From a virus: DNA of 45,554 bases. The number at the start of each line of letters is the position of its first letter. The first letter of the stretch is position 1. The stretch covers positions 1-45,554 of IMG/VR virus record IMGVR_UViG_3300035180_000831; one strand, written 5' to 3'. A program made the position numbers and the translations under genes. This document shows, piece after piece, positions 1-45,554 of this stretch. The notes beneath the pieces were generated by a model. That model ran no database searches and was not told the origin of the DNA. It saw only the letters and a program-made list of their open reading frames with translations.

Positions 1-110
1 CTTGAAGTAAAGGTATGAACAGTATATCCACCAATATAAGGAGGTGAAGAACGAGCATTTGCTCCATTACTATCTAAATAAGTTATTGTTCCGCCTACTG
101 GCATTGACAT
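1..110 (-). CDS. Glycine-rich tail fibre/adhesin, N-terminal fragment (contig edge)
   Basis: These are the first 36 codons of a third glycine-rich virion protein, cut by the contig edge. The ATG at 110 is preceded by an AGGA ribosome site seven bases upstream. The peptide (MSMPVGGTITY, then RSSPPYIGGYTVHTFTS) matches the N-termini of the two complete paralogues at 7683-8483 and 8484-9401. Two bases are left over at position 1, and they do not join in frame to base 45554, so sequence is missing between the ends. Its C-terminal part is very likely the fragment at 45342-45554. A host-binding tip or fibre role is inferred from the family and from its place after the fibre gene. Confidence 0.75.
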   Translation of the reverse strand, partial: MSMPVGGTITYLDSNGANARSSPPYIGGYTVHTFTS

Positions 111-119
111 AATTATATC

Positions 120-1145
120 CTACATATCTTGAGCAATAATAGTTCCTGTTATTTGTCCAGTTGAATGAACCAGGAATCCAAAATCGTCAAAAGATAATTT
201 AGTAGTAGTTAAAGTAGGCACTACACCAATCGGCCAGAGAATCTGTGGTTTCATTGTATGAACACCAGATTGTGAACCAGAAGTAGCAATCTGAGTACCA
301 GCAATAGCGTTTGCTCTTGAAGAAGCTATATTTCCAGTAGTTGCAGATTGTCGAATCCAGTAATAAGTATTCCCAGCAGTTATACCAGTTGGTAGAGCAC
401 CAGTAGTTGAGAACTTAACAGGAGTACCAGTCTTCATATCAATGGTTGTAGTGATTACACAAGGAGTAGCTATTGTAATGGTTACAGTATCACTAGCAGT
501 ATCAAACCAGGTTACAGTCCTAGAACCAACAGCATCTTGAGGGATACGAATCATAAAAGCGAGACCAGGAGAAGGATTAGTTATTGCAAAATTTCTATTA
601 CCAGTTAAAGCACCACATTTAAATTTAAGTTTATTAGTTAAATTACTTAAATCAAAGGTCATAGTAGCTCCATCAGCTACATCAATCCATTCATCGGATA
701 TTTCACCAAGAGTAGAAACTACTCCAGCATCATTCTTAATATGCCATTTATTATCTGAACCACCATAAAGACGAATAAATCCAGAAGCAGGAGTAGTAGG
801 AGCTGAATTTTGTTCTGCCATCTGTAAAAACTTATCATTAACAAATTGAGAGTATTGATTGAAGAATTCCTCATTATTGAGACAGTTAACAGCCATATTT
901 TCGGGTAGGTTAGTATTTGCACCTTTAAGACGAGTTACTCCAGTAAGTGCGTAATCAGATGAAGATGAACCCGAAGAACCAGTAACAATAAATGTAGTCT
1001 CAAACTCAGTCTTCCAACCAACAGTAACTAAAGTAGGTAAATTTGGTGGTAAAGAATCTACAGCTAAAGTTGTTGCAGCAGGGTCAGAAATCCAGGTTGC
1101 TCTTAGTTTTGCTCTATATTTATCATTTGCTTGGTATAGACTCAT
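120..1145 (-). CDS. Tail fibre or adhesin-like virion protein
   Basis: This is a 341-residue protein. I chose the ATG at 1145 (MSLYQANDKYRA), which has AAAGGAA upstream; an in-frame TTG at 1154 is less likely. It is rich in Thr, Ser, Gly and Ala with beta-strand-like periodicity and no membrane segment, as in phage fibre and baseplate appendages. A central part near residues 125-150 (SGFIRLYGGSDNKWHIKND) resembles repeats found in fibre shafts. It lies between the nozzle protein and a glycine-rich fibre gene in the late block, which supports a role in attachment. I do not recognise a named family. Confidence 0.6.
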   Translation of the reverse strand: MSLYQANDKYRAKLRATWISDPAATTLAVDSLPPNLPTLVTVGWKTEFETTFIVTGSSGSSSSDYALTGVTRLKGANTNLPENMAVNCLNNEEFFNQYSQFVNDKFLQMAEQNSAPTTPASGFIRLYGGSDNKWHIKNDAGVVSTLGEISDEWIDVADGATMTFDLSNLTNKLKFKCGALTGNRNFAITNPSPGLAFMIRIPQDAVGSRTVTWFDTASDTVTITIATPCVITTTIDMKTGTPVKFSTTGALPTGITAGNTYYWIRQSATTGNIASSRANAIAGTQIATSGSQSGVHTMKPQILWPIGVVPTLTTTKLSFDDFGFLVHSTGQITGTIIAQDM

Positions 1146-1150
1146 ATTTA

Positions 1151-1294
1151 TCAATTCCTTTTAGCTTTTTTAAGAATCATGTCAAAAGCACCGACTTTTT
1201 TCTCAGAAGATTCTTTTTTCATCTCTTTACCAAAATCTCTTTTCTCTTCTTTTTTTGACTCTTTCTTCATTATTTTTTTGATTTGTTTTTTCAT
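1151..1294 (-). CDS. Small lysine-rich protein (47 aa)
   Basis: A short ORF from ATG 1294 with a GGAGG-type ribosome site just upstream. About 40 percent of residues are Lys or Arg (MKKQIKKIMKKESKKEEKRD at the start). The TGA stop at 1151-1153 lies just before the ATG of the next gene, so translation is probably coupled. It may be a nucleic-acid-binding or assembly helper protein; no family is recognised. Confidence 0.55.
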   Translation of the reverse strand: MKKQIKKIMKKESKKEEKRDFGKEMKKESSEKKVGAFDMILKKAKRN

Positions 1295-1310
1295 ATTTCC
1301 TCCGTATGTT

Positions 1311-1327
1311 TATATATATATATATTT
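1311..1327. repeat. TA dinucleotide run
   Basis: A run of alternating T and A lies in the short gap between the nozzle gene and the small lysine-rich gene. It could be an easily melted element or part of a promoter, but no good -35 box accompanies it. Confidence 0.4.
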
Positions 1328-1349
1328 TATGTTAAATCTACCATGTATG

Positions 1350-3410
1350 TCAGGCTAATACCCTCAGCTTAGATGTAAATGGTAGAGGTTTATTAGATGT
1401 AGAATAATAAATATAGATACCAAGAATATCAATTTCATCTTCCATACCATCATTTTGGATATTTATCTTAACCCAGAATAGGTCTTGCTGTTTTAGATTG
1501 ATATAGCGTATATTTAATGTAGAACCACCATCATCTTCTCCCATACTACCAATTTCTTGATAGCCCCATTCATCAGCACCAAAACCAGAGAAGGTAGGGT
1601 CAGATGAGATCCGTAGTCTTGTATCATTTGAAACACCCTTTGAACCAGAGCGAATAACGCCAACAGTTGTACCATTACCAAATAAAGCACCAAATACTAT
1701 AGTAGCTTTATCATATCTCTTAAATTGGTCTGGTAAACCCTGGTCATATTGCTTAGTAGTTAAAGATAAAACAATCTTATTTCCAGTACCACTCGAGGTA
1801 CGATAGTCAGTTCTACCAGTAAACATCTCAAGAACATTAGCGTCTTTTGAAGAACCATAATATAGTTTTTCGACTTTATCAGGGCCAATCATCTTAGCAA
1901 ATACTTTAGGATATACACCAGTCCACAAAGCCCATGCGTTATATCTTTCATCATAAGAAAGAATAGAGTTATTCCCATTACCAGCTATATCTGTAGAAAT
2001 ACCAAATAAAGATAAGTGATTGTGAAAAGCACCACAAACCTCAGATATATTAGCAGAAGTAACCTGCTTGACAATAGAATCAGCTCTTAGAGAAAGTACT
2101 GAGTAGCGAAGAATAGTACCGTAGTTAGCCTCATTACCTACAGAAGCAGCTCCATCTCTTGACCAGAAGCGAAGATTATTGCCTGCAATATGAGGAGAGA
2201 AGGGAGAGAGTGAACCAACTGATATGTTAATATCTTTTATTGTCCCAGCAGATTCAGCACGATTTAGGTCTACAAATTGGAACTTACCAAAGACATTATC
2301 TTTCCATATAAATAAAGCGTCTTCATTACTAGCCACGAATGTCTTAATTGCATTGATTGTAGAACCCTCACCTTTACGGTAGGGAAGATAGCCAGCACCA
2401 TCAGGTACACCAAATGAGCCATATTTCTCTAAATATCCAGACCAAACAAGAGTGTCTGCACCAAGTTCAGTTGTAACTCCAACTAAAGAACCACGATATG
2501 AATCAAGTAATCTAAAGTGATAACCCTTAGTTGTATTATCAGTAGGGACACCAAATACCTCACTTGGGACTGTTTCTCCTTTGTCTACAAATGTAGTTAC
2601 AGTAGGATCAACATCAGTCATGTAAGTTTCTTCACCAACTTTAGTACCCCTAAAAATACCAACTTTAGTAGTCCCAGCAGGTGCAGCAGGTAGTGTAAGA
2701 GTTAAATATGTAGAAGTATCTAGTGTAACTGGCATATTTTCTTTATACCCAGTACCAGAGGCATCTCCGCTAGTATAAATAGGAGAAGCAAGTGTGTTTC
2801 CTACTTCGTTATACCAGACATACCTATAATAGAAAGTTGTGTAACCTGTTGCAGAACCAGTCTTAGCTACAGTTACTTTAGTAGAAGGATTAGTTAGAGT
2901 GTTATAAATAAACCAGGCAGTACCATCAAAATAAATAAGTTCGTTTACAGAGTTAGCAAAATATAATCTTGTTTGAATCTGGACTATCCAAGTAATAACT
3001 GTTGTATCAAATGTAGGAGTACCAGAAGTAAATGCAGGGTTACTTCCTACATAACCAACTGGCTCAGTACCAGTTAAAAGTTCCCATTTCTGAGTAGTAA
3101 AGTTATATACTTCTGGCTTACCACTATCTGAAATACGAATAAATCTATCTTTTCCACCAACCTGATAAGTTGCCTGTAGTTGATTTATTTTAGTACCATT
3201 AGTAGCTTCATTACCTATAACTTGAGTACCCTGGCGTTTTGAGATAGTTCCATATTGAGAATAAATACCATTTATTAACTCAGATAACTCTGTATCTTTA
3301 AGAGTAGAACCATGAGCAATAGTATTTAAACCCTCAGGAAATCCCTTTGAACCAGACCTTTTAATTGGCGGATTTCGTCTACGAGTTTTTTTAGTCCACA
3401 TTCCTGGCAT
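1350..3410 (-). CDS. Tail nozzle / tail tubular protein B-like
   Basis: A 686-residue late protein starting at ATG 3410 with GAGGT upstream. The N-terminus is basic, then near residues 50-62 there is a SKRQGTQVIG motif, reminiscent of the KRPGT-type motif near the start of podovirus nozzle or tail-stabilisation proteins (T7 gp12-like). The remainder is beta-rich and reads like a propeller (WTGVYPKVFAKMIG, FWSRDGAASVGNEANYG). It starts only a few bases after the adaptor-like gene, reproducing the usual adaptor-nozzle order. The family call rests on this order, length and the N-terminal motif. Confidence 0.65.
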   Translation of the reverse strand: MPGMWTKKTRRRNPPIKRSGSKGFPEGLNTIAHGSTLKDTELSELINGIYSQYGTISKRQGTQVIGNEATNGTKINQLQATYQVGGKDRFIRISDSGKPEVYNFTTQKWELLTGTEPVGYVGSNPAFTSGTPTFDTTVITWIVQIQTRLYFANSVNELIYFDGTAWFIYNTLTNPSTKVTVAKTGSATGYTTFYYRYVWYNEVGNTLASPIYTSGDASGTGYKENMPVTLDTSTYLTLTLPAAPAGTTKVGIFRGTKVGEETYMTDVDPTVTTFVDKGETVPSEVFGVPTDNTTKGYHFRLLDSYRGSLVGVTTELGADTLVWSGYLEKYGSFGVPDGAGYLPYRKGEGSTINAIKTFVASNEDALFIWKDNVFGKFQFVDLNRAESAGTIKDINISVGSLSPFSPHIAGNNLRFWSRDGAASVGNEANYGTILRYSVLSLRADSIVKQVTSANISEVCGAFHNHLSLFGISTDIAGNGNNSILSYDERYNAWALWTGVYPKVFAKMIGPDKVEKLYYGSSKDANVLEMFTGRTDYRTSSGTGNKIVLSLTTKQYDQGLPDQFKRYDKATIVFGALFGNGTTVGVIRSGSKGVSNDTRLRISSDPTFSGFGADEWGYQEIGSMGEDDGGSTLNIRYINLKQQDLFWVKINIQNDGMEDEIDILGIYIYYSTSNKPLPFTSKLRVLA

Positions 3411-3413
3411 ATT

Positions 3414-4118
3414 TTACCTCTGAGTGTTTCTATAAGGGCGGTGATACCTACTTTTGGCATTTTCGATATAGTCCACTCTTTTAGTACCTCTTGTGGTAAA
3501 TCTTAATAGTTCATATTTAGGAGGTATCATCTCCATAGACATATAAGTAGAAAATCTATTTTCAGCATCTTCTTCTGCTTTATCTTGAGAACCCTCAGCA
3601 CCAGTAGTACGGAAGTACTCAGCTAAAGCACCATAAGCAATCATGTCTCCTGGAAGGAGAATTATATCTGTACTTGCAGTAGGAGCAGGAGGATTTATAA
3701 AATACCAGATAGTTACTGCTTTCGTTGTAGTTGGAGGATTTGAAACAACTACTTGCCATTTACCAAAATCTTCACTTGTAGAGTCAGTTATCATCTCTAC
3801 AAATATAGTCTGTTGAGCTTCGTTATTTTCCTCAGCCCAATCAACTCCATCTACTTCAAAAATATAAAGTCCATTAGAACGGTTAAAGTCATCTGGTAGA
3901 ACAGTAACACCACTAGAATCTATCTCAGTTGTATCTCTTTTAAGCAATCTACGCCAGAAACCTCTACGAGCATATTCCTCTTGTTTATTAACAATCCACC
4001 TTATCCAATCAGTATATTCTTGGTCGGTAGTAGCTGGTACAGATCCTCCAGCAAAAGGTGACATAAAATTCATTACATCTGCTAATGTCTTAATAGATTG
4101 ATTTGTTATTGTACTCAT
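3414..4118 (-). CDS. Head-tail adaptor / tail tubular protein A-like
   Basis: A 234-residue protein immediately before the nozzle gene. It has a helical N-terminal half containing DWIRWIVNKQEEYARRGFWR (about residues 37-56), a beta-rich middle with a DF-R-NGLYIFEVDG stretch, and a helical C-terminal part (GDMIAYGALAEYFRTTGAEG). This pattern is typical of podovirus gp11-like adaptors that join portal to nozzle. Position between the capsid genes and the nozzle supports this. Sequence similarity to a named family is not certain by eye. Confidence 0.6.
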   Translation of the reverse strand: MSTITNQSIKTLADVMNFMSPFAGGSVPATTDQEYTDWIRWIVNKQEEYARRGFWRRLLKRDTTEIDSSGVTVLPDDFNRSNGLYIFEVDGVDWAEENNEAQQTIFVEMITDSTSEDFGKWQVVVSNPPTTTKAVTIWYFINPPAPTASTDIILLPGDMIAYGALAEYFRTTGAEGSQDKAEEDAENRFSTYMSMEMIPPKYELLRFTTRGTKRVDYIENAKSRYHRPYRNTQR

Positions 4119-4170
4119 AAGTATATTTTAGTTTGTAATGGGTTCGTTTGTCTTATTTATTGGATTTATC

Positions 4171-4204
4171 CCAAAAGGGGTGAGGCATTTTACTACCCCA
4201 CCCC
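4171..4204 (-). terminator. Candidate Rho-independent terminator
   Basis: Read on the minus strand, GGGGTG at 4204-4199 can pair with CACCCC at 4182-4177, followed by TTTTGG. It lies directly after the 53-aa gene and before the adaptor gene, so it may attenuate rather than end late transcription. A second register with the ACCCC at 4095-4199 is not needed; the nearby alternative uses 4195-4199. Confidence 0.5.
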
Positions 4205-4223
4205 ATATCCAGGAGAGTTGTTT

Positions 4224-4385
4224 TTATGCAGCTACATAAGGGAAACTTGCGTTTCCTGCGGTATAAGTAGAAATGGTATTGGAATCGAAATCGTAAGTGT
4301 CTCCACTTTCTACGACATCGACTTCACGATTGCCATCCTGCTCACGACCTAGTACAAAAATTGTACGGGTTGTTGCTAGTGACAT
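4224..4385 (-). CDS. Small virion-associated protein downstream of MCP (53 aa)
   Basis: The ATG at 4385 follows AAAGGAC at good spacing. The product (MSLATTRTIFVLGREQDG start, SFPYVAA end) is acidic in the middle and predicted beta-rich, without membrane segments. Codon choice looks like the neighbouring major capsid gene, with more G and C than average, as expected for a highly expressed structural gene. It sits between two terminator-like hairpins right after the capsid gene, so a head decoration or head-completion role is plausible but not shown. Confidence 0.7.
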   Translation of the reverse strand: MSLATTRTIFVLGREQDGNREVDVVESGDTYDFDSNTISTYTAGNASFPYVAA

Positions 4386-4426
4386 GTGTTGTCCTTTCGC
4401 TAATAAATAATTAACTAATCATACCG

Positions 4427-4442
4427 TTTAATCATTACATAA
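4427..4442 (-). promoter_or_regulatory. Palindromic operator-like motif, copy 1
   Basis: On the minus strand this reads TTATGTAATGATTAAA. It is one of five non-coding copies of a shared motif (see 21059, 21529, 25863 and 36387). It lies 40 bases upstream of the 53-aa gene and just after the capsid terminator, where a regulatory site for that gene would be expected. A TATGAT box follows it at the position of a -10. Confidence 0.45.
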
Positions 4443-4464
4443 GAGTAGAGGGGGTATAGATACG

Positions 4465-4487
4465 AAAAACCCCTATTTCTAGGGGTT
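4465..4487 (-). terminator. Rho-independent terminator after the major capsid gene
   Basis: On the minus strand, AACCCCTA, loop GAAA, TAGGGGTT forms a perfect 8-bp stem followed by TTT. It begins 24 bases after the capsid stop codon and is the clearest intrinsic terminator in the window. It would cut transcription after the capsid gene and so set the capsid to tail-protein ratio. Confidence 0.8.
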
Positions 4488-4510
4488 CTCCGACTAATTT
4501 TCGTTTAGAT

Positions 4511-5665
4511 TTATACACCAAGATTGTGTAGATACACAGCACTCTCAGGAATATCCATTTTAAATGTATATTCACCAAGCACCTGCCAGCGATAAGAATC
4601 GCCAAGTTTAGCAAGTGGGGTAGTGAACCAGCCTCGGTTACGCATTGCTTTGTAGCCGATTTGAGACTCATCTACCATGAATACTAGGTCATCCATCAGA
4701 CCTGCTCTCTCTTGTAAGAGAACTACATCAACATTCCCAAAGAGGTGGGAAAGATAAGTGTCTACGACACCTACTCCACGATCTTTGTTAGCTAGTGTAG
4801 TACGCACCAAGTCGTCTTGCACAAGTTTGAACTTACGCATGAACTTAGCACCTACATACATAACTGGTTTGTCGAAGTTCTTGGCACTGATTTTGTCAAA
4901 TGCGTCATCGAGTTTACCGATAACAGTTGCATCTGCTGACCAAGTACCCGAACCACCGAAGTCTATTACATTTTCTGGAGCATAAGTATCAATCATGTAC
5001 TTAATACCACCCATTGTATAGGTCTTCATGCTGTCGTTTTTAGTACGAGCACCGATAATCAGAGTGTTTTGTAGTTTCTCTGAAAGTTCACGCTGTTTGC
5101 GAGCAATGAGCTGTCCAGAGTTTTCCTCACCTCTAATAAGAGCGTCATGCTCTGTACCAGACAAATCAACGACATCCTCAATAATTTGAGTGTAGTTGAA
5201 CATGTCTTCTTTTCCAGTAGAAACCATAGCATCGGCGTTCTTACCTTGTGCGGTAGCTCCACCAATAACCGTGACTTCATCACCTGCAGACAAAGCAGCT
5301 GGTGTACCAGAAAGAGTACGGAAACTTACATTGACACCACCATCAATGGCAGTAACAACACAAATTTCACCTGATGGCTTACGGAAAGTGTCATCAACAT
5401 TGAAGACACCTGCGGTATCAACAATCATTGAAGTAGCACCACTAGCAACCGTCAAGTTTACAACACGAGCCTTGATTGGGCGGTTATCTCTAACTGACCA
5501 TTCATACTTGTGTGACTTAACTTCAGCTTTGAAGTTTTTACCCGATAACCTTTTTAATAGCTCAATGCGTGGGTCTGGATACTTGGCAATCATATCTTCT
5601 ATATTGATATGTAAGTCAAGCTCACTCGCAGAGAGAGTAGAACGCTGTCCGTATTGTGCGGTCAT
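4511..5665 (-). CDS. Major capsid protein (SU10-like family)
   Basis: A 384-residue protein that forms the head shell. Residues 161-174 (IIEDVVDLSGTEHD), followed by a basic-acidic helix region with ARKQRELSEKL, are typical of the SU10-type major capsid family (DUF5309) with the HK97 fold. The ending around SYRWQVLGEYTFKMD also fits, as does the length. The gene directly follows the scaffold-like gene, starts at ATG 5665 with an AGGAGG site, and is followed by a strong terminator. An immunoglobulin-like insertion may lie around residues 70-140, where the sequence is beta-rich. Confidence 0.88.
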   Translation of the reverse strand: MTAQYGQRSTLSASELDLHINIEDMIAKYPDPRIELLKRLSGKNFKAEVKSHKYEWSVRDNRPIKARVVNLTVASGATSMIVDTAGVFNVDDTFRKPSGEICVVTAIDGGVNVSFRTLSGTPAALSAGDEVTVIGGATAQGKNADAMVSTGKEDMFNYTQIIEDVVDLSGTEHDALIRGEENSGQLIARKQRELSEKLQNTLIIGARTKNDSMKTYTMGGIKYMIDTYAPENVIDFGGSGTWSADATVIGKLDDAFDKISAKNFDKPVMYVGAKFMRKFKLVQDDLVRTTLANKDRGVGVVDTYLSHLFGNVDVVLLQERAGLMDDLVFMVDESQIGYKAMRNRGWFTTPLAKLGDSYRWQVLGEYTFKMDIPESAVYLHNLGV

Positions 5666-5673
5666 ATTTCCTC

Positions 5674-6594
5674 CTATTTTTTATAATTTAATGCCCTACT
5701 AACTCTACTAGCAATAGTTAAACCTGGGTCGGAGCTTTCACTTTCCTTAGCAGTTGTTTTATTACTAGAGGTTACAATCTTACCTGTTTGTTTGTTCCTG
5801 ACTTCAGTTTGTGCCTGCTCGCTACCTTGTTTACGGGCTTTAGAAGCAGCTGACATAACTTGTTTAGCAATCTGGTATAAAGAAATTGATCCCTTATATT
5901 TACCAGTATGCTCATCATAGTCAAGACTATGGTACAGTTCTGCAATGTCCTTTTCTAGTTCAGAGTTGTAGACTCCTTCACCAGATTTAGGGTCTAACTC
6001 AGGGTATTCACCCCTGATTTTTGAGACATCACTCGACATAGTAGATGAAATTTGATCTACTCTACGAGATTCGCCTAGACTTTGCAGTTGCTTTGTTAAG
6101 TTAGTTATTGTTTCCTCAGATTTATTTATCTTCTCCATAAAAGAAGTTTGTAAACCATTTAGCATCTCAGCTACATCTTCTGCTGTCTGTAACTTATTCA
6201 CATCAATTTTCATTAGGGGTTCAATAGCTTTGGTTTCAGCCTTAGCAGTTTCTCCCTTTTTATAGCCAGACACATCGAGGTATCTCATAAGTGTCTCTGG
6301 ATCACGGAGTACAGCCTCCATGTCCTTTACACGCCTTTCGGCATTGGCTAGTTTTTGATGAACCGCAGAAAGCGGATTTTCATCTAACTTAGTACCTTTT
6401 TCGGTGACTTTTACATCACTCTTTTGTACAGGTGCGACCTCAGATTCAGTTTCCTGTTTCTGAGAGTTGTCCTTACCTTGCTTTTCAGCTTCAGTTTGGA
6501 CTTCCGATTCCTCATTGGTGGTTTCTAAAGACGAATCTTCAGACTCCTCCATATCAGAACCTTCTACAAAGACCGACCCTTCTGAGTCTGCCAT
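5674..6594 (-). CDS. Scaffolding / capsid assembly protein
   Basis: A 306-residue, highly charged protein. The first 70 residues are very acidic and low in complexity. The middle (residues about 75-190) is strongly helical and coiled-coil-like, including KLANAERRVKDMEAVLRDPE. The C-terminus is basic (RVSRALNYKK). This architecture and the position directly upstream of the major capsid gene are the usual signs of a scaffold protein, whose basic tail binds the capsid. It starts at ATG 6594 after GGAGGT. Confidence 0.75.
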   Translation of the reverse strand: MADSEGSVFVEGSDMEESEDSSLETTNEESEVQTEAEKQGKDNSQKQETESEVAPVQKSDVKVTEKGTKLDENPLSAVHQKLANAERRVKDMEAVLRDPETLMRYLDVSGYKKGETAKAETKAIEPLMKIDVNKLQTAEDVAEMLNGLQTSFMEKINKSEETITNLTKQLQSLGESRRVDQISSTMSSDVSKIRGEYPELDPKSGEGVYNSELEKDIAELYHSLDYDEHTGKYKGSISLYQIAKQVMSAASKARKQGSEQAQTEVRNKQTGKIVTSSNKTTAKESESSDPGLTIASRVSRALNYKK

Positions 6595-6733
6595 ATTTAC
6601 CTCCTTTGCCTTTTACTTCACCTAACGATTTATATAACGAGGGTCGCCCCCCGAAGTTCCGCTAAAGTAAAGGCGTATTTACTTGTAACAATTACAGTAT
6701 AAATGGAAAATAATGGGTATGTATCCTAATTGG

Positions 6734-7051
6734 TCAAATCACTCTACCTGTGAACTTATGGATTAGATGATTGTCTTCAAACTTATAGGTAGTTGGGTAT
6801 GCTTGGAAGTGATATGGACACTTTGAACAGGCAAATAGATATTTATGTTTATCTTCACATCTCCAGTTGTGTTGTCCATCTTCACACTTGGCGTTCTGAG
6901 CTATTGGATTAACATACATTGTCTTCTGTTGATATGGTACATCTTTATAGGTAAGTTTTACTCTATTTTTTTCTTTATCTATCTCTGGTACAACCTCACG
7001 AACCATTACTGTTTCATCAATCCAGGTATCTAATGGTTTATCGAACTTCAT
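6734..7051 (-). CDS. Small zinc-binding protein
   Basis: A 105-residue protein. Around residues 56-80 there are a Cys, two His and further Cys residues ending in a CSKC pair (EDGQHNWRCEDKHKYLFACS), so it probably binds zinc. It overlaps the upstream gene by four bases, which indicates translational coupling. It lies in the operon led by the promoter at 7653-7681 together with the scaffold and capsid genes. Proteins like this are common near head genes of environmental phages, but the function is unknown. Confidence 0.65.
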   Translation of the reverse strand: MKFDKPLDTWIDETVMVREVVPEIDKEKNRVKLTYKDVPYQQKTMYVNPIAQNAKCEDGQHNWRCEDKHKYLFACSKCPYHFQAYPTTYKFEDNHLIHKFTGRVI

Positions 7052-7413
7052 TGTTCTTTACTCTTTTCTATAATTACTTTACCTTGTAACTCAGCTTCTT
7101 CCATTTCATCTTTGCTTCTTGATTTAGTATCTATCCAGTTCATAAAATCATTTACCATTTTATATCTTCCAGACAACTCATCTATCTGTTCTTTCTTTGG
7201 TGTAATGAGTACACGCTTTAAAATACCACTTACGGTATGTTCTTCTTGAACTTCTCTAATAGTATTATTAAGTATTCTTGCCTCTATATCCTCTTGTACA
7301 TCACTTAAATATCCACGAATAAACTCAAATCTCTTGTGTGTAAGAAAATACTTAGCAGTAGCAGATTGGTCTGCTGTTAGTTCATATTCCTCTTTACTTA
7401 CTATTTTCTTCAT
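7048..7413 (-). CDS. Hypothetical helical protein
   Basis: A 121-residue charged, predicted all-helical protein in the capsid operon. It overlaps the next gene by four bases (ATGA). The sequence has EVQEEHTVSGILKRVLITPK in the middle and a charged C-terminal helix ending in EKSKEQ. I do not recognise a family. A structural or assembly role is only suggested by operon membership. Confidence 0.6.
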   Translation of the reverse strand: MKKIVSKEEYELTADQSATAKYFLTHKRFEFIRGYLSDVQEDIEARILNNTIREVQEEHTVSGILKRVLITPKKEQIDELSGRYKMVNDFMNWIDTKSRSKDEMEEAELQGKVIIEKSKEQ

Positions 7414-7420
7414 ATGTATT

Positions 7421-7624
7421 TTACTTTATTTCCTCAATAGTCTCATTTATATCTTTTAAGGCTAAAAGCATACATTCTTTGAAGGCTTTAAGTTCTACTA
7501 TATTATCCAAGGAGAGAGTAAAAGATAGATTTGTACCCTCTTTGGAGTATGAGAATACTCTCTTGTTTTCTACTTTAACTTCTACTTCTTTTTTGACTTC
7601 TTTCTTGCGATATTCAATAGCCAT
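7421..7624 (-). CDS. Hypothetical small charged protein (67 aa)
   Basis: This is the first gene of the capsid operon. The start is set at ATG 7624 (MAIEYRKKEVKKEVEV), preceded by GGAG at good spacing; an upstream in-frame start lacks a ribosome site. The product is very rich in Lys and Glu at the N-terminus and helical at the C-terminus (FKECMLLALKDINETIEEIK). The predicted transcription start lies about 22 bases upstream. The function is unknown. Confidence 0.6.
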   Translation of the reverse strand: MAIEYRKKEVKKEVEVKVENKRVFSYSKEGTNLSFTLSLDNIVELKAFKECMLLALKDINETIEEIK

Positions 7625-7652
7625 ATTTATCTCCAATTATTATAATTACTCC

Positions 7653-7681
7653 ATACTAGGCTTTAATTTATAGTCTGTCAA
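7653..7681 (-). promoter_or_regulatory. Sigma70-like promoter for the capsid operon
   Basis: On the minus strand TTGACA (7681-7676) is followed by exactly 17 bases and TAGTAT (7658-7653). The predicted start is near 7646, about 22 bases ahead of ATG 7624. It lies directly after the glycine-rich gene, without a terminator between, so it adds to read-through from the upstream late promoter. Confidence 0.75.
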
Positions 7682-7682
7682 A

Positions 7683-8483
7683 TTAGACTGCATTTACCAA
7701 ACCAGGTATTCTATCTCTGCGGTATCTCTTTAGATAGTTTACAGTTGTATTAACAAAAGAGTCTGTTAAATATCTAATAATAACTATTCCAGATCCTCCA
7801 TTTCCACCAGCAAGTGTAGCATTTGCTCCACCACCACCTCCACCAGTATTTGCAGTACCAGCAAAACTAGATGAAGTTGAACCAGCTCCACCTCCACTAC
7901 CACCAGAAGCACCTTCAGTATTTCCACCTCCACCACCACCATAGCCAACACTTATTCCACTTATTGAACTTACTGTACCAGTTCCACCATTTTTTCCAGA
8001 ACCATTTGCTCCACTTCCAGCTCCACCACCACAATTTGTTCCTGTACTATCTGTTCCGCCAGTATAGTCAGCATTACCACCTCCAGTTCTTGAAGCATTA
8101 GCATGACCATATCCACCAACAGCAGAAATAGAAGAAAATACAGAAGTTCCACCATTACTTGCATTTGATGTGGTAGTTCCAGAACCACCTCCAGCTACTG
8201 TAATTACATATGTTTGAGGAGTAACAGCAAAAGCAGATCCAGTTCTTACAACAGAACCTCCACCACCTCCTCCATAGTTTACTGTATTAACACCACCACT
8301 TCCTCCACCACCTCCACCTACTACAAGGTAATCCACAACTCCAAAACCAGGAACTACAAAATTAGTATTACCAACAGATGTAAAAGTATGAACAGTATAA
8401 CCACCAGAATAAGCTGGTGATGAGCGAGGATTTATTCCTCCACTATCTGTATATGTAATTGTCCCACCTGTTGCGTCTGCCAT
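7683..8483 (-). CDS. Glycine-rich tail fibre/adhesin paralogue A
   Basis: A 266-residue protein in three parts. The N-terminal module (GGTITYTDSGG, TVHTFTSVGNTNFVVPG) is followed by a long Gly/Ser/Asn-rich low-complexity middle (about residues 55-225), and the C-terminal motif is GGSGIVIIRYLTDSF. It shares ends with 8484-9401 and with the split gene at the contig edges. Glycine-rich domains of this type occur at phage fibre tips, where polyglycine-II-like bundles can bind receptors. That role is inferred here. The ATG directly follows the upstream paralogue's stop. Confidence 0.75.
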   Translation of the reverse strand: MADATGGTITYTDSGGINPRSSPAYSGGYTVHTFTSVGNTNFVVPGFGVVDYLVVGGGGGGSGGVNTVNYGGGGGGSVVRTGSAFAVTPQTYVITVAGGGSGTTTSNASNGGTSVFSSISAVGGYGHANASRTGGGNADYTGGTDSTGTNCGGGAGSGANGSGKNGGTGTVSSISGISVGYGGGGGGNTEGASGGSGGGAGSTSSSFAGTANTGGGGGGANATLAGGNGGSGIVIIRYLTDSFVNTTVNYLKRYRRDRIPGLVNAV

Positions 8484-9401
8484 TTATGCCTCGTTTATAT
8501 TTCCAGGGTATCTTCCACGCCTGGGTAAAGAAATATAATTTGTTGAACCAACATTAAGAGAATTGGTTAAATATCTAATAATAACTACTCCTGAGCCACC
8601 ATTAGCTCCAGGTCTTGAAACACCATTTCCAGCACCTTGTCCACCTCCACCTCCTCCTGAGTTTGCAGTTCCAGCAGTAGGGACATTAGTACCACTTCCA
8701 TCACTTGGTCCATTTGTTCCACCATTACCAGCTCTTGTTCCACCAGTTCCTCCGACAGTTCCTCCAGATGTATTACCTGCTCCTCCTCCAGCTCCAGAAC
8801 CATAAACTAAAGCAGAGCCAGATATTGAAATTGAAACTCCCTCTCCTCCATCTCCACCTTGACCAGTTCCATCTGTTCCACCAGCTTCTCCAATTTGACT
8901 AGCACCACCACCACCTCCTCCACCACGACTACCAGCACTTCCTCCATTATATCCCTGAGTTCCAGTACCACCGGCTAGTCCAGAATCACCACCAGATCCT
9001 CCACCATTTCCACCATTACCACCAACTCCCCAGTCTTTACCACCATAACCTCCACCAGAAGCGGTTAATCCAAATCCACTAGAATCACCACCGTTTGTAC
9101 CACTTGAAGATGAGTCAAAAGAAGAAGAAGCACCTCCAACTCCACCAGCACCTACTACAATAGAATATGTCTGATCTGTTACTGATATATTACCAGTTAA
9201 AACTGCACCACCACCACCTCCACCACCTCCACCACCAAATCCATTTTGACTTTCACCTCCACCTCCACCACCACCTCCACCAACAATTAGATATTCAATA
9301 TAACCAGATCCAGGTACTACAAAGTTTGTAGTCCCAGAAGTAAAGGTATGGATTGTATACCCACTACTATAGGTAATTGTTCCACCAGTTGCATCTGCCA
9401 T
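8484..9401 (-). CDS. Glycine-rich tail fibre/adhesin paralogue B
   Basis: A 305-residue paralogue of the next gene. The first residues (MADATGGTITY) are the same, the glycine-rich middle is longer, and the C-terminal motif GGSGVVIIRYLTNSL is nearly the same. The two genes abut with no spacer, which points to tandem duplication followed by change in the glycine-rich part. Proline-rich ORFs on the opposite strand are only the complement of glycine codons. Fibre-tip function is inferred. Confidence 0.75.
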   Translation of the reverse strand: MADATGGTITYSSGYTIHTFTSGTTNFVVPGSGYIEYLIVGGGGGGGGGESQNGFGGGGGGGGGGAVLTGNISVTDQTYSIVVGAGGVGGASSSFDSSSSGTNGGDSSGFGLTASGGGYGGKDWGVGGNGGNGGGSGGDSGLAGGTGTQGYNGGSAGSRGGGGGGGASQIGEAGGTDGTGQGGDGGEGVSISISGSALVYGSGAGGGAGNTSGGTVGGTGGTRAGNGGTNGPSDGSGTNVPTAGTANSGGGGGGQGAGNGVSRPGANGGSGVVIIRYLTNSLNVGSTNYISLPRRGRYPGNINEA

Positions 9402-9404
9402 ATT

Positions 9405-9764
9405 TTAGTCTGTGATTGAGTTCACCCAACCACTAATAGTTATTACATTAGCAGTTCCAGCAAAGGCTTTAACTGTCAGAGAGTTTTGAAGAATAAGTCC
9501 TGGGACAATCAAAGATAAACCAGATTTAGAAGCCAGTGTAACTTTGATATTCTGGTCAGGAGCAGTAGGACCACCATACTCAATAGTTAGTTCAACAGAA
9601 GCAGTATGTGAGTTGTAAGCATAAAGCCAAATCTCATCAAATGTACCTGCTGTTGTTCCTGCTACTGCGGTATGAATAGTTGTACCTGCTGTAGCTGTGG
9701 CTACAACTTTAATTGGAGCACCATCTGTACTACCTGATAATTTCCTTTTAACGACTGTTGCCAT
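9405..9764 (-). CDS. Small beta-rich virion protein
   Basis: A 119-residue Thr/Ala/Val-rich protein with beta-sandwich-like periodicity (FDEIWLYAYNSHTASVELTI in the middle). Proteins of this kind occur beside fibre genes as head or tail decoration or as fibre connectors. It lies between a collagen-like fibre gene and the glycine-rich pair and has a good AGGAG site. No named family is recognised. Confidence 0.6.
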   Translation of the reverse strand: MATVVKRKLSGSTDGAPIKVVATATAGTTIHTAVAGTTAGTFDEIWLYAYNSHTASVELTIEYGGPTAPDQNIKVTLASKSGLSLIVPGLILQNSLTVKAFAGTANVITISGWVNSITD

Positions 9765-9782
9765 ATAACTCCTTTTTTAATC

Positions 9783-10562
9783 TCAATTAAATACCTGACT
9801 AATTAACATAATAGTACCACTTGGAGTAGATGGTGATGGTATCCATTTAAGACCAGTAGTTTCTGATGATCTTGACTCAAGAATATAACCATCAGTTCCT
9901 TTTGCTAGTCTTTCAGGTACAGTAGAGAATGTTTGTAAATCACCTTTAGTTGTAACTGATACAGAAGTAGCTGGGTCTTTCCAGGTAGCATCACCATTAG
10001 CATCAGAGGTTAAAACCTTACTAGCACCTGCACCATTTGTTATTTTAATGGCAGGAGTTGTTACCTTTGTAATAAATGTAGGATTGTCTATTGGAGCTAA
10101 AGCACTATGACCAGATGAGTCACCAGTATTAGTTCCAGCAACAGAAGCATCAAGAGCTACAGTGAGTGTCTTAGGAATAGTTCCTCCTGTTACAGTAAAT
10201 CCTACAGCTTGAGGAGTAACACCATCTCCAGGTTCGCCTTGTATTCCTTGAATACCCTGGTCGCCTTTTAGGTTTATCTTTGCATCTACGATTGAAACAG
10301 TTGTAGTATCATCTTTGGTAAATACTAAATCATTTGCAACAAAAGCACCGCTAGTTATTGAAGCGCCAGTATCTCCCTTGATACCTTGAATACCTTGTAT
10401 TCCTTGTATACCCTGAATACCTTGTATTCCTTGAGCACCAGTATCTCCAGTATTTCCTTTTGGCCCAATTGCTACAACAGTTGCAGTAATCTCAGGTTGA
10501 GTCACAGTAGATGTGATTGCAGGAGCTTGTGTAATGGTTGCAGTTATATTTGCTTCACTCAT
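9783..10562 (-). CDS. Collagen-like tail fibre protein
   Basis: A 259-residue protein. Residues about 33-65 and 103-113 are Gly-X-Y collagen repeats (GPKGNTGDTGAQGIQGIQ and GDQGIQGIQGEPGD), which would form a trimeric triple-helix shaft. The rest is Thr-rich beta structure, ending in SGTIMLISQVFN. This is typical of phage side-fibre or baseplate appendages. The ATG is directly adjacent to the stop of the BppU-like gene upstream. Confidence 0.75.
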   Translation of the reverse strand: MSEANITATITQAPAITSTVTQPEITATVVAIGPKGNTGDTGAQGIQGIQGIQGIQGIQGIKGDTGASITSGAFVANDLVFTKDDTTTVSIVDAKINLKGDQGIQGIQGEPGDGVTPQAVGFTVTGGTIPKTLTVALDASVAGTNTGDSSGHSALAPIDNPTFITKVTTPAIKITNGAGASKVLTSDANGDATWKDPATSVSVTTKGDLQTFSTVPERLAKGTDGYILESRSSETTGLKWIPSPSTPSGTIMLISQVFN

Positions 10563-10913
10563 TTAAGAAGTCCTTCGTGTGACATCGGCATAAATCTTAC
10601 ATTTTCTTGCAGGAATACTAACAATACTTGATCCATTTTTAATTTGAATATCATAGTAATACTCACCAGGAGTAACATTAGTATCATCAGCAGTTAAAGG
10701 AATAATAGTGTGTCCATTTGCAGGATCATCATGACTAGCAACTTCAACAGAAATTACAGCAGTAGTATCTCCAACATCATCAGTTAAAGCTGGTTTTACA
10801 GTGAAAAAGACAGTCGTACCAGTCAAATCCATATCTACTTGAAATTGGATATTAACCGTATCACCACGAATGATGTGTAAGTCTGGTTTCTTTTGTGGGT
10901 CAAATGCTGCCAT
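10563..10913 (-). CDS. Baseplate/fibre protein with BppU N-terminal-like fold
   Basis: A 116-residue protein. The pattern (DLHIIRGDTVNIQFQVDMDL near residues 11-30, then FFTVKP, and DIQIKNG near the end) resembles the N-terminal domain of phage baseplate upper protein BppU, which anchors receptor-binding proteins. Here it is a stand-alone domain next to a collagen-like fibre, so it may attach that fibre to the virion. The match is judged by eye. Confidence 0.6.
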   Translation of the reverse strand: MAAFDPQKKPDLHIIRGDTVNIQFQVDMDLTGTTVFFTVKPALTDDVGDTTAVISVEVASHDDPANGHTIIPLTADDTNVTPGEYYYDIQIKNGSSIVSIPARKCKIYADVTRRTS

Positions 10914-10976
10914 AATTTTCTCCTATTTTGTATATCAATTTAATTATACTTCTTAGAATAAGTGTATGAGTGTTGT

Positions 10977-11099
10977 TTAACCTACACCAAGTAACGCTAT
11001 CAGACTAATAGCTGATACAATCAGCTCCTCAAGGAGTATTTGTGAAGCATCTTCATTTAAGAGAAATGTGCCATCTTCATTAAGTAAATAGTTTGCCAT
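10977..11099 (-). CDS. Small hypothetical protein (40 aa)
   Basis: The ATG at 11099 follows directly on the stop region of the upstream fibre gene. The 40-residue product has two similar short stretches (LLNEDGTFLLNEDASQILLE) and a hydrophobic C-terminal end (SAISLIALLGVG). Short genes of this shape are often found between fibre genes. The function is unknown. Confidence 0.5.
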   Translation of the reverse strand: MANYLLNEDGTFLLNEDASQILLEELIVSAISLIALLGVG

Positions 11100-11100
11100 A

Positions 11101-11886
11101 TTAGTTCATGTTATTGACTTCCCCATTCAATCCAGATACTACTAATGCTGTTGTTCCAGTTGTTCCCATTAAAGCAATACCAAATTTCAAAGAAGCTGTA
11201 TTCATTGCTACAGATGAAACTGTACCTGCAAAGAATGGGGTAGCATCAGTAGTTCCAAAACCTGTAGCTGTAGCTGCTTTATGATAAACAGAAATCCCCC
11301 AAGTATATGATCCTGTAGCTCCAGTAGCAGTAACTTTTAATGTAATGATAACCTCGGCAATATCTACGGCAGCAGTGGCAGTTCCAATAGACTGGGTAAC
11401 ATCAGCAGTATCAGCAATAGATCCATTAGTGCCTCTTAAAATACGAATGTTGAAAGCACCAGTCCCAGCAGCAGTCTTATTCATCATGAAATTCCATCTC
11501 ATTGTTGTGTTTGTAGACATACCACCACCAGTTTTAGAAACAGCGGGCATTGTTAGGGCTGAATTAGGAATATAGTAGTAGGTTCCAGCCGACATTGATT
11601 GTGAAAAAAGAGCAGTAGCTATTGTAGTAATACCATTTGGTACATTAGCTGCTGGTATTGCCTGGGCTGATGAGTAGTAATCTGTTCCATCAGTTCCTGC
11701 TGAAATCGTAGTTCCATTGCCTTTAAGTAAACCAGTGATACCTGTTTTGTCTTTAGTGAAAGTAAGAACCTCAGTCATTGTGGCATTTTTAGTTACTGTT
11801 AAATCAGCAGAATCAACCACAGGGACTTTATCACCTGCTTTTAGGGTTACTATATCGGCTAAAGCGCTAATTTTTGTATCAGACAT
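11101..11886 (-). CDS. Virion fibre/appendage protein
   Basis: A 261-residue protein. The start is set at ATG 11886 (MSDTKISALADI), which overlaps the upstream stop by one base (TAATG); the longer reading lacks a ribosome site. The MSDTKISALA-type opening is common to phage fibre-like structural proteins. The rest is beta-rich with many Thr, Ala and Gly residues and no membrane segment. It is probably an accessory fibre. Confidence 0.65.
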   Translation of the reverse strand: MSDTKISALADIVTLKAGDKVPVVDSADLTVTKNATMTEVLTFTKDKTGITGLLKGNGTTISAGTDGTDYYSSAQAIPAANVPNGITTIATALFSQSMSAGTYYYIPNSALTMPAVSKTGGGMSTNTTMRWNFMMNKTAAGTGAFNIRILRGTNGSIADTADVTQSIGTATAAVDIAEVIITLKVTATGATGSYTWGISVYHKAATATGFGTTDATPFFAGTVSSVAMNTASLKFGIALMGTTGTTALVVSGLNGEVNNMN

Positions 11887-14282
11887 TAGGTGTACCAAAG
11901 GTTAATAATTAAATCGTTTGCTGCAACAGCTACGGCATCACTATCAGCTAGTCCAGTTACTGTAGTAATAGCAATACCAGCAGAGAAAGCAATACCTATA
12001 TCAGAGAATACATTAGCACCAGAATTTGGAGGTATTACTATTGAGAAGTAAACTGATGAACCAGCCGTAGGGGTTGAGGCTGTGTTGTGAAACACTAACT
12101 TACGGGCTGCAGCATTTGAGTTGTAGATAAACCAACCAAATAACTGACCTGCACTAGCTTTTACTACTGTTGCGTTAGTTGAGCCTGCAGATACTAGATG
12201 GTATGGTATTAGACCTCCAGTTGTTCTTGGGATTATCCCTACATTTCCTATTGCATTTGTTCCTGTAGGTAGAGCGTTAGTTATTGCTGTTACTGCTCCT
12301 ACCGTAGTTACAGTAGATAGAGTTTGGGATGCAGCTATTTCAACTGCACCGATAGTTACACCAGAGTTTGAGGTTAGTTTACCAATTGCATTAGTTCCAG
12401 CGTTAAGACCGACAACTCCAGTACCATTAGTTGGTAGCTCTACTCTTAAAGCTCCTGTAGATGTACCTGATCCTGATGTAGCACCAGTTACCTCTGCTTT
12501 TAAGTTAGCTGCTGTAGCGTTTGTGACCGTAACTGCCGTTACTGGAGTTAAGGTTGCCATTTGAGCTGCAGTAAGGACTACTGGAACAGAAGCTGTATTT
12601 AGTGCCTGTCCTAAAGGGGGGATATTGTCTGTTTTAGCTTTAATAAGAGCTAGAGTAGTTTGTGTGGCTACATCCGTACTTCCTGTAAATGTCACCGGCT
12701 GGCTTGGAGGTGACTGTAAACTTGCTGAGATTTGCTTGAGAACTTGCATTGCCGATACAGAAGTTGAATCAGTAGCGGTAGATTTAGCGTCAGTTTTAGA
12801 GCCTAGTACAGTACTTGTTGCTGCGGTACTTGTATCTATGTTGTCTAGTACAGCATTATCAACTGCACTAAGTTCTGCTGTTACTACATCAGTATTTGTT
12901 AGGTTACGAATATCTAGGTCAGTGGCTGTGACTGCGTGAGTATTTACATTTACAGTGGGCATGGTTATGACATCGACCTGCATTTTATTGCCAGATACTG
13001 CCCCTGCAATTGTGGTTATTCCTGCATTTGTTGCAGCCACAGTACCTGATATGGGAACTGGATTTGCCCTAAGTTGTGTATCAGTTAAAGGTTGAGTTAG
13101 TCCTGTATTTGCAGTTACTGTTCCTGAGATTGGCTGTGTGGCTTGCCAGAATGTACCTGTTACTGGAGTAATTGGTGCTACAGCAAGAGATACTGGTTGA
13201 GTATCTGTTAAATTAGCTTTAAGTTTAAGTTCGTTAAGAAGTGTGTCTTGTTTAGCACTTGTAGCAAATCCAGTTATTGCAGCAGGTGGGGTTAAAGTAG
13301 CAACTTGTGCAGATGGTAGTGGAAACTCTGTTGGTTGATTGGAAACTGTTACTTGATGATTATTTGGAAGTTGTTTACTCTCTAAGGCTAGTCCTGTGGT
13401 ATCTATTGAGGCTAAAACTGGAACAGGTGCAGCCCTTAGTTGAGCATCTGTTAAAGCGTCAAATTGTTGTTTAGATTCAATAGCTAGACCAGTGGTGTCT
13501 ATTGTTACTGGGGGAATAGTTACTGGAGGAATAGTTACAGATGGCATTGTTAAGACATCAACCTGAACATGTCTATCATCATCAAGTAATGCTGGGATTT
13601 TTAATCCAGCGTTATTGGAAAAAGAACTACTACTTTTAACAGAACCACCAGATATAACTATACTAGACATTTCTTTTGAAAGAACAGATGATAGTTTTTT
13701 ATAATCTATTCCTTCTGGAAGTTTTTTAGTTATAGCCTCGCTCAGTTTTTGATAGTCAATCTCTGTCTTTTCAACGGTAACTGATGATGGTGGCACTATA
13801 ACTGGTTTAGGAGCTTCTATGTGTATCTGAGGGTCTAATTTAAGTCTTTTTACCGCTTGCTCTACATCACTTACCTTACCAATCATCTCTTTAATACTAG
13901 AAGTATTGTCGATTTGATTAGATACCTCAAAAGATTTGGGTATTTTTATTTCTTTTATAGCCTTAGTAATCTCAGAAGTAAGTTGATTGCTTTTACTGGA
14001 CATCTTTTCTAATCCAGAAACCTTAACTGTTCTTTCTAATTTTGCTTCGTTTTTGACTGATTTATCAAGCTCTTTTATAGATTCATCTATTTTAAGAACT
14101 TTAGATTCTAAATAACTCTGATTTTTTACCACCACACTACCTTCTACTTCAACTTTTTTTACTGGATTGATTACACTAACTTTGAAAGTATTGTCTTTTA
14201 AAGTCTTAACAGCGGAAACTCCAGTATTTTGAATTGAGTTTATTACACTCTGGAAAAGGTTTTTAAGTATATCGAACTGCAT
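11886..14282 (-). CDS. Large coiled-coil and beta-repeat virion protein
   Basis: A 798-residue protein located right after the portal. Residues about 1-185 are charged and helical, likely a coiled coil (KVLKIDESIKELDKSVKNE). Then come repeated Val/Thr/Pro beta motifs (TIPPVTIPPVTIDTTGLA) and repeated variations of IDTTGLALESKQ and TDTQLRANPVPI. The C-terminal 130 residues look like a globular beta domain. This resembles long head or tail fibres of environmental podoviruses. It may be a head or neck fibre because of its place next to the portal. Confidence 0.6.
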   Translation of the reverse strand: MQFDILKNLFQSVINSIQNTGVSAVKTLKDNTFKVSVINPVKKVEVEGSVVVKNQSYLESKVLKIDESIKELDKSVKNEAKLERTVKVSGLEKMSSKSNQLTSEITKAIKEIKIPKSFEVSNQIDNTSSIKEMIGKVSDVEQAVKRLKLDPQIHIEAPKPVIVPPSSVTVEKTEIDYQKLSEAITKKLPEGIDYKKLSSVLSKEMSSIVISGGSVKSSSSFSNNAGLKIPALLDDDRHVQVDVLTMPSVTIPPVTIPPVTIDTTGLAIESKQQFDALTDAQLRAAPVPVLASIDTTGLALESKQLPNNHQVTVSNQPTEFPLPSAQVATLTPPAAITGFATSAKQDTLLNELKLKANLTDTQPVSLAVAPITPVTGTFWQATQPISGTVTANTGLTQPLTDTQLRANPVPISGTVAATNAGITTIAGAVSGNKMQVDVITMPTVNVNTHAVTATDLDIRNLTNTDVVTAELSAVDNAVLDNIDTSTAATSTVLGSKTDAKSTATDSTSVSAMQVLKQISASLQSPPSQPVTFTGSTDVATQTTLALIKAKTDNIPPLGQALNTASVPVVLTAAQMATLTPVTAVTVTNATAANLKAEVTGATSGSGTSTGALRVELPTNGTGVVGLNAGTNAIGKLTSNSGVTIGAVEIAASQTLSTVTTVGAVTAITNALPTGTNAIGNVGIIPRTTGGLIPYHLVSAGSTNATVVKASAGQLFGWFIYNSNAAARKLVFHNTASTPTAGSSVYFSIVIPPNSGANVFSDIGIAFSAGIAITTVTGLADSDAVAVAANDLIINLWYT

Positions 14283-14283
14283 T

Positions 14284-16239
14284 TTACTGTTGTCCTATAT
14301 TACCAAGATTAGATGTTGCTACTGGTAGTCCAGCTTGAGGATTCCCCATCTCTCCCATTAAATCTTTCTGGGAACCAACACCAGGCATTACTGGTTGTGA
14401 CATAGCTTTAATTTTTTGCTCTGTCTGCATAAATCTCTGATGGTCTGTAAAATACTTACCAAAAGCACTCATAATATCTTTAGCCATAGGACTTGCTTGG
14501 TAAGCATCTACATTATCTTCAAGATGAATCTGAGCATATTGCATAAGTTCCATATGAGGATCTTTTACTTTAACCTCAACTTCCTGACCTCTTTCCATCA
14601 TAGCAATATCTCTTTCACTCTTTTCATCAATTGAAGTAACAACATCATCGACATTATCCATCTCTGGGTAAGAATCAATAAGAGCTTCTACAATAGGTGT
14701 AATATCTGTCATAACTCCATTCTTTTGTGCTTCTGCACCAAGTATTGTCATTAGATTTTGTAGAGATGCTTGTCTACTTGCAGGAGTCTGTTTAACCATT
14801 CTCTCAGCGTTTACAGATACATCGAAGTTAGCAGTAACCATGCTTGGGTCTAGTTGAATCAAATTTCTAACATTCTTCTTACCAGTTACGAAGAAGGTCT
14901 GTTCCTCAGTCACATATTGAGCATTTAGTTCTAGGAAGTGTTCTCCCATTTGTTTTATTACCTGCTCTCCAAATAGGTCGATAATCATCCGCATATTGGT
15001 TTCGATATTTTGGTCAATGATTTGAGCACCACGAGCAGTCTGATTGATATTATCACTTGGAGCACCACTAGAGTAAAGACTAGAAATACCACCAGAGCGT
15101 TCAATCTTTTCCTGGATAGCATCTGCCATCTTGAGAGCTTGCATAGTGTTGTCTTTTTGATTTACCTGTTGGATCTGGGTAACATCACCAGCGACACGAA
15201 TAATTCCATTAGGTCGTTTAGTAAACTGCCAGTCTGGAGTTTGAGCTGCACTTGTACCAGCAATCCACATATCAGAGTTGATTTGGCGGATATTAGTAAG
15301 TGTTTGATTAAGAATCTCAGTAGCGGCAATTTGTAGGTCGCCAACAACATCCACTAGAGCCATAGAATAGAAGTTGTCATCTTCTGGGAAAGGACAGAAT
15401 CCAATATAAGGATAGTGACCATGCCAGTAGGGATTAGTTGTATCTAGGTTTACTATCTGACTCTCACCTTTATATGGAATATAAAACACTTCACCTTGTT
15501 TGGTATACATACAAACCAAAGCTACATTTGCGGATTTGAAAGCCATGTCTTCATCCATAGAGTCATCAGTTACAAAGTCAATCTGGTAATCAAGTAAGTG
15601 TTTCTCTGCACCATTCTTTTTAAGTTCTGCTAACCAAGATTTATCCCATTTATCTTCTCTTTCGTTGTCATCAAGCATATCTCCGATATTCATCTGGATA
15701 AGTTCAGCAACATAGGGTTGGTCTTGGATATTTGGGATATTTTGATTAGGAATAAGTAAGTCATTAAATCGAACAAATTTAGCATCGGCTCGGTTTATAA
15801 TCTCACGCATTATTACTTCTTTACCATTGTCACCTTTTATAACAATCTTAGGCTGATAGTTCCACCCTGTCTTAGCATAACCCCATCCATTCATATATCC
15901 TGAGAAGTACATTCTATAAAATAAAGATGTAGTAACCATTTCGTTCATTTCCCAATTAAGAAAGTCTTGATTTACCTGTCTTCTCTCATAATCTTCTGGT
16001 TTACGAGCATCTAGTCTTATTATTGTCTTTGAAGGATTAGAGCGTGACATGTAGTTGCGAACTAAAGGAAAAACATGAGGATCAGTTAAAGAATAGTCCC
16101 ATTCATAAGTATCATCTACATTTAGAACACCTCTATATAAACTACGGTTTAGTTCTGATTTGTCAAAGATAGGTTGGGCTAGTTCAACCATCTTGTTCAC
16201 ACGACTACGAACAATACTGCCTTGTTTTGATGTATTCAT
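14284..16239 (-). CDS. Portal protein
   Basis: A 651-residue protein that forms the dodecameric DNA gate at one vertex. The charged N-terminal part has LYRGVLNVDDTYEWDYSLTD and NWEMNEM, followed by YFSGYMNGWGYAKTGWNYQP (about residues 109-128). This pattern is typical of podovirus and siphovirus portals. A long helical stem and C-terminal region ends in a Met/Gly-rich tail. Length and location between the terminase and the head genes fit. It starts at ATG 16239 and ends two bases before the next gene. Confidence 0.8.
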   Translation of the reverse strand: MNTSKQGSIVRSRVNKMVELAQPIFDKSELNRSLYRGVLNVDDTYEWDYSLTDPHVFPLVRNYMSRSNPSKTIIRLDARKPEDYERRQVNQDFLNWEMNEMVTTSLFYRMYFSGYMNGWGYAKTGWNYQPKIVIKGDNGKEVIMREIINRADAKFVRFNDLLIPNQNIPNIQDQPYVAELIQMNIGDMLDDNEREDKWDKSWLAELKKNGAEKHLLDYQIDFVTDDSMDEDMAFKSANVALVCMYTKQGEVFYIPYKGESQIVNLDTTNPYWHGHYPYIGFCPFPEDDNFYSMALVDVVGDLQIAATEILNQTLTNIRQINSDMWIAGTSAAQTPDWQFTKRPNGIIRVAGDVTQIQQVNQKDNTMQALKMADAIQEKIERSGGISSLYSSGAPSDNINQTARGAQIIDQNIETNMRMIIDLFGEQVIKQMGEHFLELNAQYVTEEQTFFVTGKKNVRNLIQLDPSMVTANFDVSVNAERMVKQTPASRQASLQNLMTILGAEAQKNGVMTDITPIVEALIDSYPEMDNVDDVVTSIDEKSERDIAMMERGQEVEVKVKDPHMELMQYAQIHLEDNVDAYQASPMAKDIMSAFGKYFTDHQRFMQTEQKIKAMSQPVMPGVGSQKDLMGEMGNPQAGLPVATSNLGNIGQQ

Positions 16240-16258
16240 AAGTATATTTTAATGTTAT

Positions 16259-16648
16259 TTACCTTGCTTTGTATGCGTCTGTAGCAACAATCATTGCTTT
16301 CTTCTTCACAGTTGATAACATTTTCATGTATGACTGCCTTTGGATACCCATTGTTTGAGCTGCTGAACCATAATCTATTTCAAAACCACTCTCTCTAAGT
16401 AATTGAAACATAAAAATAACCTTTTCTCGGTCTTTTAGATTAAAAAGTATCTGAACTACTACCTCATCAGCAAATACATTATTACAAATAGAATCTTGTT
16501 CATCTCTCTCATCTTCTAAATCCTCAGACATTAAGGTATCTTGCTCTGTAATACCAACACTATTCTTATCAGAGATATTTAAATCCATTTCACTCATATT
16601 ATAAGACTTTGGTATGAAAGCTAACTTGTTGTATTTGGCTTTTGGCAT
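16259..16648 (-). CDS. Sigma70 region 4-like helix-turn-helix protein
   Basis: A 129-residue protein. Residues 1-65 are acidic and probably disordered. Residues 71-118 (LKDREKVIFMFQLLRESG, then GSAAQTMGIQRQSYMKM) match the layout of a sigma70 region 4 or related HTH, in which a helix ending in ESG is followed by a turn and a recognition helix. It may regulate late transcription, or its HTH may bind DNA during packaging. It overlaps the upstream glycosyltransferase gene by 28 bases and has AAAGGT before its ATG. Confidence 0.55.
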   Translation of the reverse strand: MPKAKYNKLAFIPKSYNMSEMDLNISDKNSVGITEQDTLMSEDLEDERDEQDSICNNVFADEVVVQILFNLKDREKVIFMFQLLRESGFEIDYGSAAQTMGIQRQSYMKMLSTVKKKAMIVATDAYKAR

Positions 16649-17310
16649 ATTTTACCTTTCACTATATGATATTTTTTTTTAATCATTGCATAGACTTGTT
16701 CTTTTATTTCATTTCCTTGACGATTTCTAGTATTTGGAATCTGTCTATAGTATAAAAATGTGTTTCCCCTTCTAAATTTATAACCTTTTGATAAAGCTCT
16801 CAACCAAAACTCCCAATCTTCGTAGACTGGATAGTCACCAAACCCACCAAGTTCGGTATAAACATTTCTTTTCATCATAGAACTTACTGGAATACCACAT
16901 TTAGTAAAAAATACTGTTGGATTTATAGTATTTGGAGCATCCATATATATATTCTTATCGGTATTTACATACCACAAGAACATATCTGGATAAACAATGT
17001 CTGCTTTTGGCATTTCCAAGATACATTTCTGGATAAAATTAGGAGGCAACTTGTCATCTCCATCTAAAAATAGTAGCAAATTACCTTTTGATAGTCTTAC
17101 AGCCTCATCACGAGATTTAACTACACCTACATTTTTGGGTAGTATTAGTGTTTTAGCATGTACATGAGCTACAGGATTATCACAACCATCGTGAACTAGG
17201 ATTATTTCTAAAGGCTTGATAGTATTTTCAAGAATAGATTTAATAGCCTCATCAATATATGCTTCTTTGTTATAGCAAGTGATTAGAACTGATAAATCTG
17301 CCTTACTCAT
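16621..17310 (-). CDS. Family 2 glycosyltransferase
   Basis: A 229-residue GT-A fold enzyme. It has the opening SVLITCYNKEAYIDEAIKSI (7-26), the metal- and nucleotide-sugar-binding DGDD at 83-86, and YEDWEFWLRAL near residues 165-180 carrying the ED pair expected for the catalytic base region. It probably transfers a sugar from a nucleotide donor to a virion, DNA or host-surface acceptor; the acceptor is not evident. Its place between large terminase and portal is unusual. It overlaps the preceding small gene (ATGA) and the following gene. Confidence 0.8.
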   Translation of the reverse strand: MSKADLSVLITCYNKEAYIDEAIKSILENTIKPLEIILVHDGCDNPVAHVHAKTLILPKNVGVVKSRDEAVRLSKGNLLLFLDGDDKLPPNFIQKCILEMPKADIVYPDMFLWYVNTDKNIYMDAPNTINPTVFFTKCGIPVSSMMKRNVYTELGGFGDYPVYEDWEFWLRALSKGYKFRRGNTFLYYRQIPNTRNRQGNEIKEQVYAMIKKKYHIVKGKICQKPNTTS

Positions 17311-17471
17311 ATTTTATCCTTGTCTACTCTGCGTTGTAACATAGCCTTGAACTCACGCATTTCCTTGTTCTGAGTTAGGATTGCTTCTTTCATTTCCTTG
17401 AGTAAGATATTCTTCACCTCAAGTTGTTCTAGTATTTTTCTGAGACTATCTTTAACGAAAGCGTTAAACAT
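17307..17471 (-). CDS. Small coiled-coil protein (54 aa)
   Basis: The ATG at 17471 follows AGGAGGT at good spacing, two bases before the large terminase stop. The product is one long amphipathic helix (SLRKILEQLEVKNILLKEMK), predicted coiled coil, with a basic end. It overlaps the next start by ATGA. It may be a terminase- or portal-associated helper; no family is recognised. Confidence 0.6.
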   Translation of the reverse strand: MFNAFVKDSLRKILEQLEVKNILLKEMKEAILTQNKEMREFKAMLQRRVDKDKI

Positions 17472-17472
17472 A

Positions 17473-19026
17473 TTACCTCCTTCTACGGTTTAAGCCGTAT
17501 GATATTTTATTAAATGCTTGTGTTGCTTTATCAGCCCAACTTGGGGTTTCAGTTGCTTGTTGATTAAAAGTATCCATGTTCACAAAGAAATACTCCATAG
17601 AAGTGCGGTAGTGAGATGTCCAGTCATGAATAGGAGCGTTTACAGCAGTAGTAGCCTGAGAGGTTTCCAACCTTTGAGGATAACGAGCAGATTTAATTGC
17701 TTCAAGCATATACTCAGTTCTTGTAGTTAGGTTAACTTCAATACCCTTAGCTAAATAAATCTTAGTCTTCTCTCTACGGTGAGCGAAATCGTTTTTAGTA
17801 CTTGATTGGACATAAATCTTAGCCTTGTCTAGTTCCTGCCTAGTAGAAATACCAGTCTGGATAGAACGCTTGTTTACATCTGGGTCGCCAAAGTGAATAG
17901 CTTTAGGATACTGAGATAATTCTGCAATAGCTTTTAGATCATCATCGTTATAGGTAAACTTAGAATCAAGTGGTTGTCCAAACAAAGGTAGATAAAATTG
18001 TATAACCTGGTCTTTATTCTCATAGGCATTTACTATTCTCCACTTACCATTAGTCTTGTTCTGTTGCCAGTAGATAAGAGCCACTCCATCTAGTCCAAAG
18101 TCCCATGAAACATATAAAGGAGCATCTGGAATAAATGGGAAGTCACCTATTGCAGCATTCTCCATCTCTGGATAGACACGACCAGTAATGGAAGTTTCCC
18201 AGTTAATCATGATTTCTCGGTTAAAGTCTTCGGTGCTTCTTCGCTCTCTTTGTTCATCTAACCACTTACGATCTTTTCTTGGGTCAAGCGAATAAGGTAG
18301 GGTGATGATTTTAATCTTTTCACCATCTTTACCAAATCTCAGGCGTTTTGCTTTACTTGGTCTTATACCAGGAGTAGTCAAGACAATACGACAGTTTGTA
18401 GTATCAGCAGTAGCACCCCAAGCTGAAGAGTCATTGTCCCAGAAAGCGAACTCATCCATAATAATAGCTCTTTGACGACCTCCACGAGAGAAGTTTTGGT
18501 TAGAAGATTCACCAGATATAGAGTTACCTAGTTCTGGGTTAATAAGAGCCATGTAGTTAAAATGCTTATCTGCATTGTATCCTTCGGGTAACATAAACGG
18601 TGGAAGTCTTGAAAGCATGTAGTCGATTTTCCCAAATAGAGATTCTTCTTTATTACCCGTAACTCCACCTCTACGGTTATCAACATAGTCTTCTTTGCGA
18701 GAACCTACTAGGAAGTTAGAGGCTGGTTCAAATAACCACATCCAAATAAGAACTCCAAGTACTGTGTAGGTAGCACCCATTTCACGACACTTCTCAATAA
18801 AAATATCCTCACCGTTTCTAATAGCATTAACAACATCCCATATTAGTTTCTTCTGAAAAGGAAAAGGGTGAAATCTTAAATTAAAAGGTGCGTGCTTTGG
18901 GTCGAAGGTATAAAGAAAAGCATCGAAAAAGTAAATAGGATCTTCTTTAGCTTTCGCTTTCATCTCCAAAAAGGTAGCTTCAAGTTTCTTTAAATCTTTA
19001 GCTGATAATTTATCAATTGTAGACAT
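17473..19026 (-). CDS. terL: Terminase large subunit
   Basis: A 517-residue packaging motor with ATPase and nuclease domains. A Walker A-like P-loop variant lies at about 78-87 (EKCREMGATY), as in many phage terminases, and Walker B plus catalytic Glu is at 187-192 (AIIMDE). The nuclease domain has acidic residues in YVSWDFGLD, HFGDPDVN and HDWTSHYRTSMEY. I chose ATG 19026; the longer TTG reading begins inside the -10 box. There is no Shine-Dalgarno sequence, and the predicted +1 is two bases from the ATG, so the message is probably leaderless. Confidence 0.9.
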   Translation of the reverse strand: MSTIDKLSAKDLKKLEATFLEMKAKAKEDPIYFFDAFLYTFDPKHAPFNLRFHPFPFQKKLIWDVVNAIRNGEDIFIEKCREMGATYTVLGVLIWMWLFEPASNFLVGSRKEDYVDNRRGGVTGNKEESLFGKIDYMLSRLPPFMLPEGYNADKHFNYMALINPELGNSISGESSNQNFSRGGRQRAIIMDEFAFWDNDSSAWGATADTTNCRIVLTTPGIRPSKAKRLRFGKDGEKIKIITLPYSLDPRKDRKWLDEQRERRSTEDFNREIMINWETSITGRVYPEMENAAIGDFPFIPDAPLYVSWDFGLDGVALIYWQQNKTNGKWRIVNAYENKDQVIQFYLPLFGQPLDSKFTYNDDDLKAIAELSQYPKAIHFGDPDVNKRSIQTGISTRQELDKAKIYVQSSTKNDFAHRREKTKIYLAKGIEVNLTTRTEYMLEAIKSARYPQRLETSQATTAVNAPIHDWTSHYRTSMEYFFVNMDTFNQQATETPSWADKATQAFNKISYGLNRRRR

Positions 19027-19034
19027 TGAATACA

Positions 19035-19063
19035 ACTATATTGGTTATTCTACAACTTGTCAA
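19035..19063 (-). promoter_or_regulatory. Sigma70-like promoter for terL (leaderless)
   Basis: On the minus strand TTGACA (19063-19058), 17 bases and TATAGT (19040-19035). The predicted +1 is near 19028, two bases before ATG 19026. This is the likely head of the long late transcript. Confidence 0.75.
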
Positions 19064-19256
19064 ATAGTTCTAATTGAGTTAAATCTTATGAAATTAGAGT
19101 ATTGCTTTGAACCAGAAATCATAGAGAATCATAAAGAACACAGATAAATTGATGAAAATACAATAAATACAATAGCGTAACTGGTCAGATGCCGAAATTA
19201 AGAAAAAACTCACTTAAACGAACGATGTCAATTGGCTTATGCAATAAATACTCGTC

Positions 19257-19589
19257 TTAAATATGATTATGCGAGGTTTTCCTCTGGTAGTATTTGCCCT
19301 TTGGGACTTCAAAAGTCACTCTTTGGTCAGTTACAGTCAAAACTAGGTAACATTCATCACCTGTGTACTTGTCTTTGATAGGTCGAAGCGTAAATATAAA
19401 AGTATCGTACCTTAAATAAATCTCGTTCTCATTTTCTCCATACTTTTTATACTTAGACTCTCGTAAATTTCTAGGTAACTTCTCAGGTTCAGCGTTATAA
19501 AGCATATAACTAGCTTTTCCTATACCGATTCCAGATTCTAAAAGTCGTTCTTTAGCGTGTGTAGAGAATACTGCATATTTATCTATCAT
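19257..19589 (-). CDS. DUF4258/RelE-like small protein (possible toxin-like)
   Basis: A 110-residue protein from ATG 19589 with a strong GGAGGA site. The opening FSTHAKERLLESGI, the central beta strand YLRYDTFIFTLRP and the late strand CYLVLTVTDQ recall the DUF4258/BrnT-RelE type small fold, in which an N-terminal His-Ala-x-x-Arg helix is followed by a beta-sheet. It is the last gene of a four-gene operon led by a Phd-like protein, so a toxin-antitoxin-like pair is possible. The family match is weak and no catalytic set is clear. Confidence 0.5.
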   Translation of the reverse strand: MIDKYAVFSTHAKERLLESGIGIGKASYMLYNAEPEKLPRNLRESKYKKYGENENEIYLRYDTFIFTLRPIKDKYTGDECYLVLTVTDQRVTFEVPKGKYYQRKTSHNHI

Positions 19590-19768
19590 ACTTCCTCCTT
19601 TGAATAAGCTTCTATACACTCTTTACATGCCCTACCACCGTTTTCCTCATATTTATCTCCTTCAGTCCACAATTTACCATGTTTTAAACACATACAATAA
19701 CCTTGAAAGATACCAGGATTATCTACAATGAATCTAGCTCTTTTATTTTCCGTCTTTGCACTTATCAT
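19586..19768 (-). CDS. Small Cys-rich zinc-binding protein (60 aa)
   Basis: The ATG at 19768 (MISAKTENKRAR) overlaps the end of the upstream gene by 26 bases and its stop overlaps the next start. The product has GYCMCLKHGKLW and RACKECIEAY, giving four Cys and one His spaced as a zinc ribbon or treble-clef site. It may bind nucleic acid or protein. No named family is recognised. Confidence 0.55.
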   Translation of the reverse strand: MISAKTENKRARFIVDNPGIFQGYCMCLKHGKLWTEGDKYEENGGRACKECIEAYSKEEV

Positions 19769-20219
19769 AAGATTCTCTTTCCTTAAATGTAGCATAGTGT
19801 GAGTCACATAGGAAGTCCCCGTAATCATTACGCAGTTTACAGCTCTTATGACAGCCTGGGATAACACAACATCCTAGTTGTTCAACATTCTTATAATCTT
19901 TATTAAGCATATTCTCGAAATCTTTAGCCAATAAAGTAGGATAAGGAACAGTACTTAAAGAACTAAAATAATTTTCATCTTTACCTAGAATAAACATACC
20001 ACCTAGTTTACATGTGGATGAATCTAAGGTACTATCTGAGAAATATACATTAGCTGGGTCACTCATAGTACTAAATCCTCCAGAGAATCTAGGGATTGTT
20101 CTATCTGGTTCTGATTTAATTATTCTCTTGGTGATTTCTTTTCCAGCCGATTCCATTTTTTCTTCATCAGTCAAATGCTTTAATCCATATTTCTTCATAA
20201 GATCCTTTAAATTAACCAT
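19743..20219 (-). CDS. Hypothetical protein with C-terminal Cys/His cluster
   Basis: A 158-residue protein from ATG 20219 (MVNLKDLMKKYG). This start overlaps the stop of the Phd-like gene by eight bases; a longer reading would have a 27-base overlap and no better ribosome site. The C-terminal part carries GCCVIPGCHKSCKLR and FLCDSHYATF, a Cys/His cluster that could hold one or two zinc ions. Similar clusters end the two neighbouring proteins, a curious shared trait of this operon. The function is unknown. Confidence 0.55.
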   Translation of the reverse strand: MVNLKDLMKKYGLKHLTDEEKMESAGKEITKRIIKSEPDRTIPRFSGGFSTMSDPANVYFSDSTLDSSTCKLGGMFILGKDENYFSSLSTVPYPTLLAKDFENMLNKDYKNVEQLGCCVIPGCHKSCKLRNDYGDFLCDSHYATFKERESYDKCKDGK

Positions 20220-20556
20220 GTTTCCTTGCTTCCTTTTGGCAAGCGATTTTTTTACAGAGTTTACCAGGCACACCATGAGAGCAAATCCAATACCCCTTAG
20301 ATCTAGCTATTTCTCTAAGTGGTTCAATTACTTGTGGGTTAGGAGAAGTTATTATATTTACCGCTTCTTTCAAAGGGTCTTTTTCTTTTTTTTGTATAAT
20401 TTTTGAGGAGTCAGGTACTTTGTATATTTCGTCTTGTGCTGATTGAGTTAATCCAGTTACCATAACCATAGGCTTTCCATAACGGACAACAGTGACAGGC
20501 AAATCCTTTAACCATGAAGTATTAGTTTGTAGTTGTCTAAAGGTAATAGTCTTCAT
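20212..20556 (-). CDS. Phd/YefM antitoxin-like protein with Cys-rich tail
   Basis: A 114-residue protein. Residues 1-45 (MKTITFRQLQTNTSWLKDLP, then VVRYGKPMVMV) match the Phd/YefM antitoxin DNA-binding fold: a short beta strand, helix and RYGKP-type strand. The usual C-terminal toxin-binding helix is replaced by a linker and a Cys cluster (WICSHGVPGKLCKKIAC) that may bind zinc. It leads a four-gene operon whose last gene resembles DUF4258/RelE-like proteins. It may act as an autorepressor. No Shine-Dalgarno site is seen and the predicted +1 coincides with the A of ATG. Confidence 0.6.
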   Translation of the reverse strand: MKTITFRQLQTNTSWLKDLPVTVVRYGKPMVMVTGLTQSAQDEIYKVPDSSKIIQKKEKDPLKEAVNIITSPNPQVIEPLREIARSKGYWICSHGVPGKLCKKIACQKEARKHG

Positions 20557-20562
20557 AGGTAT

Positions 20563-20592
20563 ATGTTACAGCAACATTAGTAGGTATGTCAA
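20563..20592 (-). promoter_or_regulatory. Promoter for the Phd-like operon (leaderless)
   Basis: On the minus strand TTGACA (20592-20587), an 18-base spacer and TAACAT (20568-20563). The +1 falls on base 20556, the A of the ATG. The -10 box overlaps the first of the TTACAGCAACAT repeats, so a repeat-binding protein could repress it. Confidence 0.5.
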
Positions 20593-20728
20593 TATGTCTG
20601 TGTTTCTTACAGCAACATTAGGGGCTTCTTGTGGTCTTCTTGGGTCTTCTTAGGGCTTCTTGGGGCTTCTTGGGGCTTCTTACAGCAACATATAGCAACA
20701 TATAGACAAGTGTTACAGCAAGATATGG
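20566..20728. repeat. Iteron-like TTACAGCAACAT repeats flanking a 10-bp array
   Basis: Three exact copies of TTACAGCAACAT begin at 20566, 20607 and 20680. Variants lie at 20691 (TATAGCAACATATAG) and 20713 (TTACAGCAAGATATGG). Between the second and third copies, 20621-20680 holds six units of about 10 bp around TGGGGCTTCT. The 10-bp period places units on one face of the helix, as expected for multi-protein binding. Confidence 0.75.
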
Positions 20729-20944
20729 AGAGTTGTCTACATCTGTAGAAGACTAGCTCTTTACTCATCACCCCAGTTCCATTGAGACTCCCGAGTGGTT
20801 TGTTGGAATCCAAAAAAGAAGGTTATCCACCCATGTTACCAGATGTGTAAAGTGCTTTTTCACCCTCTAAGCACCTCTAGTCACCTATGATTATATGTGT
20901 GTTAAGCTGCATCTTTTTGTGTGTGTGTCTGCATGGGGTGAGCT

Positions 20945-20984
20945 ACTCTTTTCATCTCTTTTCATCTCTTTTCAAGTCTTTTCA
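20945..20984. repeat. Four tandem 10-bp TCTCTTTTCA repeats
   Basis: The units are ACTCTTTTCA, TCTCTTTTCA, TCTCTTTTCA and AGTCTTTTCA. This is a second helically phased array, about 80 bases downstream of the small terminase stop codon. It is a pyrimidine-rich strand-asymmetric tract. Confidence 0.75.
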
Positions 20985-21058
20985 GGTTTTAACAAGTCTA
21001 GTACTAATATACCTATACTATTGTTATCTATAAGTATTTAGCCCGAAAATGTACCTCT

Positions 21059-21071
21059 GTAATGATTACTC
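21059..21071. promoter_or_regulatory. Palindromic operator-like motif, copy 2
   Basis: TGTAATGATTACT, twelve of thirteen bases of the palindrome TGTAATGATTACA. It overlaps the stop codon end of the small terminase gene. Confidence 0.35.
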
Positions 21072-21503
21072 TTTGTCTTTAGCCCGCATTAGTTTAATTG
21101 CGTCTGCTAGTATATCTGGGGAAATGTTAAAGTTGTTATTCTGGGTGAGTTGTTTGGGTGAGTCTTGATAGTTGTGCTTTGACTTTAAAAGAAACATTGA
21201 GAATATCGGATTGGCTCTGCCGGTTATCCCATTTTCTAATAGATACTTTTCCTGCTTTACCAATATCATATCTATAATGTCCTCTACCTCTGGATTCTCT
21301 TGGGCAAGTTGATAAAGGTATGACGGAGATATGCCAGCTACCAGGCAATAAGCTTGTATAGTTGGTAACTGTTTATCGTTCATAAATAACACACTATGAT
21401 ATGTATCTGCCGATTCCCTCAAGTGTTGGATTGTTATCTTTGATTTAGCCAAGGCGATTTTTTCTCTGGTTTCGGGTAGTAATTTAGTACCTTTTGTGCT
21501 CAT
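21066..21503 (-). CDS. terS: Terminase small subunit
   Basis: A 145-residue DNA-recognition subunit of the packaging motor. An N-terminal HTH-like segment is centred on IQAYCLVAGISPSYLYQLA (about residues 49-67). It is followed by a helical stalk and the conserved-looking GRANPIFSMFLLKSKHNYQD (about 95-114), a pattern common to phage terminase small subunits. It lies at the head of the packaging module, beside a repeat array that it may bind. The ATG at 21503 has no Shine-Dalgarno site and coincides with the predicted +1, suggesting a leaderless message. Confidence 0.75.
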   Translation of the reverse strand: MSTKGTKLLPETREKIALAKSKITIQHLRESADTYHSVLFMNDKQLPTIQAYCLVAGISPSYLYQLAQENPEVEDIIDMILVKQEKYLLENGITGRANPIFSMFLLKSKHNYQDSPKQLTQNNNFNISPDILADAIKLMRAKDKE

Positions 21504-21509
21504 GTATAA

Positions 21510-21515
21510 AGTATA
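21510..21515 (-). promoter_or_regulatory. -10 box of terS promoter (leaderless)
   Basis: TATACT on the minus strand ends seven bases before the ATG at 21503, putting +1 on the start codon. There is no TTGACA at -35; the palindromic motif at 21529-21543 occupies that place, which suggests an activator-dependent promoter. Confidence 0.45.
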
Positions 21516-21528
21516 GCATGATGGGGCA

Positions 21529-21543
21529 TGTAATGATTACATA
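21529..21543 (-). promoter_or_regulatory. Palindromic operator-like motif, copy 3
   Basis: TGTAATGATTACA is a perfect palindrome about a central G at 21529-21541, followed by TAAGTATGTAATAG, which holds a second half-site. It lies between the divergent terS and early promoters and overlaps the terS -35 region, a good place for a regulator acting on both. Confidence 0.55.
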
Positions 21544-21592
21544 AGTATGTAATAGATTAAATATAGCCTACCTCTGGTATTGATATTGCTAT

Positions 21593-21621
21593 TTGACAAA
21601 TTAGAATAATGAGCGTATACT
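21593..21621 (+). promoter_or_regulatory. Early plus-strand promoter
   Basis: TTGACA (21593-21598), a 17-base spacer beginning AATTAGAA, then TATACT (21616-21621). The start site should be near 21628, about 50 bases upstream of the first early gene. It belongs to the TTGACAAATTAGA promoter family. Confidence 0.8.
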
Positions 21622-21678
21622 TTTAGTAGAGCTAGATAATATCTAACTTATATTATATCTATATGAAAGGTTAAAAAT

Positions 21679-22191
21679 ATGTCAGCATATTTAATATCAA
21701 CAAAGCAGGCAAGTGTTATAGCTAAAAGTTTATATCATTATTCCAAGGAATTAGCTGATGAAATAAACTTGGATTATGTATTCAATGGTTATCATGAACA
21801 AATGGGAAGTTGGCTATCTTTGGACTCTGAAAACTGGCAGGAAAAACTATTCTCTTTGCTTATGTCTACTAATGAGCTTAGTTTATCCGAAAGATACAAC
21901 GATAAAGCTAAAAATGATTTTAAATATGACGAAAAAGCCCCGATTGTTTCTATACCTTGTTTGATTGATTTAATATCTAACTGGTCTTATCAATCTTGCG
22001 AAGGTGTAGCAGAAGAAACAGACTTTTATAAACTAATGATGAAAGTACAGGGCAAGATAGCTATATATTATGCCAAACAAGGCAGGGAAACACTTTGGGG
22101 TATTGATGATTATAGCGATATAGACAATGTCGATCTAATAACTCCAGTCGATAGCGTTTCATTATTAGATTTATGCAGAAAGGGGAACTAA
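21679..22191 (+). CDS. Early hypothetical protein with YQSCE motif
   Basis: This is the first gene of the early operon, 170 residues, ATG 21679 with AAAGG upstream. The segment SNWSYQSCEG (about residues 100-110) recalls a conserved YQSCE motif in small phage and plasmid proteins of unknown function. The N-terminus (AYLISTKQASVIAKSLYHYS) is helical. There are no signal peptide or membrane segments. Its early position suggests host takeover or anti-defence, but this is inference. Confidence 0.65.
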   Translation: MSAYLISTKQASVIAKSLYHYSKELADEINLDYVFNGYHEQMGSWLSLDSENWQEKLFSLLMSTNELSLSERYNDKAKNDFKYDEKAPIVSIPCLIDLISNWSYQSCEGVAEETDFYKLMMKVQGKIAIYYAKQGRETLWGIDDYSDIDNVDLITPVDSVSLLDLCRKGN

Positions 22192-22192
22192 T

Positions 22193-22333
22193 ATGGCATA
22201 CACACCCGAAACTATGCTACATATCTTGCTACAGCTTGAGGATTGCACGATAGAGGATAGCCAAGATACAGATAGATTATGTGATGATTTTCTGGCTAAA
22301 AAAGAAATAAAAGAATATAAGGAGAAAAAATAG
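22193..22333 (+). CDS. Small early protein (46 aa)
   Basis: The ATG at 22193 follows AGGGGAAC and directly follows the previous stop. The product is acidic then basic (ETMLHILLQLEDCTIEDSQD, ending in KKEIKEYKEKK) and predicted helical. Tight packing between two real genes supports it. The function is unknown. Confidence 0.6.
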   Translation: MAYTPETMLHILLQLEDCTIEDSQDTDRLCDDFLAKKEIKEYKEKK

Positions 22334-22334
22334 T

Positions 22335-22610
22335 ATGAAAATACCACAACCAGTTATAAACACATTTAATCGAGTCGGTATAGATTATAAAACTCTACTA
22401 GCCCAAGATGGCGAGTATTATGCAGTCAATCGCTTTTCGGGCGATAAAGTATTGACTAATAAACTAATCGCAAGCCTTGTAGGATGGGTATACCAGACAT
22501 CGGATGACTACGAAGAAGGAAAAAATGATGTAAAAGTATCAGATTTTGATCGTATCCGATATTTTATAGCCAAAATTGCACCCGAAGTATATAGCACTTG
22601 TATAGATTAA
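22335..22610 (+). CDS. Early hypothetical protein (91 aa)
   Basis: Starts one base after the preceding stop, with AAGGAG upstream. The sequence has DYKTLLAQDGEYYAVNRFSG near the start and a helical C-terminal half. No domain is recognised. It overlaps nothing and has the early codon usage, rich in ATA and AGA. Confidence 0.6.
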   Translation: MKIPQPVINTFNRVGIDYKTLLAQDGEYYAVNRFSGDKVLTNKLIASLVGWVYQTSDDYEEGKNDVKVSDFDRIRYFIAKIAPEVYSTCID

Positions 22611-22624
22611 AGGAATATAAAAAT

Positions 22625-22810
22625 ATGATGGAAAAAATAGAAATCATCTTAGCAAGTGGCGATACAGTAAACGCTAGAGTCATGTTTAAAAAATACCCTA
22701 AAAAATATGGCATGATGTACTGCCCTACTGAAAAGGCAAATGTTATCTTGACCGAGTTACTAACAAAACTAAACGCTAATGACTGGCGAATAGTGAAAGG
22801 TACAAAATGA
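22625..22810 (+). CDS. Early hypothetical protein (61 aa)
   Basis: The ATG at 22625 follows AAAGGAAT; a longer reading from 22598 would overlap the upstream gene and lacks a ribosome site. The product (MMEKIEIILASGDTVNARVM) is small, basic and mixed alpha-beta. It overlaps the next start by four bases (ATGA). The function is unknown. Confidence 0.55.
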   Translation: MMEKIEIILASGDTVNARVMFKKYPKKYGMMYCPTEKANVILTELLTKLNANDWRIVKGTK

Positions 22811-22983
22811 AAAACATAGTATTCTTTAACATCATAAAAGAAAATGATAAGTGGCGATTATCTGGAAGAGTAGAGAGCGAGAGTATTAGCGAAGTACACG
22901 ATACCAAAGACGGCGCTAGAGATCGAGCCATAGAGATATTACAAGCCTATAAATACACGAAAGGAAAAGATGAGCAGAACTAA
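22807..22983 (+). CDS. Early hypothetical protein (58 aa)
   Basis: The ATG at 22807 overlaps the previous stop, and the TAA at 22981-22983 lies within the following gene. The product begins MKNIVFFNIIKENDKWRLSG and ends with a charged helix (DRAIEILQAYKY). Small genes with this beta-then-helix layout are common in early phage operons. No family is recognised. Confidence 0.55.
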   Translation: MKNIVFFNIIKENDKWRLSGRVESESISEVHDTKDGARDRAIEILQAYKYTKGKDEQN

Positions 22984-24199
22984 AGGAGCAAAGAACAAAC
23001 CCAAATTATTAAATACAGAGGAAACAAACATGTCCGAAGTACAAGAAATACAAGAAGTAGCTAGTGCAACCATTACAGAAGGAAAGGTTAAAATAGCAGA
23101 TTATGAATTGAGTATACAGACTAGAGAGCTTGATTATGTACCAAATGGGCAGAAGATAACAGGATATAACAACGAACTAAACAAATTAGCCTATGCAGTA
23201 GATAAGAATAAAGCAGTTTTGATGGTCGGTGAAACTGGAGTCGGTAAAACAGCTCTAGTCAGGTATATAGCACAAGAGACAAAGAACGGATTTAGACGCT
23301 TGAACTTGAACGGACAGACTACAGTTGACGAATTTGTCGGAAAGATTATGTTAAATGATAAAGGAACATTTTGGCAAGATGGTGTATTGCTTGATGCTAT
23401 GAGAAATGGCTACTGGCTATTACTTGATGAAATCAATGCAAGTCTACCAGAGATTTTGTTCGTATTACATTCATTATTAGATGATGATGGTATGGTAGTA
23501 CTAGCAGAGAAAGATGGCGAAGTAGTTAGACCCCATAAAGATTTTAGATTGTTTGCTACTATGAATCCAAGCGGTAGATATGTCGGAACTAAAGAGCTAA
23601 ACAAAGCGTTTCTGTCTCGTTTCCCGATTATCCTACAAATGGACTTCCCAGAAGAAAAGCAAGAACAGGATATTATCAAATTATACTCTAAGATAGACTC
23701 TAAAGTAGTGTATAACCTAGTTAGAATGGCTAACGATTTAAGATCTGCATATAAAAAAGGTGAGACTAATTTTATGTGTAGTACTAGAGACTTGATTAAC
23801 TTCGCTATGATAGCTCAAGACCTAGGTATATCCGAAGCCTTGCAAATGACTATCATAAATAGAACCGATGAAGAAGATTTGAAAGCCGTTTCCACTATCA
23901 CCAGTTTATATTTTGGCAAGACTGGTACAGCTACCAAGATAATTAACTATGAAGAAGAATATAACCGTATATCTTTAAAAGCCAGAACTAATGTAGATAG
24001 CTTTATGAGCATACTAGGTAGTGTTAGTTCTAGCCAGAAATATACTAATATGTTTATGGTCAATCTAAAGCCGATTGTTAACTCTGGATTTATAGGCGAG
24101 AATATCAAGACACAATTTGATGGAGCATATAAAGCTATAGAGGAAACAGAGAAAATGTGCAATACATTTACTAGCGAAATATCCAAGTGGAGGGAATAA
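22970..24199 (+). CDS. MoxR/CbbQ-type AAA+ ATPase
   Basis: A 409-residue AAA+ ATPase. Walker A is GETGVGKT (87-94) and Walker B is LLLDEIN (150-156). The sensor-1-like ATMNPSG near 195 is followed by NKAFLSRFP carrying the arginine finger region. The N-terminus (SRTKGAKNKPKLL) looks like a DNA-binding or linker extension; an internal ATG at 23030 with GAGG is a possible alternative start. MoxR-type ATPases act with VWA proteins to remodel or metallate partners. Here the partner is the next gene. The target is unknown. Confidence 0.85.
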   Translation: MSRTKGAKNKPKLLNTEETNMSEVQEIQEVASATITEGKVKIADYELSIQTRELDYVPNGQKITGYNNELNKLAYAVDKNKAVLMVGETGVGKTALVRYIAQETKNGFRRLNLNGQTTVDEFVGKIMLNDKGTFWQDGVLLDAMRNGYWLLLDEINASLPEILFVLHSLLDDDGMVVLAEKDGEVVRPHKDFRLFATMNPSGRYVGTKELNKAFLSRFPIILQMDFPEEKQEQDIIKLYSKIDSKVVYNLVRMANDLRSAYKKGETNFMCSTRDLINFAMIAQDLGISEALQMTIINRTDEEDLKAVSTITSLYFGKTGTATKIINYEEEYNRISLKARTNVDSFMSILGSVSSSQKYTNMFMVNLKPIVNSGFIGENIKTQFDGAYKAIEETEKMCNTFTSEISKWRE

Positions 24200-25861
24200 A
24201 TGAAATATACACAATCTGAACTAGGTGTAACAATTGCCGAAGCTCAAAGTATAGCTAGTGTGCTATCTGGACAGCTAAAGGTCAATATAAAAGAGGGTGA
24301 AGATTGGCGATTTGACTATGATAGTAAAAAAGTAAGCTATCGTAGGGAAGATTTAGCTACACTCACTCAAGAAGATGTGATAGCAAATCTACTACATGAA
24401 ACTGGACACGCTAAGTATAGCGAGAATCCTGTTATGTTTAATTATGGAACTATACCAAGCTATCATATACTAGGCACAAAGATGGTTATTGATATGATAG
24501 AAGATTTTAGAATGGAGGATAAGCTAAGGAGCGAGTATCCCTATGCTAAAGACTATTTACCAGAATACTCATTTAAGACCAAATGGTATTTTGAACAATT
24601 AACCAAGAAATACGAAGCCGAAGCTAAAGAAAAAGGACAGCAACCAAATGTGCCGAAAATTATACAGTATTTAAATCTAGCGTATTCTTATATCTCAAAT
24701 GAAGCAGTATTGATGATGGGTGAAACTAATCTCGAAGTTACGGAAGCTATAAAAGCTACCAAGGAAAAGCTAGATGATATACGCAAGACAGCAGCAAACA
24801 ATCTATATATTGTCAAAAGAATCAGAGAAGAAATCTATCCCGATATAAAGAAGCTATTTGAAGATAGTAAGGACGAAGACAATAAAGACCAGAAGGGAGA
24901 TCCAAAACCAGGAGATGACAAGAAAGATGACAAGAAAGATGACAAGAAAGATGACAAGAAAGATGACAGTGATAAACCAAAAGAAAAAGATAAAAAACCC
25001 AAGCCAAAAGATGGCTTTAGTAACAATGAAACACAGAAGATAGTTAAAGAGTTTAAGCAAGTCATGAGTAAAGCTGAAGAGGAAAAACATCGTGCTTATG
25101 ATGATTTATATCCCGAAATAAAGGGAATGATAAATAAGACAGCCGATAAAATGCGCAAAGTATTGACTGATAAGGCTTTTGATAAGTTTGAAGGCAAGTT
25201 TACATCTGGAAAGAAGTTGAATCCTCGGAGAATGTATAAGCCAAGACTAGGCGATTATAGAGTTTTCCAACGAGTTGTTGAAGCCACAAAGAATGATTAT
25301 GAGTTTGCACTGGTAGTAGACCTATCTGGAAGTATGCGTAGTCCTGGAAAGAAAATAAAAGAAGCTATAAAAGCCAGTATGCTATTTGCTCATGTATTAG
25401 ATAAACTAGAAATACCATATATCATATATGGATTTAATGAATATATGTTTGAATATAAAACATCAGAGCAGAAATATGATGTAAAACTAGGCAAGAAAAT
25501 AGCTGATGGTATGTGGAACGAAGTTTATCACCTATCACCAAGCAAATATGGAGCAGCATACAACGATGATGCCGAAGCAATATATCGAGTTAGTAAAATG
25601 CTACAGTCAAGCAGTCATAAGAAAAAAATAATGATGGTATTCTCAGATGGAGAGCCTGCCCCAAGTTATACGCACAATTATTTGCATGAAGATGTAGAAC
25701 ATGAGGTCAAGAAAGCCACTAAAGCAGGAATAAAAGTAATTGGTATAGGTTTAGAGTATGGAGAACTCGAAGAGTACTATCAAAACTGCGTAATTGTGAA
25801 CGATACATCAGAGTTACCAGATAAAACAATCAAAGTTATGAAAGAAATGTTAAAGAAATAG
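24200..25861 (+). CDS. Metallopeptidase-like/VWA protein (CobT-like partner of the AAA+ ATPase)
   Basis: A 553-residue protein with an N-terminal zinc-protease-like HETGH (66-70) and downstream IEDFRMED (about 106-113). A very charged linker contains a 12-bp DNA repeat coding DDKK units (residues about 238-256). A C-terminal VWA domain has an intact MIDAS motif DLSGSM (about 373-378) and late conserved FSDGEPAP. The gene starts immediately after the ATPase stop, the usual arrangement of a MoxR-VWA pair (NorQ-NorD, CbbQ-CbbO, CobS-CobT types). Its role in this phage is unknown; remodelling of a host machine is possible. Confidence 0.8.
   Translation: MKYTQSELGVTIAEAQSIASVLSGQLKVNIKEGEDWRFDYDSKKVSYRREDLATLTQEDVIANLLHETGHAKYSENPVMFNYGTIPSYHILGTKMVIDMIEDFRMEDKLRSEYPYAKDYLPEYSFKTKWYFEQLTKKYEAEAKEKGQQPNVPKIIQYLNLAYSYISNEAVLMMGETNLEVTEAIKATKEKLDDIRKTAANNLYIVKRIREEIYPDIKKLFEDSKDEDNKDQKGDPKPGDDKKDDKKDDKKDDKKDDSDKPKEKDKKPKPKDGFSNNETQKIVKEFKQVMSKAEEEKHRAYDDLYPEIKGMINKTADKMRKVLTDKAFDKFEGKFTSGKKLNPRRMYKPRLGDYRVFQRVVEATKNDYEFALVVDLSGSMRSPGKKIKEAIKASMLFAHVLDKLEIPYIIYGFNEYMFEYKTSEQKYDVKLGKKIADGMWNEVYHLSPSKYGAAYNDDAEAIYRVSKMLQSSSHKKKIMMVFSDGEPAPSYTHNYLHEDVEHEVKKATKAGIKVIGIGLEYGELEEYYQNCVIVNDTSELPDKTIKVMKEMLKK
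24914..24968 (+). repeat. Four 12-bp coding repeats (GATGACAAGAAA)
   Basis: The tandem GATGACAAGAAA units are in the linker of the VWA protein and give charged DDKK repeats. They probably expand and contract by slippage, so linker length may vary between relatives. Confidence 0.8.
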
Positions 25862-25862
25862 T

Positions 25863-25877
25863 TCAATCATTACATAA
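25863..25877 (-). promoter_or_regulatory. Palindromic operator-like motif, copy 4
   Basis: On the minus strand this reads TTTATGTAATGATTGA. It lies just after the VWA stop codon and about 95 bases upstream of the second early promoter. Confidence 0.4.
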
Positions 25878-25913
25878 ATATAAAACACACATATAAAAGG
25901 GAACTAATACTCA

Positions 25914-25988
25914 TGTTTAGAATCATTATGAAAATAGTACTATATCCATTTACCATTATCTCATTACTACTTGACAAATTTGAATAAT
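25914..25988 (+). CDS. Possible membrane micropeptide (24 aa)
   Basis: The ATG at 25914 follows AAAAGGG at a slightly long distance. The product is mostly one hydrophobic stretch (IVLYPFTIISLLL) with short charged ends. Its 3' end overlaps the -35 box of the next promoter. It is plausible but weakly supported. Confidence 0.35.
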
Positions 25989-25999
25989 TTTGATAAGAT
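25971..25999 (+). promoter_or_regulatory. Second early promoter
   Basis: TTGACA (25971-25976), 17 bases starting AATTTGAA, then TAAGAT (25994-25999). The predicted start is near 26006, with AAAGGAG ahead of ATG 26031. It would boost the downstream half of the early operon. Confidence 0.75.
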
Positions 26000-26030
26000 A
26001 TTTACATATTATATTAACAAAGGAGCACAA

Positions 26031-26351
26031 ATGGCTACCACACAATTTGATTTACTAAGAGATGATTTAATTGATTTACTCAAGTCCTCAGATCTAACCA
26101 TAGCATTTAATGATACTAATAACCATGAAGGTGACAATACCGAAGTACCAGTTGATGAAGACCAAGCCAAAGAATTAGCAGAACTCATGATAGATATGCT
26201 CACAGATGAAGGAGTACAAGATTATAACGCTACCGAAAATCAAATCAAGAATCATTTTAGAAAAAATCATGGATTTGATATGAAAACAGTTAGCACAGAC
26301 TATGGAGATATAGTCCCAGGAGAAATTAGTAAAGAGTCAGTTATATTATAA
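26031..26351 (+). CDS. Early acidic hypothetical protein (106 aa)
   Basis: The ATG at 26031 follows AAAGGAG; upstream in-frame codons precede the promoter start and are excluded. The product is acidic, with DEDQAKELAELMIDMLTDEG (about residues 44-63) and a C-terminal beta region. No domain is recognised. As the first gene of the second early transcript it is probably made in quantity. Confidence 0.65.
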   Translation: MATTQFDLLRDDLIDLLKSSDLTIAFNDTNNHEGDNTEVPVDEDQAKELAELMIDMLTDEGVQDYNATENQIKNHFRKNHGFDMKTVSTDYGDIVPGEISKESVIL

Positions 26352-26370
26352 GTTTATATAGGAGGTAATT

Positions 26371-26634
26371 ATGTCATTTTTAAAGAAAGACGAACCAAAA
26401 GAATTAGTAGAATCATTTCACCTTGAATGGGTTATAGGAAAGCAAAAAAAAGTTAGTGAAAATGCAACTATGAATATGATTTTTCCAAAGACTATCAAGA
26501 TAAATTGTGGTGTTAAATCTTTATCACTTATGTTGGCCGGGTTCGCTAAAGATGATGAAAATTTAGCTATTGCTTTAAGAAAAGCAGTAGAAATCCTAAA
26601 TGAATCAGTTATTTTAGTGAATAAGGAGAAATAA
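26371..26634 (+). CDS. Early hypothetical protein (87 aa)
   Basis: It starts at ATG 26371 after GGAGG. The product (MSFLKKDEPKELVESFHLEW start, then KINCGVKSLSLMLAGFAKDD) is alpha-beta and ends in a basic helix. It has a hydrophobic core but no clear membrane span. The function is unknown. Confidence 0.6.
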   Translation: MSFLKKDEPKELVESFHLEWVIGKQKKVSENATMNMIFPKTIKINCGVKSLSLMLAGFAKDDENLAIALRKAVEILNESVILVNKEK

Positions 26635-26635
26635 C

Positions 26636-26827
26636 ATGGAAGACATGCTAAAAGACCTAATCAAGACCAGTAAAAGCGGTCACTCATATACTAAAGATTT
26701 AGATATGATGATGACTGTAATTAAAGATATGGTCGCAAGATGGGGATTTGCGCAAATTGAACCAGTTATTGAAGCATATTTAGTCGATGAAGAAAGGAAT
26801 CAAGATGAAAATCCGAAAACTGCGTAA
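26636..26827 (+). CDS. Early hypothetical protein (63 aa)
   Basis: It starts two bases after the previous stop with GGAG upstream. A helical, acidic product with DMMMTVIKDMVARWGFAQIE in the centre. Its last 23 bases overlap the next small gene in another frame. The function is unknown. Confidence 0.6.
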   Translation: MEDMLKDLIKTSKSGHSYTKDLDMMMTVIKDMVARWGFAQIEPVIEAYLVDEERNQDENPKTA

Positions 26828-26906
26828 TGGAAATGTAGCTATGCAAAAGAAACGAACCAAAACTGGCAAATTGCCAAGTACTTTAAAGACAAAGAAGAGT
26901 AAATAA
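26805..26906 (+). CDS. Small basic protein (33 aa)
   Basis: The ATG at 26805 follows AAAGGAAT at a good distance, inside the end of the upstream gene. The product is about 40 percent Lys or Arg (MKIRKLRNGNVAMQKKRTKT), and its stop lies just before the nuclease gene. It may bind nucleic acid and may be co-translated with the nuclease. Short length keeps certainty moderate. Confidence 0.5.
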   Translation: MKIRKLRNGNVAMQKKRTKTGKLPSTLKTKKSK

Positions 26907-26907
26907 T

Positions 26908-27765
26908 ATGTTATTAGATAATACACTAAAATCATTCTTAGACTTCGATTTAACATACATGAATATGTTAGAGAGTGAGAAGCGCGAGAAAAATGGAAGA
27001 CTTACAGCAGGATTTCTGTGGCAACCAAAGCGGTTTCAGTTACTAAAATACCTTAGTTTTGTTGATAAACCATCCCCAGACCCCTATGCACTACGCAAAT
27101 TTAAGCGTGGCAAGGATGTAGAAGCTCATTTTGTGACCGAAATAGATAAGATGGGCATATTGACCAACAAGCAAGATGAACTAACCTACAGAGGAGTCTA
27201 CGGCCTTGGGGATGCTATTTTAGACACAAAGCTATATGACGAAGATAAGATTATGGCAAAATATGACCCGAAGATTATCGAGATTATGAAAATTAAATGC
27301 CCCTCGATTGTGGATAACTTTATGCGAGTAAAGAGTTTGATTAGAAACTTGCCAAGTGGAGCATACGAAATCAAGTCAGTTACTAACAGAAGCTATAAAT
27401 GGATTGTGGATAAAGGCGAAATTTCGTGGCACTACAAGATGCAAGCAGGATTTTATGGTCTAGCTCGTAATGAGGAATACTTTGGTCTAGTATTTATTGC
27501 TAGTGATGATTTAAGAGAACATGTGACTATACACCGAACCAGAGAAGTTAAAGCCGAAATAGATAAGATTATTGATGAATATGAACAAATGGTACACGAT
27601 TGGGAAACCAATCATAAAGTACCAGCCTGGGAAGTACACGATAAATGGATGGAGAATCCTAACTATATGGCTTATGACTCCATCTGGGCTACATGCTCAG
27701 AGGATGAATATGTAAAGATGGCGGTAGCATTACAAGATTTAGGACTTAGCTCGAAAGGAAAATAA
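26908..27765 (+). CDS. PD-(D/E)XK nuclease (RecB/Cas4-like)
   Basis: A 285-residue nuclease. The motifs are GKDVEAHF (68-75), the GDAILD aspartate (101-106), YEIKS with the E-x-K pair (153-157), and QAGFYG (179-184) with the motif IV Gln. This is the layout of the RecB/Cas4-type PD-(D/E)XK superfamily (PDDEXK_1-like). It probably acts in recombination, DNA end processing or host DNA degradation. It follows directly on the small basic gene. No Cys cluster typical of Cas4 is present, so a lambda-exo or RecB-like activity is more likely. Confidence 0.8.
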   Translation: MLLDNTLKSFLDFDLTYMNMLESEKREKNGRLTAGFLWQPKRFQLLKYLSFVDKPSPDPYALRKFKRGKDVEAHFVTEIDKMGILTNKQDELTYRGVYGLGDAILDTKLYDEDKIMAKYDPKIIEIMKIKCPSIVDNFMRVKSLIRNLPSGAYEIKSVTNRSYKWIVDKGEISWHYKMQAGFYGLARNEEYFGLVFIASDDLREHVTIHRTREVKAEIDKIIDEYEQMVHDWETNHKVPAWEVHDKWMENPNYMAYDSIWATCSEDEYVKMAVALQDLGLSSKGK

Positions 27766-27769
27766 TTAT

Positions 27770-28081
27770 ATGAAAAAATACTTGAAGAATGAATGGTTGA
27801 GTTTGTTTTTAATAATAATAAATCTACTTATTGCAGTAGGATACTTTACTGGGAAAGTTAATCCTACCCATTTTAGTACTGGATTGATCTGGCTTGCGTT
27901 TGGAGTTATAGCGTTTATGGACTCACTTGGTAGACACTACGATAGAAAACTCTTTGAAATGATAGATAAAAGTGATGCTATCAGAGATACACTAGATGCA
28001 CTAACAAATTTGGAAAGAGATATGTATAAGAGTTATATCAAGACTTTGAAAGCCAAGATTGAAAAATTGGAGGCAAAATGA
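27770..28081 (+). CDS. Small membrane protein with two membrane segments (103 aa)
   Basis: Two hydrophobic segments at about residues 12-30 (LFLIIINLLIAVGYF) and 38-52 (LIWLAFGVIAFM) are followed by a charged, helical C-terminal tail (KSYIKTLKAKIEKLEAK). It overlaps the next gene by four bases (ATGA). It may insert in the host membrane early in infection, for example in superinfection exclusion, but this is inferred only from topology. Confidence 0.65.
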   Translation: MKKYLKNEWLSLFLIIINLLIAVGYFTGKVNPTHFSTGLIWLAFGVIAFMDSLGRHYDRKLFEMIDKSDAIRDTLDALTNLERDMYKSYIKTLKAKIEKLEAK

Positions 28082-28431
28082 AGATACACACAGTCCGAAA
28101 ACCGTTTATGTGTTGGAAAGGTCAGTTTACAGAAGGCAAGAGAGACTTGTGTATTGGATTGGCTATCTCAGCCCTGGAGAATAATAAGACCTACAGATGT
28201 TATATAGGAAATAATCGGAAGACAAGTTATGAGATTGATTGTATAGAAGCCTTGAAGTTTCATAATGAACACTCAGACAAGTATGTAGCCAAGTCAGGTA
28301 AAGATACAGCTATCCTACCCTTGAAGATCTTTACAAAGATAGAAAGTAAGTTTGAAGAAGAAGCATACCAAGCTAAAGAAGTCGAGCGAGCAGAAATAAA
28401 TGGAAAACAATTAGGACTTATTTATAAATAG
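28078..28431 (+). CDS. Early hypothetical protein (117 aa)
   Basis: It overlaps the membrane protein gene by four bases. The product starts MKIHTVRKPFMCWKGQFTEG and is alpha-beta with two Cys in the first third. No domain is recognised and no membrane segment is predicted. It is separated from the next gene by a strong GGAGGT site. Confidence 0.6.
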   Translation: MKIHTVRKPFMCWKGQFTEGKRDLCIGLAISALENNKTYRCYIGNNRKTSYEIDCIEALKFHNEHSDKYVAKSGKDTAILPLKIFTKIESKFEEEAYQAKEVERAEINGKQLGLIYK

Positions 28432-28440
28432 GAGGTATAT

Positions 28441-28782
28441 ATGAGCGATTGGTATTTTAAAGATGGAACTAAAGCTATTACAGCTAATTATTATACAGAC
28501 AAAAAGAAATGGGTAGAAGAAACAAAATTATTAGAGGAAAAATTGTGTGATATGAAGTATAAGATTATAAAACAGACTAAACTATCTAATAAGAAATGGG
28601 TTAGTACTGTATGGCTAGGACTTGACTATAGTCATGATAATAGTGGTTTACCTCTTATATTTGAGACTATGGTGTTTCCTAAAAAGGGTGATTGGAGTGA
28701 CTTAGATTGTGAAAGATACTCTACCGAAGAAGAAGCCATAAAAGGTCACGAAAATATGGTAAAGAAATGGAGTACAAAATGA
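28441..28782 (+). CDS. Conserved early phage protein (113 aa)
   Basis: The C-terminal half has WVSTVWLGLDYSHDNSGLPL, LIFETMVFP and RYSTEEEAIKGHENMV. This pattern recurs in many small phage and plasmid proteins of unknown function. It starts at ATG 28441 after AGGAGGT and overlaps the next start by ATGA. Confidence 0.65.
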   Translation: MSDWYFKDGTKAITANYYTDKKKWVEETKLLEEKLCDMKYKIIKQTKLSNKKWVSTVWLGLDYSHDNSGLPLIFETMVFPKKGDWSDLDCERYSTEEEAIKGHENMVKKWSTK

Positions 28783-28922
28783 AAAAAATACTACACATAT
28801 TAGCTCTACCGTTTATCTGGTTTCATAAGCTAGTTTTGTTTATAAAAGACTTATTCTGGCACTTATTAGTTTTACTAATAATCTGGATTATATTAGCAAA
28901 CATTATTTATTTTACGAGGTAA
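28779..28922 (+). CDS. Small membrane protein (47 aa)
   Basis: The ATG at 28779 overlaps the preceding stop. The product is dominated by a membrane segment (LLVLLIIWIILANIIYF) and an amphipathic hydrophobic N-terminal half. Small membrane proteins like this occur in early phage operons, often with exclusion roles. No family is recognised. Confidence 0.6.
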   Translation: MKKILHILALPFIWFHKLVLFIKDLFWHLLVLLIIWIILANIIYFTR

Positions 28923-28924
28923 CT

Positions 28925-29155
28925 ATGAAAGATATATTTGAAACACAAGACCTAGGATTAGCAGCAGCACTAATCACGATAGGATATACACTACTTGGAG
29001 TAAGAAAAGATGGAAAGAATGGTATATTTCAGTTTGACTCTCAAGTAGATGTAGCAGTTAAAGATTATTTTGATGGATTTTTGATGGGTAACTTGAATAA
29101 GATGATGTCTACCGTAAAGAATTTAAAAACAAGGATAAATAATATAAAAGAGTAA
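28925..29155 (+). CDS. Early hypothetical protein (76 aa)
   Basis: It follows the membrane gene closely. The product begins with a hydrophobic region (LGLAAALITIGYTLLGVRKD) that may be a buried beta-helix core, then VAVKDYFDGFLMGNLNKMMS. Similar small phage proteins have this GYT-L-G-like start. The function is unknown. Confidence 0.6.
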   Translation: MKDIFETQDLGLAAALITIGYTLLGVRKDGKNGIFQFDSQVDVAVKDYFDGFLMGNLNKMMSTVKNLKTRINNIKE

Positions 29156-29159
29156 CCAT

Positions 29160-29450
29160 ATGACAGACTATAAAGCTATAGATAAGGTGTTTGATAAAAG
29201 ATTTCCAGATGGAGTAATTAAAGAATATGACAAAAAAACAGATACTTGGGAAATTGATGTTACTGACAAAATTAAATCCTTCATCCACTCCCAAATAGAT
29301 CAAGCGATTGCAAAACACAACCAACAGGTAATAGAGATTGTCAAGAATATGAGAGTAGTTGATTCTAGTGGTAGAGGAGATTTAATAGACAAAGATGATG
29401 TTATTAAAGCTCTCAAGGAAGCTCAAGAGTTAGTGGAGAGTACTAATTAA
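29160..29450 (+). CDS. Early hypothetical charged protein (96 aa)
   Basis: A helical, charged protein with SFIHSQIDQAIAKHNQQVIE in the centre. It starts four bases after the previous stop. Possibly a coiled-coil protein. It is the last gene before the tRNA-like element. Confidence 0.6.
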   Translation: MTDYKAIDKVFDKRFPDGVIKEYDKKTDTWEIDVTDKIKSFIHSQIDQAIAKHNQQVIEIVKNMRVVDSSGRGDLIDKDDVIKALKEAQELVESTN

Positions 29451-29470
29451 CAATTTAATAGGATATTTAT

Positions 29471-29590
29471 GGGGGAGGTCATCTTCTAGGCTACATTCAG
29501 GTGTACATCTGGATAAGGATAGGATACCACCGTCAGCGGAATAATTACCCGTCGGGTGGAGAGTTAGGTTCGAATCCTATACCCTTCCCC
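29471..29590 (+). ncRNA. tRNA-like structured element, non-canonical
   Basis: A T-arm-like GGTTCGAATCC lies at 29567-29577 and the 3' end reads CTTCCCCA. The 5' GGGGGAG (29471-29477) pairs fully with CTTCCCC (29584-29590). An ACCC-GTC-GGGT hairpin at 29547-29557 could be a long variable arm. The D-arm and anticodon arm do not form clearly, and the total length of 120 bases is too long for a normal tRNA. It may be a decayed tRNA, a tRNA mimic or a different RNA with an acceptor-like stem. Its identity is uncertain. Confidence 0.4.
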
Positions 29591-29599
29591 ATAAGTACC

Positions 29600-29621
29600 T
29601 TATTAACACACAGGCACTAAG
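29600..29621 (+). repeat. Duplicated 22-bp leader motif, copy 1
   Basis: TTATTAACACACAGGCACTA plus AG recurs at 29900-29921 with one base changed, exactly 300 bases later. Each copy lies upstream of a gene start. In this copy, CACTAA and TTAGTG just downstream form a 6-bp hairpin before ATG 29649. Confidence 0.75.
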
Positions 29622-29648
29622 TTAAAGAGTTAGTGAAGGGTAAACAAA

Positions 29649-29906
29649 ATGAGTATACACATTGATGTCTACAATAAGATGAGAGAAAGAGCCAAGACTA
29701 AGAAAGATGGAGTATACCCATTTGCTGGATATAACTTTTATTTAGTCATTGATAACCAACTAGCAGGCTACTCTGACTTATTTGGTAATATCTATGAACT
29801 TGCATCTGGATTTAGTGTGTCAAAAGGCAAAGCTAAAGATAGATGGGAAGCTAGAGATATTTTGAAAGGATACCTAAAACAGTTTAAGGAAAATAAAAGT
29901 TATTAA
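29649..29906 (+). CDS. Early hypothetical protein (85 aa)
   Basis: It lies after the tRNA-like element and starts with an ATG 27 bases after the leader repeat. The product contains YPFAGYNFYLVIDNQLAGYS and ends in a basic helix (KGYLKQFKENKSY). Its 3' end overlaps the second copy of the leader repeat. No family is recognised. Confidence 0.6.
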   Translation: MSIHIDVYNKMRERAKTKKDGVYPFAGYNFYLVIDNQLAGYSDLFGNIYELASGFSVSKGKAKDRWEARDILKGYLKQFKENKSY

Positions 29907-29921
29907 CACATAGGCACTAAG
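29900..29921 (+). repeat. Duplicated 22-bp leader motif, copy 2
   Basis: Same as 29600-29621 except for one C-to-T change. It lies at the end of the preceding gene and about 15 bases upstream of ATG 29936, without the hairpin partner of the first copy. Confidence 0.75.
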
Positions 29922-29935
29922 CCGAAAGGATAAAT

Positions 29936-30292
29936 ATGTTAAATAAACCAGCTACAGAGGCTTTTGAGGGAGAGTATACCCGATCAATAACGCCACAATG
30001 GGAGTTAAGGTTTGATAGTATTTTTGTGGATAAGAAAAACAAGAAGGTAGACGCAAGCAACTCGATAGAACTATACAACTGGAAAAACCCACACTCTCAA
30101 CAAAGTCAAGAAGTCAAAGAATTTATACGCCACCTACTAGCCGAAAGTATAAGAGAAGAGCGGAAGTGGATAAAAGAAGAACTAGATGGATTATTGAGAC
30201 TGGGTGGCATCAGTCACGCAGAGGGAATGATGAAAGGATGGTGGGTAAACTACGATGAAGTCAGAAACCTAATCACTAAGGAGTCCAAATGA
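29936..30292 (+). CDS. Early hypothetical protein (118 aa)
   Basis: The C-terminal half is a charged helix with EFIRHLLAESIREERKWIKE. The N-terminal half is beta-rich. Overlaps the next gene by four bases (ATGA). Possibly a replication- or recombination-accessory protein by position. No domain is recognised. Confidence 0.6.
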   Translation: MLNKPATEAFEGEYTRSITPQWELRFDSIFVDKKNKKVDASNSIELYNWKNPHSQQSQEVKEFIRHLLAESIREERKWIKEELDGLLRLGGISHAEGMMKGWWVNYDEVRNLITKESK

Positions 30293-30597
30293 AAACAATA
30301 ATAAAAAAAAGAGAGATTTGTAAAAAATGTAATGGAAAGGGAATACTACCAATGGATTTCTACATGGGTTTCTACGGTGAACACATGTGTAACATTTGTG
30401 GTGGTACTGGTGTATTTATTACTAAAGAAGTTATTGAGGATGAAGAAATGGTGATTTATAGTAATTTACTCAAGAAATGGCAATCTTATAAGCGTGTTTG
30501 TTGCTCTGTAAAAGGAGATAATCATCCGTCATTTGAAGGTTTTATGGATTATATGTGCAACTTGTATAACATACAGGAGGAATCCAATGACAAATAA
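30289..30597 (+). CDS. DnaJ-like zinc-finger protein (102 aa)
   Basis: Two CXXCXGXG motifs (CKKCNGKG at 11-18 and CNICGGTG at 34-41) form one DnaJ central-type zinc site. There is no J domain, so it is not a full co-chaperone. The C-terminal part is acidic and helical. Stand-alone DnaJ-type zinc fingers in phages probably bind proteins or nucleic acid. Confidence 0.7.
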   Translation: MKTIIKKREICKKCNGKGILPMDFYMGFYGEHMCNICGGTGVFITKEVIEDEEMVIYSNLLKKWQSYKRVCCSVKGDNHPSFEGFMDYMCNLYNIQEESNDK

Positions 30598-30620
30598 TAA
30601 AGTAAAAGGAGTGACTATTT

Positions 30621-31289
30621 ATGCTTGGAACTAAAAGGTTTATTCTCAAGACGATTGTAGGATCACAAGCTCATGGATTAGCTACTCCTGAGAGTGATTT
30701 TGATTATCGTGGCGTATTTATATATCCTACCTCTGAAATTATAAGTATCAGACCACCTAGCGACCAAACATCTTGGATTGAGGGAAAGAAAGACGATACA
30801 TCTTGGGAGTTAGGTAAGTTTCTTATGATGGCTATCAAGTGTAACCCCACAATACTTGAGGTGTTTAAGTCACCAGTTAATTATGATTTTAAATACGGAC
30901 AAGAACTCAGAGATTTATTCCCTTATGTTTGGAACTCTACCGATGTCTGTAATGCTTACATAGGATATGGGCTGAACCAAAGAAAGAAGTTTCTTGAAGA
31001 CAAAGATAAACGACAGCCTAAATATGCCGTAGCTTATTTAAGGTCGCTTTATAATGCTTGGGAGATACTAACTACAGGTGACTTCTCAGTAGATATGAGC
31101 AAGACAGAGATATTTAAAACATTAAAGAAATGGAAATCTGGTGATTTTACTCTTGGAGGGGTTATCAACCTTACTAATGCCTGGCAAGCTAAAGTAGAGG
31201 GAGCATATAAAGACAATCCCAATAAGAAAACCGAAATTGAACCCATAAATGACTTCTTACTAAAAGTACGAAAAGAAAACTGGATATGA
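30621..31289 (+). CDS. Polymerase beta-type nucleotidyltransferase
   Basis: A 222-residue protein. GSQAHGL (14-20) followed by SDFDYRG (25-31) is the GS-x(n)-D-x-D metal and nucleotide-binding signature of the Pol-beta superfamily; it matches the predicted nucleotidyltransferases often found in phages (COG3541-like). A helical C-terminal region follows. It could modify RNA ends, tRNA or a protein; the target is not visible. A short ORF at 30587-30634 overlaps its start and is not considered a gene. Confidence 0.75.
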   Translation: MLGTKRFILKTIVGSQAHGLATPESDFDYRGVFIYPTSEIISIRPPSDQTSWIEGKKDDTSWELGKFLMMAIKCNPTILEVFKSPVNYDFKYGQELRDLFPYVWNSTDVCNAYIGYGLNQRKKFLEDKDKRQPKYAVAYLRSLYNAWEILTTGDFSVDMSKTEIFKTLKKWKSGDFTLGGVINLTNAWQAKVEGAYKDNPNKKTEIEPINDFLLKVRKENWI

Positions 31290-31378
31290 TAACAAATGCT
31301 CAAATTAGAACAAGAACCAATTATATATACCAATAGACACGAGTACTATAATATCTATAAATAGTATATAGTTGAGGA

Positions 31379-31816
31379 GTGAAGAAAAAAACCTTATCAT
31401 CAGCGAAGAAAGGAGCTTGGACAGCTTTTTCAAGATATGTTCGATTACGAGATGCAATCAAGACTACTGGAGGCACTACTCATCTTGTTTGTATTACTTG
31501 TGGTAAGACATATCCTGCTTTTGGAGTAGGTTGTGCTCAAGCAGGACACTTTATCCCAGGTAGAGGCAACTCAGTACTAATAGACGAAGACTTTGTACAT
31601 GGTCAATGCTATAACTGTAACATAAACCTGAACGGTAATTGGGTAAAGTATGAGGAAGCTATGATTAAGATGTGGGGAATGAGTAAGGTTACAGAGGTAA
31701 AGTTACGAGCAGGACAGACAAAAATAATAAAACAATACGAATGGGAAGAACTAGAAAAACTATACAAACAAAAATATGATACACTTATCAATACTTACAA
31801 ACCCTCTCATGTATAA
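31379..31816 (+). CDS. NinG/Rap-like recombination protein
   Basis: A 145-residue protein. It carries CITC (38-41), the QAGHFIP motif with His57, and QCYNCN (76-81) followed by NLNGNW, the classic NinG/Rap zinc and HNH-like arrangement. In lambda, Rap is a Holliday-junction endonuclease. It ends the plus-strand early operon. The only in-frame start is GTG at 31379, which lies inside the GAGGAG sequence, so the start is odd. Confidence 0.75.
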   Translation: MKKKTLSSAKKGAWTAFSRYVRLRDAIKTTGGTTHLVCITCGKTYPAFGVGCAQAGHFIPGRGNSVLIDEDFVHGQCYNCNINLNGNWVKYEEAMIKMWGMSKVTEVKLRAGQTKIIKQYEWEELEKLYKQKYDTLINTYKPSHV

Positions 31817-31865
31817 GGGATACCTCAATTTTCCGAGTTATATGGAGGGTTCGTTGTTTTAATTA
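31799..31865. terminator. Shared terminator-like hairpin between convergent operons
   Basis: AACCCTC (31800-31806) pairs with GAGGGTT (31845-31851) and the interior adds imperfect pairs (CAT-TATAA against TTATATG). A T-rich run follows on the plus strand. It lies between the NinG gene and the convergent transglycosylase-like gene, where a terminator is needed. The stem is long and imperfect. Confidence 0.45.
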
Positions 31866-32671
31866 AATAAATCTCTTAATTTATTATATTGCCCTATCTG
31901 CTCATCATATCCTGGATTTAATGGGTTACTTTTTGGAGTAAAGTGTTGGAAAAAGTCTTTTAAATTACCACTATTCCTAAATTTTTGATAATTACCACCG
32001 TTTCTTAGCAATCCTTCAAAGGATAAAGTGTTTGGAGGGTCATTTATTGATCTAGCAGGATTACCGTTGTAGTCAACAATGCCACTTCCATCTGGTTTCA
32101 TTATATTAAAATAGTTGCCAGCCGCTTTTGGTTTTGGGTCAAGACCACCACGAGACTCTTTTAGAGCAATTATTGTAGCCATCAATGGGTCAATTTTACC
32201 TTGAGTCTCATCAGCCATTCTTTTACCAGATTGTGCGAGCTCACCAGATATAGTAGCTATTGGAGATTTACCACCATTGAATTTCATCAATCCTCTATCT
32301 ATCTGAGCTTTAAGTTCGTCAAGATTTTGTGGTTGATATTGTGACTGTTCACCAAGTACTTGAGGTTGCGGAGTAGGAGTAGGTGAACCCACAGGAGAAC
32401 CAACAGGTGAACCCACAGGCGAACCTACAGGCGAACCTACAGGACTAATTAACTCATAATTACCAGGAAGCATTTCATTTGGGATAGTTCTGCCCATAGA
32501 ATCAGAAATATAAGCACGACCTACAGGTGGTTTATAAATACCAGATGCACCACCCTCACCAGTTCCACCTATTCTTTGGTCGCCACGAACTAATCTATTA
32601 GCTCCCATTTGGAGAGCACCAAAAATCCTTTGGCCAGCACTTTGAATGAGATTATCTAAAAAGCCTTTCAT
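31859..32671 (-). CDS. Lytic transglycosylase/glucosaminidase-like virion protein
   Basis: A 270-residue protein. It starts with a helix, then has five GSPV repeats (residues 76-97, coded by 12-bp DNA repeats at 32382-32441) and a Pro/Gln linker. A C-terminal part contains PLMATIIALKESRGGLDP (162-179) with the candidate catalytic E172 and a downstream NYFNI motif, as in peptidoglycan-cleaving glucosaminidases and transglycosylases. It probably cuts the wall during entry or lysis. It is the last gene of this minus operon. Confidence 0.6.
   Translation of the reverse strand: MKGFLDNLIQSAGQRIFGALQMGANRLVRGDQRIGGTGEGGASGIYKPPVGRAYISDSMGRTIPNEMLPGNYELISPVGSPVGSPVGSPVGSPVGSPTPTPQPQVLGEQSQYQPQNLDELKAQIDRGLMKFNGGKSPIATISGELAQSGKRMADETQGKIDPLMATIIALKESRGGLDPKPKAAGNYFNIMKPDGSGIVDYNGNPARSINDPPNTLSFEGLLRNGGNYQKFRNSGNLKDFFQHFTPKSNPLNPGYDEQIGQYNKLRDLFN
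32382..32441 (-). repeat. Five 12-bp coding repeats for GSPV
   Basis: Units of GGTGAACCCACA type, with small changes, repeat five times in the linker of the transglycosylase-like gene. They produce a flexible Gly-Ser-Pro-Val spacer. Copy number is likely to vary between relatives. Confidence 0.8.
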
Positions 32672-32674
32672 TGG

Positions 32675-32944
32675 TTATATTATATCGGGAAATGGCTTTG
32701 TATATAGACTAGATTTATCACCAATCTCACGAAATATATAATTTGCACCTTTAAACTTAACTTTTATAAAATGAGACATGCTTGTTTTACCTCGCTCTGA
32801 AGCAAGAATAACCTGGTATAAAGTATTACCCCAAGAATATATTCCTGGAGAGTATTGTTTTATCTCATCTGGAGTAGTAAATAAAGTATCACAGAGTAGT
32901 TGTATCGGTCTTGATACTATCTCTTTCGGCTTTGATTTTTTCAT
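32675..32944 (-). CDS. Hypothetical protein (89 aa)
   Basis: It overlaps the end of the glycosyltransferase gene by 56 bases, which is large for a real overlap but both frames look coding. The product has SPGIYSWGNTLYQVILASE near the centre and FIKVKFKGANYIF later. No domain is recognised. Confidence 0.5.
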   Translation of the reverse strand: MKKSKPKEIVSRPIQLLCDTLFTTPDEIKQYSPGIYSWGNTLYQVILASERGKTSMSHFIKVKFKGANYIFREIGDKSSLYTKPFPDII

Positions 32945-33623
32945 AAAGTATCCTATCTACATCTATGCGTTTCTGTACCTCTGGAGATTTATATTTATAA
33001 CTAGAACCACCGAAATGATAAACATATTCATTTGAGATAAGACCTATTCTTTTAAGTCTATTTTCGAATTCCGTATCTCCATACCAGACATCAAATTGTG
33101 TATTGAATACACCAACTCGCTCTACTGCGTGTCTCTTGAGATAAAATGCGAACCCAGGCATCCACTTAGTATCTTTTATATCATCTATCTTAGTTGTCAG
33201 ATTAAACCATTTAAAATTAGGGTCAAATCTTTTAGAGGCATATGTTCTATTTGGAGTATTAGTTACTAGAGCATCATATTTTTCACCAGTAAGTTTATCG
33301 GCTTTCTTGAGGTTAGAGATACAAGTACTAGACAGAACCACATCATCATTTAAGATATATGCTCCATCTTTCTTATTCTCTAGCATTGACTGCAAGATAA
33401 AGTTCCAACCGTTATAGATTCCCTTACCACCACCAGTTACCTCACATAGAACAATTGTACGGCTACCAGCATACATATTGGCTATCTCTAGCCCCGATTT
33501 ATCTGGAGAGTCATCGACAATATATAAAATATCATCTTCATTCATCTGGGGTTGTAGATTAGCCATCATAAAAGCTAATCCAACTTTGTTTGAGTAGTAA
33601 GGGATACCAACTACAATTCCCAT
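32889..33623 (-). CDS. Family 2 glycosyltransferase, second copy
   Basis: A 244-residue GT-A enzyme. The start is set at ATG 33623, which overlaps the Acb2-like gene's stop (TAATG); a longer reading has no ribosome site. Motifs are GIPYYSNK (6-13), LNDDVV (the DXD-like site, around residue 100) and a WMPGFAFYLKR to VWYGDTEFENR stretch. It is unlike the first glycosyltransferase in detail. Together with that gene it suggests surface or DNA glycosylation, acceptor unknown. Confidence 0.75.
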   Translation of the reverse strand: MGIVVGIPYYSNKVGLAFMMANLQPQMNEDDILYIVDDSPDKSGLEIANMYAGSRTIVLCEVTGGGKGIYNGWNFILQSMLENKKDGAYILNDDVVLSSTCISNLKKADKLTGEKYDALVTNTPNRTYASKRFDPNFKWFNLTTKIDDIKDTKWMPGFAFYLKRHAVERVGVFNTQFDVWYGDTEFENRLKRIGLISNEYVYHFGGSSYKYKSPEVQKRIDVDRILYEKIKAERDSIKTDTTTL

Positions 33624-33823
33624 TATTTTGTTAATCCTTTTACAGCCCACATAATAGATTCTTCTAATTTTGTCTTTGCTACTGCAATTTCACGCCCCAT
33701 ATCTGGAGTGTTTATATCATCAAACATTGATTCAAGCACCTCTGCTTGTTCTTTTATCTTACCAATCCAAAGTCTCTGACCCTCTGACAATGGTTTATAT
33801 TCTTTATGGAATGTGTCTGACAT
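33623..33823 (-). CDS. Acb2/Tad1-family anti-defence protein
   Basis: A 66-residue helical hairpin protein. The opening YKPLSEGQRLWIGKIKEQAE (9-28) and the closing GREIAVAKTKLEESIMWAVK (43-62) match the Acb2/Tad1 pattern, in which a Y-pLs start is followed by a long helix and a second helix ending in a LEEavmWa motif. Known members act as sponges for cyclic oligonucleotides (anti-CBASS) or for Thoeris gcADPR. It has GGAG upstream and couples to the next gene (TAATG). The call is from recalled family motifs, not a search. Confidence 0.75.
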   Translation of the reverse strand: MSDTFHKEYKPLSEGQRLWIGKIKEQAEVLESMFDDINTPDMGREIAVAKTKLEESIMWAVKGLTK

Positions 33824-33836
33824 ATATTCTCCTTTT

Positions 33837-33887
33837 TTAAGATAATAAAATGTTGTGTTCGTCTATACGGTCTTTTTTGTCTCTCAT
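33837..33887 (-). CDS. Possible micropeptide (16 aa)
   Basis: The ATG at 33887 follows the stop of the 56-aa gene at two bases, with AAGGA further upstream. The product is MRDKKDRIDEHNILLS. It may be only a coupling ORF. Weakly supported. Confidence 0.25.
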   Translation of the reverse strand: MRDKKDRIDEHNILLS

Positions 33888-33888
33888 A

Positions 33889-34059
33889 TTACCAATTTTC
33901 CTTTTTATACATCTCGAAGTATTCTCCAAAAGCATCTTCTAATTTTTGGAGGTTCGAGGGGTCGGCTCGTAGAATACACTGAGAGAGTGCTTTTACGAAA
34001 CTCCCCCCGAACTTCTCCATATTTTCAATAATCTCAATCTTTTCGTCTTGTCTAATCAT
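33889..34059 (-). CDS. Conserved small phage protein (56 aa)
   Basis: The ATG at 34059 shares its first base with the previous stop (TAATG). The product has IEIIENMEKFGGSFVKALSQ and DAFGEYFEMY, a pattern that recurs in many tailed phages and is often annotated as a conserved hypothetical protein. It is helical and lies two genes from the anti-defence gene. The function is unknown. Confidence 0.7.
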   Translation of the reverse strand: MIRQDEKIEIIENMEKFGGSFVKALSQCILRADPSNLQKLEDAFGEYFEMYKKENW

Positions 34060-34559
34060 TATCTTGAAAGTAATCCGATAATGGTTGTAAAGATATTGTA
34101 ACCGACTAATACCCAGATAGCGATACCGAGGTATTTAACTGAGTCTTCAAGCTTAGTAATCCTCTTACAGTGATTTACCATGTGTTCACCAAGATCTGAT
34201 AAGAAGCTGTGGTCTAGGTCTTTTTTCATATCTTCTGCTGATTTTTTAGCATCATCTAATAGACCATCAAGTTCTTTTAATAGACCTTCAAGTGACTCTG
34301 GCATTTCTGGTTTGCTAACATTACCTGGCTTTACTTCTTGTTTTACTTCATCTTTAGAAACTGGATCTTTGGTATGTCGAAGTGAGTTACCAGAGAAGTT
34401 GATTTTATATTTATTATCATCAATGATATAAACTATCTTTCCATTTAGATTAGCAACTACAGAAATAATACCAACTTTACCAATAACTTCGTCTTTGTTT
34501 TTCCATTCATCTAGTTCTTTTGATTTGACGATTTTAACTTTATCTCCTGGTGCAAACAT
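34059..34559 (-). CDS. KOW-like and C-terminal membrane protein (166 aa)
   Basis: The N-terminus (FAPGDKVKIVKSKELDEW, about 2-19) looks like a KOW/SH3 beta-barrel. The middle is a charged coiled coil (LLKELDGLLDDAKKSAEDMK) and the C-terminus is a membrane anchor (IAIWVLVGYNIFTTIIGLL). This is an unusual combination. The tail may place the coil at the host membrane. No named family is recognised. Confidence 0.6.
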   Translation of the reverse strand: MFAPGDKVKIVKSKELDEWKNKDEVIGKVGIISVVANLNGKIVYIIDDNKYKINFSGNSLRHTKDPVSKDEVKQEVKPGNVSKPEMPESLEGLLKELDGLLDDAKKSAEDMKKDLDHSFLSDLGEHMVNHCKRITKLEDSVKYLGIAIWVLVGYNIFTTIIGLLSR

Positions 34560-34561
34560 AT

Positions 34562-34756
34562 TTACTCCTTTGCCATTCCTGGCGTTTTATTTAATAACTC
34601 AAGTATTTTGTCGGAACTAATACTTGAGCCGACTATAAGACCTACCGTAAAAGACATGAGTAACGAAAATGAGGCTTGGTAGTTCACCTCATCTTTGTCT
34701 GATATGACAGTAACTAGGTTTCCCAAGTTTGCTGCAACCCCAACATAGTCTTCCAT
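34562..34756 (-). CDS. Small single-span membrane protein (64 aa)
   Basis: A single hydrophobic segment (FSLLMSFTVGLIVGSSI, about 30-46) is flanked by polar ends. It lies between a DNA-binding protein and the KOW-like membrane protein. No family is recognised. Confidence 0.6.
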   Translation of the reverse strand: MEDYVGVAANLGNLVTVISDKDEVNYQASFSLLMSFTVGLIVGSSISSDKILELLNKTPGMAKE

Positions 34757-34757
34757 T

Positions 34758-34919
34758 TTATTTTCCTTCGTGCTCTTTAATAATCTGATAAATACGAGAT
34801 TGACTCAATTTATCGTACTTATTACATAAATCAAGCATAGGCATACCATCGTTATAATCTTTAACGATTTGCTCATCTCTTTCTTTATTGTCTTTTGACA
34901 CTCTGCGTGTGATTTTCAT
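34758..34919 (-). CDS. Small helix-turn-helix protein (53 aa)
   Basis: The ATG at 34919 follows GGAG. The product has NDGMPMLDLCNKYDKLSQSR followed by IYQIIKEH, the shape of a resolvase- or sigma-type HTH, with a helix, tight turn and recognition helix. It is the first gene after the promoter at 34949-34977 and could be a regulator of the recurrent palindromic motif. It is too short to carry other domains. Confidence 0.65.
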   Translation of the reverse strand: MKITRRVSKDNKERDEQIVKDYNDGMPMLDLCNKYDKLSQSRIYQIIKEHEGK

Positions 34920-34948
34920 ATTAACTCCTTTTTTAGTAACTATTTAAG

Positions 34949-34977
34949 ACTATACTATAGTCTGTCTAATTTGTCAA
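34949..34977 (-). promoter_or_regulatory. Sigma70-like promoter ahead of the small HTH gene
   Basis: TTGACA (34977-34972), a 17-base spacer beginning AATTAGAC, then TATAGT (34954-34949) on the minus strand. The predicted start is near 34942, with GGAG before ATG 34919. It shares the TTGACAAATTAGA form with three other promoters. Confidence 0.8.
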
Positions 34978-34978
34978 G

Positions 34979-35563
34979 TTATCTTTCCTGATACTCTTTA
35001 AAAGTACCCAAGTCGTGTAGATTAGTCTTGTCATTAAAGTATTCAACTATCCACTGACTTAGCGCTTCTGAGTAATAGACACTTGGCTTGTCGGATTTTT
35101 TCTCTTGTTTAACCTTGAGTACGAAGTCACTGTGTCTTAGAGCAGATAACTCATCTATCTTTTTAACCACATCGGTTTTATCCTCTATCTGCTTGAGTAC
35201 TGGTATCATCATTGATAGTCTTGAGATATTTATATTTCCTACACTTTCCTCACTCATTTGAAGGTATTCTATGTAGTACTCATAGACACGCATATACATA
35301 TAGGCTGCTTCTTTAGAATAAGATATTTCCTCTGAACCAAGAAAATCGGTAAAAGTCTCATAATCAAGAGATTTATATAGTTCTTCATTACGAATATCTG
35401 AGAGTAGTTTACCTATAACAAGGAATAGAGCTTCATTAGTCTTTTTGGCTATGAGTAACTTAGTATAAATATCAAAGGCGTGGTCATGTGCAGACAACGA
35501 CTCTACAGGTGTAAAGTTCTCAAATACACTAGGGAGTGCTGGTGTGTATGGTGATGTAGCCAT
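34979..35563 (-). CDS. DUF3102-like regulatory protein
   Basis: A 194-residue, helical protein. Residues about 45-100 (ALFLVIGKLLSDIRNEELYK, then SFTDFLGSEEISYS-like spacing and AAYMYMRVYEYY) match DUF3102-type proteins of phages and mobile elements. These have an IG-L-IK-like helix followed by a FL-E helix and a YMY region, and they may bind DNA or replication proteins. It follows a 20-aa coupling ORF with TAATG. The match is by eye. Confidence 0.5.
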   Translation of the reverse strand: MATSPYTPALPSVFENFTPVESLSAHDHAFDIYTKLLIAKKTNEALFLVIGKLLSDIRNEELYKSLDYETFTDFLGSEEISYSKEAAYMYMRVYEYYIEYLQMSEESVGNINISRLSMMIPVLKQIEDKTDVVKKIDELSALRHSDFVLKVKQEKKSDKPSVYYSEALSQWIVEYFNDKTNLHDLGTFKEYQER

Positions 35564-35625
35564 TATTTTTTATCTATATAAATCTTTTTATCTTTATTTA
35601 TTTCTTGAATTACTTTTTTTGCCAT
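35563..35625 (-). CDS. Possible coupling micropeptide (20 aa)
   Basis: The ORF MAKKVIQEINKDKKIYIDKK fits exactly between two genes, with its stop sharing a base with the next start (TAATG). The upstream AAAGAG is a weak ribosome site. It probably helps translation of the next gene. Confidence 0.4.
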   Translation of the reverse strand: MAKKVIQEINKDKKIYIDKK

Positions 35626-35633
35626 ATATCTCT

Positions 35634-36353
35634 TTAAAATGGCAAATCTTCTACATTAACTGTATATTCTGGTTTATTGAGTGTCTCTCTGATTTTAGCT
35701 TTAGAGGCTTCTATAGATTCACTAGCTCCTGGTACAGTATTGGATTCTTCTACTGCTACAGCAGAGTTTTCGTCTTTTGAACCATAGATATATGATTCAA
35801 GCGATTTCTCTTTGAACTTCTCTCTGGCTTCTAATTCAAGTGCGGTTAGTGGAATACTATCAGAGGAGTCTACGGTATCTACTGAGTAATATCCTGCTCC
35901 TGGGCGTTCTGTACGAGTAACTATAAAGTCACGCTCTAATACTTTAGTACCGTTTTTAGCTTTTACCTCAATCTCATCACGAACTGATTTACGAGTCTTG
36001 AAAATCTGGAACTCTTGAGTATCACGATTGATAATCGGATAGTAGAAAGTTACAGTAGCCTTGTATGGATCTGCTAATTTATGAGCTTCATCCATAGCCT
36101 TTTTATCTTCTTTGTTTTTAACACCATTGAGAATATCAAAATACTGTTCACAATAACCACATGGGCTTCCTTCGTTTACACGAGTACAGGCGATTCTATC
36201 CCATTCTTTATCACCTTTTTTGATAAAGTGCATACCATCGTAGTAAGGTGCTGCTAAAATGCGGAACTTGATAGTTTCGTCTTTTTTCTTGAGTGAAACA
36301 AATAAATTACTTGACCCTATCTTTACCTCTTGACCAAAATCTGCTGTTGGCAT
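35634..36353 (-). CDS. Single-stranded DNA-binding protein-like
   Basis: A 239-residue protein. It has a beta-rich N-terminal part and a possible zinc site (C56, C65, C68 in ACTRVNEGSPCGYC). A long acidic tail ends in EDLPF, the SSB-type C-terminal peptide. T4 gp32-like proteins also carry a zinc site and an acidic tail, so a replication or recombination SSB role is likely. It is the first gene after the minus promoter at 36402-36430, with GGAGG before ATG 36353. Confidence 0.65.
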   Translation of the reverse strand: MPTADFGQEVKIGSSNLFVSLKKKDETIKFRILAAPYYDGMHFIKKGDKEWDRIACTRVNEGSPCGYCEQYFDILNGVKNKEDKKAMDEAHKLADPYKATVTFYYPIINRDTQEFQIFKTRKSVRDEIEVKAKNGTKVLERDFIVTRTERPGAGYYSVDTVDSSDSIPLTALELEAREKFKEKSLESYIYGSKDENSAVAVEESNTVPGASESIEASKAKIRETLNKPEYTVNVEDLPF

Positions 36354-36386
36354 GTTGCCCTCCTGTTACCCCTTAGGGTGCGTTTT

Positions 36387-36402
36387 TTAATGATTACATA
36401 AA
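36387..36402 (-). promoter_or_regulatory. Palindromic operator-like motif, copy 5, at the SSB promoter start
   Basis: On the minus strand TTATGTAATCATTAAA. The predicted +1 (near 36395) lies inside this motif, immediately downstream of the -10 box, a typical repressor position. Confidence 0.55.
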
Positions 36403-36430
36403 TCCTAACAGAGTTTGTCTAATTTGTCAA
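36402..36430 (-). promoter_or_regulatory. Minus-strand promoter for the SSB operon
   Basis: TTGACA (36430-36425), a 17-base spacer beginning AATTAGAC and TAGGAT (36407-36402). Transcription should start near 36395, about 42 bases ahead of ATG 36353. It overlaps the palindromic motif, which suggests repression. Confidence 0.8.
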
Positions 36431-36467
36431 GCAGCATACCCAATTGAACATCAGAACAACTTACCTA

Positions 36468-36498
36468 TTGACAGCTATACTGATAGTGGGTGTATAAA
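36468..36498 (+). promoter_or_regulatory. Plus-strand promoter for the zinc-finger operon
   Basis: TTGACA (36468-36473), 17 bases, then TGTATA (36491-36496), which overlaps TATAAA (36493-36498). The start would be near 36503, giving a leader of about 145 bases that contains the structured element at 36548-36645. It is divergent from the SSB promoter, about 38 bases away. Confidence 0.65.
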
Positions 36499-36547
36499 TA
36501 CATAAGCATCACCATTTTAAGGTGCATTCCTACGGCAAGAGGGGTAA

Positions 36548-36645
36548 TAGTATAATTAGCGAAACACCTGTTTTCGCATGGTAAGGTAAAAAAAACTTGC
36601 CAAAGTCTAATTATACTAGCCTTGCCAGCCGAAAGCAGGTGTTTT
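36548..36645 (+). promoter_or_regulatory. Structured leader able to sequester the Shine-Dalgarno site
   Basis: TAGTATAATTAG (36548-36559) pairs perfectly with CTAATTATACTA (36607-36618). Inside lie hairpin A (CGAAA, loop CACCTGT, TTTCG at 36560-36576) and hairpin B (TGGTAAG with CTTGCCA at 36596-36602). The loop and stem AAACACCTG (36562-36570) can pair nine bases with CAGGTGTTT (36636-36644), which holds the AGGTG site of ATG 36648. CTTGCCA is repeated at 36621-36627, giving a competing partner for hairpin B. This is a switch-like design; no known riboswitch consensus is recognised. Confidence 0.6.
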
Positions 36646-36647
36646 GT

Positions 36648-36908
36648 ATGCAATACAACAAGTGTTATCAATGTCAAATTAAAGACCAAGTACTCGGTAC
36701 TTCTTTTTGTAGTGTCGAGTGTAAATCAAAATACTTAGAGTCTCACAAACAAGTAAAGTACAGAGATAGTTTTGCCGAAAAATTAGCCAAGTTTAAAGAG
36801 ACACACTTGGCACATAATACAGAACATAATACATCAGATGAAGAAGTAGTTGAATATATGGATAAGTTATTTAAATCAGTACCACAATTAGAAAATACAG
36901 AGAAATAA
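36648..36908 (+). CDS. Zinc-finger protein (86 aa)
   Basis: The start ATG 36648 (MQYNKCYQCQIKDQ) has AGGTG at six bases; an upstream in-frame reading lies within the leader and is not credible. CYQC, then FCSVEC (about residues 6-28) is a zinc-binding treble-clef-like arrangement. The C-terminal half is charged and helical. Its expression is probably governed by the structured leader. Confidence 0.7.
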   Translation: MQYNKCYQCQIKDQVLGTSFCSVECKSKYLESHKQVKYRDSFAEKLAKFKETHLAHNTEHNTSDEEVVEYMDKLFKSVPQLENTEK

Positions 36909-36910
36909 TT

Positions 36911-37063
36911 ATGGGAAAACAACAAAAACTTTTAACGGAAAAATCAATATCTAGACAACAACCATTATTAAGTAGCGACAGGGAGTCAAATCTGGTTATG
37001 TCGCCTCACAGAGAAGAACCAGACCGTCACGATGGACTGAAGGGAAAGTTGCTGTCCGTTTGA
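36911..37063 (+). CDS. Possible small protein overlapping a structured RNA (50 aa)
   Basis: An ORF starting MGKQQKLLTEKSISRQQPLL and ending in GLKGKLLSV, with no clear ribosome site. It overlaps the pseudoknot region, so it may be an accidental ORF in an RNA, or the RNA may be its mRNA structure. Given as an alternative to the non-coding reading. Confidence 0.3.
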   Translation: MGKQQKLLTEKSISRQQPLLSSDRESNLVMSPHREEPDRHDGLKGKLLSV

Positions 37064-37245
37064 TGGGTATGTCCGACTAGAGAGAGAACAGAGTCGGAGG
37101 AAGAAAGAACATAGGATAACAAATAAGACTATGTTCACCTGTTTACTACGCCACTAGACCGACAATCGGAAATATCTAGTTAAGTAATCTTTTATGGGGG
37201 TAGGGGGGGAGCCGTCCTCCGGACATCAGCTAAAACTTGCTATCC
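36970..37245 (+). ncRNA. Candidate novel structured RNA with H-type pseudoknot and hairpins
   Basis: An H-type pseudoknot: GCGACA (36975-36980) pairs with TGTCGC (36999-37004) and TCTGGTT (36991-36997) pairs with AACCAGA (37017-37023), with a one-base inner loop. Then come TCCGACT/AGTCGGA (37072-37078/37092-37098), GAACATAG/CTATGTTC (37107-37114/37129-37136), and ACTAGA/TCTAGT (37153-37158/37175-37180) enclosing CCGA/TCGG. A G-rich stem lies at about 37195-37245. The G+C is higher than the surroundings, and no protein domain explains it. It does not match group I introns, tmRNA or RNase P as I know them. Confidence 0.5.
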
Positions 37246-37323
37246 CTTACTATATATTACTAAGTTATATTGTTATATAAATGTTATAGATATATTTTAT
37301 AGATATGTTATTGATATTGCTAT

Positions 37324-37545
37324 ATGAAGTATTTTTGTAAGGTATGTGGTAAAACAACTCAAGATAAACGCTTTAAGAAGTACTGTAGTGAGGTCTGTAG
37401 GATAAGAGGTATGACTAATAAGCTAGTTATGGATAAGATACAAGAGGATTGGAAAAATGGATTCGACCTAGAAGCCCTAGAAACCTGGAAAAAAGAACAT
37501 CAACCAAGAGTAGACTCTAATGGTGAGACTTGGATTTCTTTGTAG
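37324..37545 (+). CDS. Zinc-ribbon protein (73 aa)
   Basis: The N-terminus MKYFCKVCGKTTQDKRFKKY followed by CSEVC forms a C-x2-C and C-x3-C zinc site. The remainder is helical and polar. It is in the same operon as the zinc-finger gene at 36648 but separated by the structured RNA. Its 3' end overlaps the convergent MazG gene by 46 bases. A DNA- or RNA-binding role is likely. Confidence 0.65.
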   Translation: MKYFCKVCGKTTQDKRFKKYCSEVCRIRGMTNKLVMDKIQEDWKNGFDLEALETWKKEHQPRVDSNGETWISL

Positions 37546-37898
37546 AACTTATCTTTCCACAAAGTATCATGTACCCAAGCTCTTGATTTATCCCTATCCT
37601 CTTTATAATCACCATCTTGAAAATCGCCTGCCGTATATCTACTCATGTTGTAAGCGACCTTTTCTCTTACCTCGGAATCTACATCAACACCTAATATATT
37701 CGCCAAAGTATAAGCAAAGATAAACACATCCGCTACCTCTTGAGCCATATCTTTATTATCACCATTCATATGAGCGTCTTTTAGTTCATCTACTTCACCT
37801 AGCAATAGGTCTAAAGTAACTTGAAATGTATTATTAGTCATCATCACAGGTCTATCTTTGAGAAAATCGGCAACCAACTGCTGTACACCTTCTTTCAT
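37500..37898 (-). CDS. MazG-like nucleotide pyrophosphohydrolase
   Basis: A 132-residue enzyme of the all-alpha NTP-PPase superfamily. The metal-binding EVDEL (35-39) and EVADV (54-58) form the E-x2-E and E-x2-D pairs. It may hydrolyse non-canonical or host nucleotides, or lower (p)ppGpp indirectly, as proposed for phage MazG. It is the last gene of the late block and overlaps the convergent zinc-ribbon gene. The start ATG at 37898 follows AGGAA. Confidence 0.75.
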   Translation of the reverse strand: MKEGVQQLVADFLKDRPVMMTNNTFQVTLDLLLGEVDELKDAHMNGDNKDMAQEVADVFIFAYTLANILGVDVDSEVREKVAYNMSRYTAGDFQDGDYKEDRDKSRAWVHDTLWKDKFYKEIQVSPLESTLG

Positions 37899-37918
37899 TC
37901 CCTTTTTCCTTATGTTTT

Positions 37919-37937
37919 CAGAGGGTTTTTCCCTCTG
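37919..37937. terminator. Perfect 7-bp hairpin after the lysis genes
   Basis: CAGAGGG, a loop of five T, then CCCTCTG. On the minus strand it follows the stop of the membrane gene at 37944 by a few bases, but it lacks a U run. It may be an RNA-processing or stabilising hairpin rather than a terminator. Confidence 0.4.
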
Positions 37938-37943
37938 GTGACA

Positions 37944-38288
37944 CTATTTATGTTTTCTTGCTTGTTGAACAGTATATACACCGATTATCATTCCAAGTAA
38001 ATACCAGATAGTTAAAAAGAAGATTGTAACCGATCCTGCATAAGCCATAGCATTATGCTCTTGAGTAGATATATCAGATAATTTATCAAAAATACGAGGT
38101 AAGTTCGTCATTAAAAGAAGTGCGGCATAACTACCAACCGTTATCATTCCTTTTGTTGCTTGTTTGAGTTCTCCATTATAAATTGCCGCGCCTATAAATA
38201 TAGAAGTCATAGCAGTCATTCCCATAGCAGGATAGAATCCGGATGCGTTGATTACATAAGAAGCAGATTGTAATAGGATTTCAAACAT
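37944..38288 (-). CDS. Multi-span membrane protein, holin-like (114 aa)
   Basis: Three to four hydrophobic segments (YPAMGMTAMTSIFIGAAIY, GSYAALLLMTNLP, SVTIFFLTIWYLLGMIIGVY) and a basic C-terminus (QQARKHK). Together with the two upstream small membrane genes and the amidase it makes a lysis cassette. Size and charged tail fit a holin or antiholin. No named family is certain. Confidence 0.55.
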   Translation of the reverse strand: MFEILLQSASYVINASGFYPAMGMTAMTSIFIGAAIYNGELKQATKGMITVGSYAALLLMTNLPRIFDKLSDISTQEHNAMAYAGSVTIFFLTIWYLLGMIIGVYTVQQARKHK

Positions 38289-38289
38289 A

Positions 38290-38502
38290 TTACTCTACCT
38301 TTATTTTACCTACATAGTTTCTTTTAACTGCTTTGTTGTTTACTTTAATAGCTATTTTTATATCTTCTAGTTTATCAACTATACCATCTTTTCCAGTAAT
38401 AGATGTTTCTAACCCATCCATCTTCTTTTCAAAGCGTGTTAAAAGATAGATGGCTAACCCTATCGGGAATCCAAGATTAGCTATAACTTCTGCTATATCC
38501 AT
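38290..38502 (-). CDS. YvrJ/BhlA-like small membrane protein (70 aa)
   Basis: The N-terminal NLGFPIGLAIYLLTRFEKKM (9-28) matches the YvrJ/BhlA type pattern, with a hydrophobic helix followed by a charged coil. It is one base from the next gene. Proteins of this sort occur beside amidases as holin or lysis accessory genes. Confidence 0.6.
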   Translation of the reverse strand: MDIAEVIANLGFPIGLAIYLLTRFEKKMDGLETSITGKDGIVDKLEDIKIAIKVNNKAVKRNYVGKIKVE

Positions 38503-38503
38503 T

Positions 38504-38752
38504 TCAGATTCCTCCTAGTTTCTGGGATACCTTGTAGACACCACTACTACTAATACCAACTGCTAGTCCAATTTCTGTACTTGGTAGTCCGAACCAATGT
38601 AGATAACCAAACACAGTTCCAGCTACAACTGCAATAATGAAGTTAACAAATGATTTCCAGTTCCTATCAATGGCAAAATTAACTCCATTGACTAAACCGA
38701 TTAACACAAAAGCACCCATCACATATTGTTCTAAGTTCATAGTACCGTTCAT
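38504..38752 (-). CDS. Holin-like membrane protein (82 aa)
   Basis: Two membrane segments (VMGAFVLIGLVNGVNFAI and FVNFIIAVVAGTVFGYLHW) are followed by a glycine-rich end (GISSSGVYKVSQKLGGI), common in small phage holins. It follows the amidase gene by eight bases. Confidence 0.6.
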   Translation of the reverse strand: MNGTMNLEQYVMGAFVLIGLVNGVNFAIDRNWKSFVNFIIAVVAGTVFGYLHWFGLPSTEIGLAVGISSSGVYKVSQKLGGI

Positions 38753-38760
38753 AATACCTC

Positions 38761-39519
38761 CTAAATAGTATTTTTAATAGTTTTATCAAGTTCATCCGCC
38801 AATCTAGTCTTATAGGACTCTATTTTTTCATTGCACTCGGCATCTTTGAGTGCTAATGCATCAGAATTTTGTTTTTGTGCATCAGATAGTGCTTTTTTAG
38901 TGTCTTCAAGTTCCTTTTTTACATCATCACAAGTTTCTGGAGTAGGTGGAGTAGGTGGAATAGGCTCTGGGGTAGACTCATAGTTTACACCATAAGCAAA
39001 ACAAATGCCTTTAGCGATAGCTTTAGATACCATGTCAGTATCAGCAAGAATGACTTTATCGTGAGCATCTTGGACTACACCCATCTCTAATAGTACACAG
39101 TGAGTATTGGCGGTAAGTCTACGCCACATATAGTACTGAGTTATATTTTTATTTAATCTTTCTGGGTGATTAACAATCCCAGACTCTTTAAAGTAAACAC
39201 TTTCGATAGCTTCTTTAAGTCTCTTAGATTCTTTGTTGCTTTCCTCAGATAAGTCTATGGCAGGGTCTATGTAACCAATTACACCACCACCAGTTCCATA
39301 TACATCAGCATCTCCATGAAGTGCTAGGAATAAGTCGAAGTCTTTTTTAATCTCAGCGTCAGTAGGGTCGGCTCCGACAATTTGGACAACAAAACCTTTA
39401 GAAATAAGAATATCTGAGAGTCTGTTAGTAATACGCCAGTTTAGTTCCTGCTCACCAGGCGCACCAGTAGCACCAGTAGTACGAGGATAATGACCGGCTT
39501 GTAAACAAATAAATGTCAT
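38761..39519 (-). CDS. N-acetylmuramoyl-L-alanine amidase endolysin
   Basis: A 252-residue endolysin. The Amidase_3 zinc and catalytic residues are H10 (QAGHYP), E25 (GEQELN), H68 (LALHGDAD) and E145 (VLLEMGV). A Pro/Thr linker (about residues 185-195) leads to a charged coiled-coil tail, DVKKELEDTKKALSDAQKQN, which may bind the wall or give multimers. It cuts the amide bond between muramic acid and the peptide stem. It is followed by three small membrane genes that should control its release. Confidence 0.85.
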   Translation of the reverse strand: MTFICLQAGHYPRTTGATGAPGEQELNWRITNRLSDILISKGFVVQIVGADPTDAEIKKDFDLFLALHGDADVYGTGGGVIGYIDPAIDLSEESNKESKRLKEAIESVYFKESGIVNHPERLNKNITQYYMWRRLTANTHCVLLEMGVVQDAHDKVILADTDMVSKAIAKGICFAYGVNYESTPEPIPPTPPTPETCDDVKKELEDTKKALSDAQKQNSDALALKDAECNEKIESYKTRLADELDKTIKNTI

Positions 39520-39525
39520 ATTTTT

Positions 39526-42500
39526 TTAGTATGGCTTGAACCACAGCTTCTTTCCAGACAGCTTAGGTGTGTATCCATCCTTTCCTGTAATTTTATCTAA
39601 TAATCCATTATCTCCTAAACTTGCTCTCTTTGTATTCAAAAGAGTTGATATTGGTTTGTAATTGCCCATTTTTATATCATTATTAAATAATGACTTAGCT
39701 TTAGAGAAGGTCATAGTCTTGCCACTATTAGCAAAGGATTTTTTAACATAATACTTTTCATTTATTTCATCATATTGGATAGCTTTAAGCATATCTTTCT
39801 CATTCTTAGATATGTTGTTGTTATCATAAAGGTAGTCAATCATATTTGGAGTAACCAGTGCTTTATCAGCTATAGTCTTGCGTGACTTCATAAGTAGTTC
39901 TACAGCCTGTTCGTGGTCTAACTTATCAATTATAGGTATTAGCTCTTGTAGTCTAGTTTGTTCCGCTTCACTAGCAGAGCGATAGTAAGATATATCTTCT
40001 TTTGAGGCTCCAGATGTTTCCATAACCTGGTCTTTTATAATTTGTGGCATATCTTTGTTATCAAGAACACTATCTATGGTTTTAAAGGCTTCTACCCTTT
40101 GTTTTAAGTCTCTTGTTTTGGCATTACCATCTGGGAAGTATCTAGCGATAGTTTCTTCTGTTTTTGGCTCATATCCCATATTTACTCTAGTATCATAGTC
40201 GCTTCTAAAATCCTTCTTTTCTTGAGGAGTTGAGTCTTTTGTTGGGATTGGAAATTCAACTGCATTTTTATTACCAAATAATCCATCAAAGAATCCTGGC
40301 TTATTAGTTGTTGTAGCACCCAGTTTCATTTTCTCTATTTCTGCTTTCCTAGCTTCCCTTGCTTGAGAATCAGCATAAAATTCACTCTGTTTATCTGGAG
40401 ATAGAGTTTTATAAACAGATGACTCGTTTTTAGTAAGACTTGGAGATTTATCTAGATTATTTATATATTCTTTTCTCTTGGAATCATAAGATTTACCAAA
40501 TAAAGTACCCCTTACAGTATCAAGTACACCAGTTCCTACAGGGCCAGCTACATTTCCATTTATAGTTTTATAATATCCATCTGCTCTAGCCTGGAGATAT
40601 GGTAATGTCTTATTTAATATCTGACCACCAGCAGGTACAGCTAGATTCTCAGTTTTTTTAATTTGATCTAGTCTATATTTCTGTTCATAGGTTTTTTCTT
40701 CATCTGGAGTAGTAAAGTCTCCCTTTAGAGCAGATTCACCATAGGAATATAGAAGTTTCATAGCAGGAGATAGAGGAGTTCTATCAATCCATCTCTTTTG
40801 ACCGCTTTCGTCTTTTTCTACTAGATTCTTATACATATCAAGAAATGTGTTTGTTCCACCTCCGACAAATGCAGTTCCTAGAAGTAGTTTATTGGCTACG
40901 GCTTCAGCTACCTTACCAGCGACATATTTCTTTAGATATTTAGCATCACCCTTATCTCCACCTATTGCACCCATCATCTTGTCATAGGCGATAACAGTGT
41001 CTTTAAGGGAGTATTGTACAAATTGAAGGATTGTCTTTACATATTTATTCTTAAATAATCCAATGTCTTGTCCTTTTCCAAACTTGATAGCATATTCATC
41101 TTGTTTTCCCATAACAAACTTATCTAAATCTTCTCCAGATAAACCTTTTTTCTTTCCTTGTCCTACAAAAGCAGCTAGGGCTATATTATCTTTTTCATGT
41201 TCACTTGAGTCAAACATCCACATAAGAGATTTATCAGCTTTAGAGAGTATATTACTTATTGCATTTCTCTCTGATTTTATTCTTTCACCAGCCTCAGAAG
41301 CCTTCGATGAGTTATATCCATACTCTACAGTATAGTCATGTTTTCCAGCATCAACGATTGCATTCTTAAAGACATCACCATCAACTAGAGAAGAAACACG
41401 ATTTATCTCTTTTAGATTACTATAAGCTGGCATTGGGTTTAGTCCCAAAGCTCCTCTGGCTGTTATTCCTCTGATAGCAGACAAAATCTTGTCTATTTTA
41501 GTGTCTACTTTAACATCATTACCAACATATTCTTCAAATATGTTATCTACTAGCTTTTTAAGTCTATTATCTTTAAACTCGGCATTTTTAACATTCTCAA
41601 AGTACTTATTGATTGCAGCAGCTTGAGCTTCTTTATAGTTTCTACCAGTCAAAATAATTAAAGCTTCATCTTTATTCATGTTATCTGGTTTACCACCTGC
41701 CATAGCTACCAACTCTTCTTCTGGCATATTAATCAAAGACTCCATATATCTACCATTTTCTACCTGAGCCTTTTTAAAGTTCCATAGGAAGTCGTTATAA
41801 AATTTCTTATCTGTGTTAGCTTCTGATCCAAGTTGGTCTATAGAACGGAATAACCTACCATCTGTTTTTATATTTTCATAAACATTTTTTTTCTCAGGAG
41901 CTTTAATCTCTCCAGAATCTATTTTTGCTTTAATAGAATCAGTAATACTAAACTTGGTCTTTTTCTTTAACATATCAACTAATCCAGTATCTTTTGCTTC
42001 TTCCTGGTATACATTCTTGGAATCATTTGCGATTTTAATATATGCTTGTTGAGTCTTATCTACATTGCCAATAGCTTCATTAGCATAATCAACTAGAGAA
42101 CGAGGGTCTTTAATGTAATCAGTCAATTTACCAGTACGAGCTTTGGTATAGGAAGCAGTAAGAACATCACCAGCCGTTTTATCTTGTTTATTAGCAATCA
42201 TATCCTCAGAAACACGATGGAAGTAGTTTTGGCGTTCAAGAGGAGTAACATTTTGTCTAGTAGTTCCCACATCAGCCATAGTGTCAAAGAACTTCTTAGT
42301 TGTTTTAGCAAGATCTTGAAGTTTTGGATCTACATTACCTGATTCTACTTGGTCTACAAAGTCAGAGAAATTAACACCACGAGCTTTTAATTCTTCATCT
42401 AAACTATTCCCAAATGCTCCAACAAATTTAAGTGCTTGTGCTTTACCTTCGGGTGTTTCAACTTTGTTGGAAACCTTTTTAAGTGTTTCAAGGTCTGAAT

Positions 42501-44139
42501 CTACTGTATTTTTGTCATATTTGTATGTTTCTGGTGTTATTTCTGATTTATCCACCTCTGGTTGAGGCTGTACAATCGGTTCTACGGCAGGTTTAACAGG
42601 TTCAACGATTGGTTGTACCTGTTTACCTGGCTCAGTTTGGAGTAAACTGTCGAAATAACCATTATCCTCTGTTTTAACAGGTTTCACTTCGGGTTTTGAG
42701 AAGTTATCAGTACGCAAAGACTTGGTAATGTAACCCTCCATTGATTTAACTGGAGTTGGCGAATCTTTGGCATAAGAATAAGCGGAATATATCTTTTCTG
42801 GAGAATAACCCTCATTGAGTTTTTGTGTAACGAATACATCAGATAGACCAGTTTTCTTAACTAATTCAGACTTTTGGAAGTCAGCGTTCATTTCAGCATC
42901 TGGCTTAGCATTTGGTTCAGTCGAAACTTGGAACTTTTTATTAGCCAATATATCACTTAAAGAAGTAGGTTCGGTTTCATTTCTCTGTGCCCTTACTTCT
43001 TTTACTATGGCTAGTGGGTCTTGTGTAACTTTATACAGTTCATCTACTGCACCAGGACTTAGTTGAGTAAGTTCAGCTACTTTCTTTTTTTCATTAGCAA
43101 TACGATCTTCTTCTTTTGAGAACTCCTTACTATTTAACATCTCATCGGAAGTTTGGAATATCTTTTTTGGTTCAGGTGCTTGCATCTGAGTTTTTAGTTC
43201 AGGTGTTTGCATCTGAGTTTTTAGTTCAGGTGTTTGCATCTGAGGTTCAAATTGTGGTTCAACTACTGGATCTAAAGGAACTTCTGGTTTATTGTCCATA
43301 GCATTAAAACCAGGAGCAATTGTACCAGCAGCACCAGTTAATCCACCAAGTACTAGATTAGAACCCATGTCAGGTAAGAAACGCTTTGCATAGTTATTAA
43401 AGTAATTTCCACCATTTTCTACAGTATCTGCACCAGCGAATACACCAGTTTCAAGAGGAGATTGTAATCCATGTTGAACTACATTTTTAGCAATAAATGA
43501 AGCTGCTTTAGGCAAGAAAGATTTAACTCCATCTGCACCAGCAACACTCATAGCATTTTTAGCTTGAGTAATACCAGCCTCAGTAACAGGAGCTAGATAT
43601 TTAGCTACACTAGGAAATTTATTGGCGGCATAAATCATAGCTTTATCTGTAGCAGAATTAGTATATGGGAATAACCATGAATACTTCTGTCCTTGACTAG
43701 CACCCTCAAGAGTATTTTGGAGAGTTATATTCTTACCAGATAAAGCATTAAGTAACATACTAGAACCAGCACCAAACAATGAACCATTAACTTGATTTTT
43801 AAGAGAATTTAATATACCTGCACCACGAGTAATAGGATTAGCTATAGTACCAATAGCCTGTCCTGTACCATAAGATAGAAAATCAAGAGGAGATTTAGGT
43901 TGATATGCTTTTATGGCATCGTTTTGTGCAAATCTATCTATTCCAAGATTTCCAGTTGCACCACCAGTATATCCCTTGCCAAGAGCAGCAATAGCACTAA
44001 CACCAGGCATAGTTTCTTGATTAAAGTTTTGAGCTAACCAGGAGTTTGTATTCTTAGCAAAATCTGAGTTGTATCCTGCGACACGCAAATCATTTATTGT
44101 ATTTTTTGCTGAGTTTAATAAGTTATCAAAGTATCCCAT
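39526..44139 (-). CDS. Large internal virion / DNA ejection protein
   Basis: A 1537-residue protein, the longest in the genome. The N-terminal 250 residues are Ala/Gly/Asn-rich with hydrophobic stretches. A Pro/Gln/Glu-rich linker follows, with TPELKTQMQ units at about 295-325 coded by 27-bp DNA repeats (43171-43245). The remainder is long, charged and helical, including LPRIEKM-like coils and an EEDLDKFVMGKQDEY segment. It resembles ejected internal core proteins of podoviruses. The ATG 44139 has GGAGG upstream beside a hairpin. Confidence 0.65.
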   Translation of the reverse strand: MGYFDNLLNSAKNTINDLRVAGYNSDFAKNTNSWLAQNFNQETMPGVSAIAALGKGYTGGATGNLGIDRFAQNDAIKAYQPKSPLDFLSYGTGQAIGTIANPITRGAGILNSLKNQVNGSLFGAGSSMLLNALSGKNITLQNTLEGASQGQKYSWLFPYTNSATDKAMIYAANKFPSVAKYLAPVTEAGITQAKNAMSVAGADGVKSFLPKAASFIAKNVVQHGLQSPLETGVFAGADTVENGGNYFNNYAKRFLPDMGSNLVLGGLTGAAGTIAPGFNAMDNKPEVPLDPVVEPQFEPQMQTPELKTQMQTPELKTQMQAPEPKKIFQTSDEMLNSKEFSKEEDRIANEKKKVAELTQLSPGAVDELYKVTQDPLAIVKEVRAQRNETEPTSLSDILANKKFQVSTEPNAKPDAEMNADFQKSELVKKTGLSDVFVTQKLNEGYSPEKIYSAYSYAKDSPTPVKSMEGYITKSLRTDNFSKPEVKPVKTEDNGYFDSLLQTEPGKQVQPIVEPVKPAVEPIVQPQPEVDKSEITPETYKYDKNTVDSDLETLKKVSNKVETPEGKAQALKFVGAFGNSLDEELKARGVNFSDFVDQVESGNVDPKLQDLAKTTKKFFDTMADVGTTRQNVTPLERQNYFHRVSEDMIANKQDKTAGDVLTASYTKARTGKLTDYIKDPRSLVDYANEAIGNVDKTQQAYIKIANDSKNVYQEEAKDTGLVDMLKKKTKFSITDSIKAKIDSGEIKAPEKKNVYENIKTDGRLFRSIDQLGSEANTDKKFYNDFLWNFKKAQVENGRYMESLINMPEEELVAMAGGKPDNMNKDEALIILTGRNYKEAQAAAINKYFENVKNAEFKDNRLKKLVDNIFEEYVGNDVKVDTKIDKILSAIRGITARGALGLNPMPAYSNLKEINRVSSLVDGDVFKNAIVDAGKHDYTVEYGYNSSKASEAGERIKSERNAISNILSKADKSLMWMFDSSEHEKDNIALAAFVGQGKKKGLSGEDLDKFVMGKQDEYAIKFGKGQDIGLFKNKYVKTILQFVQYSLKDTVIAYDKMMGAIGGDKGDAKYLKKYVAGKVAEAVANKLLLGTAFVGGGTNTFLDMYKNLVEKDESGQKRWIDRTPLSPAMKLLYSYGESALKGDFTTPDEEKTYEQKYRLDQIKKTENLAVPAGGQILNKTLPYLQARADGYYKTINGNVAGPVGTGVLDTVRGTLFGKSYDSKRKEYINNLDKSPSLTKNESSVYKTLSPDKQSEFYADSQAREARKAEIEKMKLGATTTNKPGFFDGLFGNKNAVEFPIPTKDSTPQEKKDFRSDYDTRVNMGYEPKTEETIARYFPDGNAKTRDLKQRVEAFKTIDSVLDNKDMPQIIKDQVMETSGASKEDISYYRSASEAEQTRLQELIPIIDKLDHEQAVELLMKSRKTIADKALVTPNMIDYLYDNNNISKNEKDMLKAIQYDEINEKYYVKKSFANSGKTMTFSKAKSLFNNDIKMGNYKPISTLLNTKRASLGDNGLLDKITGKDGYTPKLSGKKLWFKPY
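43171..43245 (-). repeat. 27-bp coding repeats in the internal virion gene
   Basis: TTCAGGTGCTTGCATCTGAG-type units repeat 2.8 times with little change. They code a Gln/Met/Pro/Glu linker (TPELKTQMQ). This is probably a flexible spacer and may vary in copy number. Confidence 0.8.
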
Positions 44140-44147
44140 AAGCCTCC

Positions 44148-44169
44148 AGCCGATTTATGGCTATCGGCT
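44148..44169 (-). promoter_or_regulatory. Hairpin just upstream of a ribosome-binding site
   Basis: AGCCGAT and ATCGGCT pair over seven bases (44148-44154 with 44163-44169). On the minus strand it overlaps the TAG of the upstream gene and ends directly at the GGAGG of the large internal protein gene, so it may tune coupling. Confidence 0.45.
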
Positions 44170-45271
44170 ATTGTCTAACTCCGTATAAATTAGACTGATT
44201 CTTTTTCAAGTTTGCAAGAAGTAGAGCATTGTCTACTGGATTACCATCTTGGGTAGTCCCCGTACTTGTTGTACCACCTCCAAGATTACTATTCAAGAAC
44301 GAAGTCAATTTAGAAGTATCAACAGCATAAGGATTTGCTACATCAGCACCGATTCCACCCTTAACAGCATTGATAGCGTTTTGATTCTGTATAAGTTGTC
44401 CAAGCCAACCTAGCATAGTATTATCAGCAGTATCAGATGCAGAGTTGCGAGCAGTCTGAGCAGTCTGTTCAGCATTATTATAATTTCTATCTGCTTCTTC
44501 TTGCCAAGAATCAGCTTGAGTATTTCTATTATCAAAAGTTCTCTTATTTTCCATTTGGTTATTAGAGTTATTTGTATTTATATCACCAAGTTGTCTACCC
44601 ATCTGTTCAGACCTACGAGAATCAGCATAATCAGTAGCACTTCCACCAAGTCCTAGAGCACGAGCACGATTCCCCTCAGTAGATGTTAAATCAGCAAATG
44701 TTCTACGAGCATTACCTTTTTCACCCTCAAAGGTGTTATTTATATCTTTCTGTCCTTCAGTCCAAAGATCTTTATATTGATCTCTCTTTTTATCAATCAT
44801 TCTACTGGTTTCATCACGAAGATCACGAGCAGAATCAAGATAAGATTGGATTTCGTTTAAATGATTATTTCTCTGTTTATCAACAATTGAACCAATATCA
44901 ATACCTGTTCCACCTGTTCCAGTTCCAGTACCACCTACTCCACCACCATTATCAATTTTATTTATTTGATTTACACCTACATATCTTGAAGTACCATCAC
45001 TAAACCTAGCCATACCATTTGCATCAGGAGATGAGATTTGAATTGCATTAGTACCGATTGAAGAAGTATCACCAATTTCATTACCAGTAGGTTCACTAGC
45101 TTGTGTACCACCTTCAGAAAAACCAAAGTCTAACCCTGGAGTCACAATTGTTCCACCTAAACCAGCAAGTCCACGAAGTTGTTGAGGAGACATAAATGGG
45201 TTGTTAGCAACTCTAGCCATATCAGCTTTAATTGCATCTAACCATTCTTTATTGTCTGCTGTCGGCCACAT
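44168..45271 (-). CDS. Internal virion protein, Gly/Asn-rich and coiled-coil
   Basis: A 367-residue protein. The N-terminal third is Gly/Thr/Ser-rich and probably flexible (GVGGTGTGTGGTGIDIG). The middle is a charged helix (RDLRDETSRMIDKKRDQYKD), and the C-terminal part is Asn/Thr/Ala-rich. It sits upstream of the large internal protein, as core proteins do in podoviruses. It has AAGGAA before ATG 45271. Confidence 0.6.
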   Translation of the reverse strand: MWPTADNKEWLDAIKADMARVANNPFMSPQQLRGLAGLGGTIVTPGLDFGFSEGGTQASEPTGNEIGDTSSIGTNAIQISSPDANGMARFSDGTSRYVGVNQINKIDNGGGVGGTGTGTGGTGIDIGSIVDKQRNNHLNEIQSYLDSARDLRDETSRMIDKKRDQYKDLWTEGQKDINNTFEGEKGNARRTFADLTSTEGNRARALGLGGSATDYADSRRSEQMGRQLGDINTNNSNNQMENKRTFDNRNTQADSWQEEADRNYNNAEQTAQTARNSASDTADNTMLGWLGQLIQNQNAINAVKGGIGADVANPYAVDTSKLTSFLNSNLGGGTTSTGTTQDGNPVDNALLLANLKKNQSNLYGVRQ

Positions 45272-45341
45272 ATTTATTTTCCTTAATATCTTTTATGTAT
45301 CAATAGTTATATTGTAGTATTTATAGTTAGTGTATGTATCA

Positions 45342-45554
45342 TTATAGAAAATTCTGGATAAATGCTCCACCATCTCTAATAAAGAAGTCATCTGTTAAAT
45401 ATCTAATAATAACTATTCCTGAGCCACCAGCAGCATTAGCTCCACCACCACCTCCAAGCCCATTAGTTCCAGCTCCACCATTACCATTTCCACCACCACC
45501 AGAACCACCTATACCTTGACCATCAGAACAACCTCCTCCTCCTCCACCTGCATA
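45342..45554 (-). CDS. Glycine-rich tail fibre/adhesin, C-terminal fragment (contig edge)
   Basis: Reading from base 45554, 70 codons and a TAA stop at 45342. It begins YAGGGGGGCSDGQGIGGSGG, continues with other Gly/Asn runs, and ends in GGSGIVIIRYLTDDFF. This matches the C-terminal motif of the two complete paralogues. It is very likely the end of the gene whose start lies at 1-110. Some 150 or more central residues are absent. Confidence 0.75.
   Translation of the reverse strand, partial: YAGGGGGGCSDGQGIGGSGGGGNGNGGAGTNGLGGGGGANAAGGSGIVIIRYLTDDFFIRDGGAFIQNFL

Follow-up and report, generated by a model that had tools for sequence, protein, structure and literature searches.

The 45.5-kb virus record IMGVR_UViG_3300035180_000831, which was analysed whole and is called the window below, comes from an unclassified, prokaryote-infecting virus whose SU10-like portal and distant large terminase indicate a tailed phage. 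Among sequenced phages the best terminase matches listed have about 29-34% identity, and the virus therefore has no close sequenced-phage relatives. In one part of the window (22970-25861, + strand) an AAA ATPase-like protein, MoxR-like by sequence, is followed by a CobT/VWA-domain protein, the latter matching PF11775 (3.5e-19). The region studied here is flanked by the gene for a gp32-like SSB carrying a CxxC motif (35634-36353, - strand) and by a MazG-like gene (37500-37898, - strand); a promoter candidate for the SSB gene, TTGACA-17-TAGGAT, lies at 36430-36402. On the + strand between these two genes are two small ORFs, at 36648-36908 and 37324-37545, whose cysteines are zinc-finger-like, and the first of these ORFs, which starts at ATG 36648, runs divergently from the SSB gene with the leader analysed here between the two. 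The small ORFs are themselves separated by a stretch of about 400 nt (36912-37320, + strand) that has no convincing ORF, and the core of this stretch (36925-37224) has a G+C content of 43-46% against about 35% in the surroundings. On the + strand the fold z-score against shuffles was -3.1 for 36905-37325 and -2.3 for 36965-37225, while the - strand of this region folded no better than shuffles (z -0.3) and an Rfam search of 36912-37320 gave no match; judging from these fold predictions, it is possibly a structured non-coding RNA.

The features of the leader and its gene are collected in Table 1. The first-pass annotation had called the gene at 36648 a zinc-finger gene, a reading that is plausible by the spacing of its cysteines but modestly so, since a Pfam MYND match scores 17.3 bits, under the cut-off of 27 bits, and the codon usage of the gene falls at the low end among the phage's real genes. 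The protein showed no resemblance to a transporter, a biosynthetic enzyme or a small hydrophobic toxin. Its Shine-Dalgarno (SD) lies six bases upstream of the ATG, and SD-led initiation is the norm in this record, as AGGAGG-type SDs are common before its other genes. The promoter candidate upstream of the leader is weak, since it was missing from a scan limited to 16-18-nt spacers. A scan for intrinsic terminators listed none at the leader structure, and a search for tRNAs and known non-coding RNAs found none.

Table 1. Predicted features of the leader and the gene that it precedes
Feature	Position	Strand	Remarks
Candidate promoter	36469..36499	+	TTGACA ... TATAAA, 19-nt spacer (usual 16-18); read from sequence
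5' strand of closing stem P1	36548..36559	+	12-bp stem, SD-open fold
5' arm of SD-burying hairpin	36559..36587	+	anti-SD arm
Hairpin A	36560..36576	+	SD-open fold; loop holds anti-SD CACCTG (36565-36570)
Hairpin B	36579..36602	+	SD-open fold; TGGTAAG with first CTTGCCA copy
3' strand of closing stem P1	36607..36618	+	
3' arm of SD-burying hairpin	36619..36647	+	repeats CTTGCCA and CGAAA (partner strands of hairpins B and A); holds the SD
Shine-Dalgarno AGGTG	36637..36641	+	fully paired in minimum-energy fold, pairing probability ~1.0
Predicted small zinc-finger protein, 86 aa	36648..36908	+	cysteines C-x2-C-x11-C-x3-C

Two folds are predicted for the leader RNA. In the first, TAGTATAATTAG (36548-36559) pairs with CTAATTATACTA (36607-36618) in 12 of 12 Watson-Crick pairs to make P1, which together with hairpins A and B forms a three-way junction with the SD single-stranded. 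The motif CTTGCCA occurs at 36596-36602 and again at 36621-36627, and all the elements that the first-pass annotation had listed, the 12-bp stem, the two hairpins, the CACCTG loop and the double CTTGCCA, were found in place. The nine-base pairing that it had described between the loop and the ribosome site, AAACACCTG (36562-36570) with CAGGTGTTT (36636-36644), is also present but was understated, being a segment of an 18-bp helix (36559-36576 / 36630-36647) that is joined through a 2x2 internal loop to a second helix of 9 bp (36579-36587 / 36619-36627), 27 pairs in total. This 27-bp hairpin, missed before, is the dominant predicted fold and buries the whole SD, positions 36636-36641 having a pairing probability of about 1.0 in the stable fold. 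The long dyad comprises 22 Watson-Crick pairs, five G-U pairs and the internal loop; of its seven non-Watson-Crick positions, five read as G-T in the + sense and can thus pair as G-U in the mRNA strand only, although two of the five are terminal pairs, which are favoured by where the helix is taken to end. Since the repeats interleave, P1 and the long dyad cannot both form in full, and the junction and the hairpin, which share strands, are mutually exclusive.

Comparison with chance separated the ordinary from the unusual in this arrangement. P1 is the sole perfect 12-nt inverted repeat with a gap of at most 60 in the window, and since order-1 simulations expect a mean of 0.37, P1 alone is unremarkable. 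The long dyad is the sole 25-nt inverted repeat in the window in which 21 or more of the 25 positions match, a class for which 60 simulations gave a mean of 0 and a maximum of 0. The fold z-score was -3.9 on the + strand and -1.5 on the - strand, and the leader had the lowest G+C-corrected fold energy of 1298 tiles covering both strands. In a conditional shuffle both arms of the long hairpin were fixed and only the flanks and the middle were shuffled (n=500); the real SD-open ensemble was better than all 500 shuffles (z -3.7) and the real pre-emergence fold better than 498 of them (z -3.4), figures that are somewhat generous since the tests were designed after the structure had been seen. When pairs were permuted within the helices, 8 of 500 permutations matched the pre-emergence energy and 28 of 500 the SD-open energy. 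Taken together, the arms-fixed shuffles and the helix-pair permutations point to the alternative fold as an independent feature and not a by-product of the hairpin. Bistable SD-sequestering mRNA leaders are a functional kind and not a sequence family, and two of their marks are predicted here: the SD is paired in the stable fold, and a second, exclusive fold frees it with an energy reached by none of the 500 flank shuffles.

The minimum-energy fold, with the SD buried, was calculated at -53.3 kcal/mol and the best SD-open fold at -41.1 kcal/mol, with an ensemble gap between the buried and SD-open states of about 11.3-11.6 kcal/mol. At 20-37 C the buried state is favoured over the SD-open one by 11-14 kcal/mol, so that spontaneous switching without a factor is unlikely once the RNA has folded. 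In equilibrium predictions for the growing transcript, the junction was the fold of all lengths ending at or before 36640, and the buried hairpin took over at 36641, when the SD emerges. The barrier on the direct path from junction to buried hairpin came to about 28 kcal/mol, which is an upper bound, and with such a barrier the RNA might also stay trapped in the junction for long, leaving the direction of control uncertain. An RNA thermometer was considered and rejected, simple melting being unlikely when opening the SD costs 8.6-16 kcal/mol across 55 to 10 C.

Relatives of the leader were sought by several routes. In agreement with the first-pass statement that no known class was recognised, Rfam gave no match at the gathering threshold, where no known aptamer model matched either; the sub-threshold matches were weak ones to eukaryotic miRNA and snoRNA models. 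No homologues of the zinc-finger protein were found in viral contigs, GTDB genomes or phages, no leader DNA in phages and plasmids, and no exact leader words in viral contigs, and single-sequence covariance models of both folds, searched in the relatives' records, matched the window only. With the SSB as query, a single-sequence search gave none and a search by alignment gave homologues of 34-42% identity in four contigs; neither the leader nor the zinc-finger gene stands beside any of these SSB homologues. The large terminase led to seven contigs, the nearest relatives being 58-73% identical. In the terminase and SSB relatives the leader and gene were absent beside the SSB where the region was readable, and the SSB-MazG interval was unconserved among the relatives read; since several of their records are fragments, this absence is not strong evidence. 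A search for relatives with the 1537-aa protein at 39526-44139 gave none. One 21-kb contig (IMGVR_UViG_3300037010_000519, L002), a record without the leader region, has a terminase 100% identical to that of the window and by this identity is probably the same virus in another sample.

On balance, we read the leader of the 36648 gene as probably a bistable cis-acting translational switch that is off by default. We infer that the leader is transcribed and that its RNA would fold first into the three-way junction, because all strands of the junction are made by base 36618. The 3' arm (36619-36647), emerging next, would bring the ribosome site and, for hairpin B as for hairpin A, a second copy of the partner strand; it would invade the junction, take P1 apart and pair into the 27-bp hairpin, closing off translation by burying the SD. 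The repetition of CTTGCCA and CGAAA in the downstream arm suggests such a strand-displacement layout. The contact between loop A and the SD (CACCTG/CAGGTG) would be the natural first contact of the invasion; it can form with P1 intact and also hides the SD, and the resulting loop-SD pseudoknot would be a folding intermediate at most. The earlier picture of a switch-like leader, in which strands compete and the SD can be hidden, thus stands, but the pseudoknot it invoked is not needed, as the nested 27-bp hairpin suffices. Translation would be limited to a brief period while the RNA is being made, unless a factor held or restored the junction or cut the long hairpin. RNase III, a protein, an antisense RNA or transcription timing may each serve as the opener, and as a first guess RNase III or another double-stranded-RNA-acting protein would be the likeliest factor. 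By analogy with lambda cIII and N (PMC2777011, PMC8708148) and with the metastable leaders of MS2 and aapA (PMC6733600), we favour default-off control with opening or prevention by a factor acting in trans, RNase III being the first to consider. A bolder and unlikely proposal is that the leader represents an undescribed phage switch, in which a downstream segment carries repeats of the strands paired in two hairpins upstream of it, strand exchange closes the ribosome site during transcription, and a phage or host protein, possibly the zinc-finger protein itself, resets it. If the switch is real, it would be a compact natural case, clearly two-state in design, of translation timed by strand exchange in a DNA virus of a poorly sampled group, and its small zinc-finger protein, perhaps costly or stage-specific, would be one that must be kept off.

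Other explanations account for part of these observations. The 27-bp form could itself be the functional one, as a one-state RNase III processing hairpin of the T7 or lambda N leader type, cleaved so that the message is freed or stabilised, with the junction being incidental. The stem is the strongest in the window and, at 18 + 9 bp with its 2x2 internal loop, is long and irregular beyond the roughly 20 bp at least that mark an RNase III site; a stem of this kind, its 27 pairs broken by a small internal loop and placed immediately ahead of a phage gene, is broadly similar to known phage RNase III sites such as T7 R1.1 (PMC8708148), and RNase III also acts on two lambda mRNAs, those of cIII and N (PMC2777011, PMC8708148). 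However, a pure processing site has no need of an alternative fold that beats chance with the hairpin fixed, and a model of the element matches only this place (its two strands) in the record, with no second copy, so that we consider this explanation possible but doubtful. An element acting at the DNA level seems improbable to us. In it, a regulator, which may be the zinc-finger protein or a host factor, would bind an operator present in two inverted copies, CGAAACACCTGTTTTCG and, on the opposite strand, CAAAACACCTGCTTTCG; the 17-bp motif does occur twice, inverted and 15/17 identical, with no further copy in the window when up to three mismatches are allowed (expected 0.08), and the region sits between divergent genes. 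Yet the G-U compensation and the better folding belong to the + strand only, the second copy overlaps the SD exactly, the 12-bp P1 and the CTTGCCA duplication would have no role, and about 60 bases or more separate the candidate promoter from the copies downstream of it.

That the structure is non-functional, a recent local inverted duplication or a product of chance, is in keeping with the finding of no relative that carries the leader and with the unconserved SSB-MazG interval; it is highly improbable in view of the 25-nt dyad that no simulation reached, the arms-fixed tests, and a hairpin in exact register with the SD. The metabolite or ion riboswitch with a pseudoknot that the first-pass annotation had suggested would explain the three-way junction, the strand-exchange design, the SD sequestration and the 6-9-base loop-SD pairing. 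We regard it as very improbable, as Rfam gave no match, the gene is unlike that of a transporter or biosynthetic enzyme and the SD is hidden without a pseudoknot; control by a ligand found no support, there being no Rfam match and, in the searches made, no relative of the leader or the gene to show a conserved aptamer core. Finally, leader-peptide attenuation of the erm type was rejected, because the ORFs at GTG 36522 (20 codons, with no coding signal) and ATG 36578 (3 codons) are without a properly spaced SD.

The leader is thus an orphan, a well-supported predicted RNA structure of the generic two-state translational kind, and we compare it with known systems in function only, with no homology claimed. 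Translational riboswitches have mutually exclusive helices and an SD within the expression platform; exclusive helices and SD sequestration are predicted here too, whereas the leader has no known aptamer and no Rfam match. The leader of lambda cIII mRNA is known in two conformations, and the likeness lies in a phage mRNA with a translation-inhibitory structure. In cIII mRNA, binding of RNase III alters the conformation and relieves the inhibition (PMC2777011); no relationship of sequence or gene to cIII was shown, and the contrast here is between a junction with a 12-bp stem and a 27-bp hairpin upstream of the start. The type I toxin mRNAs hok and aapA form metastable co-transcriptional hairpins before a final fold that buries the SD (PMC6733600), as would the present leader, but the 36648 gene is unlike a small hydrophobic toxin, and the 5'-3' long-distance pairing, 3' processing and antisense RNA that aapA needs were not seen in this leader. 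In the maturation-gene leader of MS2, a transient fold permits translation before the final, cloverleaf-like inhibitory fold (PMC6733600), and the predicted order of a transient fold preceding a final inhibitory one is the same here; MS2, however, is an RNA phage in which the cloverleaf is the final form, whereas in this DNA virus the junction would be the early one.

Follow-up and report, generated by a model that had tools for sequence, protein, structure and literature searches.

A plus-strand stretch of a tailed-phage genome (36972-37150), set between two small zinc-ribbon ORFs, could fold as a compact five-way junction rather than as the H-type pseudoknot first proposed there, and we tentatively read it, at somewhat less than even confidence, as part of a rightward phage transcript: an orphan structured segment that is not translated and acts in cis between ORF1 and ORF2. 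The window referred to throughout is the whole virus record (45,554 bases), and its features are collected in Table 1. That the plus strand holds a structured, non-coding segment is supported by the strand-specific folding z-scores, the sharp limits of the predicted domain, the absence of a coding signal and the lack of any conserved protein reading.

Table 1. Predicted and annotated features in and around the structured region
Feature	Position	Strand	Remarks
Whole IMG/VR virus record IMGVR_UViG_3300035180_000831	45,554 bases		tailed phage
SSB-like gene	35634-36353	-	
TTGACA-17-TAGGAT, promoter-like element for the leftward SSB operon	36402-36430	-	contains TTGACAAATTAGACA
Leader	36548-36646	+	very stable hairpin (36560-36646) and interleaved inverted repeat; local-fold scan
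ORF1, 86 aa	36648-36908	+	CxxC...CxxxC, zinc-ribbon/MYND-like; best Pfam match at E 0.004, under the cut-off
50-codon ORF overlapping the domain	36911-37063	+	no SD, no relatives
Five-way-junction RNA domain (P1 and four hairpins)	36972-37150	+	MFE -57.1 kcal/mol
Closing helix P1, 5' arm (GUAG, GACAGG)	36972-36982	+	predicted fold
Pseudoknot stem 1, GCGACA/UGUCGC	36975-37004	+	arms 36975-36980/36999-37004; mutually exclusive with P1
Hairpin S2, UCUGGUU/AACCAGA	36991-37023	+	arms 36991-36997/37017-37023; stem 2 of the proposed pseudoknot; pair probability 0.82-1.0
Hairpin P3	37024-37066	+	37024-37029/37061-37066 and 37031-37037/37054-37060; fold; absent from the first-pass annotation
7-bp hairpin UCCGACU/AGUCGGA	37072-37098	+	pair probability 0.95-1.0
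8-bp hairpin GAACAUAG/CUAUGUUC	37107-37136	+	pair probability 0.99-1.0
Closing helix P1, 3' arm (CCUGUU, CUAC)	37138-37149	+	predicted fold
Hairpin ACUAGA(CCGA/UCGG)UCUAGU	37153-37180	+	outer arms 37153-37158/37175-37180; 5-nt bulge; fold
G-rich hairpin GGGGGUAG.../CUAUCCCUU	37196-37247	+	-21.1 kcal/mol; no U tract 3'
AT-rich spacer	37250-37323	+	three imperfect copies of a 21-nt motif at 37273-37317; repeats
ORF2, 73 aa	37324-37545	+	CxxC...CxxxC zinc ribbon; no SD; PHROG 1271
MazG-like gene	37500-37898	-	
Endolysin gene	38761-39519	-	

The terminase, portal and major head protein genes of the record lie on the minus strand, and the region belongs to a small plus-strand island (36.4-37.5 kb) bordered by minus-strand genes, with the leftward SSB operon on one flank and, on the other, the leftward late operon at its terminal side. 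Within this island, the interval 36926-37323 between the two same-strand ORFs is the longest ORF-free gap of the record, with a folding z-score of -2.84 on the plus strand versus -1.08 on the minus strand. The region is purine-rich on the plus strand, as are the surrounding ORFs, and its GC content of 0.42-0.445 against about 0.30-0.35 around it bears out the enrichment reported in the first-pass annotation. Elsewhere on the plus strand, a CobS-like AAA ATPase is followed by a CobT/VWA-like protein (22970-25861), a pair often annotated in phages as porphyrin or cobalamin biosynthesis, and a nucleotidyltransferase of the RlaP type (RNA repair pathway; Pfam E 1e-24) is encoded at 30621-31289.

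The label of zinc-finger genes previously given to both neighbors is fair, although all their Pfam matches fall under the curated cut-off; ORF2 resembles the HNH endonucleases of PHROG 1271 (E 4e-4) over its zinc-ribbon part only and lacks the SD present for most genes of the record. The 50-codon ORF does overlap the first part of the region, as had been pointed out, and its third-position GC is 0.10 ahead of the domain but 0.52 once the domain is entered; it is probably not a gene. Neither the two zinc-ribbon proteins nor the 50-codon ORF has relatives in the collections searched, and a conserved protein reading, which had been named as one of two observations that would speak against an RNA, was found neither in the protein searches nor in a six-frame translation of the region matched against all loci.

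The predicted five-way domain has a z-score of -4.09, with none of 200 shuffles as stable, and a genome-wide local-fold scan with z-scores on both strands independently returns the same limits (z -4.28). It ranks 31st of 387 local structures in that scan; with thirty structures of this one genome, mostly inside genes, scoring better, folding energy alone is weak evidence. The four hairpins are enclosed by P1, a long-range 10-bp helix (GUAG...ACAGG/CCUGU...CUAC) whose outer pairs (36972-36975 with 37146-37149) have a probability of about 0.75 and whose inner pairs (36977-36982 with 37138-37143) reach 0.96-1.0 for the five central pairs. All stems named in the first-pass annotation are present, including the perfect 7-bp (TCCGACT/AGTCGGA) and 8-bp (GAACATAG/CTATGTTC) hairpins and the nested ACTAGA/TCTAGT stem around CCGA/TCGG, whereas P1 and the hairpin at 37024-37066 had been overlooked. 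For the G-rich hairpin further downstream, a terminator search gave no call.

The interleaved repeats GCGACA/TGTCGC and TCTGGTT/AACCAGA are likewise where they had been placed, and with loops of 10, 1 and 12 nt between stems of 6 and 7 bp the H-type geometry is sterically possible; as the main fold the pseudoknot is not supported, since its stem 1 competes with the P1 helix. Positions 36975 and 36977-36980 are common to stem 1 and P1, so that the two helices exclude each other, and stem 1 has a pair probability of 0.0 in the non-pseudoknot ensemble. By a Dirks-Pierce style estimate, the isolated pseudoknot (-11.7 kcal/mol) is close to what these positions reach in an ordinary fold (-12.0 kcal/mol). 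P1 contributes about 11.8 kcal/mol (-57.1 versus -45.3), and the pseudoknot is about 10 kcal/mol worse than the P1 fold across the whole domain. Because it shares bases with a helix favored by roughly 10 kcal/mol, the pseudoknot probably does not represent the resting fold and is at most a transient or alternative state, a ranking that is an energy argument and not proof.

The repeats exceed chance modestly and are not extreme. Among 300 dinucleotide shuffles of the region, one contained such a pseudoknot and two contained three or more perfect hairpins with stems of 7 bp or longer; the 45.5-kb record itself offers two places per strand for such a pseudoknot, against 0-1 in shuffled genomes, and the same hairpin count is also attained by about 2% of 276-nt windows taken from the real genome.

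The hairpin in the leader of ORF1 is a stronger structure than the adjacent five-way domain and the top local structure anywhere in the record (z -7.84, first of 387). It consists of a 25-nt inverted repeat (84%) terminating just before the ATG at 36648 and carries an SD-like AGGTG in its 3' arm with CACCT opposite, and a perfect 12-bp inverted repeat TAGTATAATTAG/CTAATTATACTA (36548-36559/36607-36618) presents TATAAT on each strand. The leader (36548-36657) is a possible translational switch, or a possible site of face-to-face promoters of ORF1. The promoter-like motif TTGACAAATTAGACA occurs upstream of early genes at 34963-34977 (-), 36416-36430 (-) and 21593-21607 (+), and allowing up to 3 mismatches gives 10 matches versus 3.3 expected; a clear promoter or terminator was looked for within the island and not found.

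Other intergenic elements of the record are also structured or repeated. An ORF-free element at 29455-29607 (+, z -4.87) has a long closing stem and a cloverleaf-like shape; it carries GGTTCGAATCC, which is exactly a T-arm/B-box sequence, and the end CCCTTCCCCA; neither ARAGORN nor Rfam calls a tRNA there, and it is possibly a tRNA-like structure, a tRNA remnant or an att core. A 22-nt repeat, TTATTAACACA(C/T)AGGCACTAAG, lies in two successive intergenic spacers (29600-29621 and 29900-29921, +), with 0 copies expected by chance.

Searches for known RNA families and for relatives returned no second copy of the domain. Rfam 15 yielded 0 matches at the gathering score over the whole window and, at E up to 10 across 36400-37400, chance matches only, all outside the region; group I and group II introns were rejected, with no covariance-model match to a core even at E up to 10, as were tRNA and tmRNA, of which ARAGORN detects none in the window. 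DNA similarity searches gave short or AT-rich chance matches only, in phages, plasmids, 41 related phage records, the two genomes with the nearest terminases and up to 380 Patescibacteria genomes from the phylum to which the Moraniibacteriota MAG belongs. Two local matches were dismissed as AT-rich: that of 36909-36944 to phage MT837176, which is unannotated, and that of 36925-36950 in another phage (G031), which lies within an unrelated coding region. Across all of IMG/VR, the pseudoknot pattern with variable loops occurs twice, both times within unrelated protein genes, and where the first-pass annotation had suggested an Infernal search with a model built from relatives, a single-sequence covariance model (R1) recovers the window alone. 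The possible new structured RNA of the first-pass annotation is supported as a structured, non-coding plus-strand segment but, with no second member found, not as a family.

Relatives of the phage itself are known, with terminases at 56-76% identity, and two large ones, G035 (68%) and G003 (66%), share the SSB; in their syntenic SSB regions, SSB is preceded by replication genes, and no counterpart of the island is seen. Compared with L104 (G035), the segment 31859-36353 has its SSB operon co-directional with the late operon, whereas the two are convergent in G035; the early block appears inverted relative to G035, and the helicase/primase genes are placed differently. Among assemblies of bacteria and archaea, the two nearest terminases sit on contigs binned as Moraniibacteriota (58%) and Heimdallarchaeota (59%), the latter probably misbinned, as the contig name gives a very low coverage. 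From these bins, a Patescibacteria host is a weak inference.

Our preferred reading of a cis-acting segment draws on the longest ORF-free gap with its plus-strand folding excess, the stability and independently found limits of the domain, the purine-rich plus strand with same-strand ORFs on both sides, the lack of coding signal and protein relatives, and an ORF2 devoid of SD; it is weakened by the absence of any homologue and hence of covariation, by the lack of a clear promoter or terminator in the island and by the rank of 31st. Transcription would start in the intergenic stretch that separates ORF1 from the leftward SSB operon, at about 36.47-36.56 kb, and the transcript would cross the leader hairpin, ORF1, the segment 36972-37250 and ORF2 and meet the leftward late operon end-on. 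As computed, the five-way junction would be closed by the 10-bp helix and followed by two more hairpins, and as an intercistronic element it would separate ORF1 from ORF2, stabilize or process the message and control access to ORF2; a flanking zinc-ribbon protein may bind the candidate RNA.

The reading that we take most seriously beside it, though we consider it rather unlikely, is an ordinary spacer without function, or a decayed sequence, that separates two accessory genes and would owe its hairpins largely to accident, as the rank of the domain, the share of windows equally rich in perfect hairpins and the absence of the stretch from every related phage would suggest; the z-score of the domain, its sharp limits, the strand asymmetry and a GC content clearly above the flanks argue against such an origin, and the three compatible hairpins and the closing helix are jointly rarer than any single one. 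The compact, self-contained domain and its lack of a protein reading would also suit a gene for a trans-acting non-coding RNA, about 180-280 nt long, with its own promoter or cut from the ORF1-ORF2 message, but the plus strand has no promoter-like site just upstream and no intrinsic terminator 3' of the domain, and Rfam holds no relative, all of which renders this unlikely.

A folding switch, in which the pseudoknot of stem 1 and S2 forms first and gives way to P1 as soon as 37138-37149 has been transcribed, altering downstream access, is improbable: the mutual exclusion of stem 1 and P1 and the sterically sound loops are consistent with it, but the pseudoknot about equals the simple fold locally and falls far below P1 across the domain, and neither an evident ligand or expression platform nor relatives were found. 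We regard as very improbable a DNA-level origin, packaging or recombination site made of the hairpins and the AT-rich spacer, since the folding excess is confined to one strand, as expected for RNA, and there are no iterons and no matching element in relatives, even if the imperfect 21-nt repeats adjoin the G-rich hairpin at the meeting point of the early and late operons. The most speculative proposal, to which we give very little credence, is a new class of phage riboregulator that would pass from a transient H-type pseudoknot to the five-way junction, together with the leader hairpin and two zinc-ribbon proteins of the same transcript, possibly in a Patescibacteria virus.

GOLLD and ROOL are found in phage or phage-like sequence. 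They are likewise structured non-coding RNAs without known function (PMC2864571, PMC12286853), but much larger and in covariation-supported Rfam families, whereas the present domain measures about 180-280 nt and is without an Rfam match or a relative in the collections searched. H-type pseudoknots of mRNA leaders have a stem and loop geometry like that of 36975-37023; unlike in those, stem 1 here is outcompeted by a closing helix, with no adjacent start codon or SD. Structured intercistronic elements of phage messages likewise lie between two small same-strand ORFs, the second without SD, but the domain matches none described in sequence or structure.

As a single sequence without relatives, the domain has its value as a candidate to test, and it illustrates that a long-range helix, revealed by the whole-domain fold alone, can displace an eye-catching local pseudoknot. 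To our knowledge, almost nothing is known of phage RNA regulation in candidate-phyla bacteria; if real, the segment would be an orphan structured RNA from a phage whose host may be among these bacteria.
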